Positions 1 through 64,000 of a stretch of 64,000 nucleotides of DNA are shown one piece after another; the first letter of the stretch is position 1; each line of letters starts with the position of its first letter. The notes beneath the pieces are model-generated. The model saw nothing but the letters and a program-made list of their open reading frames with translations, was not told where the DNA came from and did not search any database. The position numbers and the translations under genes are program-made. The DNA is taken from contig NZ_NEQV01000005.1 of assembly GCF_002799245.1 (NCBI RefSeq), positions 248,001 to 312,000 on the forward strand, read 5' to 3'. The stretch is from Stenotrophomonas maltophilia (GTDB lineage Bacteria; Pseudomonadota; Gammaproteobacteria; Xanthomonadales; Xanthomonadaceae).

Positions 1-754
1 AATAGCGCCAGGATGCTTTGGCGGACGGCGGGGTCTGCCCATAGAAAACATCCATGTGGCCCACGGGCATCGACTTCGGGGTCACGTGCATGACCACGCT
101 GCGACGGGTTCCGGCAGAGGGGTGCGGGGCACCGCCGTGGAACAGTTGTGGATGCCACACGATCACATCACCCGGCTCCACATGCACCGGTTGCGCCTGC
201 AGTCCAGCTTCTTCGCACTGGCGCGCCACTGCGTTCTGGTAAGCGGCCCAGCCTTCGCCGGACATCGGGCTTACCGGCCCGTCCCCGAATACCTCACGGC
301 GCATTGCCTGAAGGTCGATGGGAGGAAGCAGGTGGCTGCCGGGCACCACCCGTAGCGGACCGTTGCTGTCGTCGACGGCATCCAGCGCCGTCCATACGCC
401 CATGTAGCGTTCACCCGGCGAGGTGCAGAACACGGGCGTGTCGCGATGCAGGGGCTGCTCGGATCCACGCTCGTAGTACAAGCTGGTATAGAGCGTTGTC
501 GATTCACCCAGGAACCGATCACAGACGTCGATGGCCGCGTTGTCAGTAAGCAGGCGGGTGATCGCGTCGACCACCAGATGCAGGTTGACAACCCGGTACA
601 GGCGCTGGTGTTCGTCGAGGTTGCGTGCAACGGCCTTGGGGTTCCGCTGCTTGAAGCGCCCGATGCGCTGGTTGATGTCCTCCACCAGGCCTGGCGCGAT
701 GGCCTGGCGGACCACCACGAAGCCATCCCGCATTAGTGCGTCGAATGCATCCAT
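1..754 (-). CDS. PhyH (phytanoyl-CoA dioxygenase) family protein, C-terminus cut by window edge
   Basis: The minus strand stays open from an ATG at 754 to the window edge, giving 251 residues that start MDAFDALMRDGF. It carries the Fe(II)/2-oxoglutarate dioxygenase facial triad expected of PhyH proteins: H103 and D105 in an HRD motif, and a distal H206 in WHPQLFHGG. Arginines R217/R218 follow as the likely 2-oxoglutarate anchor. The family hydroxylates small molecules; the substrate here cannot be read from sequence. About 250 residues already cover a typical PhyH domain, so only the end is missing. No neighbour hints at a pathway. Confidence 0.85.
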   Translation of the reverse strand, partial: MDAFDALMRDGFVVVRQAIAPGLVEDINQRIGRFKQRNPKAVARNLDEHQRLYRVVNLHLVVDAITRLLTDNAAIDVCDRFLGESTTLYTSLYYERGSEQPLHRDTPVFCTSPGERYMGVWTALDAVDDSNGPLRVVPGSHLLPPIDLQAMRREVFGDGPVSPMSGEGWAAYQNAVARQCEEAGLQAQPVHVEPGDVIVWHPQLFHGGAPHPSAGTRRSVVMHVTPKSMPVGHMDVFYGQTPPSAKASWRY

Positions 755-804
755 TTCCCAGTTCCGTCTGAAAAGAATCAGTGTAGCGGCTGCAAGGTGG
801 CGAC

Positions 805-2037
805 TCAGCCCGCCACCTTGCCCCATACCTTGAAGGTGGTCAGCCACAGGCCGAGCATGCTGCCGAGATTGGTCAGCATGAAGGTCAGCACCACGCGGGT
901 AACGCGATTGCGGTACCAGCCCTTCAGGCTCTGCGCATCGTCACGCAGCTTCAGGAAGTCTTCGTAGGCGGGCTTGCGCAGGCGCGCTTCCACCAGCGCC
1001 GAGAACGCACCGGTCGGGATGCTCAGGCGGAATGGCTTGAACGGGGCCACCGCGATTGCGGTGAGGATGCTCAGCGGGTGGCCGCCGGCCAGCAGGCAGC
1101 CCAGGCCCGCCAGGCCACCGGTATACATCGCCCAGGTCGCCAGCAGCTCGGTGCCCACGCCCAGGCCGCCGCGGTAGAAGCCCACGCCGATGCCGGTCGC
1201 CACGATCGCCAGGATGCCGAGCGTGAACCACGGAATGTTGCGCTTCTTCGGCACAGCCTCCAGCTCTGCGCGCAGCGGCGCCGGCGCCTCGGTGTCGGTT
1301 TCCAGGTAGCGCGCCAGCCCGGCCAGGTGACCGGCACCGACCACTGCCAGCACTTCGCGCTGGTGCGGGTCGTGCGCTTCGCGCAGGCGCGTGGCCATGT
1401 AACGGTCGCGCTCACCGATGATGGTCTCGTACAGCGCCGGGCTCTCGCTGGCGAACTCACCGAAGCTCGATTCCAGCATGTCGCCCTGCTTGAGCTTCTC
1501 GATCTCGTTCTCGCCCACTTCCTCGGACGAGAACAGGCCGGCGCCAAGCCCGGCGACCAGTTTCAGCTTGCCGAAGAAACCCAGCCGCTGCGACGCACGG
1601 CGGAAGGTCAGGCCAACCTCGCGGTCGATCAGGTGCACGGGCAGGTCGCGTTCGCGCGCCAGCTCCACCGCACGCTTCAGCTCGGCACCGGGCTCGATGT
1701 CGAGCTGTTCGGCCAGGCGGCGCTGGTAGGCGGACAGGGCCAGGTTGGCGGCGAACAGGGCGACGCGGCCCTTGCGGATCACCTCGACCAGGTCGAGCTT
1801 GGCCAGCGTGTCCGGGTCGCTCAGCGCCTGCAGGCGCTGCGGGTCCAGCTCGACGGCCACCGCATCGAAGCGGCCGCTGTCGATGGCCTTTTCCACGGCC
1901 TCGACGCTGGCGCGTGAGACGTGGGCGGTGCCCAGCAGGGTGTAACGCACGCCGTCGCGTTCAACGACGCGCACCGGCTGACCGGCGAACAGGTCGTCAC
2001 CGGTATCGGGAAGGGTTTCGGTCATGGATTCATTCAT
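805..2037 (-). CDS. TraB/PrgY family membrane protein
   Basis: The protein is 410 aa. The N-terminal half has TraB-family features: a GTAHVSRASVEAV segment, VAVELDPQRL, and a later VVGAGHLAGLARYL motif with conserved Gly/His. The C-terminal third has several hydrophobic stretches (around IPWFTLGILAIVATGIGVGF, the GGLAGLGCLLAGG region, and the last 35 residues) that are probably membrane segments. TraB/PrgY proteins are proposed inhibitors of peptide pheromone or membrane proteases, but the bacterial chromosomal role is unknown. The ATG at 2037 overlaps the stop of the upstream acetyltransferase; an in-frame ATG at 2025 (MTETLP) is an equally possible start, and neither has a strong ribosome binding site. 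Confidence 0.85.
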   Translation of the reverse strand: MNESMTETLPDTGDDLFAGQPVRVVERDGVRYTLLGTAHVSRASVEAVEKAIDSGRFDAVAVELDPQRLQALSDPDTLAKLDLVEVIRKGRVALFAANLALSAYQRRLAEQLDIEPGAELKRAVELARERDLPVHLIDREVGLTFRRASQRLGFFGKLKLVAGLGAGLFSSEEVGENEIEKLKQGDMLESSFGEFASESPALYETIIGERDRYMATRLREAHDPHQREVLAVVGAGHLAGLARYLETDTEAPAPLRAELEAVPKKRNIPWFTLGILAIVATGIGVGFYRGGLGVGTELLATWAMYTGGLAGLGCLLAGGHPLSILTAIAVAPFKPFRLSIPTGAFSALVEARLRKPAYEDFLKLRDDAQSLKGWYRNRVTRVVLTFMLTNLGSMLGLWLTTFKVWGKVAG

Positions 2038-2560
2038 TGGAAGGTGCGGTGTCGGCGCCGTCGCCGAGCGCGCGCTGCATCTGCACGGTATCCAGCCAGC
2101 GGCCATGCTTGCGGCCGAGGCCACGGAACACGCCGACCAGCTCGAAGCCGAAGCGTTCGTGCAGCTTGATCGACGCGGTGTTGGTCGGTTCGCCGATCAC
2201 CGCCACCATCTGCCGGTAGCCGCGTGCCACGCAGGCATCGATCAGGGCCTGCAGGAGGCCGGTGCCGACGCCTTTGCCTTGGAACGCGGCATCGACGTAG
2301 ACCGAGTTCTCCACGGTCCACTGGTAAGCGACGCGGGTGCGGTAGGTGTTGGCGTAGGCATAGCCCGCCACCTGGCCGTCGATCTCGGCGACCAGGTAGG
2401 GGAAGCCACGGTCGATGATGTCACGCATGCGGCGCAGCATCTCCGACGTGTCGGGGATGTCGTACTCGTAGGTGTTGACGAAGTCGGTCACTTCCACCGC
2501 GTAGATCGCGGTGATCGCATCGATGTCGGCAGGGCCGGCATCACGGATGAGGACGGCCAT
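2030..2560 (-). CDS. GNAT family N-acetyltransferase (phosphinothricin acetyltransferase-like)
   Basis: A 176-aa single-domain GNAT protein. The N-terminus IRDAGPADIDAITAIYAVEV and the acetyl-CoA loop QGKGVGTGLLQAL (Q/R-x-x-G-x-G) are visible, followed by the usual C-terminal SIKLHERFGFELVG strand-helix. This arrangement and length match the Pat/YwnH subgroup that acetylates amino-acid-like substrates such as phosphinothricin or methionine sulfoximine; the exact substrate is not determinable. The end overlaps the TraB-family gene start by a few bases, and aguB ends only 14 nt upstream, so the three minus-strand genes may be cotranscribed. Confidence 0.9.
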   Translation of the reverse strand: MAVLIRDAGPADIDAITAIYAVEVTDFVNTYEYDIPDTSEMLRRMRDIIDRGFPYLVAEIDGQVAGYAYANTYRTRVAYQWTVENSVYVDAAFQGKGVGTGLLQALIDACVARGYRQMVAVIGEPTNTASIKLHERFGFELVGVFRGLGRKHGRWLDTVQMQRALGDGADTAPSNE

Positions 2561-2574
2561 GCGCGGGCTCCGGC

Positions 2575-3462
2575 TCAGTCGATGTAGCGCTTGAGCAGGT
2601 CGCCGTAGGCATCGATGCGGCGATCACGCAGGAACGGCCAGATGCGGCGCACATGCTCGCTGCGCTGCAGGTCGACGTCGCACAGCAGCACGGTGGCCTC
2701 GGTGCCGGCTTCGGCCAGGAACTCGCCCTGCGGGCCGAGCACGTGGCTGTTGCCCCAGAACTGGATGCCCGACGCGCCCAGCGGCGAGGCCTCGTGGCCG
2801 ACGCGGTTGCAGCTCAGCACCGGCAGGCCGTTGGCCACGGCATGGCCGCGGTGGCTCAGTACCCAGGCATCGCGCTGGCGGGTCTTCTCGTCCTGCACGT
2901 CGTCCGGGTCCCAGCCGATCGCGGTCGGGTACAGCAGCAGCTCGGCGCCGGCCAGCGCCATCAGGCGCGCCGCTTCCGGGTACCACTGGTCCCAGCACAC
3001 CAGCACGCCCAGGCGGCCCACCGAGGTATCGATCGGCGTGAAGCCGATGTCGCCCGGGGTGAAGTAGAACTTCTCGTAGAAGCCCGGGTCATCCGGGATA
3101 TGCATCTTGCGGTACTTGCCGAGCAGCGTGCCGTCCTTCTCGAACACCACGGCGGTGTTGTGGTACAGGCCGGCAGCGCGGCGCTCGAACAGCGAGCCGA
3201 CCAGCACCACGCCATGCTTCTTCGCCAGCGCGCCAAGACGCTCGGTGCTCGGGCCCGGAATCGGCTCGGCCAGGTCGAACTCGTCCACCGATTCGTGCTG
3301 GCAGAAGTACGGACCGTTATGCAGTTCCTGCAGCAGTACCAGCTTGGCACCCTGTGCAGCCGCCTCGGCCACGCGTGCTTCGATCACCGCCAGGTTGGCG
3401 GCGGCATCACCGTGGTTGCGCTCCTGGATCAGGGCGACGGTAAGGGGGCTGCGCGAGTTCAT
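2575..3462 (-). CDS. aguB: N-carbamoylputrescine amidase
   Basis: A 295-aa carbon-nitrogen hydrolase that converts N-carbamoylputrescine to putrescine, CO2 and ammonia, the last step of the agmatine route to putrescine. The catalytic triad of the nitrilase fold is visible: E46 in LLQELHNGPYFC, K119 in GKYRKMHIPDDPG, and C156 in VLVCWDQWYPEAAR. The substrate-pocket sequences are those of AguB enzymes. It is read in the same direction as agmatine deiminase (aguA), which lies upstream beyond a SMAG palindrome, so the two steps are encoded side by side although the 190-nt gap leaves cotranscription unproven. Confidence 0.95.
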   Translation of the reverse strand: MNSRSPLTVALIQERNHGDAAANLAVIEARVAEAAAQGAKLVLLQELHNGPYFCQHESVDEFDLAEPIPGPSTERLGALAKKHGVVLVGSLFERRAAGLYHNTAVVFEKDGTLLGKYRKMHIPDDPGFYEKFYFTPGDIGFTPIDTSVGRLGVLVCWDQWYPEAARLMALAGAELLLYPTAIGWDPDDVQDEKTRQRDAWVLSHRGHAVANGLPVLSCNRVGHEASPLGASGIQFWGNSHVLGPQGEFLAEAGTEATVLLCDVDLQRSEHVRRIWPFLRDRRIDAYGDLLKRYID

Positions 3463-3544
3463 GCGGGGCGTTCCTGCGGGGGAAAACCTGCATGTTAGCG
3501 CGGATGGGCGGCGACGGCGTGTCGTGTGCTGAATGGCCGGTGTT

Positions 3545-3620
3545 GTAGAGCCGAACCCATGCTCGGCTGCGTTCTGCTCCGGACGTGCGAACGGCCAGCC
3601 GAGCGTGGGCTCGGCTCTAC
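3545..3620. repeat. SMAG-type (GTAG) REP dimer
   Basis: Two inverted copies of a small palindrome headed by GTAG (GTAGAGCCGA...TCGGCT and its inverse ending CTCTAC) are separated by about 25 nt. This is the arrangement described for S. maltophilia GTAG elements. It sits between aguB and aguA. One arm has an A where other copies have G (GCCGAACCC), and the other has GCGTGGGC. Confidence 0.85.
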
Positions 3621-3652
3621 AGGAGCCGCCGGGCAGGGCCCGGCGTCATCCA

Positions 3653-4690
3653 TTACGCCTTCAACAACCCTGCCGGCAGCTGCATGGTGATGCAGTGCAG
3701 GCTGCCGTTCTGCCAGATCAGCGAGCGGCAGGGCACCTGCACGATCTCGCGACCCGGGTGCGCCTGTGCCAGCACGTCGCGGGCCAGGTCATCGGCCGGA
3801 TCGCCATAGGCCGGCATCAGCACCGCGCCGTTGACGATCAGGTAATTGGCGTACGAGGCGGCCAGGCGGCGGCCTTCGTCGATCACCGGCTGTGCCCATG
3901 GCAGCGGGAACAGGCGGTACGGCTGGCCATCCCGGGTGCGCAGCGCGGCCAGCTCATTGCCCATCGCCTGCAGTTCGGCGTAGTGCGAGTCGCTCTCGTC
4001 GTCGCAGGCCTGGTAGACGATGCTGTCAGCCGAGGCGAAGCGGGCGAGGGTATCGATATGGGCGTCGGTGTCGTCGCCTTCCAGGTAGCCGTGGTCCAGC
4101 CACAGCACGCGGTCCTGCTGCAGCCAGTCGGCCAGGTCGGCGCTCAGGCTGGCGCGGTCGCGATCCGGATGGCGCTCGTGCAGGCACTTCCAGGTGGTCA
4201 GCAGGGTGCCTTCGCCGTCGGTCTCGATGCCGCCGCCTTCCAGCGCGAACGGAATGCTGCGCACCGGCGCATCGTTGAACACGCCGGCCTGGTCGAGCAC
4301 GCCCACCAGCTGGTCATCCAGGGTGGCGTCGAACTTGCCGCCCCACCCGGTGAAGCGGAAATCCAGCAGCTGGAAGCCGCCGTCGGCACGGCGCAGGGTG
4401 ATCGGGCCGGAGTCGCGCAGCCAGGTATCGTCGTAGGCCGCCGTGGTGAAGTGGACCTTGTCCATGTCGATGCGGTTGGAGCGCAGCCGCATCTCGGCAT
4501 AGGTCTCCACATCATCGTCGGCCACGCAGATCAGCACCGGCTGGAAGCGGGTGATGGCCGCGACCAGGGCGATGTAGGTCTCTTCCACCTGGCCCAGGCG
4601 GTCAGCCCAGTCGGTGTCGGCGGTGGGCCAGGCAATCAGGACGCCGCTCTGGGCTTCCCACTCGGCAGGAAAACGAAGGGTCTGGTTCAT
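3653..4690 (-). CDS. aguA: Agmatine deiminase
   Basis: A 345-aa peptidylarginine-deiminase-fold enzyme that hydrolyses agmatine to N-carbamoylputrescine and ammonia. The N-terminus PAEWEAQSGVLIAWP is the family signature; DDTWLRDSGPI, RFTGWGGKF and EGGGIETDGEGTLLTT carry the guanidino-binding and catalytic Asp/Glu/His positions. The catalytic cysteine is C333 in GSLHCITMQLP close to the C-terminus. It pairs with aguB downstream to form a complete agmatine-to-putrescine route. Confidence 0.95.
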   Translation of the reverse strand: MNQTLRFPAEWEAQSGVLIAWPTADTDWADRLGQVEETYIALVAAITRFQPVLICVADDDVETYAEMRLRSNRIDMDKVHFTTAAYDDTWLRDSGPITLRRADGGFQLLDFRFTGWGGKFDATLDDQLVGVLDQAGVFNDAPVRSIPFALEGGGIETDGEGTLLTTWKCLHERHPDRDRASLSADLADWLQQDRVLWLDHGYLEGDDTDAHIDTLARFASADSIVYQACDDESDSHYAELQAMGNELAALRTRDGQPYRLFPLPWAQPVIDEGRRLAASYANYLIVNGAVLMPAYGDPADDLARDVLAQAHPGREIVQVPCRSLIWQNGSLHCITMQLPAGLLKA

Positions 4691-4729
4691 GGTCTCGCTA
4701 CACAGGCCCGCCCACGGCGGGTGATGGGA

Positions 4730-5059
4730 TCAACGGATCGGCGGTTTCGGGCCGATTTCGTTCGGGTCCGCCTGGTTGGCCACCACGTTGATCACCTTCT
4801 GCTTCTCGAAGTAGACGGTGAACTGCGGGTACACCCAGCGGTTGATGGTCGGCCACTGCCGCTTCTGCCCGCCCCGTGGCTGCAGCTGCTCGTTGGGCGC
4901 GCCGAACTGCGCCTGCACCTGCTGCATGCTCTGGCCGCGCACGGGCAGGGCACCGGCCGGCTTCTCGCGGGCGCGGTCGACAAGCAGGGTATCGGCGAGT
5001 GCCGGCGTGGCGGCGGCCAGGGTGGCCATCACGGCCAGGGCGGACAGGTAACGCTTCAT
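4730..5059 (-). CDS. Small exported protein of unknown function, BamE/SmpA-like fold possible
   Basis: A 109-aa protein with a clear signal peptide: KR near the N-terminus, a hydrophobic core, and an ALA|D cleavage site after residue 22. The mature part contains PVRGQSMQQVQAQFGAPNE followed by aromatic strands (INRWVYPQFTVYFEKQKV). The helix-then-GxP pattern resembles SmpA/BamE-type domains, but similarity is too weak for a firm call. It is probably periplasmic. It lies 39 nt upstream of aguA in the same direction, and downstream of the L36 terminator. Confidence 0.7.
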   Translation of the reverse strand: MKRYLSALAVMATLAAATPALADTLLVDRAREKPAGALPVRGQSMQQVQAQFGAPNEQLQPRGGQKRQWPTINRWVYPQFTVYFEKQKVINVVANQADPNEIGPKPPIR

Positions 5060-5128
5060 CTCGATCTACTCCCCAGTGGTCAAGAAAGGCGATTACAGCA
5101 AAAACGGCGGGAAAAAGCCGCATAAACA

Positions 5129-5152
5129 AAAAACCGCCCGAAGGCGGTTTCT
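5129..5152 (-). terminator. Rho-independent terminator after rpmJ
   Basis: Read on the minus strand, AAACCGCC-TTCG-GGCGGTTT is an 8-bp stem with a stable TTCG loop followed by a short T run. It lies 52 nt past the rpmJ stop and separates it from the exported-protein gene. Confidence 0.8.
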
Positions 5153-5204
5153 TGCATCGGGTCGGCCCCGCGTAGGGCCAGCCGCAGCCGGGAGGCTGTG
5201 AGGC

Positions 5205-5330
5205 TTAGCGCTGACGCGCCTTGAAACGCGGGTTCGACTTGCAGATGACGAAGATCTTGCCACGACGACGCACGACCTTGCAGTCACGGTGACGGGCCTT
5301 CGCCGACTTCAGGGAGGACAGGACTTTCAT
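5205..5330 (-). CDS. rpmJ: 50S ribosomal protein L36, cysteine-poor (type B) form
   Basis: A 41-aa basic protein starting [18 protein letters not shown]36 sits in the large subunit near the peptidyl transferase region. The zinc form has a C-x2-C...C...H ribbon of about 37 residues; this copy is 41 aa and retains only two cysteines (C17 and C30), so it is the C-minus, zinc-independent paralogue type (like YkgO). An open frame extends 21 codons upstream, but the ATG at 5330 is the family start. No Zur box was recognised by eye. Confidence 0.9.
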
Positions 5331-5527
5331 GGCATACCTCGGCGTAAACAGTAGTTGTTCGGGTGGAGCGTGGCCGCGATATGCGAAAGACAATCGGCAG
5401 TTGACGCTCGTTCAAGCCCGCCATTCTACCGGGCTTTTCCTCGTGGTTTCAAGTGGTTGCACAAAAGATCCCGCTGGGGGCGTCTGGCAGGGGCTAGAAT
5501 GGCCTCTTCACACGCTCTGGGACCCCC

Positions 5528-6205
5528 ATGAATCCACTCGCTCCCGTCCTGACCATCGACGGCCCATCCGGGGCCGGCAAGGGTACCATCAGCCGCATCA
5601 TCGCGCGCAGGATGGGCTGGCATTACCTGGATTCGGGCGCGCTGTACCGGGCGGTGGGCGTGGCCGCAAGCTGGGCCGACATCGACACCTCCGACGCCTC
5701 GGCGCTGGTCCGTTGTACGTTCGACACCCACGTTCAGTTTGTCGAGCAGGGCGATGCCATGCGGGTCATGGTCAATGGCACCGATGCCACCGACGAGCTG
5801 CGCCTGGAGACCACCGGTGCGCTGGCCTCGGCCATTGCCGCCATTCCCGAGGTCCGGGCCGCCCTGAAGGAGCGCCAGCGCGCATTCAGGGAGCTGCCAG
5901 GCCTGGTCGCCGACGGTCGCGACATGGGTACGGTGATCTTCCCGGACGCCTCCTACAAGGTCTTCCTGACCGCCAGTGCCGAGGAGCGCGCCGAGCGCCG
6001 GCATAAGCAGTTGAAAGACAAGGGGGTTTCTGTTAACTTTGATGACCTCCTGCGCGAGATCATGGCCCGCGACGCCCGTGATGCTCAGCGTACCGTGGCG
6101 CCCCTGAAGCCGGCAGACGATGCTGTCCTCATCGACACCACAGGCATCGGCATCGATGATGTCGTTGCCCGAGTGATGGATCTGCTTCCGGTTCCGGCTG
6201 CCTGA
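5528..6205 (+). CDS. cmk: Cytidylate kinase
   Basis: A 225-aa enzyme phosphorylating CMP/dCMP with ATP in the cytoplasm. The P-loop is GPSGAGKGT at residues 12-20. [10 protein letters not shown] and [13 protein letters not shown] are the nucleotide-monophosphate binding motifs, and [15 protein letters not shown] is the lid region. It precedes rpsA, the conserved cmk-rpsA order of proteobacteria. Confidence 0.96.
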
Positions 6206-6403
6206 TCCGTTCGCGCGGGAGCACTGCCAGCAGCATCGGCGGTGGTCGCGCATAGCAGTGCTGTACCAGCTCCGTCGCGCAATGATGCGTGGCGGTTTTC
6301 CTACTACACACGACCTGCGTTTCCGGGGTCGACCAACAGGCGGGCGGTCGCCATTCCCCTGAAGGGGACGCCACCGACCCATGTGTCCAACAGAGTAAAT
6401 CTA

Positions 6404-8089
6404 ATGACCGAATCATTTGCCGAACTGTTTGAAGCCAGCCAGGCCAACCTGGCCAAGCTGAAGCCGGGCGCCATCGTCAGCGGTACCGTTGTTGAAGTCC
6501 GCGGCGACGTCGTGGTGATCAACGCTGGCCTGAAGTCCGAAGGCATCGTGCCGATCGAACAGTTCCGTAACGACGCTGGCGAAATCGACGTCGCCGAAGG
6601 CGACATCGTCAAGGTCGCCCTCGACTCGATCGAGAACGGCTTCGGCGAAACCGTCCTGTCGCGCGAGAAGGCCAAGCGCGCGATGGTGTGGGACGAGCTG
6701 GAAGAAGCGTTGGAAAAGAACGAAACCATCACCGGCCGCATCAGCGGCAAGGTCAAGGGTGGTTTCACCGTGGACATCAAGGATGTCCGCGCCTTCCTGC
6801 CGGGTTCCCTGGTCGATGTGCGCCCGGTGCGCGATCCGGCCTACCTGGAAGGCAAGGAGCTCGAGTTCAAGCTCATCAAGCTGGACCGCAAGCGTAACAA
6901 CGTCGTGGTCTCGCGCCGCGCTGTCGTCGAAAGCGAGCACTCGGAAGAGCGCGAGCAGCTGATGGACAAGCTGCAGGAAGGCGCGATCCTGAAGGGTGTC
7001 GTCAAGAACCTGACCGACTACGGCGCATTCGTGGACCTGGGCGGTATCGACGGCCTGCTGCACATCACCGACATGGCGTGGAAGCGCGTGCGTCACCCGT
7101 CGGAAGTCGTGAACGTCGGCGACGAGCTGGACGTCCGCGTGCTGAAGTTCGACCGCGAGCGCAACCGCGTTTCGCTGGGCCTGAAGCAGCTGGGCGAGGA
7201 TCCGTGGGACAACATCGGCCGTCGTTACCCGGCCAACAGCCGCGTCTTCGGCAAGGTCTCCAACGTCACCGATTACGGTGCGTTCGTTGAGATCGAGCCG
7301 GGCGTCGAAGGCCTGGTGCACGTCTCCGAGATGGATTGGACCAACAAGAACGTCAACCCGTCCAAGGTTGTCCAGGTTGGTGATGAAGTCGAAGTGATGG
7401 TGCTGGACGTCGATGAAGAGCGTCGCCGTATCTCGCTGGGCATGAAGCAGGTTGCCGCCAATCCGTGGGAAACCTTCGCTGCCACCCACAAGAAGGGTGA
7501 CAAGGTGTCGGGCCAGATCAAGTCGATCACCGACTTCGGCATCTTCATCGGCCTGGACGGCGGCATCGACGGCCTGGTCCACCTGTCCGACATCAGCTGG
7601 AACACCACCGGCGAAGACGTCGTTCGCAACTTCAAGAAGGGCGATACCCTGGACGCCGTCGTCCTGGCTGTCGATCCGGAGCGCGAGCGCATCTCCCTGG
7701 GCGTGAAGCAGCTGGAGCAGGATCCGTTCGGCCAGTACATGGCTGCCAATCCGAAGGGCTCCAAGGTCGAAGGCGTGGTGAAGGAAGTCGACGCCAAGGG
7801 CGCGATCATCGAGCTGGCTGACGGCATCGAAGGTTACGTCTCGGCACGCGACATCGCCAACGAGCGCGTTGACGACGCCACCCAGCACCTGAAGGTCGGC
7901 GACAAGGTCGAAGCCAAGTTCGTGGGCATGGACCGCAAGGGCCGTACCCTGCAGCTGTCGATCAAGGCCAAGGACGACGCGGAAATGCGCGAAGTGCTGG
8001 AGGAATACCAGTCCTCTTCGGCTTCCAGCGGCACCACCCAGCTGGGCGCGCTGCTGCGTGCACAGCTGAACGGCAACAAGTCCGAGTAA
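6404..8089 (+). CDS. rpsA: 30S ribosomal protein S1
   Basis: A 561-aa protein with six S1 OB-fold repeats, recognisable by recurring GAFV/GIFI...GLVH/GLLHIT(S)D...V(L)D.ER.RISLG blocks. It binds mRNA 5' regions and the small subunit to start translation of structured messages. The frame is open 54 codons upstream, but the ATG at 6404 ([13 protein letters not shown]) is the family start and gives the standard length. The 198-nt gap after cmk is a candidate for autogenous control, as rpsA is self-regulated in gammaproteobacteria; no classical Shine-Dalgarno precedes the ATG. Confidence 0.96.
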
Positions 8090-8118
8090 TCGGCCTTACG
8101 CTGTTCGTTGTTTCCTGG

Positions 8119-8147
8119 ACGGCCCGGGCTTCTGCCCGGGCCGTTTC
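8119..8147 (+). terminator. Terminator hairpin after rpsA
   Basis: ACGGCCCGGGC-TTCT-GCCCGGGCCGT forms an 11-bp GC-rich stem with TT(C) after it. It lies 30 nt past the rpsA stop and before ihfB. The T run is short, so it may be a partial terminator. Confidence 0.7.
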
Positions 8148-8177
8148 AGACTGAGATGCCCCTGATGTGAGCCGGTA

Positions 8178-8483
8178 ATGACCAAATCCGAACTGATCGA
8201 AATCCTTGCGCGCCGCCAGGCGCACCTGAAGGCCGATGATGTCGATCTGGCGGTGAAGTCGTTGCTGGAAATGATGGGCGGATCGCTGTCCGCCGGGGAT
8301 CGCATCGAAATCCGTGGTTTTGGCAGCTTCTCGCTGCACTATCGTCCGCCGCGCCTGGGTCGCAACCCGAAGACCGGCGAATCGGTTGCCCTGCCGGGCA
8401 AGCATGTCCCCCATTTCAAGCCGGGCAAGGAACTGCGCGAGCGGGTCAGCAGTGTGCTGCCGCTGGACGCCGATCCGGCCTGA
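8178..8483 (+). CDS. ihfB: Integration host factor subunit beta
   Basis: A 101-aa DNA-bending protein of the HU/IHF family that pairs with IHF alpha. The N-terminus [17 protein letters not shown] is typical of IHF beta, and the beta-arm motif [22 protein letters not shown] carries the intercalating proline region. The position directly after rpsA is the conserved ihfB location. Confidence 0.96.
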
Positions 8484-8560
8484 GCCTTCCGTCGCGCCAC
8501 CGCGTGCGAATCCAGCCGCGAGTCGGATAAGCTACGGACTCCTGCCACTGGAGCTGTCGC

Positions 8561-8845
8561 ATGAAGGTTTTTCGTCTGCTGGTCCTGCTGGCGGTGCTGA
8601 TCCTTGGATTGATCATCGGTGCGGTCAACATGACCGCGATGTCGATCAACCTGCTGTTTACCCAGCTGCACACCTCGGTGGGCGTGGCCCTGATCGCCGC
8701 GCTGCTGGTCGGTGTCGTGGTCGGTGCCGGGCTGGTGCTGGTGAGCGTGGTCATTCCGCTCTACGGCCAGCTGCGCCGTGCCAACAAGTCCGCTGTCGCT
8801 TCGCCGGCACCGGTTGCTTCCCCCCAATCTTTTGATGGACGTTGA
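8561..8845 (+). CDS. lapA: LapA domain membrane protein
   Basis: A 94-aa inner-membrane protein with two hydrophobic helices (about residues 4-25 and 40-68) linked by the LapA-family segment NMTAMSINLLFTQLHTSVG, and a short cytoplasmic tail. LapA works with LapB in controlling lipopolysaccharide assembly and LpxC turnover. It is followed by lapB after 6 nt. Confidence 0.88.
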   Translation: MKVFRLLVLLAVLILGLIIGAVNMTAMSINLLFTQLHTSVGVALIAALLVGVVVGAGLVLVSVVIPLYGQLRRANKSAVASPAPVASPQSFDGR

Positions 8846-8851
8846 TCGAAG

Positions 8852-10030
8852 ATGGATTTCGTCACCGAGTGGTTCTGGTTCTTCCTGTTCGTTCCGCTGG
8901 CCGCACTGGCCGGGTGGGTGATCGGACGGCGTGGTGGTCAACGCCACGGTGACAGCCAGGTCAGCCGCCTGTCGAGCACCTATTTCCGTGGCCTGAACTA
9001 CCTGCTCAACGAGCAGCCGGACAAGGCCATCGAGCTGTTCCTGCACATCGCCGAGCTGGACAAGGAAACCTTCGAGACCCAGGTCGCGCTGGGTCATCTG
9101 TTCCGCCGCCGTGGCGAAGTGGACCGCGCCATCCGCTTGCACCAGGGTCTGGTCAATCGCCATGACCTGAGTGACGCGCAGCGCGTGCAGGCCCTGCTGG
9201 CCCTGGGCGAGGACTACATGAAATCCGGCCTGCTGGACCGTGCCGAGACCGTGTTCACCGAGCTGGCGCAGCTGGATCAGCGCGCCCCGCAGGCGCTCAA
9301 GCACCTGATCGGCATCTACCAGGCCGAGCGCGACTGGGAAAAGGCGATCGACAACGCCACCCGTTTCGAGGACGTCACCGGCGAGCCGATGGGCAAGCTG
9401 ATCGGGCAGTTCGAATGCGAACTGGCCGAGCGGTTCCGTGGCGCCGGCAAGCTGGAAGAGGCGAGGGCAGCGATCGCCCGCGCCTACCAGGCCGATGCGA
9501 TGTCGGTGCGCGCCGGCATCATCGAGGGCCGGCTGGAAACCGACGCGGGCAACCCGGAGGCCGCCGTGCGCGCCTTCGAGCGCGCCGCGCGCAACGACCC
9601 CGAATACCTGCCGGAACTGCTGCCGGCGCTGATGCAGAACTATCGCAAGGTCGGCGATCTGGCAGGCGCGCGCGCGTTCCTGTCGGAGATGACCGAGCAT
9701 TACCGCGGCATCGCCCCGGTGCTGGCGCTGACCCGGCTGATGGAAGAGCAGGAGGGCGTGGCTCCGGCCCGTGCCTACCTCGGTCGCCAGCTCAAGGATC
9801 GCCCGTCGGTGCGTGGCGAGTCCGCGCTGATCGACCTGACCCTCGCCGAGGGCGCTGATTCCACCGCCACCCTGCATGACCTCAAGCACATCACCGACCA
9901 GCTGCTGGTGCGCAACCCGGCCTATCGCTGCACCCGCTGCGGCTTCGGTGCACGTACCCACCACTGGCAGTGCCCGAGCTGCAAGGAGTGGGGAACGGTC
10001 AAGCCGCTGCTGAACTACGCGGTGCTCTGA
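8852..10030 (+). CDS. lapB: Lipopolysaccharide assembly protein LapB
   Basis: A 392-aa protein with one N-terminal membrane helix (about residues 5-24), a run of TPR helices through the middle, and a C-terminal rubredoxin-like zinc knuckle with cysteines at about 360, 363, 374 and 377 (CTRCGF...QCPSC). LapB (YciM) presents LpxC to FtsH and coordinates LPS synthesis. It lies in an envelope polysaccharide operon: lapA is 6 nt upstream, and the WecA-like gene starts 3 nt downstream. Confidence 0.95.
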   Translation: MDFVTEWFWFFLFVPLAALAGWVIGRRGGQRHGDSQVSRLSSTYFRGLNYLLNEQPDKAIELFLHIAELDKETFETQVALGHLFRRRGEVDRAIRLHQGLVNRHDLSDAQRVQALLALGEDYMKSGLLDRAETVFTELAQLDQRAPQALKHLIGIYQAERDWEKAIDNATRFEDVTGEPMGKLIGQFECELAERFRGAGKLEEARAAIARAYQADAMSVRAGIIEGRLETDAGNPEAAVRAFERAARNDPEYLPELLPALMQNYRKVGDLAGARAFLSEMTEHYRGIAPVLALTRLMEEQEGVAPARAYLGRQLKDRPSVRGESALIDLTLAEGADSTATLHDLKHITDQLLVRNPAYRCTRCGFGARTHHWQCPSCKEWGTVKPLLNYAVL

Positions 10031-10033
10031 TCC

Positions 10034-11023
10034 ATGCCCTGGCTTGTGATGGGCGCGCTGCTGGGGCTCGCCCTGCTGAGTGCGTTGCTGACCTGGGCAG
10101 CGCGGGGCTATGCACTGCGCCAGCAGTTGATGGACCAGCCCGGCGAGCGCCGCAGCCATAGCGTCGCCACTCCGCGCGGTGGCGGCATCGCCATCGTCAT
10201 CAGCCTGCTGGTGACTGCCGGCGTGGCCATGTGGGCCTGGCCGGAAAGCACGCCCAGTGTGCTGGTGGCCAGCCTTGGGCTGGTGCTGGTGGCCGGCATC
10301 GGCTGGTGGGACGATCACAAGCCCCTGCCGGCGATGCGTCGCCTGCTGGTGCATTTCATCGCCGCCGCGCTGCTGGCCGGCCTGGTCAAGGTGAATGGTG
10401 GCAGTTGGCTGTTGGCCGCGTTGGTGCTGGTGTTCACCGCCTCGCTGATCAACATCTGGAACTTCATGGACGGCATCAATGGCATTGCCGCCAGCCAGGC
10501 CGTCGTGGCGATGCTGGGACTGGCGCCGGTGCTGCCCTGGCCGTATTCGCTGGCTGCCGTGGCCCTGGGCCTGGCCTGCCTGGGATTTCTGCCGTTCAAC
10601 TTCCCCCGCGCCAGGATCTTCATGGGCGATGTCGGCAGTGGCGCGCTGGGGTATGCGGTCGCAGCGGTACTGGCGCTCGCCAGCGTGCGTACCGATATCA
10701 ACTGGATCCTGCTGCTGGTACCGGTTTCGCCGTTCCTCGTGGACGCGGGCTTCACACTGCTGGCGCGCATCATTTCGGGGCAACGCTGGATGGAACCCCA
10801 TACCCAGCATGTCTACCAGCGCGCGGTGCAGGCAGGAGCCAGTCACCCCCAGGTGACAGGGATGTACTTTGCTTTGGGCCTGTTCAGTATTACAGTGTTC
10901 AATGTCTGCTCCAATCTGCAGCCGAGGTGGGAGGCTGTCGTGGCGATCGCGTGGTTCATCGCGTTGAGCGTCCTCTGGCTCCTCCTGCGCAATGGAATGC
11001 GCCACCGACAAGGAACTACCTGA
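10034..11023 (+). CDS. MraY/WecA-like undecaprenyl-phosphate glycosyl-1-phosphate transferase
   Basis: A 329-aa polytopic membrane protein of glycosyltransferase family 4. Visible family motifs are PGERRSHSVATPRGGGIAI near the N-terminus, the acidic WWDDHKPLPAMRRLL, NIWNFMDGINGIAASQA, GDVGSGALGYA and the final EPHTQHVYQRAVQAG. It would transfer a sugar-1-phosphate to undecaprenyl phosphate and so initiate O-antigen or another surface glycan. The sugar is not known; WbpL-like or WecA-like are both possible. Neighbour capD starts 3 nt after its stop. Confidence 0.9.
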   Translation: MPWLVMGALLGLALLSALLTWAARGYALRQQLMDQPGERRSHSVATPRGGGIAIVISLLVTAGVAMWAWPESTPSVLVASLGLVLVAGIGWWDDHKPLPAMRRLLVHFIAAALLAGLVKVNGGSWLLAALVLVFTASLINIWNFMDGINGIAASQAVVAMLGLAPVLPWPYSLAAVALGLACLGFLPFNFPRARIFMGDVGSGALGYAVAAVLALASVRTDINWILLLVPVSPFLVDAGFTLLARIISGQRWMEPHTQHVYQRAVQAGASHPQVTGMYFALGLFSITVFNVCSNLQPRWEAVVAIAWFIALSVLWLLLRNGMRHRQGTT

Positions 11024-11026
11024 CTT

Positions 11027-12940
11027 ATGGCTTCACCCTGGCGGGACAGAATCCTCGGCCTGATGCCGCGTTCAGCCATCGTCTGCCACGACCTCTTCAT
11101 GGTCTGGGCATGCTGGCAGTTGCTCCATGCAGGGCGTTACTCGATCCTGCCCAACGCCCCGGCGCTACCCCTGTGGAACGTCGATACCACGCTGGTGCTG
11201 CTGCTGCAGGGCCTGGTGTTCTGGCGCGTGGGCCTGTATCGCGGGCTGTGGCGGTTCGCCAGCGTCAGTGACCTGCTGAACATCTTCAAGGCCAGCTTCA
11301 TCGGCATGGTGGCCATCGTCCTGGTGCTGATGTGGAAGCGCTTCGACGGCGTACCGATGTCGGTGCTGGTGATCTATCCGTTCGCGCTGTCGGCACTGCT
11401 GGGCGCGCCGCGCCTGCTGTACCGGGCCTGGAAGGACTACCAGGCACTGCAGTCCGATTCCAGCGCCCGCCGCGTGCTGATCCTCGGCGCCGGCCAGGCT
11501 GCCGAAACCCTGGTGCGCGACCTGCGCCGTTCCGGCGACTTCGAGCCGGTCGGCCTGCTCGACGATGCACCGCACCTGCGTGGTGCCAAGCTGCAGGGCC
11601 TGCCGATCCTCGGCACCCTGGATGACGCGCCGACGGTGGTCCGGGAGACCGCCGCCAAGCTGCTGGTCATCGCCATGCCCTCGCTGGACGCGGCGGGCAT
11701 GCAGCGCGTCGTTGCGATCTGCGAAAGCACCGGCGTGCCGTTCCGTACCGTGCCCAAGCTCAGTGACATCCTCCAGGGCCAGTCACTGCCGGGCCAGCTG
11801 AAGGAAGTGGCGATCGAGGACCTGCTGGGCCGCAAGCCGATCATGCCGGACTGGAACCTGATCCGTGGCTGGCTGGGTGGCCGCACCGTGATGGTCACCG
11901 GCGCCGGTGGTTCGATCGGCTCGGAGCTGTGCCGGCAGTGCGCACGGCATGGTGCTGGTCGCATCATCCTGCTGGAGATCAGTGAACTGCTGTTGCTGAC
12001 CATCGAAGGCGAGCTGCGGCGCAGCTTCCCCGATGTCGAGATCGAGGCGGTACTGGGCGATTGTGGCGACCCGGCGGTGATCCGCCACGCGCTGTCGCTG
12101 CACCCGGTCGATACCGCTTTCCATGCGGCCGCCTACAAGCATGTACCGGTGCTGGAACGCCAGCTGCGCGAAGCGGTGCGCAACAACATCCTGGCGACCG
12201 AGAACGTCGCCCGCGCATGCCTGGAAGCGCGCGTGGAGCATTTCGTGTTCATCTCCACCGACAAGGCGGTCGACCCGGTCAATGCGCTGGGTGCGAGCAA
12301 GCGCTACGCCGAGATGATCTGCCAGAGCCTGGACCAGAAGTCCACGCATACCCGTTTCGTCACCGTGCGCTTCGGCAATGTGCTGGCGTCGGCCGGCAGC
12401 GTGGTGCCGCTGTTCCGCGAGCAGATCCTGCGCGGCGGCCCGGTCACGGTCACTGACCCGGAAGTCAGCCGCTACTTCATGACCATCCCCGAGGCCTGCC
12501 AGCTGATCCTGCAGGCGGCCGCATCGGCGTCGCATGGTGCGATCTACACCCTGGACATGGGCGAGCCGGTGCCGATCCGCGTGTTGGCCGAACAGATGAT
12601 CCGCCTGACCGGCAAGCAGCCGTACAAGGACATCCAGATCATCTATACCGGCCTGCGTCCGGGCGAGAAGCTGCACGAGACGCTGTTCTATTCGGACGAA
12701 GACTATCGGTCGACGGCGCATCCGAAGATTCTCGAGGCCGGCGTACGTACGTTCTCGCGGGACCTGGTGCTGGGCAACGTGCCGCGCCTGCGTGAGGCGA
12801 TTGCCGATTACGACACCGCCAGCATCCAGGAAATCCTGTTTGCGACGATGCCGGAGTTCTCGCCAATCGAACAGGATGCTTACATTTCATCCGCTAAAGT
12901 CGTGCCTTTTCCGGCACGTGAGGCCAACAGGCACCAATGA
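11027..12940 (+). CDS. CapD/WbpM-type nucleotide-sugar epimerase/dehydratase
   Basis: A 637-aa protein of the long FlaA1/WbpM family. An N-terminal region with about four membrane helices is followed by a Rossmann CoA-binding-like domain (VLILGAGQAAETLVRDL), then the catalytic SDR domain starting about residue 285 (VMVTGAGGSIGSELCRQ). Such enzymes are UDP-GlcNAc 4,6-dehydratases supplying sugars for O-antigen. In the active-site segment TDKAVDPVNALGASKRYAEM the lysine is K425; the residue four before it, Tyr in classical SDRs and Met in WbpM, is Leu421 here. Its stop overlaps galU by 4 nt. Confidence 0.9.
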   Translation: MASPWRDRILGLMPRSAIVCHDLFMVWACWQLLHAGRYSILPNAPALPLWNVDTTLVLLLQGLVFWRVGLYRGLWRFASVSDLLNIFKASFIGMVAIVLVLMWKRFDGVPMSVLVIYPFALSALLGAPRLLYRAWKDYQALQSDSSARRVLILGAGQAAETLVRDLRRSGDFEPVGLLDDAPHLRGAKLQGLPILGTLDDAPTVVRETAAKLLVIAMPSLDAAGMQRVVAICESTGVPFRTVPKLSDILQGQSLPGQLKEVAIEDLLGRKPIMPDWNLIRGWLGGRTVMVTGAGGSIGSELCRQCARHGAGRIILLEISELLLLTIEGELRRSFPDVEIEAVLGDCGDPAVIRHALSLHPVDTAFHAAAYKHVPVLERQLREAVRNNILATENVARACLEARVEHFVFISTDKAVDPVNALGASKRYAEMICQSLDQKSTHTRFVTVRFGNVLASAGSVVPLFREQILRGGPVTVTDPEVSRYFMTIPEACQLILQAAASASHGAIYTLDMGEPVPIRVLAEQMIRLTGKQPYKDIQIIYTGLRPGEKLHETLFYSDEDYRSTAHPKILEAGVRTFSRDLVLGNVPRLREAIADYDTASIQEILFATMPEFSPIEQDAYISSAKVVPFPAREANRHQ

Positions 12941-13815
12941 GCAAGCGAATTCGCAAAGCAGTTTTTCCGGTGGCAGGCTTGGGGACGCGTTTTTTGCCGG
13001 CAACCAAGACTGTGCCGAAGGAGATGCTGCCGATCATTGATCGGCCGCTGATCCAGTACGCCGTGGATGAAGCCATTGAAGCCGGCTGCGACACGCTGGT
13101 GTTCATCACCAACCGCTACAAGCACGCGGTCGCCGACTATTTCGACAAGGCCTACGAGCTGGAGCAGAAGCTCGAGCGCGCTGGCAAGCAGGAACAGCTG
13201 GAGCTGATCCGCCACGTGCTGCCCAACGGCGTGCGCGCGATCTTCGTGACCCAGGCAGAGGCCCTGGGCCTCGGGCACGCGGTGTTGTGTGCCAAGGCGG
13301 TGATCGGTGACGAGCCGTTTGCCGTGCTGCTGCCCGACGACCTGATCTGGAACCGGGGTGCCGGCGCGCTGAAGCAGATGGCCGACCTCAACGAGGCCAG
13401 TGGCGCCAGCGTGATCGCGGTCGAAGACGTGCCGCACGAGAAGACCGCCAGCTACGGCATCGTCGCCACCGAGGCATTCGATGGCCGCAAGGGCCGTATT
13501 TCGCAGATCGTCGAGAAGCCGAAGCCGGAGGACGCGCCGAGCGACCTGGCCGTGGTGGGCCGCTACGTGTTGAGCCCGAAGATCTTCGACCTGCTGGAAC
13601 AGACCGGCAGCGGTGCCGGTGGCGAGATCCAGCTGACCGATGCGATCGCGCAGCTGCTGAAGACCGAAGAAGTGGATGCCTATCGTTTCGAAGGCACCCG
13701 GTTCGACTGCGGCACGCATCTGGGTCTGGTGGAGGCGACGATCCGCTTTGCGCTGGACAACCCGAAGCTGGCAGGGCCGGCGCGGGAGAAGCTGGCGGCG
13801 ATGTTGGCGGAGTAA
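12937..13815 (+). CDS. galU: UTP-glucose-1-phosphate uridylyltransferase
   Basis: A 292-aa nucleotidyltransferase making UDP-glucose for LPS core, capsule and glycan synthesis. The N-terminus KAVFPVAGLGTRFLPATKTVPKEMLPIIDRP holds the nucleotide-binding G-x-G-T-R and K motifs; PFAVLLPDDLI is the metal-binding region and GEIQLTDAIAQLL the conserved C-terminal block. The ATG overlaps the capD stop (ATGA), indicating translational coupling in the polysaccharide operon. Confidence 0.96.
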   Translation: MSKRIRKAVFPVAGLGTRFLPATKTVPKEMLPIIDRPLIQYAVDEAIEAGCDTLVFITNRYKHAVADYFDKAYELEQKLERAGKQEQLELIRHVLPNGVRAIFVTQAEALGLGHAVLCAKAVIGDEPFAVLLPDDLIWNRGAGALKQMADLNEASGASVIAVEDVPHEKTASYGIVATEAFDGRKGRISQIVEKPKPEDAPSDLAVVGRYVLSPKIFDLLEQTGSGAGGEIQLTDAIAQLLKTEEVDAYRFEGTRFDCGTHLGLVEATIRFALDNPKLAGPAREKLAAMLAE

Positions 13816-13862
13816 GGGTTTTTCGAGCGTTCCGTTCGCGGCGCTTTGATTGATACGTGATG

Positions 13863-13968
13863 GGCGGGACGGGTGGGCCTTTGCAGGACACGCCGTAAAC
13901 CCGTCCATGGGGGCTCGATGGCGCCATCCATGGCGCCAACGGTCCTGCAAAGGCCCACCCGTCCCGCC
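13863..13968. repeat. Palindromic element A: 26-bp perfect arms around a conserved 54-nt core
   Basis: Left arm 13863-13888 and right arm 13943-13968 are perfect inverted complements (26 of 26). The 54-nt core at 13889-13942 has two internal hairpins of the form N-CATCCATG-N or close variants; one, at 13918-13935, is GGCGCCAT-CC-ATGGCGCC. The same core, inverted and with two changes, occurs in element B, but with completely different arms. It lies 47 nt past the galU stop. Confidence 0.9.
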
Positions 13969-14025
13969 TGTCGGGTTTCCCGCTGGCGCGGACGGGAAGG
14001 GCGGAATCAAGGGCAAGGGCAAAAG

Positions 14026-14054
14026 CAAAAAAGGCAGCCTATGGCTGCCTTTTT
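14026..14054. terminator. Bidirectional terminator between galU and fadA-like gene
   Basis: A-run, GGCAGCC-TAT-GGCTGCC, T-run. With As upstream and Ts downstream it can end transcripts from both convergent genes. Confidence 0.8.
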
Positions 14055-14059
14055 GCGTT

Positions 14060-14098
14060 GGGGTCAGATCCCTTTGCGCAGCAAAGGGATCTGACCCC
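14060..14098. repeat. 18-bp palindrome of the GGGTCAGATCCC family
   Basis: GGGGTCAGATCCCTTTGC and its perfect inverse flank a 3-nt loop. Related sequence occurs in the nested palindrome at 29043-29137, so this is a dispersed repeat family in this genome. Confidence 0.8.
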
Positions 14099-14146
14099 GG
14101 CTCTTGCCTTGTCTTTGCTCACCCTTCCGCCGCGGGGAGGCTGGAA

Positions 14147-14254
14147 GGGCCGGGTTGGCAGGGCTGCCTGGGACCGTTGGCGCCATGGATGGCGCCATCG
14201 AGCCCCCATGGATGGGTTCACGGCGTGTCCCGGGCAGCCCTGCCAACCCGGCCC
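14147..14254. repeat. Palindromic element B: 27-bp arms around the inverted 54-nt core
   Basis: Left arm 14147-14173 and right arm 14228-14254 pair over 27 positions with one non-Watson-Crick position. The core 14174-14227 is the inverse complement of the element A core apart from two substitutions. The arm sequence (GGGCCGGGTTGGCAGGGCTGCC...) shares no obvious similarity with the element A arms. It ends 36 nt before the fadA-like stop. Confidence 0.9.
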
Positions 14255-14289
14255 ACGCCACGAAGCCCAACGAGGCAACGCCTTGAACC

Positions 14290-15498
14290 TTACAGCGCCT
14301 CGAAAATACCCGCTGCGCCCATGCCGGTGCCGATGCACATCGTCACCATGCCGTACTTCTGCTGGCGACGACGCAGGCCGTGCAGCAGGGTGGCGGTACG
14401 GATCGCGCCGGTCGCGCCCAGCGGATGGCCCAGGGCGATGGCGCCACCCAGCGGGTTGACCTTGCTCGGGTCCAGGCCGCAATCGCGGATCACCGCCAGC
14501 GACTGCGCAGCGAACGCTTCGTTCAGTTCAATCCAGTCCAGCTGGTCCTGGGTCAGGCCGGCCTGCTTCAGGGCCTTCGGGATCGCGGCGATCGGGCCGA
14601 TGCCCATCACTTCCGGGCGCACGCCGGCCACCGAGAAGCTGACGAAGCGGGCCAGCGGGGTCAGGCCGTAGTCCTTGATCGCCTGCTCCGAGGCCAGCAG
14701 CACGGCGCCAGCGCCATCGCTCATCTGCGACGAATTGCCGGCGGTGACGGTGCCGCCGAACTGGCCGTTGCGGAACACCGGGCGCAGCTTGGCCAGGCCT
14801 TCAGCGGACGAGTCCGGGCGCGGGCCTTCGTCGGTGTCGGCGATCCTGTTGCGGGTGATGATGCGCTGGCCATCGGCCAGGTCCGGCAGGTGCGAGACGA
14901 TTTCGTACGGGCTGATCTCGTCCTTGAACTCGCCGTTCTGGATCGCGGCCATGGCCTTCTGGTGCGAGGCCAGGGCGAAGGCATCCTGGTCTTCGCGCGA
15001 GACCTTCCACTCTTCAGCGACCTTCTCCGCGGTGATGCCCATGCCGTAGGCGATGGCCACGTGGTCGTTATCGAACACGCTCGGCGCCATGGCGATCTTG
15101 TTGCCCATCATCGGCACCATCGACATCGATTCGGTGCCACCGGCCAGCATCAGGTCGGCGTTGCCCAGGCGGATCGCGTCGGCGGCCTGCGCCACGGCCT
15201 GCAGGCCGGAAGAGCAGAAGCGGTTCACGGTCTGTGCGGCGATGGTGTTCGGCAGGCCGGCCAGCAGCACGCCAATGCGCGCCACGTTCATGCCCTGCTC
15301 GGCTTCCGGCATGGCGCAGCCGATGATCGCGTCATCGATGCGGTTGACGTCCACGCCCGGAGCCTGGGCCACGACGCTGCGCAGCACGTGCGCAAGCATG
15401 TCGTCGGGGCGGGTGTTGCGGAACATGCCCTTGGGCGCCTTGCCAACCGGAGTGCGGGTGGCGGCGACGATGTAGGCGTCCTGGATTTGCTTGGTCAT
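14290..15498 (-). CDS. fadA: Acetyl-CoA C-acyltransferase (thiolase)
   Basis: A 402-aa thiolase. C95 in NRFCSSGLQA is the acyl-accepting nucleophile, LGHPLGATGA carries the catalytic histidine, and C388 in MCIGTGMGAAG is the second cysteine. It cleaves 3-ketoacyl-CoA in the last step of beta-oxidation. The frame is open upstream, but the ATG at 15498 (MTKQIQDAYIVAATRTPVGK) is the family start and has GAGAG about 10 nt before it. It follows the fadB-like gene, with 91 nt between them containing one REP monomer. Confidence 0.93.
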   Translation of the reverse strand: MTKQIQDAYIVAATRTPVGKAPKGMFRNTRPDDMLAHVLRSVVAQAPGVDVNRIDDAIIGCAMPEAEQGMNVARIGVLLAGLPNTIAAQTVNRFCSSGLQAVAQAADAIRLGNADLMLAGGTESMSMVPMMGNKIAMAPSVFDNDHVAIAYGMGITAEKVAEEWKVSREDQDAFALASHQKAMAAIQNGEFKDEISPYEIVSHLPDLADGQRIITRNRIADTDEGPRPDSSAEGLAKLRPVFRNGQFGGTVTAGNSSQMSDGAGAVLLASEQAIKDYGLTPLARFVSFSVAGVRPEVMGIGPIAAIPKALKQAGLTQDQLDWIELNEAFAAQSLAVIRDCGLDPSKVNPLGGAIALGHPLGATGAIRTATLLHGLRRRQQKYGMVTMCIGTGMGAAGIFEAL

Positions 15499-15523
15499 TG
15501 CAGTGATCTCTCGAATAGGTTTT

Positions 15524-15547
15524 GTAGAGCCGAGCCATGCTCGGCTG
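15524..15547. repeat. Single SMAG (GTAG) REP unit
   Basis: GTAGAGCCGAGCCATGCTCGGCT is one GTAG-headed palindrome without a partner. It lies inside the presumed transcript between the fadB-like and fadA genes, where it could affect relative mRNA levels. Confidence 0.75.
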
Positions 15548-15589
15548 CCACAGCAGGAAGCGCCGGCCTGCGCCGGCACCCACCATCAA

Positions 15590-17962
15590 TCAGTTCCGCA
15601 GCGGCTTGCCGGTCTTCAGCATGTGCGCGATGCGGGCCTGGGTCTTTTCCTGCTGGGCCAGTTCGACGAAGTGCTTGCGCTCCAGGGTCAGCAGCCACTC
15701 TTCGTCCACCAGGGTGCCGCGGTCGACCTTGCCACCGCACAGCACGGTGGCGATGCGCTCGGCGATCTCGTAGTCGTACGGGCTGATGAAGCGGCCTTCC
15801 AGCATGTTGACCAGCATCATCTTGAAGGTGGCGATGCCCACGTCGCCGGCGACCTGGATGCGGCGTGCCGGCAGCGGCGGACGGTAGCCCGCTTCGGCCA
15901 GGGCGCGTGCTTCGGCCTTGGCGATGTGCAGGGCCTCGTAGCTGTTGAACACGACCTTGTCGGTGCTGCGCAGCAGGCCCAGCTCCTTGGCGTTGACCGC
16001 GGAGTTGGACACCTTGGCCATCGCCACGGTCTCGAAGGTCTTCTTCAGTTCGGCGAACACGTCGCCGCCCGGGCCTGCGGCCTGCGAGGCGCGCACCGCC
16101 AGTTCCTTCAGGCCACCACCGGCCGGCAGCAGGCCGACGCCGGCCTCGACCAGGCCGATGTAGCTTTCCAGGAAGGCCACGGTCTTGGCGCTGTGCATCT
16201 GGAATTCGCAGCCACCCCCCAGGGCCAGGCCGCGCACCGCCGCCACCACCGGCACCAGCGAGTACTTGATGCGCTGGCTGGTGCGCTGGAAGTTGGCCAC
16301 CATGTCTTCGAACTGGTCGACCTTGCCGGCCTGCAGCAGGCCCAGCGCGCCGGCCAGATCGGCACCCGCGGAGAAGGGTTCCTTCTGCTGCCAGATCACC
16401 AGGCCCTGGAAGTCCTTTTCGGCGCGGCTGACGCATTCCTGCAGGCCGTCCAGCACCTGGTCGGACACGGTGTTCATCTTGGTCTTGAAGCTGACCACGG
16501 CGATGCCATCACCGTCGTGCCACATGCGCAGGCCGTCGTTCTCGAACACGGTCTCGCCCGGCGCGAAGGTCTCGCCCAGCAGCGGGTCCGGGAAACGCTG
16601 GCGCTGGTACACCGGCAGCGACGAGCGCGGCAGCTTGGCGTTGCGCGACGGGCTGTAGCTGCCTTCGGCGGCATGCACGCCGTCGCGGCCATCGAACACC
16701 CAGTCCGGCAGCGGGGCGTTGCTCATGCTCTTGCCGGCGACGATGTCATCGGCGATCCACTGCGCGACCTGCTTCCAGCCGGCGGCCTGCCAGGTTTCGA
16801 ACGGGCCCAGCGACCAGCCGTAGCCCCAGCGGATGGCCAGGTCGACGTCGCGCGCGGTCTCGGCGATGTCGGCCAGGTGGTAGGCGCTGTAGTGGAACAG
16901 ATCGCGGAACGTCGCCCACAGGAACTGCGCCTGCGGGTGCTGGCTCTCGCGCAGCTTGGCGAACTTCTCGGCCGGGTTCCTGATCTTCAGGATCTCGACC
17001 ACTTCCGGAGCGGCGGTGCGGTCAGCCGGGCGATAGTCCTGCTTCTCCAGGTCCAGCACCACGATGTCCTTGCCGACCTTGCGGAAGATGCCGGCGCCGG
17101 TCTTCTGGCCCAGCGCGCCCTTGGCGATCAGCGCGTCCAGCCACTTCGGCGACTTGAAGAACGCATGCCACGGATCGCTCGGCAGGGTGTCGCCCATGGT
17201 CTTGATGACGTGGGCCATGGTGTCCAGGCCGACCACGTCGGAGGTGCGGTAGGTGGCCGACTTCGGGCGGCCGACCAGCGGGCCGGTCAGGCCGTCCACT
17301 TCATCGAAGCCCAGGCCGAACTGCTGGGTGTGGTGGATGGTGGACAGGATCGAGAACACGCCGATGCGGTTGCCGATGAAGTTCGGGGTGTCCTTGGCGT
17401 ACACCACGCCCTTGCCCAGGGTGGTGACCAGGAACTCTTCCAGGCCTTCCAGCACGGCAGCGTCGGTGGTGGTGGCCGGGATCAGCTCGGCCAGGTGCAT
17501 GTAGCGCGGCGGGTTGAAGAAGTGCACGCCGCAGAAGCGGTGGCGCAGCTGCTCGGGCAGCACGTCGGCCAGCTTGTTGATGCCCAGGCCCGAGGTGTTC
17601 GATGCCAGCACCGCGTGGTCGGCCACGAACGGCGCGATCTTCTTGTACAGGTCCTGCTTCCAGTCCATGCGCTCGGCGATGGCCTCGATGATCAGGTCGC
17701 AGTCCTTCAGCTGCTCCAGGCCGGACTCGTAGTTGGCCGGGGTGATGGCTTCGGCCAGCGACTTGCTGGCCAGCGGCGCCGGGCTCAGCTTGCCCAGGTT
17801 GGCGATCGCCTTCAGCACGATGCCATCGGCCGGGCCTTCCTTGGCGGGCAGGTCGAACAGCACGGTGTCGACGCCAGCGTTGGTGAGGTGGGCGGCGATC
17901 TGGGCACCCATGACGCCGGCACCCAGCACGGCGGCGCGGCGGACTAGCAGGGAATTGGACAT
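15590..17962 (-). CDS. 3-hydroxyacyl-CoA dehydrogenase / enoyl-CoA hydratase fusion
   Basis: A 790-aa protein with the dehydrogenase first: the NAD-binding Rossmann motif AAVLGAGVMGAQIAAHL at residues ~9-25, then the 3HCDH C-terminal domains, and the crotonase domain towards the C-terminus (FSAGADL, VRGLALGGGCEFQMHSAK oxyanion-hole region). This order (HAD then ECH) is that of FadN-type proteins, opposite to E. coli FadB. It catalyses hydration and oxidation of enoyl-CoA. It sits between the TetR gene (39 nt upstream) and the thiolase and likely forms one operon with them. Confidence 0.92.
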   Translation of the reverse strand: MSNSLLVRRAAVLGAGVMGAQIAAHLTNAGVDTVLFDLPAKEGPADGIVLKAIANLGKLSPAPLASKSLAEAITPANYESGLEQLKDCDLIIEAIAERMDWKQDLYKKIAPFVADHAVLASNTSGLGINKLADVLPEQLRHRFCGVHFFNPPRYMHLAELIPATTTDAAVLEGLEEFLVTTLGKGVVYAKDTPNFIGNRIGVFSILSTIHHTQQFGLGFDEVDGLTGPLVGRPKSATYRTSDVVGLDTMAHVIKTMGDTLPSDPWHAFFKSPKWLDALIAKGALGQKTGAGIFRKVGKDIVVLDLEKQDYRPADRTAAPEVVEILKIRNPAEKFAKLRESQHPQAQFLWATFRDLFHYSAYHLADIAETARDVDLAIRWGYGWSLGPFETWQAAGWKQVAQWIADDIVAGKSMSNAPLPDWVFDGRDGVHAAEGSYSPSRNAKLPRSSLPVYQRQRFPDPLLGETFAPGETVFENDGLRMWHDGDGIAVVSFKTKMNTVSDQVLDGLQECVSRAEKDFQGLVIWQQKEPFSAGADLAGALGLLQAGKVDQFEDMVANFQRTSQRIKYSLVPVVAAVRGLALGGGCEFQMHSAKTVAFLESYIGLVEAGVGLLPAGGGLKELAVRASQAAGPGGDVFAELKKTFETVAMAKVSNSAVNAKELGLLRSTDKVVFNSYEALHIAKAEARALAEAGYRPPLPARRIQVAGDVGIATFKMMLVNMLEGRFISPYDYEIAERIATVLCGGKVDRGTLVDEEWLLTLERKHFVELAQQEKTQARIAHMLKTGKPLRN

Positions 17963-18001
17963 GGTGTAGGGCCTTTGTTGGTCAGCAGTTACTGGGTGGA
18001 A

Positions 18002-18655
18002 TCAAAGGGAAGCGGGCAGGGCGCTGGCGCGTGCGGCGGCGCGGAACCCGGCTTCGGCGAAATGGATCAGTTCGTGGGCGGCATGGGCACGATGCGCCGC
18101 TTCGGTGACACCGGCGGGACGCTTGATCAGCCCGAAGTCGGCCATGGCATAGGTGAGCGAGCCGGCAAGGAAGTCCAGGCGCCAGTACAGCTCTTCCTTG
18201 CTCAGGTCGGGCACGCACTCGCCGATGGCCTTGCCGAACGCACGCAGCACATGGCCGTAGTGATCGGACAGGAACTTGCGCAGGTTGTCGTTCTTCTCGG
18301 CGTAGGCGCGGGCGATCACGCGCACGAAGGCGCCGCCGTTCTGGCGGTCCTGGGCCAGTGCCAGGGCCGGCTCGACGAAGGCGGCCAGTACCGGGCGCAG
18401 CTGCCCGGGGTGTTCGCTGCGGGCGCGTTCGAGCTGCGACAGGCGCGCACCGGTCATCTCGTCCATGCGGCGGCGGAACACTTCGTTGACCAGGTTTTCC
18501 TTGGAGCCGAAGTGGTAGTTGACCGCGGCGATGTTGACGTCGGCCTGGCTGGTCACCTGGCGCAGCGAGGTACCGGCGAAGCCGTGCTGAGCGAACAGCT
18601 CCTCGGCCGCGCCGAGGATCCGGTCCTTGGTCGAGAAGTGGGCGGGTTTGGCCAT
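18002..18655 (-). CDS. PsrA-like TetR family transcriptional regulator
   Basis: A 217-aa TetR regulator. The N-terminal HTH (KDRILGAAEELFAQHGFAGTSLRQVTSQADVNIAAVNYHFGSKENLV) is close in style to Pseudomonas PsrA, and the C-terminal half is the helical ligand domain. PsrA represses fatty-acid degradation genes and is released by long-chain fatty acids. Two observations support the same role: the next genes are fadB- and fadA-like, and the 5' side has a palindrome fitting the published PsrA pattern. The chosen ATG at 18655 gives a normal TetR length; the open frame upstream runs through the operator. Confidence 0.88.
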   Translation of the reverse strand: MAKPAHFSTKDRILGAAEELFAQHGFAGTSLRQVTSQADVNIAAVNYHFGSKENLVNEVFRRRMDEMTGARLSQLERARSEHPGQLRPVLAAFVEPALALAQDRQNGGAFVRVIARAYAEKNDNLRKFLSDHYGHVLRAFGKAIGECVPDLSKEELYWRLDFLAGSLTYAMADFGLIKRPAGVTEAAHRAHAAHELIHFAEAGFRAAARASALPASL

Positions 18656-18671
18656 CGGCGGGCGGACCTTA

Positions 18672-18689
18672 ATCAAACGATTGTTTGAT
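18672..18689. promoter_or_regulatory. PsrA-type operator upstream of the TetR-fad operon
   Basis: ATCAAAC-GATT-GTTTGAT is an inverted repeat with a 4-nt spacer. It fits the known Pseudomonas PsrA consensus (C/G)AAAC-N2-4-GTTT(G/C). It lies 17 nt upstream of the regulator start, consistent with autorepression and control of the fad genes. Confidence 0.75.
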
Positions 18690-18784
18690 ACTAGGACCAG
18701 ACGGTAGCGTATGGCATTTTGCAGTGCAGCAAAAACGCCCGGACCGGTCAGAATCCGCTCAGGTGGGTGAATGGGCTCTCCCCT

Positions 18785-18852
18785 GTAGAGCCGAGCCCGT
18801 GCTCGGCTGCTTCCGGCCGGACAGGAGCAGCCGAGCATGGGCTCGGCTCTAC
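18785..18852. repeat. SMAG-type REP dimer
   Basis: GTAGAGCCGAGCCCGTGCTCGGCTGC and an inverted copy ending GGCTCTAC, with about 15 nt between the units. It lies in the divergent region between the TetR gene and ndk. Confidence 0.85.
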
Positions 18853-18953
18853 GGGTGAAGCGGGGGGCAGAGCCCCCCACGGGCGGCGACCCTGGGCCCT
18901 CTACCGCGCGCGATCTTTATCTTTTACAATTCGCCTACGTTTATCAGGCTAAG

Positions 18954-18978
18954 CCCGCGTCCCGACGCGGGTTTTTTT
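18954..18978 (+). terminator. Strong rho-independent terminator with no recognised plus-strand gene before it
   Basis: CCCGCGT-CCCG-ACGCGGG followed by seven Ts is a textbook intrinsic terminator on the plus strand. The upstream gene is on the minus strand, and ndk begins 49 nt downstream. It could end a short RNA or act as an attenuator in the ndk leader. The rest of the 372-nt gap 18656-19027 holds the operator and the REP dimer. Confidence 0.75.
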
Positions 18979-19027
18979 CATGTTACCCTTCGGGCCATCA
19001 GCGGCCCGATTCCATTGGAGACATCCC

Positions 19028-19453
19028 ATGGCGCTGGAGCGCACCCTTTCGATCATCAAGCCGGACGCCGTTGCCAAGAACGTCATCGGCGAAATCTACG
19101 CCCGCTTCGAGAAGGCCGGCCTGAAGGTCGTGGCCGCCAAGTACAAGCAGCTGTCGCGCCGTGAAGCCGAAGGCTTCTACGCCGTGCACCGCGAGCGTCC
19201 GTTCTTCAACGCGCTGGTCGAGTTCATGATCTCCGGCCCGGTGATGATCCAGGCCCTGGAAGGCGAGAACGCCGTCCTGGCCCACCGCGACCTGCTGGGC
19301 GCCACCAACCCGAAGGAAGCCGCTGCGGGCACCATCCGCGCCGACTTCGCCGAATCCATCGATGCCAACGCCGCCCACGGCTCGGACTCGGTCGAGAATG
19401 CCGCGATTGAAATCGCCTACTTCTTCGCCGCCACCGAAGTCGTTTCGCGCTGA
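19028..19453 (+). CDS. ndk: Nucleoside diphosphate kinase
   Basis: A 141-aa enzyme that moves the terminal phosphate from ATP to other NDPs through a phosphohistidine. The active-site histidine is H117 in [27 protein letters not shown] is the family N-terminus. GGAG lies about 8 nt before the ATG at 19028; the frame is open further upstream but that start has no support. Confidence 0.96.
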
Positions 19454-19463
19454 GAGTAATGCC

Positions 19464-20669
19464 GTGAACGAGGTCGTACAGTCCCCCGCCATCCAGCCGC
19501 TGCCGAAGTCGGCACCCACGGCTGGCAAGCAGAACCTGCTCGACCTCGATCGCGCGGGCCTGGAGAAGTTTTTCGTCGAGGTTCTTGGCGAAAAGAAATT
19601 CCGTGCCCATCAGGTGATGAAGTGGATCCACCATCGCTACGTCACCGACTTCGATGAAATGACCGACCTCGGCAAGGTCCTGCGCGCCAAGCTGCAGTCC
19701 CATGCCGAGGTCGTTGTCCCCAACATCGTGTTCGACAAGCCCTCCGCCGACGGCACCCACAAGTGGCTGCTGGCGATGGGCGTGGATGGCAAGAACGCCA
19801 TCGAGACCGTGTACATCCCGGACAAGACCCGTGGCACGCTGTGCGTGTCCTCGCAGGTCGGGTGCGGCCTGAACTGCACGTTCTGCTCCACTGCCACCCA
19901 GGGCTTCAACCGCAACCTGACCACCGCCGAGATCATCGGCCAGGTGTGGGTTGCCGCACGCCACCTGGGCAACGTGCCGCACCAGATGCGCCGCCTCACC
20001 AACGTGGTGATGATGGGCATGGGCGAGCCGCTGATGAATTTCGACAACGTCGTGCGCGCCATGAGCGTGATGCGCGACGACCTGGGCTATGGCCTGGCCA
20101 ACAAGCGCGTGACCCTGTCGACCTCCGGCCTGGTGCCGCAGATCGATCGCCTGTCCGCCGAAAGCGACGTGTCGCTGGCCGTTTCCCTGCATGCGCCGAA
20201 TGACGCACTGCGCGAAACGCTGGTGCCGTTGAACAAGAAGTACCCGATCGCCGAGCTGATGGCCTCGTGCGCACGCTACCTGCGCGCCAACAAGCGCCGC
20301 GAATCGGTCACCTTCGAGTACACCCTGATGAAGGGCATCAACGACAAGCCCGAGCATGCCCGCGAACTGGCCCGCCTGATGCACCAGTTCGACAACGCGG
20401 TGCAGGCCAGGGACTCGGGCAAGGTCAACCTGATCCCCTTCAACCCGTTCCCGGGCACCCGCTACGAGCGCTCCGAAGAGGCGCATATCCGCGCCTTCCA
20501 GAAGATCCTGCTCGACAGCAACGTGCTGACCATGGTCCGCCGCACCCGTGGCGACGACATCGACGCCGCCTGTGGCCAGCTCAAGGGGCAGGTGATGGAC
20601 CGTACCCGCCGCCAGGCCGAGTTCAACAAGACGCTGCAGGCGGGGAAGGGGAGCGATGCCGCGGCCTGA
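19464..20669 (+). CDS. rlmN: 23S rRNA (adenine-C2)-methyltransferase, radical SAM
   Basis: A 401-aa enzyme that methylates A2503 of 23S rRNA and A37 of some tRNAs. The [4Fe-4S] ligands are C134, C138 and C141 in [11 protein letters not shown]127 in GTLCVSS and the cysteine of DIDAACGQL near the C-terminus match the conserved cysteine positions, including the methyl-transfer residue. The start is a GTG at 19464 with GAGAG 8 nt upstream; the nearby ATG is out of frame and closes at once. It follows ndk by 10 nt and overlaps pilW by 14 nt. Confidence 0.95.
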
Positions 20670-21441
20670 CCGCCTCTGGCTGGTTCTGCTCGCAGGCACG
20701 CTGGCTCTCGCGGTCGGCGGCTGCAAATCCCATCCCAAGGCCAAGCTCGGGCCGAGCCAGGCGCCGGTCTATTCGGTGGGTGACCCGGAAAGCGTCCGGC
20801 GCGAAGTGCGCTGGCGTGACCTGTTGACCCTGGCGACCCGCGACATGCAGGTCGGCAATCTCGACGCCGCCGAGCGCAAGGTGCGCGAAGCGCTGAAACT
20901 GGCGCCCGAGGCGCCCGACGCGCTGGTGCTGCAGGCCGGCATCGATGACCGTCGTGGCCGTACCCGCCAGGCGGGCGAGAATTTCCGCAAGGCCGCCGAG
21001 CTGGCGCCGCAGCGCGGAGACGTGCTCAACAACTACGGCGCCTGGCTGTGCCAGCAGGGCCAGCCGGCCGAATCGCTGGTATGGTTCGACCGGGCGTTGC
21101 AGGCCCCGGGCTATGCCACCCCGGGCGAAGCGCAGGCCAATGCCGGCAGCTGTGCACTGGACGCCGGACAGCTCGAACGTGCCGAACGCGACCTGCGTGC
21201 GGCGCTCGTCGCGGCTCCGGCCAACCCGGTCGCGCTGGAGTCGATGGCCCAGCTGAGCTTCCGCCAGGGCCGCTACATGGAGGCCCGGGCCTTCGCCGAA
21301 CGTAGGATTGCGGCTGCACCCGCAACGCGTTCCGTGTTACAACTTGCGTCTCAAATCGAAGCGAGGCTGGGCGATCGGGCGGCATCTGATCGTTATCTGC
21401 AGCGGATTCGACAGGAATTTCCGCAGGAAGCGGGCTCCTAA
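20656..21441 (+). CDS. pilW: Type IV pilus biogenesis/stability lipoprotein PilW (PilF)
   Basis: A 261-aa outer-membrane lipoprotein. The lipobox ends at C23 (LALAVGGC). The mature part is built of TPR repeats (for example [28 protein letters not shown]), as in PilF/PilW, which helps assemble the PilQ secretin. The overlap with rlmN and the following rodZ give the conserved rlmN-pilW-rodZ order. Confidence 0.92.
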
Positions 21442-21459
21442 CTCCAGGGTTGATGCATT

Positions 21460-22332
21460 GTGATTGATGACCAGACTGTGAGCGCTCTCGAGACTGCGGC
21501 CGGCTGCGGCACCCGCCTGCGCCAGGCCCGTGAAGCGGCCGGACTGACCCTCGAAGATGTCGGCTCGCGCCTGCGCATGCCGGTCCAGGTGGTCAAGTCG
21601 CTGGAAGAGGAACAATGGCAGAAGCTGGGGGCGCCGGTGTTCGTGCGCGGCCAGCTGCGCAGCTATGCACGCCTGCTCGACGTGGACGTGGGCCAGCTGC
21701 TGGAACAGGCCCAGGTCGGCCCGGTGGTTCCGCCCACCCTGGTCAGCCATACCCATACCCCGCGTGCGCGCCGCATTGCCGAGAACCTTGGCCGGCGCGT
21801 GCTGTACGTCGGCATCACCGCAGCGCTGGCGGTGCCGGTGTGGTTCGCCACCCGTGGCCACTTCGACGGCAGCGCCACCCCGTCGCCGAGCACCGCCTCG
21901 CTGGACGTGGTCCCGGCCGCCGTGCCGGTCACCCCGTCCGCGTCCGGTAGCGAGACGGTCGCGCCGGCCGAAACGGCCCCGGCCCCGGCCAGCAAGCCGG
22001 CAGCTACCCCGTACGTGGCCTCGCTGGCCCCGGTGCCGCGCCCGTCGCCGGCCCCGGCGGTTGTCGGCAATGCGCTGGAAATGCAGTTCAGCGGCGACAG
22101 CTGGGTCGATATTGGCGGCCCGGACGGCAGCACCGTCGAAAAGGCGCTGATCAAGTCCGGCGAGACCCGCAGCTTCACGCCGGGCCAGGTGACCCGGGTG
22201 ACCCTGGGCAACGCCTCGGCGGTCCAGGTTCAGCAGAACGGCGCTATCGTCGATCTGACCCCCTACCAGCGAGCCAACGTGGCACGCTTTCAGGTATCCT
22301 CTGAAGGCTCCGTAGTCCCGGTTTCGCACTGA
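21460..22332 (+). CDS. rodZ: RodZ-like helix-turn-helix cell-shape protein
   Basis: A 290-aa protein: a cytoplasmic HTH domain (GTRLRQAREAAGLTLEDVGSRLRMPVQVVKSLE), one membrane helix near residues 122-137 (VLYVGITAALAVPVWF), a Pro/Ala-rich periplasmic linker, and a C-terminal beta domain (MQFSGDSWVDIGGPDG...). RodZ links MreB to the envelope. The start is a GTG at 21460; no ATG lies near in frame, and the leading 18 residues before the HTH are normal for the family. Confidence 0.9.
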   Translation: MIDDQTVSALETAAGCGTRLRQAREAAGLTLEDVGSRLRMPVQVVKSLEEEQWQKLGAPVFVRGQLRSYARLLDVDVGQLLEQAQVGPVVPPTLVSHTHTPRARRIAENLGRRVLYVGITAALAVPVWFATRGHFDGSATPSPSTASLDVVPAAVPVTPSASGSETVAPAETAPAPASKPAATPYVASLAPVPRPSPAPAVVGNALEMQFSGDSWVDIGGPDGSTVEKALIKSGETRSFTPGQVTRVTLGNASAVQVQQNGAIVDLTPYQRANVARFQVSSEGSVVPVSH

Positions 22333-22396
22333 GGCGCGGTTTCACCACCTTCGATAATCCCAATGGTCCCTCCCGATGGGCGGGGCGAGAGTACGC

Positions 22397-23035
22397 ATGG
22401 CGATCGACGATCTGCTCGACGAGCACGAACAAAGTGAACGCGTCCGCAGCTGGCTGCGGAAGAATGGCGCCAGCATCCTCGGTGGCGTAGTCATCGCCAT
22501 CGGTGCCATTGCCGGCTGGCAGTGGTACCAGAAGGATCAGGGCGGCAAGCTGGCCTCGGCCAATGTCGAGTACCAGAAGGCCCTGCAGGGCCTGCAGCAG
22601 AACAAGCTTGACGACGCCGCCAAGGCGGTCAAGGCGCTCGAAGCCGGCCCGTCCAGCATCTACGGCGACCTCGCGGCGCTGCAGCTGGCCAAGGCCCAGG
22701 TCGACGCCGGCAAGAACGAAGAGGCACTGGCGACCCTGCGCAATGTGAAGGTCGAAGGCGACCTGCAGCGCGTGGTCGACCAGCGTGTGGCCCGCCTGCT
22801 GGTGGCCACCGGCAAGAGCGACGAGGCGATCAAGCTGCTGGGCAGCGCCACCGACAGCAGCAGCCTGGAAATCCAGGGCGATGCGCTGATGGCGCAGGGC
22901 AAGCGTGACGACGCCCGTGCACAGTACGAGAAGGCGCTGAAGTCGCTGGACGTGGCAGCGCCGCAGCGGCGCCTGCTGGAAACCAAGGTTATGGACGCCG
23001 GCGGCACCGTCGCCGCCCCTGCGGAGTCGGTTTGA
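22397..23035 (+). CDS. yfgM: YfgM-like tetratricopeptide inner-membrane protein
   Basis: A 212-aa protein: short cytoplasmic N-terminus (MAIDDLLDEHEQSERVRSWLRKNG), one membrane helix (ASILGGVVIAIGAIAGWQWY), and a periplasmic TPR-like domain rich in LAKAQ/ALATL helices. YfgM associates with the Sec translocon and periplasmic chaperones. The ATG at 22397 has GAGAG 8 nt upstream. Its stop overlaps the bamB start (TGATG). Confidence 0.9.
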   Translation: MAIDDLLDEHEQSERVRSWLRKNGASILGGVVIAIGAIAGWQWYQKDQGGKLASANVEYQKALQGLQQNKLDDAAKAVKALEAGPSSIYGDLAALQLAKAQVDAGKNEEALATLRNVKVEGDLQRVVDQRVARLLVATGKSDEAIKLLGSATDSSSLEIQGDALMAQGKRDDARAQYEKALKSLDVAAPQRRLLETKVMDAGGTVAAPAESV

Positions 23036-24243
23036 TGAGTCAGAAGGTCATGATCACCCGCGTCGCCACCGTGCTCCTGATGGGCATGGCCCTGACCGGC
23101 TGCAGCACCATGAAGGGCTGGTTCGCTGGCAAGGACGCGGCCGCGAAGAAGGCACAGGAACCGGCTGAGCTGGTCAAGTTCGAGCCGACCCTGAAGGTCA
23201 GCAAGGCCTGGTCGGTCAACCTCGGCAAGGGCGAGCGCCGCATCGGCGTGCGCCAGGGCCCGGCGGTGGCCAACGGCCATGTGTTCGCTGCGGCGATCAC
23301 CGGTGGCGTGCACGCCATCGACCTGCAGACCGGCAAGAAGGTCTGGACCTGGGAGCCGAAGAAGGAAAAGAAGAAGGCCAAGCTGCGCCTGTCCGGCGGC
23401 CCGGGTGTCGGTGAGAACCTGGTGGTGATCGGCACGCTGGATGGCCAGGTCATCGCCCTGGACATCAACGATGGCAGCGAGAAGTGGCGCGCCCGGGTTC
23501 CGGGTGAAGTCATCGCCGCGCCGGCCGTTGCCCAGGGCATGGTCTACGTGCGCAGCAACGACGGCCGTGTGACCGCTTTCGATGCCGGCAACGGCACCCA
23601 GAAGTGGTTCAACCCGAGCGAACTGCCGGCACTGACCGTGCGTGGCAACGCGCCGGTGGTGACCGGTCCGGGCGTGCTGTTCATCGGCAAGGACGAGGGC
23701 GCGGTTGCGGCCCTGGCCCAGCAGGATGGCCGCACGCTGTGGGAACAGAACCTCGGCAACGGCGAAGGCCGCACCGAGCTGGAGCGCATGGCTGACGTCG
23801 ACGGCGCCCCGGTGCTGGAGGGCAACACCCTCTACGTGAGCAGCTTCAAGAACCAGACCATGGCCATCGAAGGCCCGACCGGTCGCCCGCTGTGGGCGCG
23901 CGACCATGGCGGTGCCGGTGGCGTGGCGGTGTCGTCGGGCAATGTGTTCGTCACCGACAACAAGGGCGGCGTGTTCGGCCTGGACAAGGCCAGCGGCGCC
24001 GCGATGTGGTCGCAGACCGCGCTGGCCCGTCGTCTGCTGACCGGCCCGGCGCTGCATGGCGACTACGTGGTGGTCGGCGACTACAAGGGATACGTGCACT
24101 GGCTGCAGGCGTCCGATGGTGCGATGGCGGCACGGGCAAAAAGTGGCGGTGACGCCCTGCTGGCCCAACCGGTCGTCGTAGACGGGGTGCTGCTGGTGCA
24201 GAACGTTGATGGCAAGCTGACCGCCTTCCGGTTGGCAAATTAA
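23035..24243 (+). CDS. bamB: Outer membrane assembly lipoprotein BamB
   Basis: A 402-aa lipoprotein with lipobox cysteine C23 (MALTGC). The rest is an eight-bladed beta-propeller of PQQ-like repeats (for example [48 protein letters not shown]). BamB is part of the BAM complex that inserts outer-membrane proteins. The ATG overlaps the yfgM stop by 1 nt; a TTG one codon earlier is less likely. Confidence 0.95.
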
Positions 24244-24260
24244 AAATTGGAGTAATCGCG

Positions 24261-25658
24261 ATGCTGCCTTTGGTCGCCCTGGTTGGACGGCCGAATGTCG
24301 GCAAGTCGACTATTTTCAATGCGCTTACGCGCACCCGTGACGCCCTGGTCCATGACCAGCCCGGCGTCACCCGCGACCGCAACTACGGCGTCTGTCGTCT
24401 GGACGAGGACAATCATTTCCTCGTCGTCGACACCGGCGGCATCGCGGAAGAGGAAGAGGGTCTGGCAGGGGCTACCACCCGCCAGGCCCGCGCCGCTGCG
24501 GCCGAAGCCGACCTGATCCTGTTCGTGGTCGACGCCCGTGAGGGGACGTCGGCAATGGATGACGAGATCCTGGCCTGGCTGCGCAAGCTGTCGCGCCCGA
24601 CGCTGCTGCTGATCAACAAGATCGACGGCACCGACGAGGACACCGTGCGTTCGGAGTTCGCCCGATACGGCTTCGGCGAAATGCTGACCGTCTCGGCTGC
24701 GCATCGCCAGGGCCTGGACGACCTGCTGGACGAAGTGATCCAGCGCTTGCCGGAAGAAGGCAGCGGCGAAGAGCTGGACAACGATCCGAACCGCATCCGC
24801 ATCGCCTTCGTCGGCCGCCCCAACGTGGGCAAGTCGACCCTGGTCAACCGCATCCTCGGCGAGGAGCGCATGATCGCCTCCGACGTGCCGGGCACCACCC
24901 GCGACTCGATCGCGGTGGACCTGGAGCGTGATGGCCGCGAATACCGCCTGATCGACACCGCCGGCCTGCGCCGTCGTTCGCGCGTGGACGAGGTCGTCGA
25001 GAAGTTCTCGGTGGTCAAGACCATGCAGTCGATCGAGCAGTGCCAGGTGGCCGTGCTGATGCTCGACGCCACCGAAGGCGTGACCGACCAGGACGCCACC
25101 GTGCTCGGTGCCGTGCTCGACGCCGGCCGCGCGCTGGTGATCGCCATCAACAAGTGGGATGGCCTGACCGAGTACCAGCGTGAGCAGGCCGAAACCATGC
25201 TGTCGCTGAAGCTGGGCTTCGTGCCGTGGGCTGAATCGGTGCGCATCTCGGCCAAGCATGGCTCGGGCCTGCGCGAGCTGTTCCGTGCGGTGCACCGTGC
25301 GCACGAATCGGCGAACAAGACCTTCACCACCAGCGAAGTGAACAAGGCGCTGGAAGTGGCCTACGAGACCAACCCGCCGCCGACCATCCGCGGCCATGTC
25401 TCCAAGCTGCGCTACGTGCACCCGGCCGGCGCCAACCCGCCGACCTTCATCGTGCACGGCACGCGCCTGAAGGAACTGCAGGAGTCGTACAAGCGCTACC
25501 TGGAGAACTTCTTCCGCAAGCGCTTCAAGCTGATCGGCACGCCGGTGAGCTTCATCTTCCGCGAGGGCACCAACCCGTACGAGGGCAAGAAGAATGTCCT
25601 CACCGAGCGGCAGGTCAAGGCCAAGCGGCGCTTGATGAAGCACGTCAAGGGCAAGTGA
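24261..25658 (+). CDS. der: Ribosome biogenesis GTPase Der
   Basis: A 465-aa protein with two tandem Era-like GTPase domains. The first P-loop is GRPNVGKS at residues 9-16 and the second, identical, is near residue 190; each has a DTGGI/DTAGL and an NKxD motif. The C-terminal KH-like domain ends in [11 protein letters not shown]. It matures the 50S subunit. It closes the conserved cluster and is followed by a clear terminator. Confidence 0.96.
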
Positions 25659-25663
25659 TGCAG

Positions 25664-25692
25664 AAAAAGGCGGCCTGAGGGCCGCCTTTTTT
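25664..25692 (+). terminator. Rho-independent terminator after der
   Basis: AAAAAGGCGGCC-TGAG-GGCCGCCTTTTTT is a strong stem beginning 6 nt past the der stop, with a six-T tail. Confidence 0.9.
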
Positions 25693-25710
25693 GTTGCCGG
25701 GCGCATACCT

Positions 25711-25795
25711 GTAGAGCCGAGCCCATGCTCGGCTGCTGTTCGCGTATTGCCACCGACGCGTTGCGCGCGTCAGCCGAGCATGGGCTCGGCTCTAC
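25711..25795. repeat. SMAG-type REP dimer
   Basis: GTAGAGCCGAGCCCATGCTCGGCTGC and its inverted copy, ending in CTCTAC, are separated by about 35 nt. It lies between der and moeB. Confidence 0.85.
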
Positions 25796-25842
25796 AGATT
25801 CTGGTCAAGGCGGGCCGACGCCACGTGCGCGATAATGCCGCC

Positions 25843-26979
25843 ATGAGCATCCGAGAGCTTTCCCCCGCACAGGCCCACGAGCGTCTTGCCCACGGCGCCG
25901 TGCTGATTGACGTGCGCGAGGCGCACGAACGGGCTGGCGGCATGGCCGAGGGCGCGCGCGGCGTGGCCAAGGGCGAGCTGCAGGCCGACCCGGCCGCGCA
26001 TCTGCCGCGGCACGACCAGGAGATCCTGCTGATCTGCCAGAGCGGCAAGCGCTCGGCCGATGCCGCGCAGTTCCTGCTGGAGGCCGGCTACACCCACGTC
26101 GCTTCCGTGACGGGCGGTACCGTAGCCTGGCGCGAGCAGTCGCTGCCGCTGGTGCAGCCGCTGGCCAGCGCCGCCGACCGCGATTTCTTTGATCGCTACT
26201 CGCGGCACCTGCTGCTGCCGCAGGTGGGCGAAGCCGGCCAGCGCCGGCTGCAGCAGTCGCGCGTGCTGGTGCTGGGCGCGGGCGGGCTGGGTGCGCCGGC
26301 CGGCTTCTACCTGGCCGCGGCCGGGGTAGGGCATCTGCGTTTTGCCGACCACGACCGGGTGGAGCGCAGCAACCTGCACCGGCAGATCGTGCATACCGAG
26401 GCCAGCGTCGGCCAGCTCAAGGTCGATTCGGCGCGTGAGCGCCTGCTGGCGTTGAACCCGTCGATCGAGGTCGAGGCAGTGCCCGAGCGGGTGACGTCCG
26501 GGAACGTGGATGCGCTGCTGGAGGGCGTGGACGTGGTGCTGGACGGCTCGGACAACTTCCCGCTGCGCTACCTGCTCAACGACGCCTGCATCAAGCACGC
26601 CAAGCCGCTGGTGTATGCCGCCATCGAGCGCTTTGATGGCCAGGTAAGCGTGTTTGACGCCGGCCGCCAGCGCGGCGTGGCGCCGTGCTACCGCTGCCTG
26701 TTCCCGGAGCCGCCGCCGCCGGAGTTCGCGCCGAACTGTTCCGAGGCCGGCGTGCTGGGGGTGCTGCCGGGGCTGGCGGGGGTGCTGCAGGCCACCGAGG
26801 TACTGAAGCTGCTGCTGGGCATCGGTGAGCCGCTGGTGGGGCGCCTGCTGCGCTTCGATGCGCTGGGCATGCGCTTCCGCGAGACCGGCATCCGGCCCGA
26901 CCCGCATTGCCCGGTGTGCGCGCCGGGTGTGCCGTTCCCGGGGTATATCGATTACGCCGCGTTCTGCCGGGGTGGGTAA
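25843..26979 (+). CDS. moeB: Molybdopterin-synthase adenylyltransferase MoeB with N-terminal rhodanese domain
   Basis: A 378-aa two-domain protein. Residues ~1-100 are a rhodanese domain with active cysteine C65 in LLICQSGKRSAD. From about residue 110 there is a ThiF/MoeB E1-like domain: SRHLLLPQVGEAGQRRLQQSRVLVLGAGGLGAP, the adenylating Asp/Arg/Lys region, and two CxxC zinc pairs (CYRCLFPE and HCPVCAPG). It adenylates the C-terminal glycine of MoaD or ThiS-like sulfur carriers; the rhodanese domain probably supplies sulfur. The ATG at 25843 is chosen because the upstream frame is REP sequence. Confidence 0.9.
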   Translation: MSIRELSPAQAHERLAHGAVLIDVREAHERAGGMAEGARGVAKGELQADPAAHLPRHDQEILLICQSGKRSADAAQFLLEAGYTHVASVTGGTVAWREQSLPLVQPLASAADRDFFDRYSRHLLLPQVGEAGQRRLQQSRVLVLGAGGLGAPAGFYLAAAGVGHLRFADHDRVERSNLHRQIVHTEASVGQLKVDSARERLLALNPSIEVEAVPERVTSGNVDALLEGVDVVLDGSDNFPLRYLLNDACIKHAKPLVYAAIERFDGQVSVFDAGRQRGVAPCYRCLFPEPPPPEFAPNCSEAGVLGVLPGLAGVLQATEVLKLLLGIGEPLVGRLLRFDALGMRFRETGIRPDPHCPVCAPGVPFPGYIDYAAFCRGG

Positions 26980-26995
26980 GTCCGACCCGGGGATT

Positions 26996-27053
26996 CATCC
27001 ACGCATGGCGTGGATCTACCGAAGCATCAGTAGATCCACGCCATGCGTGGATG
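26996..27053. repeat. Inverted pair of GTAG palindromes, ATCCACGC type
   Basis: CATCCACGCATGGCGTGGATCTAC and GTAGATCCACGCCATGCGTGGATG face each other across about 10 nt. Here the CTAC/GTAG ends point inward, the opposite arrangement from the AGAGCCGAGC dimers. A single unit of the same type is at 48755-48778. Confidence 0.8.
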
Positions 27054-27198
27054 GATGTATCGGGTTTCGGGATGAGGCCGGGGGTCATTCCCGACATCGT
27101 TCCACCTCCAAGACAATCCGACGCAACATGCGTGCTATTGCCGTCATCGGCATTGCTCTATTGTTGAACCCGATTCTGGATCTTGGGGAAAACACCGC

Positions 27199-29031
27199 AT
27201 GGCGGTAGAAGCAGCGACCAGCGAGCTGGTCAAGGTCGTGGCCCTGTTGGGCGCGGCGGTGGTGATGGTGCCTTTGTTCCGCCGGGCCGGCCTGGGCTCG
27301 GTGCTGGGCTACTTCGCCGCCGGCCTGGCGATCGGACCGTTCGGGCTGGGCTGGTTCTCGGATCCGCAGGCGATCCTGCATACCGCCGAGCTGGGCGTGG
27401 TGATGTTCCTGTTCGTGATCGGCCTGGAAATGCGGCCCTCGCACCTGTGGAGCCTGCGCAAGGAAATCTTCGGGCTGGGCACGCTGCAGATCGTCACCTG
27501 CGCGCTGGTGCTGACCAGCATCGCCAAACTGTTCGGCCTGCCGTGGCAGGTCGCCTTCATCGGCGCCACCGGCTTCGTGCTCACCTCCACCGCGGTGGTG
27601 ATGCAGCTGCTGGCCGAGCGTGGCGACATCGCGCTGCCGTCGGGGCAGAAGATCGTCTCGATCCTGCTGTTCGAAGACCTGCTGATCGTGCCGTTGCTGG
27701 CGCTGGTGGCGTGGATGGGCCCGAGCGCGGGCAGCGCCGATGGCGAGGGTTCGCGCTGGCTGTCGGTGGCGATCGGCGTGGGCGCCATCGTCGGCCTGGT
27801 GCTGGTCGGCCGCTTCCTGCTCAATCCGCTGTTCCGGGTGCTGGCCGAATCGAAGGCGCGCGAGGTGATGACCGCCGCCGCATTGCTGGTGGTGCTGGGT
27901 GCGGCGCTGCTGATGCAGTTGTCCGGCCTGTCGATGGCGATGGGCGCGTTCCTGGCCGGCGTGCTGCTGAGCGAGTCGACCTTCCGCCACCAGATCGAGG
28001 CGGACATCGAGCCGTTCCGCGGCATCCTGCTGGGCCTGTTCTTCCTCAGCGTGGGCATGGCGCTGGACCTGGGCGTGGTGGCCGGCAACTGGCAGCTGAT
28101 CCTCGGCCTGGTGCTGGCGTTGATGGCGGCCAAGGCGCTGTGCATCTACGTGGTGGCGCGCATCATGGGCAGCGACCACGCACAGGCGCTGGACCGTGGC
28201 GTGCTGATGGCGCAGGGCGGCGAGTTCGCCTTCGTGCTGTTCTCTGCTGCCGCGTCGGCCGGTGTGATCAACCTGGAGATCAATGCCAACTTCACCGCCG
28301 TGGTGGTGCTGTCGATGGCGCTGACCCCGCTGGTGGTGCTGGTCTACAAGCGCATCGCCCCGAAGCCGACGGTGAACATGGACGGCGTGGACGAGGCCGA
28401 TGGCCTGTCCGGCAGCGTGCTGCTGATCGGCTTCGGCCGCTTCGGCCAGGTCGCCAGCCAGTCGTTGCTGGCGCGCGACGTGGACGTGACCATCATCGAC
28501 AACGATGTGGAGATGATCCAGAGCGCGGCGCGCTTCGGCTTCAAGATCTACTACGGTGATGGCACCCGCCTGGACGTGCTGCATGCCTCGGGCGCGGCCA
28601 CCGCACGTGCGATCGCGGTGTGCGTGGACAAGGCCGAAGCGGCTGACCGCATCGTCGAACTGGTGGCGCACGAGTTCCCGCAGGCCAAGCTGATGGTGCG
28701 CTCGTTCGACCGCGAGCATTCGCTGCGGCTGATCCATGCCGGTGTCGATTTCCAGATCCGCGAGACCTTTGAATCGGCGGTGCTGTTCGGCCAGGCCGCG
28801 CTGGTGGAGCTGGGCGCGGATGAGGACGACGCGGTGGAGATTGCCGCCGAGATCCGCCGCCGCGATGCCGAGCGCTTCGAGCTGGAGATTGCCGGTGGTG
28901 GTCTGAATGCCGGCGCGCGGATGATCTACGGCAACAGCCCGCAGGGCGTGCCGACGCCGACGCCGTTCACCGCGCCGAAGCGCGAGAGCAAGACGCTCAA
29001 TCCGCAGGATGTGCCGGAAGAGGAAGAATGA
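27199..29031 (+). CDS. CPA2 family monovalent cation:proton antiporter (KefB/KefC-like)
   Basis: A 610-aa protein. The first ~390 residues are about a dozen hydrophobic helices of a sodium/hydrogen exchanger domain (GYFAAGLAIGPFGLG, LFVIGLEMRPSHLW, LTSTAVVMQLLAERG). From about residue 410 a TrkA-N (RCK) domain starts with VLLIGFGRFGQVASQSLLAR and the acidic IIDND. This is the Kef architecture of glutathione-gated K+ efflux, but gating cannot be read from sequence and no ancillary kefF/kefG gene is adjacent. The ATG at 27199 follows TTGGGGAAAACACCGC; a 26-codon ORF overlaps this start. Confidence 0.9.
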   Translation: MAVEAATSELVKVVALLGAAVVMVPLFRRAGLGSVLGYFAAGLAIGPFGLGWFSDPQAILHTAELGVVMFLFVIGLEMRPSHLWSLRKEIFGLGTLQIVTCALVLTSIAKLFGLPWQVAFIGATGFVLTSTAVVMQLLAERGDIALPSGQKIVSILLFEDLLIVPLLALVAWMGPSAGSADGEGSRWLSVAIGVGAIVGLVLVGRFLLNPLFRVLAESKAREVMTAAALLVVLGAALLMQLSGLSMAMGAFLAGVLLSESTFRHQIEADIEPFRGILLGLFFLSVGMALDLGVVAGNWQLILGLVLALMAAKALCIYVVARIMGSDHAQALDRGVLMAQGGEFAFVLFSAAASAGVINLEINANFTAVVVLSMALTPLVVLVYKRIAPKPTVNMDGVDEADGLSGSVLLIGFGRFGQVASQSLLARDVDVTIIDNDVEMIQSAARFGFKIYYGDGTRLDVLHASGAATARAIAVCVDKAEAADRIVELVAHEFPQAKLMVRSFDREHSLRLIHAGVDFQIRETFESAVLFGQAALVELGADEDDAVEIAAEIRRRDAERFELEIAGGGLNAGARMIYGNSPQGVPTPTPFTAPKRESKTLNPQDVPEEEE

Positions 29032-29042
29032 TGTTTGCGGGC

Positions 29043-29137
29043 CGGATCCCTTTCCAGCGGAAAGGGCTCTGACCCGCTACGCCGTGCTGGGGGTCGTGTT
29101 GGGGGTCAGAGCCCTTTGCCTCCGGCAAAGGGATCCG
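29043..29137. repeat. Nested palindrome of the GGGTCAGAGCCCTTT family
   Basis: An outer inverted pair (CGGATCCCTTT at 29043-29053 with AAAGGGATCCG at 29127-29137) encloses an inner one (AAAGGGCTCTGACCC at 29061-29075 with GGGTCAGAGCCCTTT at 29103-29117). Each half also folds on itself. It shares sequence with the palindrome at 14060-14098. It lies between the antiporter and folD and may act as a terminator. Confidence 0.8.
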
Positions 29138-29221
29138 ACCCCGTCAGGATTCGATCCCGCGGTGGGCGAGGGGGCCTGAATCGGGGACAATAGCGTCCCC
29201 GCCGCCCCACGCCTGCCTCCG

Positions 29222-30100
29222 ATGACCGATTCCGCCCCCCAGCTTCCTGCCCGCATCCTCGATGGCCGCCGCATCGCCGAGGACCTGCTCGACAGCCTGA
29301 AGGTGCGCGTCGACGCCCGCGTGGCCGCCGGTGGCAGCCGCCCGGGCCTGGCCGTGGTGCTGGTCGGTGGCGACCCGGCCTCGACCGTGTACGTGCGCAA
29401 CAAGCGCCGTGCCGCCGAGAAGGTCGGCATCGAAGCACATGACTACGACCTGCCGGCCGGGACCACCGAGGCCGAGCTGCTCGACCTGATCGACCAGCTG
29501 AATGCCGACCCGAAGATCAACGGCATCCTGATCCAGCTGCCGCTGCCGGGCATCCCCGACGCGCGCCGCCTGATCCAGCGCATCGACCCGCGCAAGGACG
29601 TGGACGGCTTCCACCCGGAAAACGTCGGCCATCTGGCCCTGCGCGAGTTCGGCCTGCGCCCGTGCACGCCGCGCGGCATCACCACCCTGCTGGGCCATAC
29701 CGATCAGCCGGTGCGTGGCCGCAACGCCACCATCGTCGGCGTGAGCAACCACGTCGGCCGCCCGATGGGCCTGGAGCTGCTGATTGCCGGCTGCACGGTG
29801 ACCAGCTGCCACAAGTTCACCCCCAAGGACGTGCTGGAACAGGCGGTGCGCAACGCCGACATCCTGGTGGTGGCGGTGGGCCGCCCGGGCATCGTGCCGG
29901 GCGAGTGGGTGAAGCCGGGCGCGGTGGTGATCGATGTGGGCATCAACCGCTTGGACGACGGCCGCCTGGTGGGCGACGTCGGGTTCGAGGCCGCTGCCCA
30001 GCGGGCGAGCTGGATCACCCCGGTGCCGGGTGGCGTGGGCCCGATGACCGTGGCCACGCTGATGCAGAACACCCTGGAAGCGGCGGAAGCGCTGAGCTGA
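29222..30100 (+). CDS. folD: Methylenetetrahydrofolate dehydrogenase/cyclohydrolase
   Basis: A 292-aa bifunctional enzyme interconverting 5,10-methylene-, methenyl- and 10-formyl-THF with NADP. Family motifs: the catalytic-lysine region [55 protein letters not shown] and the NADP site [16 protein letters not shown]. The final [18 protein letters not shown] is diagnostic. Confidence 0.96.
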
Positions 30101-30112
30101 CCTTTTGGGTGG

Positions 30113-30133
30113 GTGCCGGCCGTTGGTCGGCAC
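30113..30133. repeat. Single REP-like hairpin, GTGCCGGCC type
   Basis: GTGCCGGCC-GTT-GGTCGGCAC pairs with one G-T position. It lies 13 nt past the folD stop, at the head of a 375-nt gene-free stretch filled by three different REP types. Confidence 0.6.
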
Positions 30134-30162
30134 AGCCGGGGCAGGCCGATGACCCGCTCCTG

Positions 30163-30260
30163 GTAGGTGCCCACCTTGGTGGGCACGATCCGTCCGGCGC
30201 CTGGACCCCAGATGGGGTGAAGGCCTCTCCCTGTTTGTGCCAACCAAGGTTGGCACCTAC
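30163..30260. repeat. GTAG REP dimer, GTGCCCACC/GTGCCAACC type
   Basis: GTAGGTGCCCACCTTGGTGGGCAC at the left and GTGCCAACCAAGGTTGGCACCTAC at the right are two palindromes headed by GTAG in inverted orientation. They have the SMAG layout but a different stem sequence. Confidence 0.8.
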
Positions 30261-30289
30261 CAAAGCGGTAGCCGTGCCTTGGACCTCCT

Positions 30290-30358
30290 GTAGAGCCGAG
30301 CCCATGCTCGGCTCACCGCGGTCTGGCGGAAAGCAGCCGAGCATGGGCTCGGCTCTAC
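30290..30358. repeat. SMAG-type REP dimer
   Basis: GTAGAGCCGAGCCCATGCTCGGCT and an inverted copy ending GGCTCTAC with about 20 nt between. It is the third REP type in the folD-guaB gap; the remaining ~110 nt before guaB must hold the guaB promoter (a TAAAAT hexamer lies at 30440-30445). Confidence 0.85.
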
Positions 30359-30442
30359 AGGTGAGCGGGTGCGACACTGTGTCGCGCGGAATTCCAATTC
30401 TGGCCACCCAAAATGCTGTTCTTGGCTCCTGAAAAGGGGTAA

Positions 30443-31932
<1,490 letters not shown>

Positions 31933-31933
<1 letters not shown>

Positions 31934-32517
31934 TGCGCTTGCGAACTGCTCTTGCGATTACGGGCAGCCTGCTGATGGCAGGCTGTTCGTTGTCCGAACC
32001 GCCGCCGCGCTCCGGGTCTCCGGGCGCGGCGGTTTCGCAATTGCAGGACGTGCAGGCGTGCCAGAACGCGTTCTCGCTGCCGAAGGGCTGGCAGGTGCAG
32101 GCCGCTGGCGAGCAGCGCTGGCTGCTGAAAGGCACCGGCGAGCGCCCGCTGCAGGTCACGCTGCAATGCATTACCGAGCTGCTGCACGGGCCGGATGATC
32201 CGGTGCTGATGCCGGTACTGGGCGCGCTGGAGCCCGCAAGAATGAGCGTGCGCTGGGTGTCCTGGGGCGCTGCGGAGCCCGGCTTCTCGATGACGGCGCT
32301 GCAACGGCGCATCGCGCCCGGCACCGAAGTGCAGGAAATTGCCGAACTGCCGCGCGCCGACCGCTCCAACCCCAACGCACCGCATGGCCTGCTGATGCTG
32401 CGCTGGGACGAGGAAGACACCTCACATATTCAACAACGCGAGGCGTTCATCGCCACGCTGACGCAGAGCCTTGAAGCGCCGGGCGCTGTGAAAAACACCA
32501 CTGGAACGGCACCATGA
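31933..32517 (+). CDS. Predicted lipoprotein between guaB and guaA
   Basis: A 194-aa protein with a type II signal: [18 protein letters not shown], lipobox cysteine C18. The mature part has no motif I recognise; a segment [19 protein letters not shown] suggests a small beta domain. It overlaps the guaB stop by 1 nt (TGATG) and the guaA start by 4 nt (ATGA), so it is translated with the two GMP-synthesis genes, although its location outside the cytoplasm makes a direct role in GMP synthesis unlikely. Confidence 0.8.
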
Positions 32518-34079
32518 CCAACATCCATAACGACAAGATCCTCATCCTCGATTTCGGCGCGCAGTACACGCAGCTGATCGCCCGCCGCATCCGCGAGCTG
32601 GGCGTCTACTGCGAAATCTGGGCGTGGGACCACAACCCGGCCGAGATCGCGGCGTTCGGCGCCAAGGGCATCATCCTGTCCGGTGGCCCGGAATCGACCA
32701 CGCTGCCGGGTGCGCCGGCCGCGCCGCAGGAAGTGTTCGACAGCGGCCTGCCGATCTTCGGCATCTGCTACGGCATGCAGACCCTGGCCGCGCAGCTGGG
32801 CGGTGCCACCGAAGCGGCGGACCAGCGCGAATTCGGCCACGCCGAAGTGAACGTGATCAACCCCGATGCACTGTTCAAGGGCCTGAGCGACCACGGCGGC
32901 GAGCCGAAGCTGAATGTCTGGATGAGCCACGGCGACCACGTCTCCGTTGCACCGCCGGGCTTCACCATCACCGCCACCACCGACCGCATTCCGGTGGCCG
33001 CCATGGCCAACGAAGAAAAGCGCTGGTACGGCGTGCAGTTCCACCCGGAAGTGACCCACACCCTGCAGGGCCAGGCGCTGCTGCGCCGCTTCGTGGTGGA
33101 CGTGTGCGGCTGCCAGACCCTGTGGACCGCCGCCAACATCATCGACGACCAGATCGCCCGCGTGCGCGAGCAGGTGGGCGATGACGAAGTGATCCTGGGC
33201 CTGTCCGGCGGCGTCGATTCGTCCGTGGTGGCTGCGCTGCTGCACAAGGCTATCGGCGAAAAGCTGACCTGCGTGTTCGTGGATACCGGCCTGCTGCGCT
33301 GGCAGGAAGGCGACCAGGTGATGGCGATGTTCGCCGAGCACATGGGCGTGAAGGTCGTTCGCGTGAATGCCGCCGACCGTTACTTCGCCGCGCTGGAAGG
33401 CGTGAGCGACCCGGAAGCCAAGCGCAAGATCATCGGCAACCTGTTCGTTGAGATCTTCGACGAAGAATCGAACAAGCTGAAGAACGCCAAGTGGCTGGCG
33501 CAGGGCACCATCTACCCGGACGTGATCGAGTCGGCCGGCAGCAAGACCGGCAAGGCGCATGTGATCAAGAGCCACCACAACGTGGGCGGCCTGCCGGAGC
33601 ACATGAAGCTGGGCCTGGTGGAGCCGCTGCGCGAGCTGTTCAAGGACGAAGTGCGCCGCTTGGGCGTGGAGCTGGGCCTGCCGCGCACCATGGTCTACCG
33701 CCATCCGTTCCCGGGCCCGGGCCTGGGCGTGCGTATCCTGGGCGAAGTGAAGCGCGAATACGCCGAACTGCTGGCCAAGGCCGATGCGATCTTCATTGAT
33801 GAACTGCGCAAGGCGGACCTGTACGACAAGACCAGCCAGGCGTTTGCCGTGTTCCTGCCGGTGAAGTCGGTGGGCGTGGTGGGCGATGCGCGCGCTTATG
33901 AGTGGGTGATTGCGCTGCGGGCGGTGGAGACGATTGATTTCATGACGGCGCATTGGGCGCATCTGCCGTATGAGTTCCTGGGGACGGTGAGCAACCGGAT
34001 CATCAATGAGTTGCGGGGGGTGTCGAGGGTGGTTTATGACATCTCGGGGAAGCCGCCGGCTACTATTGAGTGGGAGTGA
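32514..34079 (+). CDS. guaA: GMP synthase (glutamine-hydrolysing)
   Basis: A 521-aa enzyme converting XMP to GMP. The N-terminal class I glutamine amidotransferase has the nucleophile in [13 protein letters not shown] and the HPEVTHT histidine/glutamate pair. The ATP pyrophosphatase domain has the P-loop [16 protein letters not shown]. The C-terminal dimerisation domain ends KPPATIEWE, which is characteristic. It follows guaB and the lipoprotein gene in one transcription unit. Confidence 0.96.
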
Positions 34080-34092
34080 GTTGGAAGAGCGA

Positions 34093-34118
34093 GGGCGCCG
34101 AGAGGCGCCCTTGTTGTT
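34093..34118 (+). terminator. Terminator after guaA
   Basis: GGGCGCC-GAGA-GGCGCCC followed by TTGTTGTT lies 14 nt past the guaA stop. It marks the end of the core region before the GC content drops. Confidence 0.8.
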
Positions 34119-34289
34119 CTACTATGACTCCAGCAGTGCATTCCGCTTGGCTACGCCAAGTCTAGGTGCGGCTGGTCTGTCAATCGGTAGGGCGGGCGCG
34201 ATACAGGCTGGTGCCTTCCGAAACTTGATCCGGCTTCCCCTTGCGTGGCTTCGATGTGGCCCTTGGGAACGGCTCGCCAAGGAGTCATC

Positions 34290-34355
34290 ATGGCAAAGAT
34301 CAAGCCCACCAAGCATGCTGGGAATGAGTCGCTTGAAGGGAATTCTACTGCATAA
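34290..34355 (+). CDS. Possible 21-codon peptide at the left edge of the defence island
   Basis: ATG at 34290 is preceded by a near-perfect CAAGGAG 6-7 nt upstream, and the frame encodes 21 residues (MAKIKPTKHAGNESLEGNSTA) before TAA. It may be a real small protein, or the 5' remnant of a gene cut when the island inserted. The rest of the gap 34119-34435 shows a shift to AT-richer sequence and one inverted repeat. Confidence 0.3.
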   Translation: MAKIKPTKHAGNESLEGNSTA

Positions 34356-34358
34356 TGT

Positions 34359-34374
34359 CATCATCTTGATGATG
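34359..34374. promoter_or_regulatory. Inverted repeat upstream of the WYL regulator
   Basis: CATCATC-TT-GATGATG is a perfect 7-bp inverted repeat about 60 nt before the regulator start. BrxR/CapW regulators bind inverted repeats just upstream of their own gene, so this is a plausible autoregulatory operator. Confidence 0.45.
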
Positions 34375-34435
34375 TTAGTTGTCTAAAAATGGATAGCCCT
34401 CAAGCTAGCAACTGTCTTTCGATTGCTCTTCTAAG

Positions 34436-35350
34436 ATGAGACCACCGGTGAATCAACCCCGGCGCGTCGAGAGCTTGAGCCACGCCCAGCGCGAGCGGCT
34501 GGCCTATATCGACTTCCGGCTCTATTTCTTCGGTGAGATTGGTCGCGCAGACCTGATTGAGCGCTTCAGCGTGGCTCCGGCCGGGGCCACACGCGACTTA
34601 GCTCTGTACCGGGAAATCGCGTCGCAGAACATCATCTTCGATGGCAGCAACAAGATCTATCGCATCGGGCAGGTGTTCGCCCCGCTGTTCGACCACACAT
34701 CTCAGCGTGTTCTGTCAGCGCTGGCTCTAGGCTTCGGCGATGGTGTGAACGGCGCAGCGCAGCCACTGCTGCCGTGCGAGTCGCCCTCGGCACTGAGCAG
34801 CCCGAGGATGGAGGTGCTGGCACCGGTCTGCCGGGCGATCCACGCCAGGCGGCCAGTCGCCATTCGCTATCACTCGTTGAGCAGAGGTAAGTCCGAGCGG
34901 GTTATCGTTCCCTTTGCGCTCGTGGACACCGGACTGCGCTGGCACGTCCGGGCTTTTGATAGAAAGAGCAGGAGGTTTCGGGACTTTGTCATCACGCGGA
35001 TCGAAGCTCCGACCTTGCTTGATGAGGAGCCGCAGGCCAACGAATGTCCGGACAACGATATCCAGTGGACGCGCGTCGTCGAGCTGGACTTCGTGCCACA
35101 CCCTCGACTTGAGCGACCCAAGATTATCAAGATGGACTACGGGATGACCGACGGCTCGATCCGGATGCGTGTGCGCGCCGCCGTCGCGGGCTACATGCTG
35201 CTGCGCTGGAGCGTGGACTGCTCGCCCGACCATCGTCTCAAGGAAGAACAGTACCGCTTGTGGCTCAGAGATCCGCTGGCGCTGTACGGCGTTGAGAACG
35301 CAAAGCTCGCGCCGGGCTATCAATCCAGCGGCGAGGATGGCAAAGGATAG
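34436..35350 (+). CDS. WYL-domain transcriptional regulator of the BrxR/CapW type
   Basis: A 304-aa protein. Residues ~10-80 form a winged helix (FGEIGRADLIERFSVAPAGATRDLALYREIA), followed by a WYL domain (about 135-195; AIRYHSLSRGKSERVIVPFALVDTGLRWHVRAFDRKS) and a C-terminal WCX-like extension. Proteins with this domain order and size (BrxR, CapW) repress phage-defence operons and respond to nucleic-acid or nucleotide signals. It is the first gene of the low-GC island, 71 nt upstream of hsdR, in the same direction. Confidence 0.88.
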   Translation: MRPPVNQPRRVESLSHAQRERLAYIDFRLYFFGEIGRADLIERFSVAPAGATRDLALYREIASQNIIFDGSNKIYRIGQVFAPLFDHTSQRVLSALALGFGDGVNGAAQPLLPCESPSALSSPRMEVLAPVCRAIHARRPVAIRYHSLSRGKSERVIVPFALVDTGLRWHVRAFDRKSRRFRDFVITRIEAPTLLDEEPQANECPDNDIQWTRVVELDFVPHPRLERPKIIKMDYGMTDGSIRMRVRAAVAGYMLLRWSVDCSPDHRLKEEQYRLWLRDPLALYGVENAKLAPGYQSSGEDGKG

Positions 35351-35356
35351 AACGCG

Positions 35357-35425
35357 ATGACACAGACCGATTCGAGCAAAAGACAGATCTCTGCTGATCT
35401 CACAATTTGGAGGCTTGGCTCATGA
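35357..35425 (+). CDS. Possible 22-codon leader peptide overlapping the hsdR start
   Basis: ATG at 35357 opens a frame of 22 residues (MTQTDSSKRQ...LGS) whose TGA at 35423-35425 overlaps the hsdR ATG (ATGA). Its start lacks a strong ribosome binding site. The overlap suggests translational coupling to the restriction subunit. It may also be chance. Confidence 0.3.
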   Translation: MTQTDSSKRQISADLTIWRLGS

Positions 35426-38406
35426 CAACAACAGAAAACCAGATCGAGCAGAATCTGATCTCCAAGCTGGAAGATCTCAAATACACGTCACGCCCTGACA
35501 TCCGCGACCGCGCTGCCCTGGAACAGAATTTTCGCCAGCACTTCGAGGCGCTCAACCGCGTTCGTCTAACCGATGGCGAATTCACCCGTCTGCTGGAATC
35601 CATCGTCACTCCGGATGTCTTTGCTGCTGCCAAGCACCTGCGCGAGCACAACAGCTTCATGCGCGACGACGGCACGCCGCTCTACTACACACTCGTCAAC
35701 ATCAAGGACTGGTGTAAGAACAACTTCGAGGTGGTCAACCAGCTGCGCATCAGTACCGACTACAGCCACCGCCGTTATGACGTGATCTTGTTGATCAATG
35801 GTGTGCCTGTAGTACAGATCGAACTGAAAACGCTGGCCATCAGCCCTCGCCGGGCAATGCAGCAGATCGTCGACTACAAGAACGACCCTGGTAATGGCTA
35901 CACGAAGACCTTGTTGTGCTTCTTGCAATTGTTCATCGTCAGCAATCGTTCGGACACTTGGTATTTCGCCAACAACAACAGTCGTCACTTCAGCTTCAAT
36001 GCCGATGAGCGCTTCCTGCCGCTTTATCAATTTGCGGCAGAAGACAACAGCAAAATCACACACCTGGACAGCTTTGCAGACGCCTTCCTTGCCAAATGTA
36101 CGCTGGGGCAGATGATCAGCCGCTATATGGTGCTGGTGGCCAGCGAGCACAAGCTGCTGATGATGCGTCCGTATCAGATCTATGCGGTCAAGGCGATTGT
36201 CGAGTGCATTCACCAGCGCTGCGGCAATGGGTATATCTGGCACACCACGGGCAGCGGCAAAACGCTGACCTCGTTCAAGGCATCCACGCTGCTGAAAGAC
36301 AACCCGGACATCGACAAATGCCTGTTCGTGGTCGACCGCAAAGACCTCGACCGGCAGACACGGGAAGAATTCAACAAATTTCAAGAGGATTGCGTCGAGG
36401 AGAACACCAACACCGAAACGCTGGTGCGCCGTCTGCTTTCTGATGATTACGCCGACAAGGTGATTGTCACCACCATTCAGAAGCTAGGCTTGGCGCTGGA
36501 TGGTGGCTCCAAGAAAAACTACAAAGAGCGACTGGAGCCGCTGCGCAGCCAGCGCATGGTGTTTATCTTCGATGAATGCCATCGCTCGCAATTTGGCGAG
36601 AACCACAAAGCTATCAAGGAGTTCTTTCCCAACGCGCAGCTGTTTGGTTTTACCGGCACCCCCATCTTTGAAGACAACGCCAGCTATCAGCAAATCGAGG
36701 GGCAGCAGGCCACCTTCAAGACCACGGCGGACATCTTTCAACAGCAACTGCATGCCTACACCATCACCCACGCTATCGAAGATCGCAATGTCCTGCGCTT
36801 CCACGTGGACTACTACAAACCGGACAAAAAGCTCGGCGGCAAGAAGGGGCCCAAACCCGGCGAGCCACTGGCCAAGCGCGCCATCGTCGAGGCCATTCTC
36901 ACTAAGCACGATGCCGCTACCAATGGGCGCAAGTTCAACGCTGTGTTGGCCACTGCCAGCATCAACGACGCCATCGAGTACCATGCGTTGTTCAAGACTC
37001 TGCAGGCTGAGAAGCTGGCAGATGGCTCAGGCTTCCAGTCTCTGAACATTGCCTGCGTATTTTCCCCGCCCGCCGAGGGCAATAAAGACGTACAGCAGAT
37101 TCAGGAAGACCTGCTACAGGAAAAAGCTGACAATGAAGAAGCGCCGGACGAAAAAAAAGCCGCGCTGAAAGCCATTATTGCCGACTATAACGCCCAATAC
37201 GGCGGTAACTTTCAGCTCGGTGAGTTCGATCTCTATTATCAGGACGTGCAAAAGCGCATCAAGGATCAGCAATGGCCCAATGCCGATCTGCCGCACGCGC
37301 AGAAGATCGACATCACTATCGTGGTGGATATGCTGCTCACCGGTTTCGACTCCAAATACCTGAACACGCTATACGTGGACAAAAGTCTCAAGTTTCACGG
37401 TTTGATTCAGGCGTTTTCACGCACTAACCGTGTGCTGAACGACACCAAGCCTTACGGCAACATTCTTGACTTTCGTCAACAGCAGGATGCAGTCGATACC
37501 GCTATTGGCCTGTTCTCCGGCCAAGCCAGCAAGCCCGCCAAGGAAATCTGGCTGGTGGACAAGGCTCCAGTGGTCATCGAAAAACTGCAAACTGCCGTGC
37601 AAGCCTTAGACACGTTCATGCAATCTCAAGGGCTGGAAAACAAGCCCGAAGCGGTCGCCAATCTCAAGGGCGATGCTGCGCGCGCGCAGTTTATCAATCT
37701 ATTCAAAGAGGTGCAGCGCCTCAACACTCAGCTTGACCAGTACACCGACCTGACGCCAGACAACAAGACGAGCATTGAGAAGATCCTGCCAAAAGATCAG
37801 TTGCAGGGCTTCAAGGGTATGTACATCGACACGGCCCAGCGTATGAAGGAAAAGCAAGACATCGGCGGCAACAAGACCGATCCGACGGTGCAGCAGCTCG
37901 ATTTTGAGTTTGTGCTATTTGCCAGCAGCATCATCGACTACGACTACATCATGGAGTTGATTGCGCGCTACTCAAGCCAGACGCCTGGCAAGCAGAAGAT
38001 GAGCCGCGAGCAGTTGATTGGCGTGATTCAGGCCGATGCCAAGTTTATCGATGAGCGTGACGATATCGCCGAGTACATCAGCACGCTGGAAGTAGGTAAG
38101 GCGCTAGATGAGAAGGCCATCCGCGCCGGGTTTGACAGCTTCAAGGCCGAGAAGCATGCGAAAGTTCTTGCTGACGTTGCTGTCAAGCACTCGTTGAATG
38201 CCGCTGATCTGCAAGCGTTTGTGGAAACTACCTTGCGCCGCATGGTGTTCGATGGTGACCAGTTGAGCGAGCTGTTCACCCCGCTAGGACTGGGCTGGAA
38301 GGCGCGCACCAAGGCGGAATTGGCCTTGATGGAAGGCTTAATTCCGCTATTTAAGAAGCTCGCCCAAGGGCGGGAGATTTCAGGGCTGGGTGCATATGAA
38401 CAGTAA
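35422..38406 (+). CDS. hsdR: Type I restriction endonuclease subunit R
   Basis: A 994-aa subunit that cleaves and translocates DNA. The N-terminal PD-(D/E)xK nuclease has D120 (RRYDVILL) and E134-x-K136 (VQIELKT). The SF2 motor has Walker A at residues 274-281 (HTTGSGKT), a DECH box at 384-387, FGFTGTPIF (motif III) and QAFSRTNRVLND (motif VI). The ATG at 35422 has GGAGG 8 nt upstream; a TTG five codons earlier is unlikely. The gene order R-S-nuclease-M differs from the common M-S-R. Length and features suggest a type IC-like enzyme. Confidence 0.95.
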   Translation: MTTTENQIEQNLISKLEDLKYTSRPDIRDRAALEQNFRQHFEALNRVRLTDGEFTRLLESIVTPDVFAAAKHLREHNSFMRDDGTPLYYTLVNIKDWCKNNFEVVNQLRISTDYSHRRYDVILLINGVPVVQIELKTLAISPRRAMQQIVDYKNDPGNGYTKTLLCFLQLFIVSNRSDTWYFANNNSRHFSFNADERFLPLYQFAAEDNSKITHLDSFADAFLAKCTLGQMISRYMVLVASEHKLLMMRPYQIYAVKAIVECIHQRCGNGYIWHTTGSGKTLTSFKASTLLKDNPDIDKCLFVVDRKDLDRQTREEFNKFQEDCVEENTNTETLVRRLLSDDYADKVIVTTIQKLGLALDGGSKKNYKERLEPLRSQRMVFIFDECHRSQFGENHKAIKEFFPNAQLFGFTGTPIFEDNASYQQIEGQQATFKTTADIFQQQLHAYTITHAIEDRNVLRFHVDYYKPDKKLGGKKGPKPGEPLAKRAIVEAILTKHDAATNGRKFNAVLATASINDAIEYHALFKTLQAEKLADGSGFQSLNIACVFSPPAEGNKDVQQIQEDLLQEKADNEEAPDEKKAALKAIIADYNAQYGGNFQLGEFDLYYQDVQKRIKDQQWPNADLPHAQKIDITIVVDMLLTGFDSKYLNTLYVDKSLKFHGLIQAFSRTNRVLNDTKPYGNILDFRQQQDAVDTAIGLFSGQASKPAKEIWLVDKAPVVIEKLQTAVQALDTFMQSQGLENKPEAVANLKGDAARAQFINLFKEVQRLNTQLDQYTDLTPDNKTSIEKILPKDQLQGFKGMYIDTAQRMKEKQDIGGNKTDPTVQQLDFEFVLFASSIIDYDYIMELIARYSSQTPGKQKMSREQLIGVIQADAKFIDERDDIAEYISTLEVGKALDEKAIRAGFDSFKAEKHAKVLADVAVKHSLNAADLQAFVETTLRRMVFDGDQLSELFTPLGLGWKARTKAELALMEGLIPLFKKLAQGREISGLGAYEQ

Positions 38407-38416
38407 AGAGGAAGGC

Positions 38417-39694
38417 ATGCAAATGCAGCCAGAAAAGGGAAAAAGTTGCGCGCCCAAGCTGCGGTTCCCCAAGTTTGTGGATGCAGTGGAGTGGAAACTC
38501 GTCCCGCTAAACAAGCTGGCGAAACGTTGCGCCCAGAAAAATCGGGGTGGCGCAATAACGCGAGTCCTAACGAACTCAGCGGAATACGGCGTAGTTGATC
38601 AACGCGATTACTTTGACAGGGATATCGCCACGCAAGGAAACTTGGAAAGTTACTACGTTGTAGCGAAGGGTGACTACGTATACAATCCTAGAATATCTGC
38701 GCGTGCGCCAGTGGGGCCAATTTCAAAGAATAATGTCGCAACCGGCGTTATGTCGCCCTTGTACTCCGTATTTAGGTTTGGCGAGGTTAATAATGACTTC
38801 TACGCCTATTATTTTAAAACCACGGGTTGGCATCAATATATGCGCCAGGCATCCAGTACCGGGGCTCGGCACGACAGAATGGCCATTTCAAATGATGATT
38901 TCATGGCCATGCCTCTTCCTGTATCAACGCCGGAAGAGCAACAGAACATTGCTGACTGCATCGCCTCGCTCGATGAGTGCCTCACCCTGGAATCGAAAAA
39001 GCTCGGTGAGCTAAAGGCTCATAAGAATGGATTGATGCAGCGACTTTTTCCCATCTACGGCGAAACACTGCCGGAGCTGCGATTCCCCGAATTTGTTGGT
39101 GCGGGTGAGTGGAAAAAAATGCAGCTTGAAGATATTGCCACCTTCCATAAAGGAAAAGGCATTGCAAAGGTCGACATTGATCCTAACGGGGCAAGGCAAT
39201 GCATTCGCTACGGCGAGCTTTATACGTCCTATGGTGAAGTTATTGATGAGGTTGTTTCAAGAACAAATGTTCAATCCGCTGAGTCATTTCTAAGTCGCCG
39301 TAACGACGTTCTGATTCCGTCGTCAGGCGAGACCAAGCAGGACATCGCAAAGGCATCCTGCGTGCTGGTTGACGATGTTGCTTTAGGTGGGGATTTAAAT
39401 GTTCTTAGATCAACCGAGGACGGCATTTTCTTGAGTTATTTGCTGAATGGTTCCTGCAGTAGGGAGATTGCAAGAATTGCGCAGGGTGACGCTGTTGTTC
39501 ATTTGTACGCGAGCCAGTTGAAGCTGCTTACTGTTGCAATTCCAGAATTGAAGGAGCAAAAGAAAATCGCTGATTGCCTTGTTTCCTTTGACAATCTGAT
39601 CGCCAGCCAGGCGCAAAAGATCACTGCGCTCAAGTGCCATAAGATCGCACTAATGCAGAAGATTTTTCCAGCGGTGAGTGAGGTGCATGAATGA
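38417..39694 (+). CDS. hsdS: Type I restriction-modification specificity subunit S
   Basis: A subunit of 425 aa with two target recognition domains. Each is introduced by a similar P-x-LRFP-x-F-V-x-A-x-EWK segment (near residues 14-28 and about 225), and each is followed by a coiled-coil conserved region (PEEQQNIADCIASLDECLTLESKKL and KEQKKIADCLVSFDNLIASQ). The sequence recognised cannot be read. Several starts are possible: GTG 38390, ATG 38396, 38417 or 38423; AGAGGAAGG at 38407-38415 favours the last two. It overlaps the next gene by 4 nt. Confidence 0.92.
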   Translation: MQMQPEKGKSCAPKLRFPKFVDAVEWKLVPLNKLAKRCAQKNRGGAITRVLTNSAEYGVVDQRDYFDRDIATQGNLESYYVVAKGDYVYNPRISARAPVGPISKNNVATGVMSPLYSVFRFGEVNNDFYAYYFKTTGWHQYMRQASSTGARHDRMAISNDDFMAMPLPVSTPEEQQNIADCIASLDECLTLESKKLGELKAHKNGLMQRLFPIYGETLPELRFPEFVGAGEWKKMQLEDIATFHKGKGIAKVDIDPNGARQCIRYGELYTSYGEVIDEVVSRTNVQSAESFLSRRNDVLIPSSGETKQDIAKASCVLVDDVALGGDLNVLRSTEDGIFLSYLLNGSCSREIARIAQGDAVVHLYASQLKLLTVAIPELKEQKKIADCLVSFDNLIASQAQKITALKCHKIALMQKIFPAVSEVHE

Positions 39695-40821
39695 GCGCCA
39701 CCTTAGCCAGCATGAATGATCTGGCCACGCATCTGCGTACTGAGTTGGATGAGAAGAAGTTTGTACTGCTCTACGCCTACAACGGCACCGGAAAGACCCG
39801 GCTGTCGATGGCATTCAAGGACATCGGCAAGCAAGGCGAAGGAGAGGACGCTATGCGTGACACGCTCTACTTCAACGCGTTTACCGAGGATTTATTTACT
39901 TGGGACAATGACTTGGAAGGCGACAGCGCACGCGCGCTAAAGATGAACGCGACCTCCCGTTTCTTTGCGGGGCTGGATGCCCTGGAGATGGAAAACCGCA
40001 TTCGCCCCTTCCTCCATCGGTATGCCGATTTTGATTTCACCATCGACTACAGCGATTGGTCGATCCACTTCTCGCGCGATATTCAAGTGGGTGAGACCAC
40101 GCGGACCATTGACAATATCAAGGTGTCGCGCGGCGAGGAGAGCCTGTTTATCTGGTGCTTCTTTCTGGCCATCGTTCAACTTGCAATGGATGGTGCGGAA
40201 GCCTATCAGTGGGTCAAGTATATCTACATCGATGATCCAATTACCTCGCTGGATGAGCATAATGCAATTGCAGTGGGGAATCACTTGGCTCAGTTCCTGA
40301 AGCGAAAAGATCACGCCATAAGAACGGTTATTTCATCGCATCACACTCTTTTTTTTAACGTGCTTTGGAATGAGTTGCGGGAAATTGACCGTAAGAAGTT
40401 TGCGCCCCATTTTCTGTCTCACACCCGCAAGACTGGCCAGTATCACCTTTCTTACACCGGTGACACGCCTTTCTTTCATCACCTGACGCTGTTGCAGGAA
40501 ATTTGGCGAGCAAATGAAGTAGGCGAAATTTACACGCACCACTTTAACGCCTTGCGCAGCCTTCTGGAAAAATCATCCATCTTCCACGGTCACAAGAAAT
40601 TCACCGTATGCATCAAACAGCAGGATGACGACCCGGACGACACCATGTACGGGAGGCTCGTCAACATTCTGAGTCACGGTAATTACTCGTTTTATGATCC
40701 CGTGGAAATGCTGCCGGAAAACAAGGCGCACTTCGAAAAGATACTGGCAGACTTTCTGGAATTTTATCCCTTCAACCCGGAACTGATGCCCGCTACGCAA
40801 GAACAGGAAGCTACACCATGA
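39691..40821 (+). CDS. PrrC-like anticodon nuclease candidate embedded in the type I RM operon
   Basis: A 376-aa protein, near the 396 aa of E. coli PrrC. An ABC-type ATPase core is visible: Walker A AYNGTGKT at 29-36, signature-like VSRGEES at ~145-151, Walker B plus D-loop YIYIDDPITSLDEHN at 177-191, and a switch-like ISSHH at 214-218. The C-terminal part has R289-x3-E293, the same spacing as PrrC R320/E324, and R322-x6-H329, a HEPN-type motif; H329 is 36 residues after the Glu (32 in PrrC). PrrC cuts tRNA anticodon loops when phage inhibits the associated type I enzyme. The gene sits between hsdS and hsdM with 4-nt overlaps on both sides. Confidence 0.72.
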   Translation: MSATLASMNDLATHLRTELDEKKFVLLYAYNGTGKTRLSMAFKDIGKQGEGEDAMRDTLYFNAFTEDLFTWDNDLEGDSARALKMNATSRFFAGLDALEMENRIRPFLHRYADFDFTIDYSDWSIHFSRDIQVGETTRTIDNIKVSRGEESLFIWCFFLAIVQLAMDGAEAYQWVKYIYIDDPITSLDEHNAIAVGNHLAQFLKRKDHAIRTVISSHHTLFFNVLWNELREIDRKKFAPHFLSHTRKTGQYHLSYTGDTPFFHHLTLLQEIWRANEVGEIYTHHFNALRSLLEKSSIFHGHKKFTVCIKQQDDDPDDTMYGRLVNILSHGNYSFYDPVEMLPENKAHFEKILADFLEFYPFNPELMPATQEQEATP

Positions 40822-42425
40822 CCGAACAAGACCAAAAGCAACTGGGCACCACCTTGTGGGGGATTGCCGACTCCTTGCGCGGGGCAATGAATGCGGACGA
40901 CTTCCGCGATTACATGCTCTCCTTCCTGTTCCTGCGCTATCTGTCCGACAATTACGAGGCGGCGGCACAGAAGGAACTTGGATCTGATTATCCGAAGTTG
41001 AGCGAGGATGATCGTCGTGCACCGTTATCCGTGTGGTATGCGCAAAACTCGGAGGATTTAGCGGAATTTGAAAAGCAGATGCGCCGCAAGGTGCATTACG
41101 TAATTCAACCCGCCTACTTGTGGAGCAGCATTGCCGAGATGGCGCGCACGCAAGACGGTGAGCTGCTGCGCACCCTGCAAAAAGGCTTTGATTACATCGA
41201 GAACGAATCCTTCGCCAGCACCTTCAGCGGCCTGTTTTCGGAGATCGACCTGAATTCGGAAAAGCTGGGCAAAGGCTACACCGCGCAGAACGCTAAGCTT
41301 TGCACGGTGATCAAGGCGATTGCCGATGGATTGGAGAAATTCTCGACCGACAAGGACACGCTGGGCGATGCGTATGAATACCTGATCGGTCAGTTTGCAG
41401 CGGGTAGTGGTAAGAAGGCCGGCGAGTTTTATACGCCGCAGCAGATCTCCAGCATCCTCTCGGGAATTGTCACGTTGGACAGTCAGGAACCCGCCACCGG
41501 CCAAAGGAAGCATCTGGAAAGCGTGTTCGACTTGGCCTGTGGTTCTGGTTCTCTTTTGCTAAACGTGCGCCACCGTATGGGGCCGCACGGTATCGGCAAA
41601 ATCGTTGGTCAAGAAAAGAACATTACCACCTACAACTTGGCGCGCATGAACATGCTGCTGCACGGGGTGAAGGATTCTGAGTTCGAGATCTATCACGGGG
41701 ATACGCTCACAAACGAATGGGATGCGTTGCGGGAAATGAACCCGGCCAAGCAGCCAAGGTTTGATGCGGTGGTCGCGAACCCGCCGTTTAGCTACCGCTG
41801 GGAGCAGACCGAGGCGCTTGGTGAGGATATGCGCTTCAAGAATTACGGTCTGGCTCCAAAGTCAGCTGCGGATTTCGCTTTCTTGCTGCACGGCTTCCAC
41901 TACCTGAAGCAAGACGGCGTGATGGCCATCATCCTGCCTCACGGCGTGCTTTTCCGTGGTGGTGCAGAGGAGCGCATTCGTACCAAACTGCTGAGGGATG
42001 GCCATATCGATACGGTGATCGGCCTGCCCGCCAATTTGTTTTTCTCCACCGGCATTCCAGTGTGCATTCTTGTGCTTAAGAAGTGCAAAAAGCCCGATGA
42101 CGTGCTGTTCATCAACGCGGCCAAACACTTTGAACCTGGCAAGCGGCAAAACCGACTGCTACCCGAGCACATCGACAAGATTCTCGATACATACCAGCAC
42201 CGCCGCGAAGAGGACCGCTACTCGATGCGCGTGTCGATGGAGCGTATCGAGAAGGAAGGCTATAACCTGAACATCTCGCGCTACGTGAGCACGACGGAGG
42301 CCGAGGAGGAGGTCGACCTCACTGCGGTGAATTCGGAGCTGGTTTCGCTGGAAGAGAAGATCAAGGTAGCCACCAAGCGGCACAACGAGTTCCTTAAGGA
42401 ACTTGGATTGCCAACGCTGCCCTAA
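40818..42425 (+). CDS. hsdM: Type I restriction-modification DNA methyltransferase subunit M
   Basis: A 535-aa adenine-N6 methyltransferase subunit. An N-terminal helical HsdM domain (LWGIADSLRGAMNADDFRDYMLSFLFLRYL) precedes the SAM motif FDLACGSGSLLL (about 238-249) and the catalytic NPPF at residues 321-324. It methylates host recognition sites in complex with HsdS. The ATG overlaps the stop of the PrrC-like gene (ATGA). It is the last gene of the operon. Confidence 0.95.
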   Translation: MTEQDQKQLGTTLWGIADSLRGAMNADDFRDYMLSFLFLRYLSDNYEAAAQKELGSDYPKLSEDDRRAPLSVWYAQNSEDLAEFEKQMRRKVHYVIQPAYLWSSIAEMARTQDGELLRTLQKGFDYIENESFASTFSGLFSEIDLNSEKLGKGYTAQNAKLCTVIKAIADGLEKFSTDKDTLGDAYEYLIGQFAAGSGKKAGEFYTPQQISSILSGIVTLDSQEPATGQRKHLESVFDLACGSGSLLLNVRHRMGPHGIGKIVGQEKNITTYNLARMNMLLHGVKDSEFEIYHGDTLTNEWDALREMNPAKQPRFDAVVANPPFSYRWEQTEALGEDMRFKNYGLAPKSAADFAFLLHGFHYLKQDGVMAIILPHGVLFRGGAEERIRTKLLRDGHIDTVIGLPANLFFSTGIPVCILVLKKCKKPDDVLFINAAKHFEPGKRQNRLLPEHIDKILDTYQHRREEDRYSMRVSMERIEKEGYNLNISRYVSTTEAEEEVDLTAVNSELVSLEEKIKVATKRHNEFLKELGLPTLP

Positions 42426-42921
42426 CGAGCCCTCGCTGAATTAGCAGGGAGCAAGTTGAACGGCGTTTAATCTGGGACGGTGGTCACGGCCTGCGTGGAA
42501 GATCGCCCTGAAGAAGAATTAAGTGTGGGGCGAATCTGCTCCGTGGACCATGCTGTCCCAGGTTCGCCATTCGCTCATCTCTAGCGCCTTCGACCGGGCT
42601 TCCAGCTTCGGGCCAGCGAGCTTGGGCTTAAGTTCGGTTTTTACACTGTGACAGCCAATGTCGTGTCTAGCCGTCTATCCTGATCTCATCGCCATAGCCG
42701 CGACCGTTGTCCGATACCGTGCACCCTCAAGGCGCGAGCGTAGTGAACCATTCGTTTCCTGCTTAGGTGCTACTTTTTCCGAGGGAGACATCGATGATGA
42801 TCCCAGATGCGGCCTATACCACTTCATTAGACGCATGACCTGAGAAAAATATGGTGGGTCATTACATGTTTCGGAATGAGTCTATAGTTGCCACAAACTA
42901 CGCGACGCGAAGGCGAATTTG
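42426..42921. other. 496-nt gap between hsdM and mrr
   Basis: I see no convincing gene, only short open frames without coding character. The right end has a possible mrr promoter: TATAGT at 42883-42888 with the weak upstream hexamer TTACAT at 42862-42867, an unusually short 15-nt spacer. Base composition is lower in GC than the core genome and continues the island. Confidence 0.4.
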
Positions 42922-43842
42922 ATGATTCCAACTTACGACAAGTTCATTGATCCGGTGTTGCGCTTCCTCGAGGGACATCTTGGAGGCGTTCCTGCTGCCG
43001 CGGCATATGATGCTGCGGCCAGAGTCTTGGGGCTGACTGAGGAGCAGAAGCTCCGGGTGTTGGATAGCGGTGCGCAGGTCTACAAGAATCGTGCTGCTTG
43101 GGCGCATGATCGGCTGAAGCGCGCGGGCCTTTCGTCTAGCCCGAGGCGCGGCATCTGGCAGTTGACGGAGGCCGGGAGAAGTTACGTTGGCGATCATCCG
43201 TTCCCGCTGGACGATGAGGAGGTTGGGAGAATTGCAAATGGCTACCTCGCGGTTAAGCTTCGATCTTCGGTAGATGCTGCAGTGCTGGATGCTCCTGACT
43301 CCACTGAGTTAGCTCATGGATCGCCCGTTTTGAGCCCCGATGATCGACTTGATAGTGCGCTTTCTGAGCTGAAGTCGGCGACAGCGGTGGAGCTTCTGGA
43401 CTGCCTGCTGCGTGTTTCTCCTGGGCGGTTTGAAATCATCGTTCTTGATATCCTGCATCGATTGGGATACGGGACGAGTCGCTCAGATTTACTACGCGTA
43501 GGCGGAGCTGGAGATGGTGGAATTGACGGCGTGATCTCGCTGGATAAGCTCGGGTTGGACAAAGTCTACGTGCAAGCGAAGCGCTGGAAGAGTACGGTTG
43601 GCAGGCCCGAGCTTCAAGCTTTCTATGGGGCGCTCGCCGGACAGAAGGCCAAACGCGGAGTTTTCATAACCACGTCTGGCTTCACGCCTCAGGCTGTTGA
43701 CTTTGTTGGCTCTGTTGAGGGCATTGTGATCGTCGATGGAGATCGATTGGTTGGTCTCATGATCGACAATGAGGTAGGTGTGAGCTCGCGTATTCTTCGG
43801 GTCCCGTCCGTGGATAGCGATTATTTCGACGAAGATGCTTGA
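42922..43842 (+). CDS. Mrr-type type IV restriction endonuclease
   Basis: A 306-aa protein. The N-terminal ~95 residues are a winged-helix Mrr_N domain (MIPTYDKFIDPVLRFLEGH...IWQLTEAGRSYV). The C-terminal Mrr_cat domain has FEIIVLDILHRLGYG, GDGGIDGVI (D202) and VYVQAKRW (Q218-x-K220), the restriction-fold catalytic set. Such enzymes cut methylated DNA; whether it tolerates methylation by the adjacent HsdM is an open question. The ATG at 42922 is preferred over the TTG one codon before. It lies 496 nt downstream of hsdM, so it has its own promoter. Confidence 0.9.
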   Translation: MIPTYDKFIDPVLRFLEGHLGGVPAAAAYDAAARVLGLTEEQKLRVLDSGAQVYKNRAAWAHDRLKRAGLSSSPRRGIWQLTEAGRSYVGDHPFPLDDEEVGRIANGYLAVKLRSSVDAAVLDAPDSTELAHGSPVLSPDDRLDSALSELKSATAVELLDCLLRVSPGRFEIIVLDILHRLGYGTSRSDLLRVGGAGDGGIDGVISLDKLGLDKVYVQAKRWKSTVGRPELQAFYGALAGQKAKRGVFITTSGFTPQAVDFVGSVEGIVIVDGDRLVGLMIDNEVGVSSRILRVPSVDSDYFDEDA

Positions 43843-43923
43843 TTTGCATTCAGGGGACGCTTTCGAGGAAACAGACGCGAGTCCTGTTTGGGCTGGTTTC
43901 AGGCCTTGTGAGCGGATGCCGCC

Positions 43924-44280
43924 TCACTCCGGCCTAACCTCCCGGCAAGCCCACTCAACCAACCCCCGGCAAGCCAGAAACAGCCCATCCACCACCCCCT
44001 CATCCAAATGCCTCTCCGGCTCCGCTGCCACGCGGCAGCGGTCCGCCGCGTGCAATAGCTCCAACACCGTCAGCGCCCCGACCAACGCGCGCTCGGTTCT
44101 CGCCAGGCTCACGCGGCGGCCGGGGGATAGATCGGTTTCCGGCCACGGCTGCCCATCCGCCCCCTCGCAACCGCGCATGCGCTTGAGGATGCCGAGCAGG
44201 AAGCTCAGGTCGGGCAGGGGAGTGTCGTCGTTGATAGGCTCAACAACGGTGTACCAGGAGAAGGTGTCGGATTCGTTCAT
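43924..44280 (-). CDS. Uncharacterised 118-aa protein downstream of a structured leader
   Basis: The 118-aa product starts MNESDTFSWYTVVEPINDD and has a mostly helical C-terminal half (RTERALVGALTVLELLHAADRCRV and GVVDGLFLACRGLVEWACREV). No known domain is recognised, and no signal peptide or membrane helix is seen. The frame remains open 53 codons upstream, but that stretch is full of hairpins and looks like leader RNA, so the ATG at 44280 is taken. GC content is back to the core level, so it may not belong to the defence island. Confidence 0.65.
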   Translation of the reverse strand: MNESDTFSWYTVVEPINDDTPLPDLSFLLGILKRMRGCEGADGQPWPETDLSPGRRVSLARTERALVGALTVLELLHAADRCRVAAEPERHLDEGVVDGLFLACRGLVEWACREVRPE

Positions 44281-44540
44281 GGCGTCGGTTTCCTTGGCTG
44301 TGCTTAACAGCGCCACCGCCTGAGCGGGGTGGCGGACGATGCGTGGCTGCAAACCGGTTGATGCAGCGCAATAGGCCGGTGAGTCCGAAGACTCCCACGC
44401 ACCGCCCGCCATAAAGGCCGACGGATTGCCCGCCGGCACCGGTTAAGGACGGTGCCGACGGGCAAGCGTAAACAACTTGCGCGTGCATCAAACGGGTTTG
44501 CAGACCCGCTGCCACCCTTTTTCGGTGGCGCGCCATGGTG
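44281..44540 (-). ncRNA. Candidate structured leader RNA upstream of the 118-aa protein
   Basis: On the minus strand this stretch can form a series of hairpins: CCACC-GAAAAAGG-GTGG style at 44511-44529, CGGGT/ACCCG at 44493-44508, a 16-bp stem with 8-nt loop at 44426-44465, and a GAGTC-TTCG-GACTC hairpin with a cUUCGg tetraloop at 44381-44394, then a CCGCC/GGCGG stem near 44313-44335. In the 16-bp stem the one non-standard pair is a U-G wobble in minus-strand RNA but a C-A mismatch in plus-strand RNA, so the fold belongs to the minus strand. No known RNA family was recognised. Confidence 0.5.
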
Positions 44541-44625
44541 TTTACGCCGCCGCTTCAAATGCTAATAGAAGTTTGCGAAGGAATCGCGAAATTCGAGAGC
44601 GAAGAACTATTGTGGCACGCGCCAT

Positions 44626-44823
44626 TCATGCGGCACGCGTCATCACCAGACGTATTTGCTCAGCTTGTCTGTCGATTGCGATTCGCAATGACGCAACCGC
44701 CCGCGCTACAAGCGAATAGCGCGATGCCATTCTTTGCAACAGTTCCTCGTCAGCACCGGGTGGCAAAGGCGCCCGATCAGCCACACCCCCCAAAAACCGG
44801 TTCAAACCCGACACCGCCAGCAA
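44626..44823 (-). CDS. Possible small protein between the LysR gene and the structured leader
   Basis: A frame of 65 codons starts at TTG 44823 (GAGG about 10 nt upstream), or at GTG 44814, or at TTG 44838 overlapping the LysR stop. The product (…SGLNRFLGGVADRAPLPPG…RMASRYSLVARAVASL…) has a balanced composition and a helical C-terminus. Third codon positions are only moderately GC-rich. It is not recognised. It reads towards the structured leader and the 118-aa gene, in the same direction. Confidence 0.4.
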   Translation of the reverse strand: MLAVSGLNRFLGGVADRAPLPPGADEELLQRMASRYSLVARAVASLRIAIDRQAEQIRLVMTRAA

Positions 44824-44834
44824 GCAAGGCGGCC

Positions 44835-45758
44835 TCAACCAGCACCATCCCCAACCACCGCTGCATTCCCCACCAACAACTCAATCATCGCCCTTGCCGC
44901 CGCCGACTGCCGCCGATGCGGCGCATAGATCACCGAGAACGGTCGCGATCGTCCTCGCAACTGCGGCAGCACCTCCACCAGCTCCCCACGCATCAACCGC
45001 TCACGCACGATGAACTCATAACTCTGGCAGATGCCGATGCCCTGTTCGGCCAGCGACACCACACCCAGCACATCGTCGGAGGTCTCGATGGACGAGCGCG
45101 GCAGCCAGTCCACATCCCGGCCACCATCCCGGAACACCCACGGCGCCAGCCGCCCGGTACGCGGCATCACGAACGGCAGGCACAGGTGCTGCTGCAGGTC
45201 GTCCAGCGTCTGCGGTGTGCCGCGGCGTTGCAGGTAGTCCGGCGCGGCCACCAGCAGCAGTGGGGCATCTTCCAGCGTGCGTGCCACCAGCCCGCTCTCC
45301 GGCAGCTGGCCCAGGCGGATGGCAAGGTCGAAGCCTTCGGCCACCAGGTCCACGTTGCGGTTGGTGATGTTCAGTTCCACCTGCACCTGCGGGTGCTGCT
45401 GCGCAAAGCGCGCCAGCACGGGCGGCAGCCGGTAGTGGCCATAGGTGGTCGGCACGCTCAGGCGCACGCGGCCGGCCAGCGCACCGTCCTGGGCCAGTAC
45501 GTCGCGCTCGGCGTCGTCCAGCAGGCCGAAGGCGGTGCGCACCTGTTCGCGATAGAGCCGCCCGGCGTCGGTCAGGCCCACGCGGCGGGTGGTCCGCTGC
45601 AGCAGCTGCCGGCCCAGCCGCGCTTCCAGGCGGGTGACCGCACGGCTCAGCACCGAGGGCGTGGTGGACAGCGCCACCGCGCCGGCCGTGAACGAGCCGT
45701 GCTCGACCACCGCCAGGAACACCTCCACATCGCCCAGGTAGTCGAACTTGCGGCTCAT
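44835..45758 (-). CDS. LysR family transcriptional regulator
   Basis: A 307-aa LysR regulator. The N-terminal HTH (VEVFLAVVEHGSFTAGAVALSTTPSVLSRAVTRLEARLG) is followed by the periplasmic-binding-like effector domain (GRVRLSVPTTYGHYRLPPVL...GIGICQSYEF). It is divergent from the exported DJ-1/PfpI-like gene with 96 nt between, and an inverted repeat of LysR-box type lies in that gap, so the neighbour is the likely target. Confidence 0.92.
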   Translation of the reverse strand: MSRKFDYLGDVEVFLAVVEHGSFTAGAVALSTTPSVLSRAVTRLEARLGRQLLQRTTRRVGLTDAGRLYREQVRTAFGLLDDAERDVLAQDGALAGRVRLSVPTTYGHYRLPPVLARFAQQHPQVQVELNITNRNVDLVAEGFDLAIRLGQLPESGLVARTLEDAPLLLVAAPDYLQRRGTPQTLDDLQQHLCLPFVMPRTGRLAPWVFRDGGRDVDWLPRSSIETSDDVLGVVSLAEQGIGICQSYEFIVRERLMRGELVEVLPQLRGRSRPFSVIYAPHRRQSAAARAMIELLVGNAAVVGDGAG

Positions 45759-45797
45759 TTAGCTCTCCGGGGAACAGGTGTTTTGCGATGGGGCCAA

Positions 45798-45824
45798 TTT
45801 ATCGCCGCTAGGGCGATGAATAAA
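45798..45824. promoter_or_regulatory. Candidate LysR box between divergent genes
   Basis: TTTATCGCC-GCTAG-GGCGATGAATAAA is an imperfect inverted repeat containing CGCC/GGCG arms, centred between the LysR and DJ-1-like starts. Confidence 0.5.
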
Positions 45825-45854
45825 GTGGCGTCCATTCCCCGATAGGAGCTCCCC

Positions 45855-46694
45855 ATGAACCTGATGACCCGGCTGGCCACCGCACTGGCCCTCACCCTGG
45901 CCGCGACCGGCGCGCATGCCGCCAACGTGCTGGTGGTGCTGTCCGACGAAAACCATCTGGACCTGAAGGACGGCAAGGTGCTGTCCACCGGCTTCTATCT
46001 CAACGAGCTGATGCAGCCGGTCAAGCTGCTGCTGGACGCAGGCCACGAGGTGACCTTCGCAACGCCGCAGGGGCGGGCGCCGACGGTGGATGCGTCCTCG
46101 GTGGCGCAGGCCTACTTCGGTAACGATGCCGCGCAGCTGAAGCTGCACAAGGACCTGCTGGAGAAGCTGGCGCTGACCTCGCCGACGGCGTCGCCGGTGG
46201 TCAGCCTGGCGCGCGTCGAGCAGCAGGGCTACGCGCACTTCGACGCGGTCTACATCCCGGGCGGCCACGCGCCGATGCAGGACCTGCTGAAGAGCCCGGC
46301 GCTGGGCCGCTTGCTGGCCGACTTCCACCAGCACAACAAGACCACCGCGCTGGTCTGCCACGGGCCAATCGCGCTGCTGTCCACGCTGCCGGATGCGGAT
46401 GGTTTCGTGGCGACGCTGGAAGCCGGTGCGATGCCGGCCACGCCGAAGTGGATCTACAGCGGCTACCAGATGACGGTGATCAGCAACCAGGAAGAAGAGC
46501 AGGCCAAGCCGCTGCTGGGCGGCGGCGAGATGAAGTTCTACCCGCAGACTGCGCTGCAGCGGGCGGGTGCGCGCTTCAGCAGCAACGCCACGCCGTGGAC
46601 CGGGCATGTGGTGGTGGACCGCGAGTTGATTACCGGGCAGAACCCGGCTTCGGCGCTGGAGGTGGGGCAGCGGTTGGTGGAGCGGTTGAAGTAG
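45855..46694 (+). CDS. Exported DJ-1/PfpI superfamily protein (Hsp31-like)
   Basis: A 279-aa protein with a signal peptide (cleavage near GAHA|ANV, residue 22). The mature part is a class I glutamine-amidotransferase-like fold: [18 protein letters not shown], a conserved Glu region, [13 protein letters not shown] and the nucleophile elbow [11 protein letters not shown] with the reactive cysteine. Relatives include Hsp31 chaperone/glyoxalase III and secreted intracellular-protease-like proteins. The periplasmic location is unusual for the family. Probably regulated by the divergent LysR. GGAG lies about 7 nt before the ATG. Confidence 0.85.
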
Positions 46695-46727
46695 GGCGGG
46701 GCCTACAAGTTGGCTGTCAGCCGTGAG

Positions 46728-46751
46728 GGCCGAGGGGCCAGCTCCTCGGCC
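46728..46751. terminator. Hairpin after the DJ-1-like gene
   Basis: GGCCGAGG-GGCCAGCT-CCTCGGCC is an 8-bp stem in the gap before the convergent HAD gene. There is no T run, so it may be a weak terminator or mRNA end. Confidence 0.45.
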
Positions 46752-46789
46752 TGTCTATGGAAATGTCAACGTGGTCGTTACAGGAGGAA

Positions 46790-47365
46790 TCAGCCCGCCA
46801 TGAGCGCTGTGCCTGACAGATCTTCTATTTCGGAAAGCGCGTGACGCGTCACGGCCCAGTCGCCGGAGTGCTTGATCGCGACTCCTCCCGCCGCTGTCCA
46901 GGCATCACAGTTTGCTTTGAAATCATCGATCAGAACATCGCCCGGTTGGTGCATGAAAAGAGGCTTGTGCCTGCCGCCAAGCACAGGCAACACCAGGCAG
47001 GTTGCTGACAAGTGTTCGCGAACCCACTGTCGCTTCTGCACGGCAGCGAGCGGATAGTTCGATTTCGGGCAGGCAGTAAGAATCACCGGGTTCAAGTGGT
47101 GGATGCTGTGGAAGAACTCCACTGCACCGTGCATCGGCGGGAGGTCGCGGAAGAACGACGGATGGTTGTTGATGTGCGTCCACATCTCATCGTCGGCAAG
47201 CAATCGATGGTCCACGCCAAACAGGGCGGGAAATGCCGCGTCGAAGTCGGCCATTACACCATCAAGATCTACGTAGATTGTGCGTCTGGATGCACTCGAT
47301 CCGCCCGTGTGTTTCTTCACGAGGGGGGCCATCACCTGTATCGACTTCAAATCATCAGAGTTCAT
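46790..47365 (-). CDS. HAD-superfamily 5'(3')-nucleotidase-like phosphatase
   Basis: A 191-aa protein. HAD motif I is D33-L-D35 in IYVDLDGVMADFD; motif II lies in NPVILTACPKSNYP (V-I-L-T-A), and motif IV in DVLIDDFKANCDAW. This pattern fits 5'(3')-deoxyribonucleotidase (NT5C) type enzymes, which dephosphorylate nucleoside monophosphates. AGGAG lies 9 nt before the ATG at 47365, which decides the start over the internal ATG at 47332. Codon use is somewhat less GC-biased than in its neighbours. Confidence 0.8.
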   Translation of the reverse strand: MNSDDLKSIQVMAPLVKKHTGGSSASRRTIYVDLDGVMADFDAAFPALFGVDHRLLADDEMWTHINNHPSFFRDLPPMHGAVEFFHSIHHLNPVILTACPKSNYPLAAVQKRQWVREHLSATCLVLPVLGGRHKPLFMHQPGDVLIDDFKANCDAWTAAGGVAIKHSGDWAVTRHALSEIEDLSGTALMAG

Positions 47366-47679
47366 TACAGCGTTCTCCTCTCAAAAGTGGGCTTTCTTCT
47401 TCGTCCGTTCCCCAGCAGCGGGGTAATGCGCTTGGCGATTGCGACAAACATGGCGGCAATCACGATGCCGCCGGCGTCGGTCCGTGGCTGAAGGATGATG
47501 GCCTGCGACCCCCGCCCATGCGGAAAACCAGAGCGCCTTCTGAGTCCATCAGGCACTACTGAAACGGGGCAGTGCACCGCGCCGTAACCACACAATACGG
47601 GCCCACCAACCAAAATCGAAACCGAGATGGAACTCGCATCAGGAGGACGTCCACCGGCTGATGTCGCATTCCTGCACTG
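47366..47679. other. 314-nt gap without a recognised gene
   Basis: The right end carries AGGAGG at 47640-47645, followed by a short frame opening at 47661 (18 codons) and then the small gene candidate at 47680. No convincing coding or structural signal is seen in 47380-47630. Confidence 0.4.
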
Positions 47680-47835
47680 ATGTACCGCTATTTGCAGGAC
47701 GAACATATGCCGTTTGATGAGAGCATGCGCACGCTGCCTGACGGTCGCAAGCGCTGCGCCGAGAGGCGCGTGCATCAGATGCTGGGTCACGTAACGAGCT
47801 TGTACGGCATCGTGCCCGAGGTGGAATCGCACTGA
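47680..47835 (+). CDS. Possible 51-aa protein
   Basis: The frame encodes MYRYLQDEHMPFDESMRTLPDGRKR... and ends VPEVESH. Third codon positions are strongly G/C, and the composition (charged, with a helical MRTLPDGRKRCAERRVHQMLGHV stretch) looks like a real gene. An internal ATG at 47707 (MPFDESM, preceded by AGGACG) may be the true start. Function unknown. Confidence 0.4.
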   Translation: MYRYLQDEHMPFDESMRTLPDGRKRCAERRVHQMLGHVTSLYGIVPEVESH

Positions 47836-48003
47836 AGGTCACCGGGTGCCCGTTGCGCTCGCAGGGCTATGGCCTGCCAGCGGCCTTAACTCGGCCGATC
47901 TCCAGCGTTTGATTGGGCTTGGCAGGGCTGCCATGGCACCATGACGGATCGGCTTCCTCCTTTGAGGTGGAGCCGGTTTTCCCAGGGAAGCCTCGAACAC
48001 GAC

Positions 48004-48735
48004 ATGCGAACGTCCTTCTTCATTCTCTCCGCCCTGTGCCTTGGCCTGCTGTCTGGCTGTGCCAGTGGCCCGGAAGTGAACACCTCAAGCCGCGAAATCA
48101 CCGGTGCGTTCGTGGCCGACGACGGCCAGCTGTACCTGCTGCCGCGCTTTGAGGAGCCGATGCGCTTCAATGCCGCACCGTTCCGCGAGTACCGGGCGCT
48201 GATGGACAGCCCGCTGCGCGAGGCGGTGGCCTGCGCGCAGATGTACTTCCACGAGGATTGGCGCGACCCGGCCAACAAGGCCAAGGTGCACGGCAGCTAT
48301 GCGCTGCTGCTGCGGCCGGAGCAGGTGACGCCGGAACAGGCCGCGCAGTTCAGGCTGGAGCGGATTGAGGTGATTCCGCGCGAGGCAAAGTCTGTGGATG
48401 AGCGTGCGCGCTACTACCTGCCGCAGGATCGAACCCGTTACGCGCTGGCGTTTGATCGTGCCTGCAACCTGTCTACCAAGGGCGGCAGCTATTACAGCGT
48501 GCTGTTCGAGGGCGATGGCGAGCGAGTGAAGCTGCCGGATGCCGCTGCGCTGGCGGAGAAGGCGAAGCTGGCGCAGCCGATCAGTGCGCGGGCACAGCGG
48601 ATCCAGCCGGAGGATGCGGACAAGCCGGGTGTTGGGACGGCCGCCGGGAAGGTGCTGGGTGCCGCGCTGATTCCCGTGGCCGTTCCGGTGTTTGTGTTGA
48701 GCCTGCCATTCCTGGGGCCGGATCATTGGAAGTGA
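48004..48735 (+). CDS. Predicted lipoprotein of unknown function
   Basis: A 243-aa protein with a type II signal peptide MRTSFFILSALCLGLLSGC (lipobox cysteine C19). The mature region begins ASGPEVNTSSREITGAFVADDGQLYLLPRF and has no domain I recognise; a hydrophobic stretch near the C-terminus (VLGAALIPVAVPVFVLSLPFLG) could be a membrane anchor. The start 48004 is preferred over upstream in-frame codons because it gives the signal peptide. Confidence 0.78.
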   Translation: MRTSFFILSALCLGLLSGCASGPEVNTSSREITGAFVADDGQLYLLPRFEEPMRFNAAPFREYRALMDSPLREAVACAQMYFHEDWRDPANKAKVHGSYALLLRPEQVTPEQAAQFRLERIEVIPREAKSVDERARYYLPQDRTRYALAFDRACNLSTKGGSYYSVLFEGDGERVKLPDAAALAEKAKLAQPISARAQRIQPEDADKPGVGTAAGKVLGAALIPVAVPVFVLSLPFLGPDHWK

Positions 48736-48754
48736 AGGGGCGTTGAAGCCAGAG

Positions 48755-48778
48755 CATCCACGCATGGCGTGGATCTAC
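48755..48778. repeat. Single GTAG palindrome, ATCCACGC type
   Basis: CATCCACGCATGGCGTGGATCTAC is identical to the left unit of the pair at 26996-27053. It lies between two plus-strand genes. Confidence 0.75.
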
Positions 48779-48865
48779 TGAGACAGCGGGCTTCGATGTT
48801 GCCCGAGCATCCAGCGGTGCGCCACGGTGGTGAGCGTGCTCGCAAACAGGAAGGAACCCTGCGCC

Positions 48866-49345
48866 ATGACTGACATGCCAACCCAACTCACGACCGACTT
48901 CGATGCGGTGCTCGACCGTGGCGACATTGCCGAGGCGCGGCGGCAGTTGGCCCCGCAGCTTGCACGCGGATGGGCCGAGGCGTTGTTTCTCTCTTCTTCG
49001 ATTCCTGCAGGCGAGAGCGATGCAGAGGCCGAGGCGCACAGCGTGGCGACTCTCAGGCAGGCTGCAGAGAAAGGCTATATCCCCGCGATCTACGCGCTGG
49101 GGCTGCGTCTGCTGACGGGGGACGGTGTTGAACAGGACGTCGCGCGGGCGGCCGTGTACTTTGAGCGGGCCTCGCAGGCCGGCTATCCGTCGGCCATGTA
49201 CGAATTCGGGCTGGCGCTGTTCCATGGCAAGGGTGTCGCCAGGGACGTGCCGCGTGCGGTGTACCTGATCCGCGCTTCGGCGCAGGGTGGGAATGAGTAC
49301 GCCAGGGAGTTCCTGCTGGCGCATTCCCTGGACGTGGGCACGTAG
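48866..49345 (+). CDS. Sel1-like repeat protein
   Basis: A 159-aa cytoplasmic-looking protein with SLR/TPR-like repeats: TLRQAAEKGYIPAIYALGLRLLTGDGVEQDVARAAVYFERASQAGYPSAMYEFGLALFHGKGVARD has two clear Sel1 units (about residues 65-135). Such repeats mediate protein contacts. The ATG at 48866 is chosen; an in-frame codon at 48827 exists but lacks support. The partner is unknown. Confidence 0.8.
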   Translation: MTDMPTQLTTDFDAVLDRGDIAEARRQLAPQLARGWAEALFLSSSIPAGESDAEAEAHSVATLRQAAEKGYIPAIYALGLRLLTGDGVEQDVARAAVYFERASQAGYPSAMYEFGLALFHGKGVARDVPRAVYLIRASAQGGNEYAREFLLAHSLDVGT

Positions 49346-49405
49346 GAGGTGGGGCGGCGGCCGGTGACGTTACACTGGCTGCCCATGCCCGATGGAAGCT
49401 CGCCC

Positions 49406-50188
49406 ATGTTCAGTGGAAAGGTTGCGGTGGTCACCGGCTCCACCAGTGGTATCGGTCTTGGCATTGCCACGGCGCTGGCGCGGCAAGGTGCCGACATCGT
49501 GCTGAATGGATTCGGCGATACGGCGGAGATCGAACGTATTCGTGCCCAGCTGCAAGCCGAGTTCGGTGTGCGGGTGACGCACGATGGCGCCGATCTTTCG
49601 CGTGGCGAGGCGGTGCGCGGAATGATCGCCCACGCTGTTGAGAAGATGGGGCGCATCGACATCCTGGTGAACAATGCGGGCATCCAGCACACCGCGTCGA
49701 TCGAGGAGTTTCCTGCCGACAAGTGGGATGCGATCCTGGCGCTGAATCTCTCGGCGGTGTTCCATGCAACGGCGGCGGCCTTGCCGCACATGAAGCAGCA
49801 GGGCGCCGGCCGCATCATCAACATCGCATCGGTGCACGGGCTGGTGGGCTCGGTGAACAAGTCGGCCTATGTCGCGGCCAAGCATGGCGTGGTGGGGTTC
49901 ACCAAGGTGACCGCGCTGGAGAATGCGAGCGCAGGCATCACCGCCAATGCGATCTGCCCGGGGTGGGTGCGGACGGCGCTGGTCGAGCAGCAGATCACCG
50001 CGTTGGCCGGCCGCGAGGACACGGATCAGGAGACCGCTGCTCGCGCGCTGCTGGCTGAAAAACAGCCTTCGTTGCAGTTCGTGACGCCCGAGCAGCTGGG
50101 CGAGATGGTGGTGTTCCTGGCCTCGGACGCTGCCGCCCAGATCACCGGCACGGCGCTGCCGGTAGATGGGGGCTGGACCGCGCGCTAG
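49406..50188 (+). CDS. 3-hydroxybutyrate dehydrogenase (SDR)
   Basis: A 260-aa classical short-chain dehydrogenase. NAD motif GSTSGIG at 11-17, NNAG at ~89-92, catalytic S142, Y155 and K159 (YVAAK). HTASIEEFPADKWDAILALNLSAVFH and the CPGWVRTALVEQQI region match bacterial D-3-hydroxybutyrate dehydrogenase (BdhA), which oxidises 3-hydroxybutyrate to acetoacetate. GGAAGC lies 9 nt before the ATG at 49406; an upstream ATG (49385) is in frame. Its stop shares CTAG with the convergent gene. Confidence 0.88.
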   Translation: MFSGKVAVVTGSTSGIGLGIATALARQGADIVLNGFGDTAEIERIRAQLQAEFGVRVTHDGADLSRGEAVRGMIAHAVEKMGRIDILVNNAGIQHTASIEEFPADKWDAILALNLSAVFHATAAALPHMKQQGAGRIINIASVHGLVGSVNKSAYVAAKHGVVGFTKVTALENASAGITANAICPGWVRTALVEQQITALAGREDTDQETAARALLAEKQPSLQFVTPEQLGEMVVFLASDAAAQITGTALPVDGGWTAR

Positions 50189-50949
50189 CTGGCCGGCTGT
50201 GGCTTACGCTGCAGCATCGGCAACGCCACCAGCGTCACCAGAAGGGTGAACAGCACCAGCGACGAGCCCACCGTGCCGAAACCCAGGCCGCCCTTTTCCA
50301 GCGGTTTGGTGAGCAGGTCGCCGAAGGTCGCGCCGAACGGGCGGGTGAGCACGAAGGCGATCCAGAACAGGATGACCCGGTTGATGCCCTTGATGCGGCT
50401 GGCCAGTGCGGTGAGCGCGATGAGGCTGCCGATCAGCAGTGCGCCGCCGGTGAAGCCGAGCCCGGAATCGTCGGCGAGGAAATCACCCAGTGCGGTGCCG
50501 AGCGTGTTGGAGAACAGGACGGCGGTCCAGTAGAAGCCTTCGGCGCGGCGCGATTCGATGTTGCTGACCGAGATCGACTTTTCCGATACCCGCCAGGCCA
50601 GCAGCACCAGCGCCAGGCAGCCGGCCAGCAGGCTGGCGCCAGTGGCGTAGCCCAGGCCAAGCGTGCGGTCGAGCAGGTCGGACATGGTGGTGCCTGCGGT
50701 GCTGGTGGCCAGCACCACCGACCAGAACAGCACCGGGTGGAAGCGTCGTGCCGACAACTGCATGCCCAGCAGGCCGGCAAAGATGGTCAGCAGGATGGCC
50801 GAGCTGGCCACGTAGCCCAGGTTGAGTGTCATCGACAGCAGGTCGCCGGCGGTCTCGCCGAGGGTGGTGGCGGCGATCTTCATCACCCAGAAGCCGAGGG
50901 TGACCGCCGCTACTTTGCTATGCAGGGAATCTGCGTCTGAAGCACTCAT
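50185..50949 (-). CDS. COG4705-type repeat membrane protein
   Basis: A 254-aa polytopic membrane protein made of four similar repeats: each has G-D-x-L/F-L-x-x-LGLGY/F-x-x-G-x-x-L (for example GETAGDLLSMTLNLGYVAS, SDLLDRTLGLGYATGAS, GDFLADDSGLGFTGGA, GDLLTKPLEKGGLGFG). Acidic residues in the repeats could bind cations, but no function is established. The ATG at 50949 is used; the open frame upstream has shadow-like composition. It is convergent with the dehydrogenase, with a 4-nt stop overlap. Confidence 0.85.
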   Translation of the reverse strand: MSASDADSLHSKVAAVTLGFWVMKIAATTLGETAGDLLSMTLNLGYVASSAILLTIFAGLLGMQLSARRFHPVLFWSVVLATSTAGTTMSDLLDRTLGLGYATGASLLAGCLALVLLAWRVSEKSISVSNIESRRAEGFYWTAVLFSNTLGTALGDFLADDSGLGFTGGALLIGSLIALTALASRIKGINRVILFWIAFVLTRPFGATFGDLLTKPLEKGGLGFGTVGSSLVLFTLLVTLVALPMLQRKPQPAS

Positions 50950-51046
50950 CGAACGTCGCCTTGGGAGCCTGTGGGCGATGCTGTGGCGGGCCGCGTCGGA
51001 GTGCGGTCGGAACCGGGTTCGGGAAGGGTGAGCGTGGAGGTGGCGT

Positions 51047-51424
51047 TCAGCCGGCGCTGGCCTGGGTCGGCAGGCGTGCCAGCAGGGCGTCCCAGTCGGC
51101 CACGAAGCAGCCGTCGCGGCCGCGGTTGCACTCGGTGATCCACGCGTCAAGCGATGCGCTTTGCGCGCGGTAGGCGCTGACATCGCCCAGCGCGGCGAAG
51201 CGCAGGCGGTAGTTCACCAGCATCTGCAGCCAGTGCCCGGCGATTCCAGTACGCAGCTCGAAGAAGTCCGGTGACAGGCGCTGCACCGGCACGGCGATCC
51301 ATTCGGCCTGGTGCCCGAGGGCATCGCCGACCCGATCACGCAGGCCGTTGGCATCGAGTGCGGGGCCCTGCGACCCGATGCGCAGGATGCGGATGGTGCC
51401 AATATGCTCGATGGAATCATTCAT
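51047..51424 (-). CDS. DUF4180 family protein
   Basis: A 125-aa protein with the DUF4180 signature: LSPDFFELRTGIAGHWLQMLVNYRLRFAALGDVSAY then CNRGRDGCFVADWDALLARL. The family is widespread but uncharacterised. It is the last gene of a three-gene minus-strand operon (HTH regulator, alpha/beta hydrolase, DUF4180) whose members overlap by 4 and 8 nt, so its role is probably tied to the hydrolase. Confidence 0.85.
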   Translation of the reverse strand: MNDSIEHIGTIRILRIGSQGPALDANGLRDRVGDALGHQAEWIAVPVQRLSPDFFELRTGIAGHWLQMLVNYRLRFAALGDVSAYRAQSASLDAWITECNRGRDGCFVADWDALLARLPTQASAG

Positions 51425-52283
51425 GCCGGACGTTCTGCAGTTGATGCAGCCTGGCGAGGATGTCTTCGCGCAGGCCAGGGATGTAGTGATAGGCGTCTGC
51501 CAACAGCGTGACGTCTGCCGCTGGGACGAGCCGCGTCATGCGTTCGGCGGCGGCGGGGGTGTCGATGAGGGCATCTCGCGCGCCCATGACAAGGGCCACC
51601 GGCGGATGCAGCGTGGCCAGCCGCTCGTCGCTGAAACGGGGAATGCGCAGCGGGCGTGGCCGCACCTGGGCGCGGATCAATGCCAGCAGGTCGAGCAGCG
51701 GCTGCGCCGGTGCAGGCGCCTGCAGTGGCGCGGGGCCCATGACCATGCGGCGCAGGCGCTCGCGGCCCCATCGGCCAAGCAGTAACAGCGGGAGCGCCTT
51801 GAGCAGGAATGCACGCTGGCGCCCGATGCCCGAGGGGCTGATCAGGACCAGTGCGTTGACCCGGGCCGGCCTTCGCAACGCGTAGTCCAGTGCCAGGAAG
51901 CCGCCAAACGACAGGCCCACGAACGCTGCCCTGTCGACGCCGAGTGCGTCGAGTACATCGTCCAGCCATTGCGCATGCGCATCGCTGTCCAGCGCAGGTT
52001 GCGTGCCGGCGCTGAGGCCGGGTTCGCCGATGATGTCGACGGCATGCACGCGATAGTGCTCGCTCCAATTTGCGGCATCGAACATCCAGCTGGCCGCATT
52101 GCTGAGGGTGCCATGCAGCAGGACCAGGGAAGGAGCCTGTTCCGGGCCGCAACTGACCACGAAGGTCGACCCTGCGCGGGTGGCGATATGCTGCGATTCA
52201 TGTGGTACGGGCCAGTCCGAAAGCACCTGGTGGTAGGCGGCAAGTACCTGTTGCGTGGGAATGCCGGGGCGCTGCCGCTTCAT
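51417..52283 (-). CDS. Alpha/beta hydrolase
   Basis: A 288-aa alpha/beta-hydrolase-fold protein. The oxyanion HG motif is in LVLLHGTLSNAASW, the nucleophile S125 in FVGLSFGGFLAL, an acid in GARDALIDTP and the histidine in ADAYHYIPGL. The substrate is unknown. Its start overlaps the stop of the HTH gene by 4 nt, and its end overlaps DUF4180 by 8 nt. Confidence 0.9.
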   Translation of the reverse strand: MKRQRPGIPTQQVLAAYHQVLSDWPVPHESQHIATRAGSTFVVSCGPEQAPSLVLLHGTLSNAASWMFDAANWSEHYRVHAVDIIGEPGLSAGTQPALDSDAHAQWLDDVLDALGVDRAAFVGLSFGGFLALDYALRRPARVNALVLISPSGIGRQRAFLLKALPLLLLGRWGRERLRRMVMGPAPLQAPAPAQPLLDLLALIRAQVRPRPLRIPRFSDERLATLHPPVALVMGARDALIDTPAAAERMTRLVPAADVTLLADAYHYIPGLREDILARLHQLQNVRHE

Positions 52284-52699
52284 GTGCTGCGGTCCTGCAG
52301 CAGACGCTGCAGGCTGACCAGCAGCGCGGTGGAATCCGCCAGGCCACCGATCACGATCAGCTTGAGCACATCATGCTCGGGCGAATAGATCGTCTCCATG
52401 CGCAGCGGTTCGTCGTCGGCCTCGCGGCGGGTGACACGCGCATGCAGGGCACGGACCAGCTCGGCGGCATGTGTCGCACCGCATCCGGGAACGTCGACCA
52501 CCGTGGTGAGCTGCGGGCGCGGAGCCGAGGGCTCACGCACGGTGCCGGTGAACGCGTCGAGGTCTTCAGCGGTGATGCGATAGGACTTGCCGATGCGGGT
52601 CGCGCGCAGCTGGCCGCTACGGATATGCCGCAGGACGGTCTTGGGGTGCAGGCTGAGCTGTTGGGCAGCCTGCTCTACGGTCAGCAACGCCGGGGGCAT
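52280..52699 (-). CDS. Excisionase-type HTH DNA-binding protein
   Basis: A 139-aa protein. Residues ~5-52 form a MerR/excisionase-like helix-turn-helix (LLTVEQAAQQLSLHPKTVLRHIRSGQLRATRIGKSYRITAEDL). The C-terminal ~80 residues form an alpha/beta domain (TTVVDVPGCGATHAAELVRALHA and DVLKLIVIGGLADSTALLVSLQRLL) that could sense a ligand. It is the promoter-proximal gene and probable regulator of the hydrolase and DUF4180 genes. Confidence 0.8.
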   Translation of the reverse strand: MPPALLTVEQAAQQLSLHPKTVLRHIRSGQLRATRIGKSYRITAEDLDAFTGTVREPSAPRPQLTTVVDVPGCGATHAAELVRALHARVTRREADDEPLRMETIYSPEHDVLKLIVIGGLADSTALLVSLQRLLQDRST

Positions 52700-52832
52700 A
52701 TCGGAACTCCGGAATCATATGTTCCTTATTGTTCCATAATATCCACTTGAATGGAGTGATTGGGAGTTGTGGCGCGGTAGCGGCAGCGGGGATCTCGCCG
52801 ATGCCGCTCGGGCCGGCCCGCCGCCCCGACGA

Positions 52833-53297
52833 CTACGCCGGCTTCGCAAACACATCCAATCCCTTGCCCGTTTCCAGCAGCGACTTCAGGCTCGATAGCA
52901 CGATCGGCCAGCCCTGGCGGATGCCGGTATCCATGCCGCTGCCCGGTTCCAGCTCGTCGTGGGTGACGGTCAGCCGCACCATGTCCTGATAGGGCACGAT
53001 CTCGAAGGTGACCCTGCTGTAGGCCTCCGGGTTGTCGGCCTGCGAGGCGGCGGCCCAGGTGATGACCAGCCGCGAGGGCGGGGTGCTTTCCACCACTTTG
53101 CCGACCAGCTCGACCGAGCGCGTTTCGTTGGCACGCACATGCTGCCAGCGCGAGCCGGGCTTCCAGTCCGAGACGTTTTCGTGGCCCCAGTAACGACTGG
53201 CGATTTCGGGGCGGGTGATGGCCTCGAACACTTTCTGCGGCGTGGAGGCGATGTAGATCACGTGGATGAAGCGGGTGGTCTCTGCGGACATGGTCAT
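52833..53297 (-). CDS. SRPBCC (AHSA1-like) domain protein
   Basis: A 154-aa START/SRPBCC-fold protein. HVIYIASTPQKVFEAITRPEIASRYWGHEN is the AHSA1 entry helix and SSLKSLLETGKGLDVF the closing helix. Such proteins bind hydrophobic ligands or act as Hsp90 activator-like domains. Its start overlaps the ArsR stop by 4 nt. Confidence 0.88.
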   Translation of the reverse strand: MTMSAETTRFIHVIYIASTPQKVFEAITRPEIASRYWGHENVSDWKPGSRWQHVRANETRSVELVGKVVESTPPSRLVITWAAASQADNPEAYSRVTFEIVPYQDMVRLTVTHDELEPGSGMDTGIRQGWPIVLSSLKSLLETGKGLDVFAKPA

Positions 53298-53608
53298 TCT
53301 CCTTCCAGTTCTCGTTTTAGGTCATGCAGCAGGCTCAGGCGCTGCTGCTCGAACTTGCGTACCCAGCGCTCGTAGACTTCATGCAGCGGCACCGGGTTGA
53401 TGAAGTGCAGCTTCTCGCGGCCACGACGCACGGTGCTGATCAGGTTGGCGTCTTCCAGCAGGCCCAGGTGCTGGGTGACTGATTGCCGGGCCATGTCCAG
53501 GTGCTCGCAGAGCTGGCCCAGGGTCTGGCCGTTGTCTTCGCAGAGCAGGTCGAGCAGGGTTCTGCGCGTGGGGTCGGCCAGGGCCTTGAACACCTTGTCT
53601 GCATTCAT
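53294..53608 (-). CDS. ArsR family transcriptional regulator
   Basis: A 104-aa winged-helix regulator: KVFKALADPTRRTLLDLLCEDNGQTLGQLCEHLDMARQSVTQHLGLLEDANLISTVRRGREKLHFINP. It has no paired metal-binding cysteines; instead it matches the subgroup of ArsR regulators that pair with AHSA1 genes. It lies between two such genes, 11 nt downstream of one and overlapping the other by 4 nt. Confidence 0.9.
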   Translation of the reverse strand: MNADKVFKALADPTRRTLLDLLCEDNGQTLGQLCEHLDMARQSVTQHLGLLEDANLISTVRRGREKLHFINPVPLHEVYERWVRKFEQQRLSLLHDLKRELEGE

Positions 53609-53619
53609 GCGGGGCGTCT

Positions 53620-54075
53620 TCAGTTCCAGTTGTCGATCCTGACGTCGTGCGGGTTGGGCTGGCCCTTGCCGGTTTCCAGCAGGGATTTCAGGCTCATCAG
53701 GAACACCGCCCACTTGGTGCTGCAGTGGGAGGTGAACTCGACGCGTTCCTTCCAGCCTTCGTGGGTGAACAGGACGATGCAGTAGTCGCCTTCCTGTTTC
53801 AGTGCGAAGCGTGCATGGGTGCCGATCCATTCGGCAGGGCCGGCCAGGAACTGCCAGAGCACGAGCTCGCCAGGAATGAACTGTTCCAGCTTCATTTCCA
53901 TGGCGCCGATCTCCTGGCCGTTGTTCGTGAAGCGCGCCTTGACCGTGCCGCCGGCCTCACGGTCGCCGCTGGTGTCCTCGGCCCACCAGGCGGCAACCCC
54001 TTCGGGGGTGGCCAAGGCTTGATACACCTTGTTTGCGGAGGCCTTGATGCCGACCCGATGTGCGATATCCACCAT
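53620..54075 (-). CDS. SRPBCC (AHSA1-like) domain protein
   Basis: A 151-aa SRPBCC protein starting IAHRVGIKASANKVYQALATPEGVAAWWAEDTSGD, with FTHEGWKERVEFTSHCSTKWAVFLMSLKSLLETGKG near the end. It shares the closing helix SLKSLLETGKG with the gene at 52833, so the two may be paralogues flanking the ArsR gene. Three genes in tandem likely form one unit. Confidence 0.88.
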   Translation of the reverse strand: MVDIAHRVGIKASANKVYQALATPEGVAAWWAEDTSGDREAGGTVKARFTNNGQEIGAMEMKLEQFIPGELVLWQFLAGPAEWIGTHARFALKQEGDYCIVLFTHEGWKERVEFTSHCSTKWAVFLMSLKSLLETGKGQPNPHDVRIDNWN

Positions 54076-54187
54076 TGCAGGTTCCTCGCGATGGGCGCGC
54101 AGGCGTCGCCCTTGAGTGGACTATATGCAGGTAAATACCTGCATGTCAAATCCGTTCCCCTGGTACGTGGACGGGGCCGAGGCAGGG

Positions 54188-55987
54188 CTATCTCTGCGCC
54201 GGCACAAACTGCTCGCGTACCGCTTTGGCCAGCAGGTCCGGCGGCAGCAGGCCCTGGTCGATGAGGAAGTTGTTGAATGCAAGGCGGTTGAACCGGCTGC
54301 CCAGCGCGATCTCGGTTTCCATGCGCAGCTCGAGAATGCGGCTGTAACCGTAGAAATAGGCGCCTGCCTGGCCCGGTGCGTTGAAGGTGTAGCGGTCGAG
54401 CTCCTGCTGGGTCATCGCCTCGGACAGGCCGACGTCGTCGCGCAGGATGCGTGCAGCGGCGGCCCGGTCGATCTGGCCCAGGTTGATCATCGGATCAAGC
54501 ATGGCCCGTGCTGCGCGCATCAGGCGGAACTGCAGGGCGATGAACTGGCCGTCGAGGGGTTCGTACGGAACCATCTCCGCTTCGGTGTACAGCGCCCATC
54601 CCTCGATGTTGACGGAATTGAACGCGAACAGGGTGCGCGCCAGTGAGACACCACGCTCGATCATCGCGGTGAACTGCAGCTCGTGGCCCGGCCGTCCCTC
54701 GTGGGCGGACATCGTCCAGCGGGCGGCATCGAAGTTGAAGTCGTCGTAGTGCAGCGTATTGCCGTTGGCGGTGGCCAATGCGACCGGCAGGACAAACTGG
54801 CCCTGCTGCCCGGTGTTGCCGACCAGCGGCGCAGGCAGCAGATGCGGGGCCTGCACCACGGCTGATTCCGCCGGGGTGCCCAGGCGGACGATCATCGGCC
54901 GGTGCGGCAGGTCGACGATGCGCTGGGTGCGGATGATGGGTTCGATGACCCCGATGGCCTGCTGATAGCGCGCGACCAGCTGTTCGTCGGGGATGGCGTG
55001 TTTCTTCAGGGCGCGGACCACTGCAATGGGATCGTACGGATCGGCGACCTGCAATCCATGTTCCTTGACCACCCGGGGCGCCAGCTGCCGCATCGCTGCG
55101 CGTGTTTCCATGAACTCCACCTGCGCGCGCCGTACCAGCAGTTGCGGATCGATGTCGATGCCGATCTGCCGGAGCTGATTGGCATACAGCGCCGGTGGCA
55201 GGCGGGTGTCCGCGCGCGCTTCGGGCAGCACCGTGGTTCGCACCCACAGGCGGTAGTCCTGCAACTGTGCTTCCATCAACGCCAGGCTGGCTTCGGCGCC
55301 GGGCTGCGGGTAACGGGTGAACAGGGCGCGGATGCCGGTGATGTAGGTATCGACGTTGGCCAGCGCCTGCTCAATTTCTGCCTTGGAGGGGCGAAGCAAC
55401 GCGCGATCAGTTGCGCGCTCGGCGTAGCGGGCCTTGGCCAGGCCGGTGAACGGTAGCGTTGCGCCGTCCTGCCCTACGTAGCGCTGCAGGCGTTGCAGCG
55501 CGAATGCGCGGCGTTCGGGCGTGGCCTGTTCGGAGAGCAGTGTGCGCAGGCCATTGAACATGATCTGCGGCGCATCGCGCCAGGGCAATGACAGTTGCTC
55601 GTTGAGCTGGCTGCTGGCAATGGCCTCGTCGGCGGCGCGGATCATGATGTCCAGGTCCTGACGGACGTTCGGGTCCTGTTCGTTGGCCTGCTGTGCTTTC
55701 AGTCTGTCGCGTGCCATCGCGCTGGCGGCGCGGAAGCGCGCAGGGAAGCCGGGCAGCAGGTCGGTGATGAGATGGTCGTAGCCGGGGATCCCCATGAACG
55801 ACATGTCCTCGGGCCCAAACGGTGCCTGTGCATCGAGCAGGATCTGTGCGTACTGGTTGCTTCGGGTGACCCAGGCGGCCGACGACGTGCTGCTTGGCTG
55901 CACCTCGGCCGCGTGGATGGGAGCTGCGGCGAGGGTGCATGATGCCGGGAGGGAGAGCGCGATCACGAAAAGCAGGGAGCGGTTCAT
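54188..55987 (-). CDS. DUF885 family exported zinc peptidase-like protein
   Basis: A 599-aa protein with an N-terminal signal sequence (hydrophobic residues 4-22, likely cleavage near IHA|AE). DUF885 proteins resemble carboxypeptidase-like metallopeptidases; the metal motif here is HEGRPGHELQF (H-E-x4-H) with a downstream IEGWALYTEAEM glutamate. Length is typical. The ATG at 55987 is chosen as the only start with a signal peptide; the open frame upstream runs antisense through the acetyltransferase gene. Confidence 0.88.
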   Translation of the reverse strand: MNRSLLFVIALSLPASCTLAAAPIHAAEVQPSSTSSAAWVTRSNQYAQILLDAQAPFGPEDMSFMGIPGYDHLITDLLPGFPARFRAASAMARDRLKAQQANEQDPNVRQDLDIMIRAADEAIASSQLNEQLSLPWRDAPQIMFNGLRTLLSEQATPERRAFALQRLQRYVGQDGATLPFTGLAKARYAERATDRALLRPSKAEIEQALANVDTYITGIRALFTRYPQPGAEASLALMEAQLQDYRLWVRTTVLPEARADTRLPPALYANQLRQIGIDIDPQLLVRRAQVEFMETRAAMRQLAPRVVKEHGLQVADPYDPIAVVRALKKHAIPDEQLVARYQQAIGVIEPIIRTQRIVDLPHRPMIVRLGTPAESAVVQAPHLLPAPLVGNTGQQGQFVLPVALATANGNTLHYDDFNFDAARWTMSAHEGRPGHELQFTAMIERGVSLARTLFAFNSVNIEGWALYTEAEMVPYEPLDGQFIALQFRLMRAARAMLDPMINLGQIDRAAAARILRDDVGLSEAMTQQELDRYTFNAPGQAGAYFYGYSRILELRMETEIALGSRFNRLAFNNFLIDQGLLPPDLLAKAVREQFVPAQR

Positions 55988-56182
55988 GGGGCATCCGTCG
56001 CGGGTGGTTCGCCGCAGGTTCGGCGGCGGTACTGACGGTGAACAGCGCTGGAAGTCACCTGGACTTCCGACTGCTTCAGTCCGGTACAGGTGGCCGCTGC
56101 CGCGGGGCGCTAGACTGCTTGAACCGGCCGACGACCCCGGCACTCCCGGGCTGGGGTTCGTGGAATGACAGGAGTGGAAGAC

Positions 56183-56707
56183 ATGGCTGAAGCAGGAAAG
56201 GACACCTTGAACATCCGCCGTGCCAGCGTGGCCGATGCGCCCGCGGTGCTGATGCTCTTCGACGAAGTCATCGCGTGGTTCGTGTCGATCGGCAATCTGC
56301 AGCAATGGGGCAGCGAGCCGTGGTCGACGATGCCGCGCCGGATCACCCAGGTGACCGAAGCGTGCGCGCTGCCGGATGCATGGGTGGCGCAGAACGAGCA
56401 GGGTGAAGTGCGTGCGTTCCTGGCGCTGGGCGAGTCGATGCCCTATGTGCCTGCGCCCACTGGGCCGGAACTGTATGTGCGGGTCGTGGTGGCCTCGCGT
56501 GATGTGCGCGTGCGCGGCATCGGCCGCCGCTTGATGGCGTTTGCCGACGAGCAGGCGCGCGCTGCCGGACTGGATCATCTGCGTGTGGATTGCTATGGCG
56601 GAGGCAGCGGCGACCTGGTGCGCTTCTATGAATCCTGCGGCTATGCGCGCATCGCGCCGTTCAATGTGGACGGCTGGCCGGGGATGCTGCTGGGGCGGCA
56701 GCTCTGA
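56183..56707 (+). CDS. GNAT family N-acetyltransferase
   Basis: A 174-aa GNAT protein. The acetyl-CoA loop is VRGIGRRLMAFADEQARAAG, and the C-terminal LVRFYESCGYARI completes the fold. The substrate is unknown. ATG 56183 has GGAG 11 nt upstream; ATG 56165 in the same frame would add six residues. It is divergent from the DUF885 gene. Confidence 0.85.
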   Translation: MAEAGKDTLNIRRASVADAPAVLMLFDEVIAWFVSIGNLQQWGSEPWSTMPRRITQVTEACALPDAWVAQNEQGEVRAFLALGESMPYVPAPTGPELYVRVVVASRDVRVRGIGRRLMAFADEQARAAGLDHLRVDCYGGGSGDLVRFYESCGYARIAPFNVDGWPGMLLGRQL

Positions 56708-56801
56708 CGCGGCTGCGTCATTCCGTCGCAGCCTGCGTGCAGGAAACGGTACATCGGTTCGGCGCTAGAGTAGGGAGAACCCCTCCAGGAAGGAGCAATG
56801 C

Positions 56802-58571
56802 ATGTACTACAGCAGTGGCAACTACGAAGCCTTCGCGCGCCCGCGCAAGCCGGCGGGTGTCGATCGCAAGCGCGCATGGTTCGTTGGTTCGGGGCTGGCC
56901 TCGCTGGCCGGTGCGGCGTTCCTGGTGCGCGATGGTCGCATGGCCGGTGAGCGCATCACGATTCTTGAGCAGCAGCAGATTGCCGGCGGCGCGCTGGATG
57001 GCCTGGAAGTGCCGGAGAAGGGTTTCGTGATCCGCGGCGGGCGCGAGATGGAGGACCATTTCGAGTGCCTGTGGGACCTGTTCCGCTCGATTCCGTCGCT
57101 GGAGATTGACGATGCCAGCGTGCTGGACGAGTTCTACTGGTTGAACAAGGATGACCCGAACTATTCGCTGCAGCGCGCCACCATCCATCGCGGCGAGGAT
57201 GCACATACCGACGGCCTGTTCACCCTGAGCGAGCAGGCGCAGAAGGACATCATCGCGCTGTTCCTGGCCACCCGGCAGGAGATGGAAAACAAGCGCATCA
57301 ACGAGGTGCTGGGCCGCGACTTCCTGGACAGCAACTTCTGGCTGTACTGGCGCACCATGTTCGCGTTCGAGGAATGGCACTCGGCGCTGGAGATGAAACT
57401 GTACCTGCATCGCTTCATCCACCATATCGGTGGCCTGCCGGATTTCTCGGCGCTGAAGTTCACCAGGTACAACCAGTACGAATCGCTGGTGCTGCCCCTG
57501 GTGAAGTGGCTGCAGGACCAGGGTGTGGTGTTCCAGTACGGCACCGAGGTGACCGACGTCGACTTCGATCTGGCGGCGGGCCGCAAGCAGGCCACGCGCA
57601 TCCACTGGACGCGCGAGGGCGTGGCGGGTGGCGTGGATCTGAGCGCGGATGACCTTGTTTTCATGACCATCGGTTCGCTGACCGAGAACTCGGACAACGG
57701 CGACCACCACACCGCTGCGCGCTTGAACGAAGGCCCGGCGCCGGCCTGGGACCTGTGGCGCCGCATCGCCGCCAAGGACGAGGCCTTTGGCCGCCCGGAT
57801 GTATTCGGCGCGCATATACCGGAAACCAAGTGGGAATCGGCGACGGTGACCACGCTGGATGCACGCATTCCCGCCTACATCCAGAAGATCGCCAAGCGCG
57901 ACCCGTTCAGTGGCAGGGTGGTGACCGGCGGCATCGTCAGCGTGCGCGACTCGCGCTGGCTGATGAGCTGGACGGTGAACCGGCAACCGCATTTCAAGAA
58001 CCAGCCCAGGGACCAGATCGTGGTCTGGGTGTATTCGCTGTTCGTGGATACGCCGGGCGACTACGTGAAGAAGCCGATGCAGGAGTGCACCGGCGAGGAG
58101 ATCACCCGCGAGTGGCTGTACCACCTGGGTGTGCCGGTGGAGGAGATCGATGAACTGGCCGCAACCGGCGCCAGGACGGTGCCGGTGATGATGCCGTACA
58201 TCACCGCGTTCTTCATGCCGCGCCAGGCCGGCGACCGCCCGGACGTGGTGCCGGACGGGGCGGTGAACTTCGCCTTCATCGGCCAGTTCGCCGAATCGAA
58301 GCAGCGCGACTGCATCTTCACCACCGAATACTCGGTGCGCACGCCGATGGAAGCGGTATACACGCTGCTGGATATCGAACGCGGCGTGCCGGAGGTGTTC
58401 AATTCCACCTACGACGTGCGCTCGCTGCTGGCCGCGACCGGTCGCCTTCGCGATGGCAAGGAACTGGACATCCCCGGGCCGGCGTTCCTGCGCAACCTGC
58501 TGATGAGCAAGCTGGACAAGACCCAGATCGGTGGGCTGCTGCGCGAGTTCAAGCTGGTGCAGGAGGACTGA
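56802..58571 (+). CDS. ohyA: Oleate hydratase
   Basis: A 589-aa FAD-dependent enzyme that adds water across the cis-9 double bond of oleate to give 10-hydroxystearate. The FAD motif is WFVGSGLASLAGAAFLVRDG (about residues 26-45); RGGREMEDHFECLWDLFRSIPSLE and NYSLQRATIHRGED are family signatures, and FIGQFAESKQRDCIFTTEYSVRTPMEAVYTLL the conserved C-terminal block. It may detoxify host unsaturated fatty acids. AAGGAGC lies about 8 nt upstream of the ATG. Confidence 0.95.
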   Translation: MYYSSGNYEAFARPRKPAGVDRKRAWFVGSGLASLAGAAFLVRDGRMAGERITILEQQQIAGGALDGLEVPEKGFVIRGGREMEDHFECLWDLFRSIPSLEIDDASVLDEFYWLNKDDPNYSLQRATIHRGEDAHTDGLFTLSEQAQKDIIALFLATRQEMENKRINEVLGRDFLDSNFWLYWRTMFAFEEWHSALEMKLYLHRFIHHIGGLPDFSALKFTRYNQYESLVLPLVKWLQDQGVVFQYGTEVTDVDFDLAAGRKQATRIHWTREGVAGGVDLSADDLVFMTIGSLTENSDNGDHHTAARLNEGPAPAWDLWRRIAAKDEAFGRPDVFGAHIPETKWESATVTTLDARIPAYIQKIAKRDPFSGRVVTGGIVSVRDSRWLMSWTVNRQPHFKNQPRDQIVVWVYSLFVDTPGDYVKKPMQECTGEEITREWLYHLGVPVEEIDELAATGARTVPVMMPYITAFFMPRQAGDRPDVVPDGAVNFAFIGQFAESKQRDCIFTTEYSVRTPMEAVYTLLDIERGVPEVFNSTYDVRSLLAATGRLRDGKELDIPGPAFLRNLLMSKLDKTQIGGLLREFKLVQED

Positions 58572-58583
58572 GCAGGAAGGAGG

Positions 58584-58613
58584 GAGGCAGCCGGCGAGGG
58601 CATCGGCTGCCTC
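58584..58613. terminator. Hairpin between oleate hydratase and convergent SDR gene
   Basis: GAGGCAGCCG-N10-CGGCTGCCTC is a perfect 10-bp stem. It lies 13 nt past the hydratase stop and 7 nt before the convergent gene's stop. No clear T run, so termination strength is uncertain. Confidence 0.6.
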
Positions 58614-58619
58614 AAGGTC

Positions 58620-59459
58620 TTACGCTACGCTGTCGGTCGAACGGCTCAGCTGTTCCCACGCGTCGATGCTGTTGGCCATCGATTCCAGTTTCGCGCGTAC
58701 CAGCTGCAGCGCATCACTGCCCAGCAGCAGATGGCTGGGCGGTGCATCGCTGTCGATGATCTGCAGCATGGCCTGTGCGGCCTTCACTGGATCGCCCGGC
58801 TGGTGGCCGCTCTTTGCCTCGCGCGCGCTGCGGATGGGGTCGAACAGCGCGTCGTAGTCTTCAATGCTGCGCGGTGCCCGCACCATCGAGCGGCCCGCCC
58901 AGTCGGTGCGGAACGAGCCCGGGGCGACGGCGGTGACGTGGATGCCGAACGGCGCGACTTCCTTGCCGAGCACGTCGCTGATGCCTTCCAGTGCGAACTT
59001 GCTGCCGCAGTACCAGGCGATGCCGGGCATCGTGATGAAGCCGCCCATGGAGGTGATGTTGAGAATGTGGCCGCGGTGCCGCGCGCGCATGTGTGGCAGC
59101 ACGGCCTTGATCATTGCAGCCGGCCCGAACACGTTCACTTCGAACTGCTGCCGCAGCTCGGCCAGCGTGGATTCTTCGAGGATGCCTTCGTGGCCGTAGC
59201 CGGCGTTGTTGACCAGCACGTCGATGGCGCCGACGTGGGTTTCGACATCGTCGATGAGTGCATCGATGGCGTCGGCATCGGTGACGTCCAGCAGGCGGCC
59301 GAAGGCGCGACCCGGCGCGAGGGCTTCAAAATCCTGGCGGGCGGTTGCGTTGCGCACGGTGCCGACCACGCGATGGCCGGCCAGCAGTGCCTGCTGGGCA
59401 AGGGCACGGCCGAAGCCGCTGCTGACGCCGGTGATGAGAAAGAGGCGGGATGCGGGCAT
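58620..59459 (-). CDS. Short-chain dehydrogenase/reductase
   Basis: A 279-aa classical SDR. NAD(P) motif GVSSGFG at 11-17, NNAGYGHEG, and the active-site YCGSK preceded by NITSMGGF. It belongs to the oxidoreductase group typically described as retinol-dehydrogenase-like with a long C-terminus. It is divergent from an AraC regulator with about 100 nt between, a frequent pairing. Confidence 0.88.
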   Translation of the reverse strand: MPASRLFLITGVSSGFGRALAQQALLAGHRVVGTVRNATARQDFEALAPGRAFGRLLDVTDADAIDALIDDVETHVGAIDVLVNNAGYGHEGILEESTLAELRQQFEVNVFGPAAMIKAVLPHMRARHRGHILNITSMGGFITMPGIAWYCGSKFALEGISDVLGKEVAPFGIHVTAVAPGSFRTDWAGRSMVRAPRSIEDYDALFDPIRSAREAKSGHQPGDPVKAAQAMLQIIDSDAPPSHLLLGSDALQLVRAKLESMANSIDAWEQLSRSTDSVA

Positions 59460-59560
59460 GTGATGGACTCACGTTGGACAGGGTTTGCACGTTAGTGCTT
59501 GAGCATTCCCGGTCCCAGGCCTAGGATTCGCCCATTCTTGCCTATTCCTCTGGAGCGCCC

Positions 59561-60511
59561 GTGCCGGTGGTCGATTCCCTGCAACCGCAGGTGCAGGCAC
59601 GCATGGTCGGCCTGCTGAAGACATTGGCGGTGCAGGAGGGCTATACGCTCACGCCGCTGCCGGGGGTACGGCTGCTGCGATCCGACCGCGCTTTGGCACG
59701 CACGCCGGTGTTGTATGACCCCGGCATCGTGATCGTCTGCCAGGGCGTGAAGCGCGGCTACCTCGGCGGGCAGGTCTACCAGTACGACGCGCAGCACTAC
59801 CTGGCGGTGTCGGTGCCGGTGCCGTTCACGATGGAAACCGAAGCATCGGCAGACGCACCGCTGCTGGCGATCTACCTGCACCTGGACCTGCAGATGGCGG
59901 CGGACCTGCTGATTGAACTGGGTGAGCAACCGGGCATGAGCGAAGCGCCGGCGCAGAGCATGATGTCCAGCCCGATGCAGGCGCCGATGCAGGCCACGGT
60001 GCTGCGCCTGCTGGAGGCGCTGGCCGATCCGCTGGAGGCTGCGGTGCTCGGGCCGTCGCTGGTGCGTGAGCTGTATTTCCGCGTGCTGACCGGTGCACAG
60101 GGGGGCGCGATGCGCGAGGCGCTGGCCATGCGCGGGCGCTTCGGCAGCATCGGCAGGGTGCTGCGCACGATCCACGCGGCGTATGACACCGCGCTGGACG
60201 TGGCGCAGCTGGCCGCCGAGGCCGGTATGAGCGCGGCGACCTTCCACGACCACTTCCGCGCGATGACCGGTACGTCGCCGATGCAGTACGTGAAATCGAC
60301 CCGGCTGCATCAGGCGCGGTTGCTGATGCTTCGGCAGGGGATGACGGCGGAGGCTGCGTCACTGGCGGTGGGGTATGCCAGCCCGTCCCAGTTCAACCGC
60401 GAGTTCAAGCGGTTGTTCGCGTTGCCACCGGCGGCCGAGGTCGCGCGGATGCGGCGGAGTTTCGCGCTGCCACCATCGCCAGCGGATGCGGTGTACGTGT
60501 CGTCGCATTGA
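59561..60511 (+). CDS. AraC family transcriptional regulator
   Basis: A 316-aa regulator. The N-terminal AraC_N-type domain (residues ~35-190: YDPGIVIVCQGVKRGYLGG, LAVSVPVPFTMETEA) precedes two C-terminal HTHs (LDVAQLAAEAGMSAATFHDHFRAMTGTSPMQYVKSTRLHQARLLM and ASLAVGYASPSQFNREFKRLFALPPAAE). The start is a GTG at 59561. It is divergent from the SDR gene, its likely target. Confidence 0.9.
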   Translation: MPVVDSLQPQVQARMVGLLKTLAVQEGYTLTPLPGVRLLRSDRALARTPVLYDPGIVIVCQGVKRGYLGGQVYQYDAQHYLAVSVPVPFTMETEASADAPLLAIYLHLDLQMAADLLIELGEQPGMSEAPAQSMMSSPMQAPMQATVLRLLEALADPLEAAVLGPSLVRELYFRVLTGAQGGAMREALAMRGRFGSIGRVLRTIHAAYDTALDVAQLAAEAGMSAATFHDHFRAMTGTSPMQYVKSTRLHQARLLMLRQGMTAEAASLAVGYASPSQFNREFKRLFALPPAAEVARMRRSFALPPSPADAVYVSSH

Positions 60512-60545
60512 GGGGCTGACGAGGATCGCCCTGTTTTTTCTGCAA

Positions 60546-60598
60546 GCCGGCCAGCGGCCGGCACTACCGGGGCGGCGGCAGGCGGCCGGCACTACCGG
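60546..60598. repeat. Two direct REP-like units, GCCGGCCAGCGGCCGGCACTACC type
   Basis: GCCGGCCAGCGGCCGGCACTACC is followed by GCGGCAGGCGGCCGGCACTACC in the same orientation. The units end in CTAC(C), so they are GTAG-type repeats read on the minus strand, but head-to-tail rather than inverted. Confidence 0.7.
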
Positions 60599-60634
60599 CG
60601 GGGGTGGTAGGGGTGGGGTATTGACTGGATGTCT

Positions 60635-60648
60635 ACCTACTAGTAGGT
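60635..60648. promoter_or_regulatory. TetR operator overlapping the promoter of its own gene
   Basis: ACCTACTAGTAGGT is a perfect 14-bp palindrome. TTGACT at 60621-60626 (-35) and TAGGTT at 60644-60649 (-10) are 17 nt apart, so the operator covers the -10. The regulator ATG at 60657 is only 7 nt past the -10 hexamer. An identical palindrome precedes the membrane protein gene at 61336. Confidence 0.8.
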
Positions 60649-60656
60649 TATGTCCA

Positions 60657-61244
60657 ATGAAAGAGTCGCTCTCGCCCAAGGCCCAGGAGATCCTGGCCCA
60701 TGCCCGCTCGTTGCTGGAAGCCGGTGGTTACAACGGTTTCAGCTACGCCGACGTGTCGGCGCGGGTGAACATCAGCAAGGCCAGCATCCATCACCATTTC
60801 CCCAGCAAGGCAGACTTGGTGCGCACCGTGGTTGAACTGTACCGGGCCGAGGCGCGCGAAGGCCTGGCCTTGCTGGACCGGCAGCTGGGCGACCCGCTGC
60901 AGGAGCTCAATGCCTATGTGGACTACTGGTCCAGCTGTATTGCAGGCGGCACGTCTTCGTTCTGCATCTGCGCGATGCTGGCCGCCGAGGCGCCGTTGAT
61001 TCCGGCCGAAATCGCCGAGGAAGTGCGCGGCCATTTCGAGGACCTGAGCGGCTGGTTGGCGGTGACGCTGGAGAAGGGGGCGGCAATGGGCCAGCTGCAG
61101 TTGCAGGGCTCGGCGGCCGATGAAGCCAAGGCGTTCATGTCATCGGTGCACGGCGCCATGCTGGCCGCGCGTAGCTTCGGAGATGCGGCCACGTTCGCGA
61201 CGCTGGCCCGGCTGGCCATCGCGCGGGTGAGCGTGACCGCCTGA
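60657..61244 (+). CDS. TetR family transcriptional regulator
   Basis: A 195-aa TetR regulator with an N-terminal HTH (AQEILAHARSLLEAGGYNGFSYADVSARVNISKASIHHHFPSKADLV) and a helical C-terminal domain containing the C-x-C pair SFCICAMLAAEAPLI, which could sense electrophiles or metals. There is no Shine-Dalgarno, and the promoter spacing predicts an mRNA that begins at or within a few nt of the ATG. It probably represses itself and the downstream membrane protein. Confidence 0.9.
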   Translation: MKESLSPKAQEILAHARSLLEAGGYNGFSYADVSARVNISKASIHHHFPSKADLVRTVVELYRAEAREGLALLDRQLGDPLQELNAYVDYWSSCIAGGTSSFCICAMLAAEAPLIPAEIAEEVRGHFEDLSGWLAVTLEKGAAMGQLQLQGSAADEAKAFMSSVHGAMLAARSFGDAATFATLARLAIARVSVTA

Positions 61245-61298
61245 CGTGCGTGTGGTGGGCCGGCGGCGACGCGGGCCTTTTATTTGCATCAACAACCT

Positions 61299-61312
61299 AC
61301 CTACTAGTAGGT
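61299..61312. promoter_or_regulatory. Second copy of the TetR operator
   Basis: ACCTACTAGTAGGT, identical over all 14 bp to the copy at 60635-60648, lies 23 nt upstream of the membrane protein ATG. This defines a minimal two-gene regulon. Confidence 0.8.
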
Positions 61313-61335
61313 ATATTCCAGCAACGGAGATTCCC

Positions 61336-61830
61336 ATGGCACATCCCCTTACCCTCCTCGGAGCGATCCACACCGCCATCAGCCTGGTGCCGATCCTGGC
61401 CGGGCTGCATGGCTTCATCCGCCACCGGGCGATCGATCCCGCCGCGCGCTCGGGCAAGGTCTATCTGATCGGCCTGGTGCTGTCGGTGGCGACCTCGTTC
61501 ACTGTGTCCAGCACCGGCGGGCTCAACCCGGGCCACGCGTTCGGGGTAATCGTGCTGCTGGTGGCGTTCGGCGGCGTGCTGGTGGCACGACTGCGTTTCC
61601 TGGGACGGCTGGCGGCATACCTGTCGACCTTTGCGCTGTCTTTCAGCTTCCTGTTGTCGCTGGTGCCGGGGGTGAATGAAACACTGACGCGGTTGCCGGT
61701 GGCGCATCCGCTGGCGGCGGCGCCGATGGCACCGGTGGTGCTGCAGACATTGCTGGGATGCCTGGCCGTGTTCGTGGTCGGGTTTGCCGGGCAGTGCTGG
61801 CGGATCCATCGACGCGTCACGAAGCCGTGA
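61336..61830 (+). CDS. Small membrane protein in the TetR regulon
   Basis: A 164-aa protein with four or five hydrophobic helices (TLLGAIHTAISLVPILAGLHG, YLIGLVLSVATSFTV, FGVIVLLVAFGGVLV, AYLSTFALSFSFLLSL, VVLQTLLGCLAVFVVGFAG). Histidines in the first two helices (H12, H24, H28) recall DUF2306-like membrane proteins, but I do not assign it firmly. GGAG is 8 nt before the ATG at 61336; upstream codons in frame run through the operator. Regulation by the adjacent TetR is strongly suggested. Confidence 0.8.
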   Translation: MAHPLTLLGAIHTAISLVPILAGLHGFIRHRAIDPAARSGKVYLIGLVLSVATSFTVSSTGGLNPGHAFGVIVLLVAFGGVLVARLRFLGRLAAYLSTFALSFSFLLSLVPGVNETLTRLPVAHPLAAAPMAPVVLQTLLGCLAVFVVGFAGQCWRIHRRVTKP

Positions 61831-61864
61831 GCCATGCCGCTGCGCGATTGCCGGTCCCGCAGAA

Positions 61865-62866
61865 TCAGCAGCCAACCAACCTGTCGACACCGATGCCGCC
61901 CCTGTGCTGGCTGCGGTATTCGGTAGGGCTCGCATCGACCTGACCACGGAAGTGCCGGCGGAACGATTCCTGCGAACCGAATCCGGCCTGCTCGGCAATC
62001 CACTGCAGTGGCCGGTCCGTGGTTTCCAGCAGTTCACGGGCGAAGGCCACGCGCTCGCGGATCAGCCAGTCGATCGGCGACAGGCCGGTGGCTTCCAGGA
62101 ACTGCCGCTGCAGCGTGCGCTGGCTGAGCGCGGCCTGCTCGGCGAGGCTGCCAAGTGAGTGTGGCTCGCGCAGGTTGCGGCGCATCCATTCCATCAGCTT
62201 TGCCAGCCGCGTGGGCTCGCCATGGGGAATGGCGCGGCTGACGCGCTGGCTGCGTTCGGCATCGCGCCACGGCGCCAGTACCAGCCGTTCGGCCACCAGG
62301 TTGGCCACGCGCGCGCCGTAATCCTTGCGCACCAGGTGCAGCATCATGTCCATGCCGGTGGCCGAGCCGGCCGAGGTGATGATGCTGCCGGTATCCACGT
62401 ACAGCGCATCCTCGCGCACATCGATGCGCGGGAAGTCGCGCGCCAGTGCTTCGGTGAGCCGCCAGTGGGTGGTGGCCTGGCGGCCATCGAGCAGCCCGGC
62501 CCAGGCCAGCACGAACGCACCGGAGCAGATCGAGGCGATGCGCGCGCCGCGTGCATGGGCACGAATGAGTGCATCGAGCAGCGCCTGCGGCGGGCGCTCG
62601 CTGGGTTCGCGCCAACCAGGAATGACGATGGTGTCGGCGTCATCGACGCTGCTGAGATCGTAGGGGAGTTGGACCTGCGTGCCGCCAAGCATGCGCAGCG
62701 CACCGGGCTCAGCCGCGCACAGCTGGGTCCGGTACCAGGCCACGCCCAGTTCCGGCCGCACCGGTGCGAACAGGCCCACCGCGCAGCCGAATTCGAACAG
62801 CCCCTGGCCGTGGCAGGCAACGATGGCGACGAGCGGCGCGTTGGGATCGGCGGGTGGGCTGGGCAT
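61865..62866 (-). CDS. GlxA/FtrA family AraC-type regulator with DJ-1-like domain
   Basis: A 333-aa regulator: the N-terminal ~190 residues form a DJ-1/PfpI-like domain (VAIVACHGQGLFEFGCAVGLFAP, ASICSGAFVLAWAGLLDGRQATTHW), and the C-terminal AraC domain has two HTHs (HSLGSLAEQAALSQRTLQRQFLEATGLSPIDWLIRERVAFARELL and WIAEQAGFGSQESFRRHFRGQVDASPTEYR). Related proteins regulate amino acid, betaine or oxidative-stress genes. No adjacent target is evident; the neighbour downstream is convergent. Confidence 0.9.
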   Translation of the reverse strand: MPSPPADPNAPLVAIVACHGQGLFEFGCAVGLFAPVRPELGVAWYRTQLCAAEPGALRMLGGTQVQLPYDLSSVDDADTIVIPGWREPSERPPQALLDALIRAHARGARIASICSGAFVLAWAGLLDGRQATTHWRLTEALARDFPRIDVREDALYVDTGSIITSAGSATGMDMMLHLVRKDYGARVANLVAERLVLAPWRDAERSQRVSRAIPHGEPTRLAKLMEWMRRNLREPHSLGSLAEQAALSQRTLQRQFLEATGLSPIDWLIRERVAFARELLETTDRPLQWIAEQAGFGSQESFRRHFRGQVDASPTEYRSQHRGGIGVDRLVGC

Positions 62867-62959
62867 GGGTTGATGCTACGTGGGGCGGTGCGCGGCGCGG
62901 CGCACTGCGCAGGCATGAGGTGATGCCTGCGGGGTATATGCGGGGAGCTGTCCATCTCT

Positions 62960-63051
62960 GTAGAGCCGAGCCCACGCTCGGCTTGATGCTGGCAGAAGTG
63001 GAAGCACGTGATGCTATCGCGAAGTTCAGCCGAGCATGGGCTCGGCTCTAC
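62960..63051. repeat. SMAG-type REP dimer
   Basis: GTAGAGCCGAGCCCACGCTCGGCTT and the inverted unit ending GGCTCTAC are separated by about 40 nt. It fills the middle of the 339-nt divergent gap 62867-63205; the remaining sequence shows no recognised feature. Confidence 0.85.
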
Positions 63052-63205
63052 AGGGAGCAGCGCACCGGGACTGCTGCCTAACCTCATTACCAGCGGTCAT
63101 GTGGGTGGCCGGATATGACGGTTGGGTGACGTGATCCCGCCTGTCGCGGCAGGTGAACAGGCCCTTGAATGGAAGCGTGTTTCCGGCCCACCCCCACGAG
63201 CCCCC

Positions 63206-64000
63206 ATGCCTGCCGCCCACGCCCCTGTCCTGAGCACGCTTGCTGTCCTGATCGCCGCTGTTCTCGCCGCATCGCCCAGCCATGCGGCTGAAGCCGATGC
63301 AGACCCCACCACCACAGCGGCGGCGGCCAATGTGGCAGCGTCCACGCTGGACGCGGTGGTTGTTACCGGTTCGCGCACCAGCACGCGCACGGTGAAGAAC
63401 AGCTCCACGCCCATCGATGTGATCTCCGCCGAGGACCTTGCCGCCACCGGGCAGGGCAATCTGCTGGAAGCCCTGCAGCGCAGCCTGCCGTCGCTGAGCC
63501 AGATCGGCGGCTACCAGAGCGATCAGGAGAGCCTGATCCGCGGCTACCAGCTGCGCAACCTGTCGCCGGGCTACACGCTGGTGCTGGTGAACGGCAAACG
63601 CCGCAATGCCAGCGCCTATGTGAGCGGAGCGAATGGCGGTGGCTTTCCCGGCCATGCCTGGGCCGACCTGGCGCTGATTCCTGTCTCGGCCATCGACCAC
63701 GTGGAAGTACTGCGTGATGGCGCGTCGGCCATCTATGGTTCGGATGCGATCACCGGCGTGGTCAACGTGATCCTGAAATCGCAGGCGCACGGTGGCGATC
63801 TGTCGGTGGAGAGCGGGCAGAGCATTGATGGCGATGGCTCGCGTACCAGCGTACGCGCCAATGTCGGCCTGCCGTGGGGCGAGGATGGCTTCGTCAACCT
63901 GTCCGGCGAGACCACCCGCCAGCATCATGCGATCCGCACCCGGCGCTATATCGACGGCTACCTGAGCTATCCGGCGGTGGACGGCAGCGGCAACCGGGTG
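63206..64000 (+). CDS. TonB-dependent receptor, N-terminal part (cut by window edge)
   Basis: The frame is open from the ATG at 63206 to the window end (265 codons). A signal peptide with hydrophobic core LSTLAVLIAAVLAA and likely cleavage after SHA (residue ~27) is followed by DAVVVTGSRT and the plug domain: STPIDVISAEDLAATG, LLEALQRSLPSL, LRNLSPGYTLVLVNGKRRN and VEVLRDGASAIYGSDAITGVVNVILK. These are typical of TonB-dependent outer-membrane receptors. The barrel and substrate are outside the window. Confidence 0.92.
   Translation, partial: MPAAHAPVLSTLAVLIAAVLAASPSHAAEADADPTTTAAAANVAASTLDAVVVTGSRTSTRTVKNSSTPIDVISAEDLAATGQGNLLEALQRSLPSLSQIGGYQSDQESLIRGYQLRNLSPGYTLVLVNGKRRNASAYVSGANGGGFPGHAWADLALIPVSAIDHVEVLRDGASAIYGSDAITGVVNVILKSQAHGGDLSVESGQSIDGDGSRTSVRANVGLPWGEDGFVNLSGETTRQHHAIRTRRYIDGYLSYPAVDGSGNRV

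Follow-up and report, generated by a model that had tools for sequence, protein, structure and literature searches.

The intergenic region between galU and fadA of Stenotrophomonas maltophilia harbours two facing palindromic elements, A and B, with a common core and unrelated, self-complementary arms, which raises the question of what kind of element this is and what keeps its arms paired. Based on the window (the whole stretch of 64,000 nucleotides that was analysed) and on comparison with related genomes, we give roughly even odds (probability about 0.5) to the reading that A and B belong to a structured repeat found dispersed in genomes and similar in kind to YPAL/RU-2 and TwoAYGGAY, a putative RNA with paired CsrA sites.

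The core of element A (13863..13968) is read on the plus strand and its folding strand was judged to be the minus strand of the window; element B (14147..14254) is inverted, with the core reading on the minus strand and the plus strand judged to fold. Both cores span 52 nt (A: 13890..13941, plus; B: 14175..14226, minus), not the 54 nt originally predicted, and they differ at two positions, as had been claimed. Each core is enclosed by an outer stem, P1, formed in A by a 5' arm (13863..13889) and a 3' arm (13942..13968; both plus strand) and in B by 14227..14254 and 14147..14174 (5' and 3' arm in the core reading, respectively; both minus strand). The near-perfect pairing within each element and the lack of relationship between the two sets of arms were described correctly, whereas their lengths are 27–28 nt and not 26 and 27 bp, and the innermost four bases, GGAC, are common to both. 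Across the inner 26 arm pairs, A shows 26/26 Watson–Crick pairs, and B shows 25/26 plus one A.C. On either strand, both elements fold with an energy far below that of shuffled sequences (z −8.7 to −10.9). A 21-nt piece of the core gave four matches at ≤3 mismatches, covering both elements on both strands, compared to 0.01 expected; it matches both strands because it is near-palindromic. These results confirm that the shared core and paired arms of A and B are real and not a chance similarity.

In order to place the two elements in their genome, the core was searched with BLAST, yielding 46 matches in the own genome, some of which are fragments of one copy. A covariance model (R1) built from 34 copies (alignment A1) returned 77 matches at E ≤ 1, including 59 full-length ones at E ≤ 4.1e-11. 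Of the 77, four were dropped (two echoes on the reverse strand and two weakly matching fragments), leaving 73 copies, and at least three further copies lie outside this set (C1:563323, C2:847119, C9:53839). The own genome contains about 75 copies, A and B included. Within the genus, 31/41 genomes matched R1 at E ≤ 1e-4 and 10 had no match, with several genomes carrying at least 102 scored candidates; at order level, 55/200 genomes matched at E ≤ 0.001. A second model (R2) from 22 diverse sequences (alignment A2) matched 47/274 genomes of a class sample at E ≤ 1e-5 and, at the same threshold, 15/200 genomes of a phylum sample; all 15 belong to the same class or nearer, in a sample whose share of genomes from other classes is not evident from the output. 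Among the matches listed, a core-pattern scan found Xanthomonas, Marinobacter, Shewanella, Alteromonas, Vibrio, Microbulbifer and others. The repeat family is spread over the Gammaproteobacteria. The original description as a “modular mobile or structural element” therefore stands as far as structure and dispersal are concerned; mobility, which has been published for YPAL, is what we infer here from indirect evidence.

Comparison of the copies revealed a three-way junction, in which P1 forms the outer stem, variable in sequence, and P2 and P3 are hairpins whose paired positions covary. P2 pairs core positions 3–5 with 23–25 and 11–13 with 20–22 around a five-base bulge, while P3 pairs 27–28 with 51–52 and 30–36 with 43–49. 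Pair statistics place P2 of element A at 13892..13914 (minus strand, loop 13903–13908) and P3 at 13916..13941 (minus strand, loop 13926–13931, reading AUGGAU on this strand); in B, P3 occupies 14175..14200 (plus strand, loop 14185–14190) and P2 occupies 14202..14224 (plus strand, loop 14208–14213). In alignment A1 (34 rows), 94.4% of cells were paired compared to 35–47% in slid controls, with two-sided changes at 27/37 pairs; the corresponding values for A2 (22 diverse rows) were 95.6%, 38–46% and 23/27, and since rows of both alignments were picked with paired arms, the counts for P1 lean in this direction. Against shuffled alignments, two of the measures were less clear-cut: the count of further pair types was matched by 34/500 shuffles in A1 and 132/500 in A2, and the value for pairs with two-sided change in A2 was reached by 13/500. 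In the pattern scan, certain core letters were fixed, among them 3, 4, 13, 20, 24–26 and 36–43, and position 27 was restricted to C or T. The pair 28–51, free in this pattern, occurred as GC in 132, TA in 25, AT in 7, CG in 5 and another combination in 4 of 173 cases; the pair 27–52, of which only position 52 was free, occurred as CG in 111, TA in 60 and otherwise in 2 (n = 173). The lower-P2 pairs 4–29, 5–28 and 6–27, which had been used in A1 and R1, were replaced, as 27–52 and 28–51 covary instead.

Further sequence is found nested within the hairpins and beside the arms. In ten own-genome copies, P2 is interrupted by roughly 80 nt of inserted sequence, and several relatives contain an insert in P3; folding of two P3 inserts showed AGGA loops on the folding strand in two of their three extra hairpins. 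These modules of about 80 nt comprise two or three hairpins nested in the P2 or P3 loop, and they occur in the relatives L097, L098, L102, L105, L115 and L120. Outside the palindrome, a CTTCGACAG or TCTGACAG box often stands just past the 3' arm, and the 5' arm is often preceded by (GCAACA)n-like runs and a GCAGGGC palindrome. Given these flank boxes, the repeat may extend beyond the palindrome.

The original prediction had offered two explanations for the arms, namely that their pairing is selected or that the arms are rebuilt around the core by an active process. Among the 59 full-length copies of the own genome, arm sequences fell into clusters of 21, 19 and 8 with 11 singletons, A and B among the latter. 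Since 48/59 copies belong to three arm classes, the arms are mostly copied along with the core, and free rebuilding is not supported in the form proposed. At several Xanthomonas loci, the plus and minus copies bear two different recurrent arms. Orthologous comparison was based on the galU–fadA site in 30 loci of the genus, where other species carry different arm alleles. Paired arms were found by script in 22/27 readable A slots, with one (L123) decayed to 16/26 pairs, and in 21/26 readable B slots, of which 18 were well paired and three were mismatched-arm hybrids (L101, L103, L119). Manual sorting gave three arm alleles at A (11, 7 and 4 loci) and two at B (13 and 5) in addition to the three hybrids; by eye, hybrid-looking arms were also present at A in L097 and L115, and most of A was lost in L109 and L110. 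Across ten alleles of the type that A has in the window, 8 of which are distinct, Watson–Crick swaps on both sides occurred at 5/26 arm pairs and 7/260 arm cells were unpaired, which supports maintenance of arm pairing, whether through selection or through correction. The arm-pairing score was passed by 209 of 228 distinct core-matched sequences and failed by 19. The existence of mismatched-arm hybrids shows that pairing is favoured, not absolute. Taken together, arm pairing is maintained and arms move as one with their core, although they can be exchanged or disrupted when recombination occurs within it.

A different origin of the arms would be the insertion of the core into pre-existing palindromes, which then become its arms. 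Targets of YPAL reportedly span or adjoin dyad symmetry (PMC2229807), and this would fit such a scenario. However, searching 168 arm pairs without the core in 2.17 Mb, a set that leans to element neighbourhoods, gave two matches, one inside another copy and one a chance match by eye, and neither was a convincing core-less palindrome. As the arms, moreover, recur with the core as classes, we regard this origin as highly improbable. In the preferred reading, the sequences show the arms to be mostly subfamily tags carried with the core, which recombination within it can swap or break.

Next, we considered which strand folds. A folding strand tolerates G.U or G.T pairs and not A.C, so that an excess of A.C read on the CATCCATG strand indicates folding of the CATGGATG strand. 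Across 196 unique arm pairs, P1 mismatches read on the CATCCATG strand comprised 140 A.C and 26 G.T. The excess had the same direction in all four subsets, with A.C:G.T ratios of 18:7 in the own genome, 9:3 at the galU loci, 8:2 in genome G249 and 105:14 in the wide set among the matches listed. It was also found regardless of which way the 5' gene faces (37:4 and 58:9). Counted per sequence, A.C exceeded G.T in 89 versus 13 cases (p 4e-15, with sequences that are not all independent); the own-genome set alone gave 14 versus 5 (p 0.06, not significant). As the arm score rewarded G.T and penalised A.C, the filter opposed the observed excess. The P2 and P3 stems gave no strand signal (G.T 3 versus A.C 3, and 2 versus 3), such pairs being too few. 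An opposite bias (G.T 87 versus A.C 15) seen with the lower-P2 pairing that was assumed at first is explained by the true pairing being 27–52. Tolerance of G.T cannot distinguish RNA from single-stranded DNA.

The arrangement of the copies allows a further function to be weighed, that of an ordinary 3'-end hairpin whose stem, on either strand, would shield the end of the mRNA or delimit transcription. Such a role has been proposed for REP and YPAL repeats. In the own genome, 40/73 copies form 20 pairs less than 700 nt apart, and 20/20 pairs face inward; by eye, the extra copies C1:563323 and C2:847119 add two more inward pairs. A contrasting arrangement was observed at G701:C1:94432-95644, a head-to-tail array in which at least six matches, spaced by about 227 bp, share one orientation. 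The neighbouring genes of the 73 copies, as obtained from home-made and therefore rough ORF callers, were convergent in 28, divergent in 10 and tandem in 18 and 16 cases, with one undetermined. Both the preponderance of convergent over divergent placement and the frequent location 40–110 nt past a stop codon would be expected of a 3'-end hairpin. A plain clamp, however, would do without core conservation and without a strand preference, and we consider this function rather doubtful. A sense function in the 3' UTR, first favoured from the stop-codon distances, was weakened by the tandem-gene counts: next to co-directional genes, the folding strand was sense in 16 and antisense in 18 own-genome cases, showing no orientation preference, and in the wide set, among the matches listed, it was sense in 24 versus 38 and thus not favoured.

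In the window itself, galU (12937..13815, plus strand) and fadA (14290..15579, minus strand; coordinates of the longest ORF) are convergent neighbours of the pair, their names being taken from the original prediction. The spacer between A and B (13969..14146) contains a bidirectional intrinsic terminator (14028..14054) with a stem flanked by an A-run and a T-run, for which the terminator scan itself returned the minus-strand reading. It is this separate T-run terminator, present also in relatives by eye, and not the two elements, that holds the role of bidirectional transcription end originally assigned to them, and its presence between the window's genes likewise argues against a 3'-end role of the elements. 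The same spacer harbours a separate palindrome of a different repeat, GGGGTCAGATCCCTTTGC... (14060..14098), which is also found in the spacers of other pairs; this GGGGTCAGATCC... palindrome recurs within the spacers of inward pairs, as do GTCGACCTTGGTCGAC and GTAGATCCACGCCATGCGTGGAT, which are palindromic repeats as well. A sigma-70 scan of 13780–14330 found no promoter-like site. With the two elements facing inward, a transcript arriving from either flank passes through the farther one in its folding orientation; in the window, the terminator stands between each gene and the copy readable from that gene in this orientation.

Analysis of the hairpin loops points to the master regulator CsrA/RsmA as a possible protein partner. 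On the folding strand, the P2 loop fits CANGGANG, with the first N free, in 56/58 and the P3 loop in 55/58 own-genome copies (the 59 full-length copies minus one that is a base shorter), counts that are not wholly free of selection because the rows of R1 were picked by script with an ATCCATG-like piece. For P2, the strict form AYGGAY was found in 31/58 and C-ANGGAN-G in 56/58; among the matches listed for the wide set, the two P2-loop positions expected to be A, which the pattern had left free, were A in 125/125 and 122/125. Copies with an insert in P3 lose the P3 loop. We take CANGGANG to be the CsrA/RsmE recognition sequence. Paired hairpins with GGA in the loop, a feature of CsrA/RsmA-binding RNAs, are present in the element, and an earlier report describes CsrA hairpins as carrying GGA in the loop, generally in pairs (PMC4333381). 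A csrA gene was detected in 43/47 element-bearing versus 192/227 element-free genomes, a difference that is not significant (p 0.26), and one genome (G445, 98% complete) had nine element matches and no CsrA above the cut-off.

Judged from these sequence features, the folding strand probably acts as an RNA offering paired candidate CsrA sites. P1 would clamp the junction, its pairing kept and its letters free, while P2 and P3 would hold up two CANGGANG loops as a dual site for one CsrA/RsmA dimer. A transcript running through the element would thereby gain a candidate CsrA/RsmA site, which may alter its stability or titrate the protein. Several results weigh against this RNA role: beside tandem genes the folding strand is not preferred, the scan for sigma-70 sites was negative, the window's terminator lies between each gene and the copy readable from it, the csrA difference is not significant, and G445 has element matches but no CsrA above the cut-off.

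The strand-specific fold would also be expected if the folding strand formed a single-stranded DNA hairpin serving as substrate of a strand-specific transposase or recombinase; the loops would then be enzyme contacts and their likeness to CsrA sites incidental. REP/BIME elements are substrates of their Y1 transposases. Dispersal, the alternating arrays in Xanthomonas, the inward pairs described here and the absence of an orientation bias relative to genes would all suit such a substrate. A Y1_Tnp domain was found in 31/31 element-bearing versus 7/10 element-free genomes of the genus (p 0.011), which is suggestive only, and the occurrence of Y1 transposases in those seven element-free genomes speaks against a specific link. 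An unsystematic search of the flanking genes identified no linked gene. Comparison of genomic sites provided no clean empty site or target duplication either. In G249 (0.8 Mb), 10 slots were matched on both sides; of nine aligned slots, eight contained an element in some form (a different allele, a second copy or a partly deleted one), and only slot 43 was empty. In G019 (1.2 Mb), 12 slots were matched and 0/10 aligned slots held an element, with flanks that are 70–87% identical and hence too distant for clean boundaries. Genome-wide, G019 had one strong match; its galU–fadA region holds elements, is 93% identical to the corresponding region of the window and looks like a recombined import. 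Finally, the free N, the fixed A and the GGA of the P2 loop closely match CsrA recognition, which speaks against the loops being enzyme contacts. A role of single-stranded DNA in transposition is a serious rival to the RNA reading, albeit a somewhat unlikely one.

Comparing the repeat to known systems, it shares with REP/BIME elements, including SMAG, an extragenic location and alternating orientation, seen in Xanthomonas as plus and minus copies with two recurrent arms. REP elements are defined as 20–40 bp palindromes with a GTAG or CGTC tag (PMC3733652). In contrast, the repeat described here forms a three-way junction of about 106 nt without such a tagged unit, in agreement with the original claim that it is distinct from SMAG. 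A search of Rfam with positions 13800–14320 (E ≤ 10) returned microRNA-like chance matches and weak matches to Ysr224 and RsmW, and kinship became clear only from the runs with L214 and with whole genomes. Ysr224 (RF02770), a Yersinia sRNA, carries the core sequence on the strand opposite to the folding strand. It gave 75 matches in the own genome, of which 68 coincide with members of the set of 73 copies, without exception on the non-folding strand; three others fall on further known copies and four elsewhere (C2:913400, C9:217843, C8:130028, C6:90505). The best match reached 40.2 bits (E 1.7e-7), below the gathering score of 70. One of the four, G000:C2:913400-913505 (31.2 bits, E 6.6e-5), lies outside all known copies and is a possible diverged copy missed by R1. 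TwoAYGGAY RNA (RF01731, clan CL00106) shows a long, poorly conserved outer stem and two GGA-loop hairpins on the same strand as here, and differs in that the P2 loops of the present repeat follow the strict AYGGAY in about half of the copies only. Its eight own-genome matches comprise seven on the 73 copies, all seven on the folding strand, and one on a further known copy; the best score was 35.9 bits, with 33.9 for element A of the window, and the gathering score of 43 was not reached. Weak matches, none over the cut-off, also occurred in control genomes (Ysr224 9/14, TwoAYGGAY 1/14), so that a single weak match means little and it is the placement on the copies that counts. TwoAYGGAY has already been proposed as a CsrA-binding RNA with an ill-conserved outer stem (PMC4333381).

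A likeness in sequence also exists to YPAL/RU-2. The printed RU-2 has the same core on the folding strand, including both GGA hairpins (PMC2759123). Scored without gaps against a profile of 125 unique cores, RU-2 reached −6.8 compared to −27.4 for the best of 500 RU-2 shuffles, and remained below all 125 cores used (31 to 82); it has an additional base in P3 and a deviating letter in one loop position. YPAL/RU-2 elements are likewise intergenic, palindromic and dispersed, with internal inverted repeats as also seen in A and B, and YPAL is described as recently mobile, with target duplications of 3–26 bp (PMC2229807). They differ in having other arms and a unit of about 168 bp (130–169 bp) compared to the 106–108 nt of the palindrome, outside of which the conserved flank boxes stand. 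The YPAL descriptions, as far as consulted, do not mention inward-facing pairs, alleles of the arms or inserts in the hairpins, all of which occur in the present repeat.

Based on the core of RU-2 and the placement of Ysr224 and TwoAYGGAY matches on the copies, YPAL/RU-2, Ysr224 and TwoAYGGAY appear to represent a single family under three names. The literature searched, with subscription papers mostly outside it, contained no paper joining any two of YPAL, TwoAYGGAY, Ysr224 and the RU-2 repeat, and searches with core-sequence words and further literature searches returned nothing relevant to the repeat described here. Tentatively, and with somewhat less than even confidence, YPAL/RU-2, Ysr224, TwoAYGGAY and the repeats of Xanthomonadales and marine Gammaproteobacteria might form one superfamily of mobile dual CsrA/RsmA sites that rewire a global RNA regulon. 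If so, this ancient superfamily would be a selfish repeat with up to 100 or so copies per genome, and its long outer stem a mere clamp, free to change while paired. With dozens of copies placed at known sites in a Stenotrophomonas genome, the seeding of a CsrA/RsmA regulon by a mobile DNA repeat becomes a directly testable question. TwoAYGGAY, an orphan RNA motif, would gain an origin as a mobile repeat, while for YPAL, a known mobile repeat, it would become clear which strand folds and which protein is a candidate for binding it.
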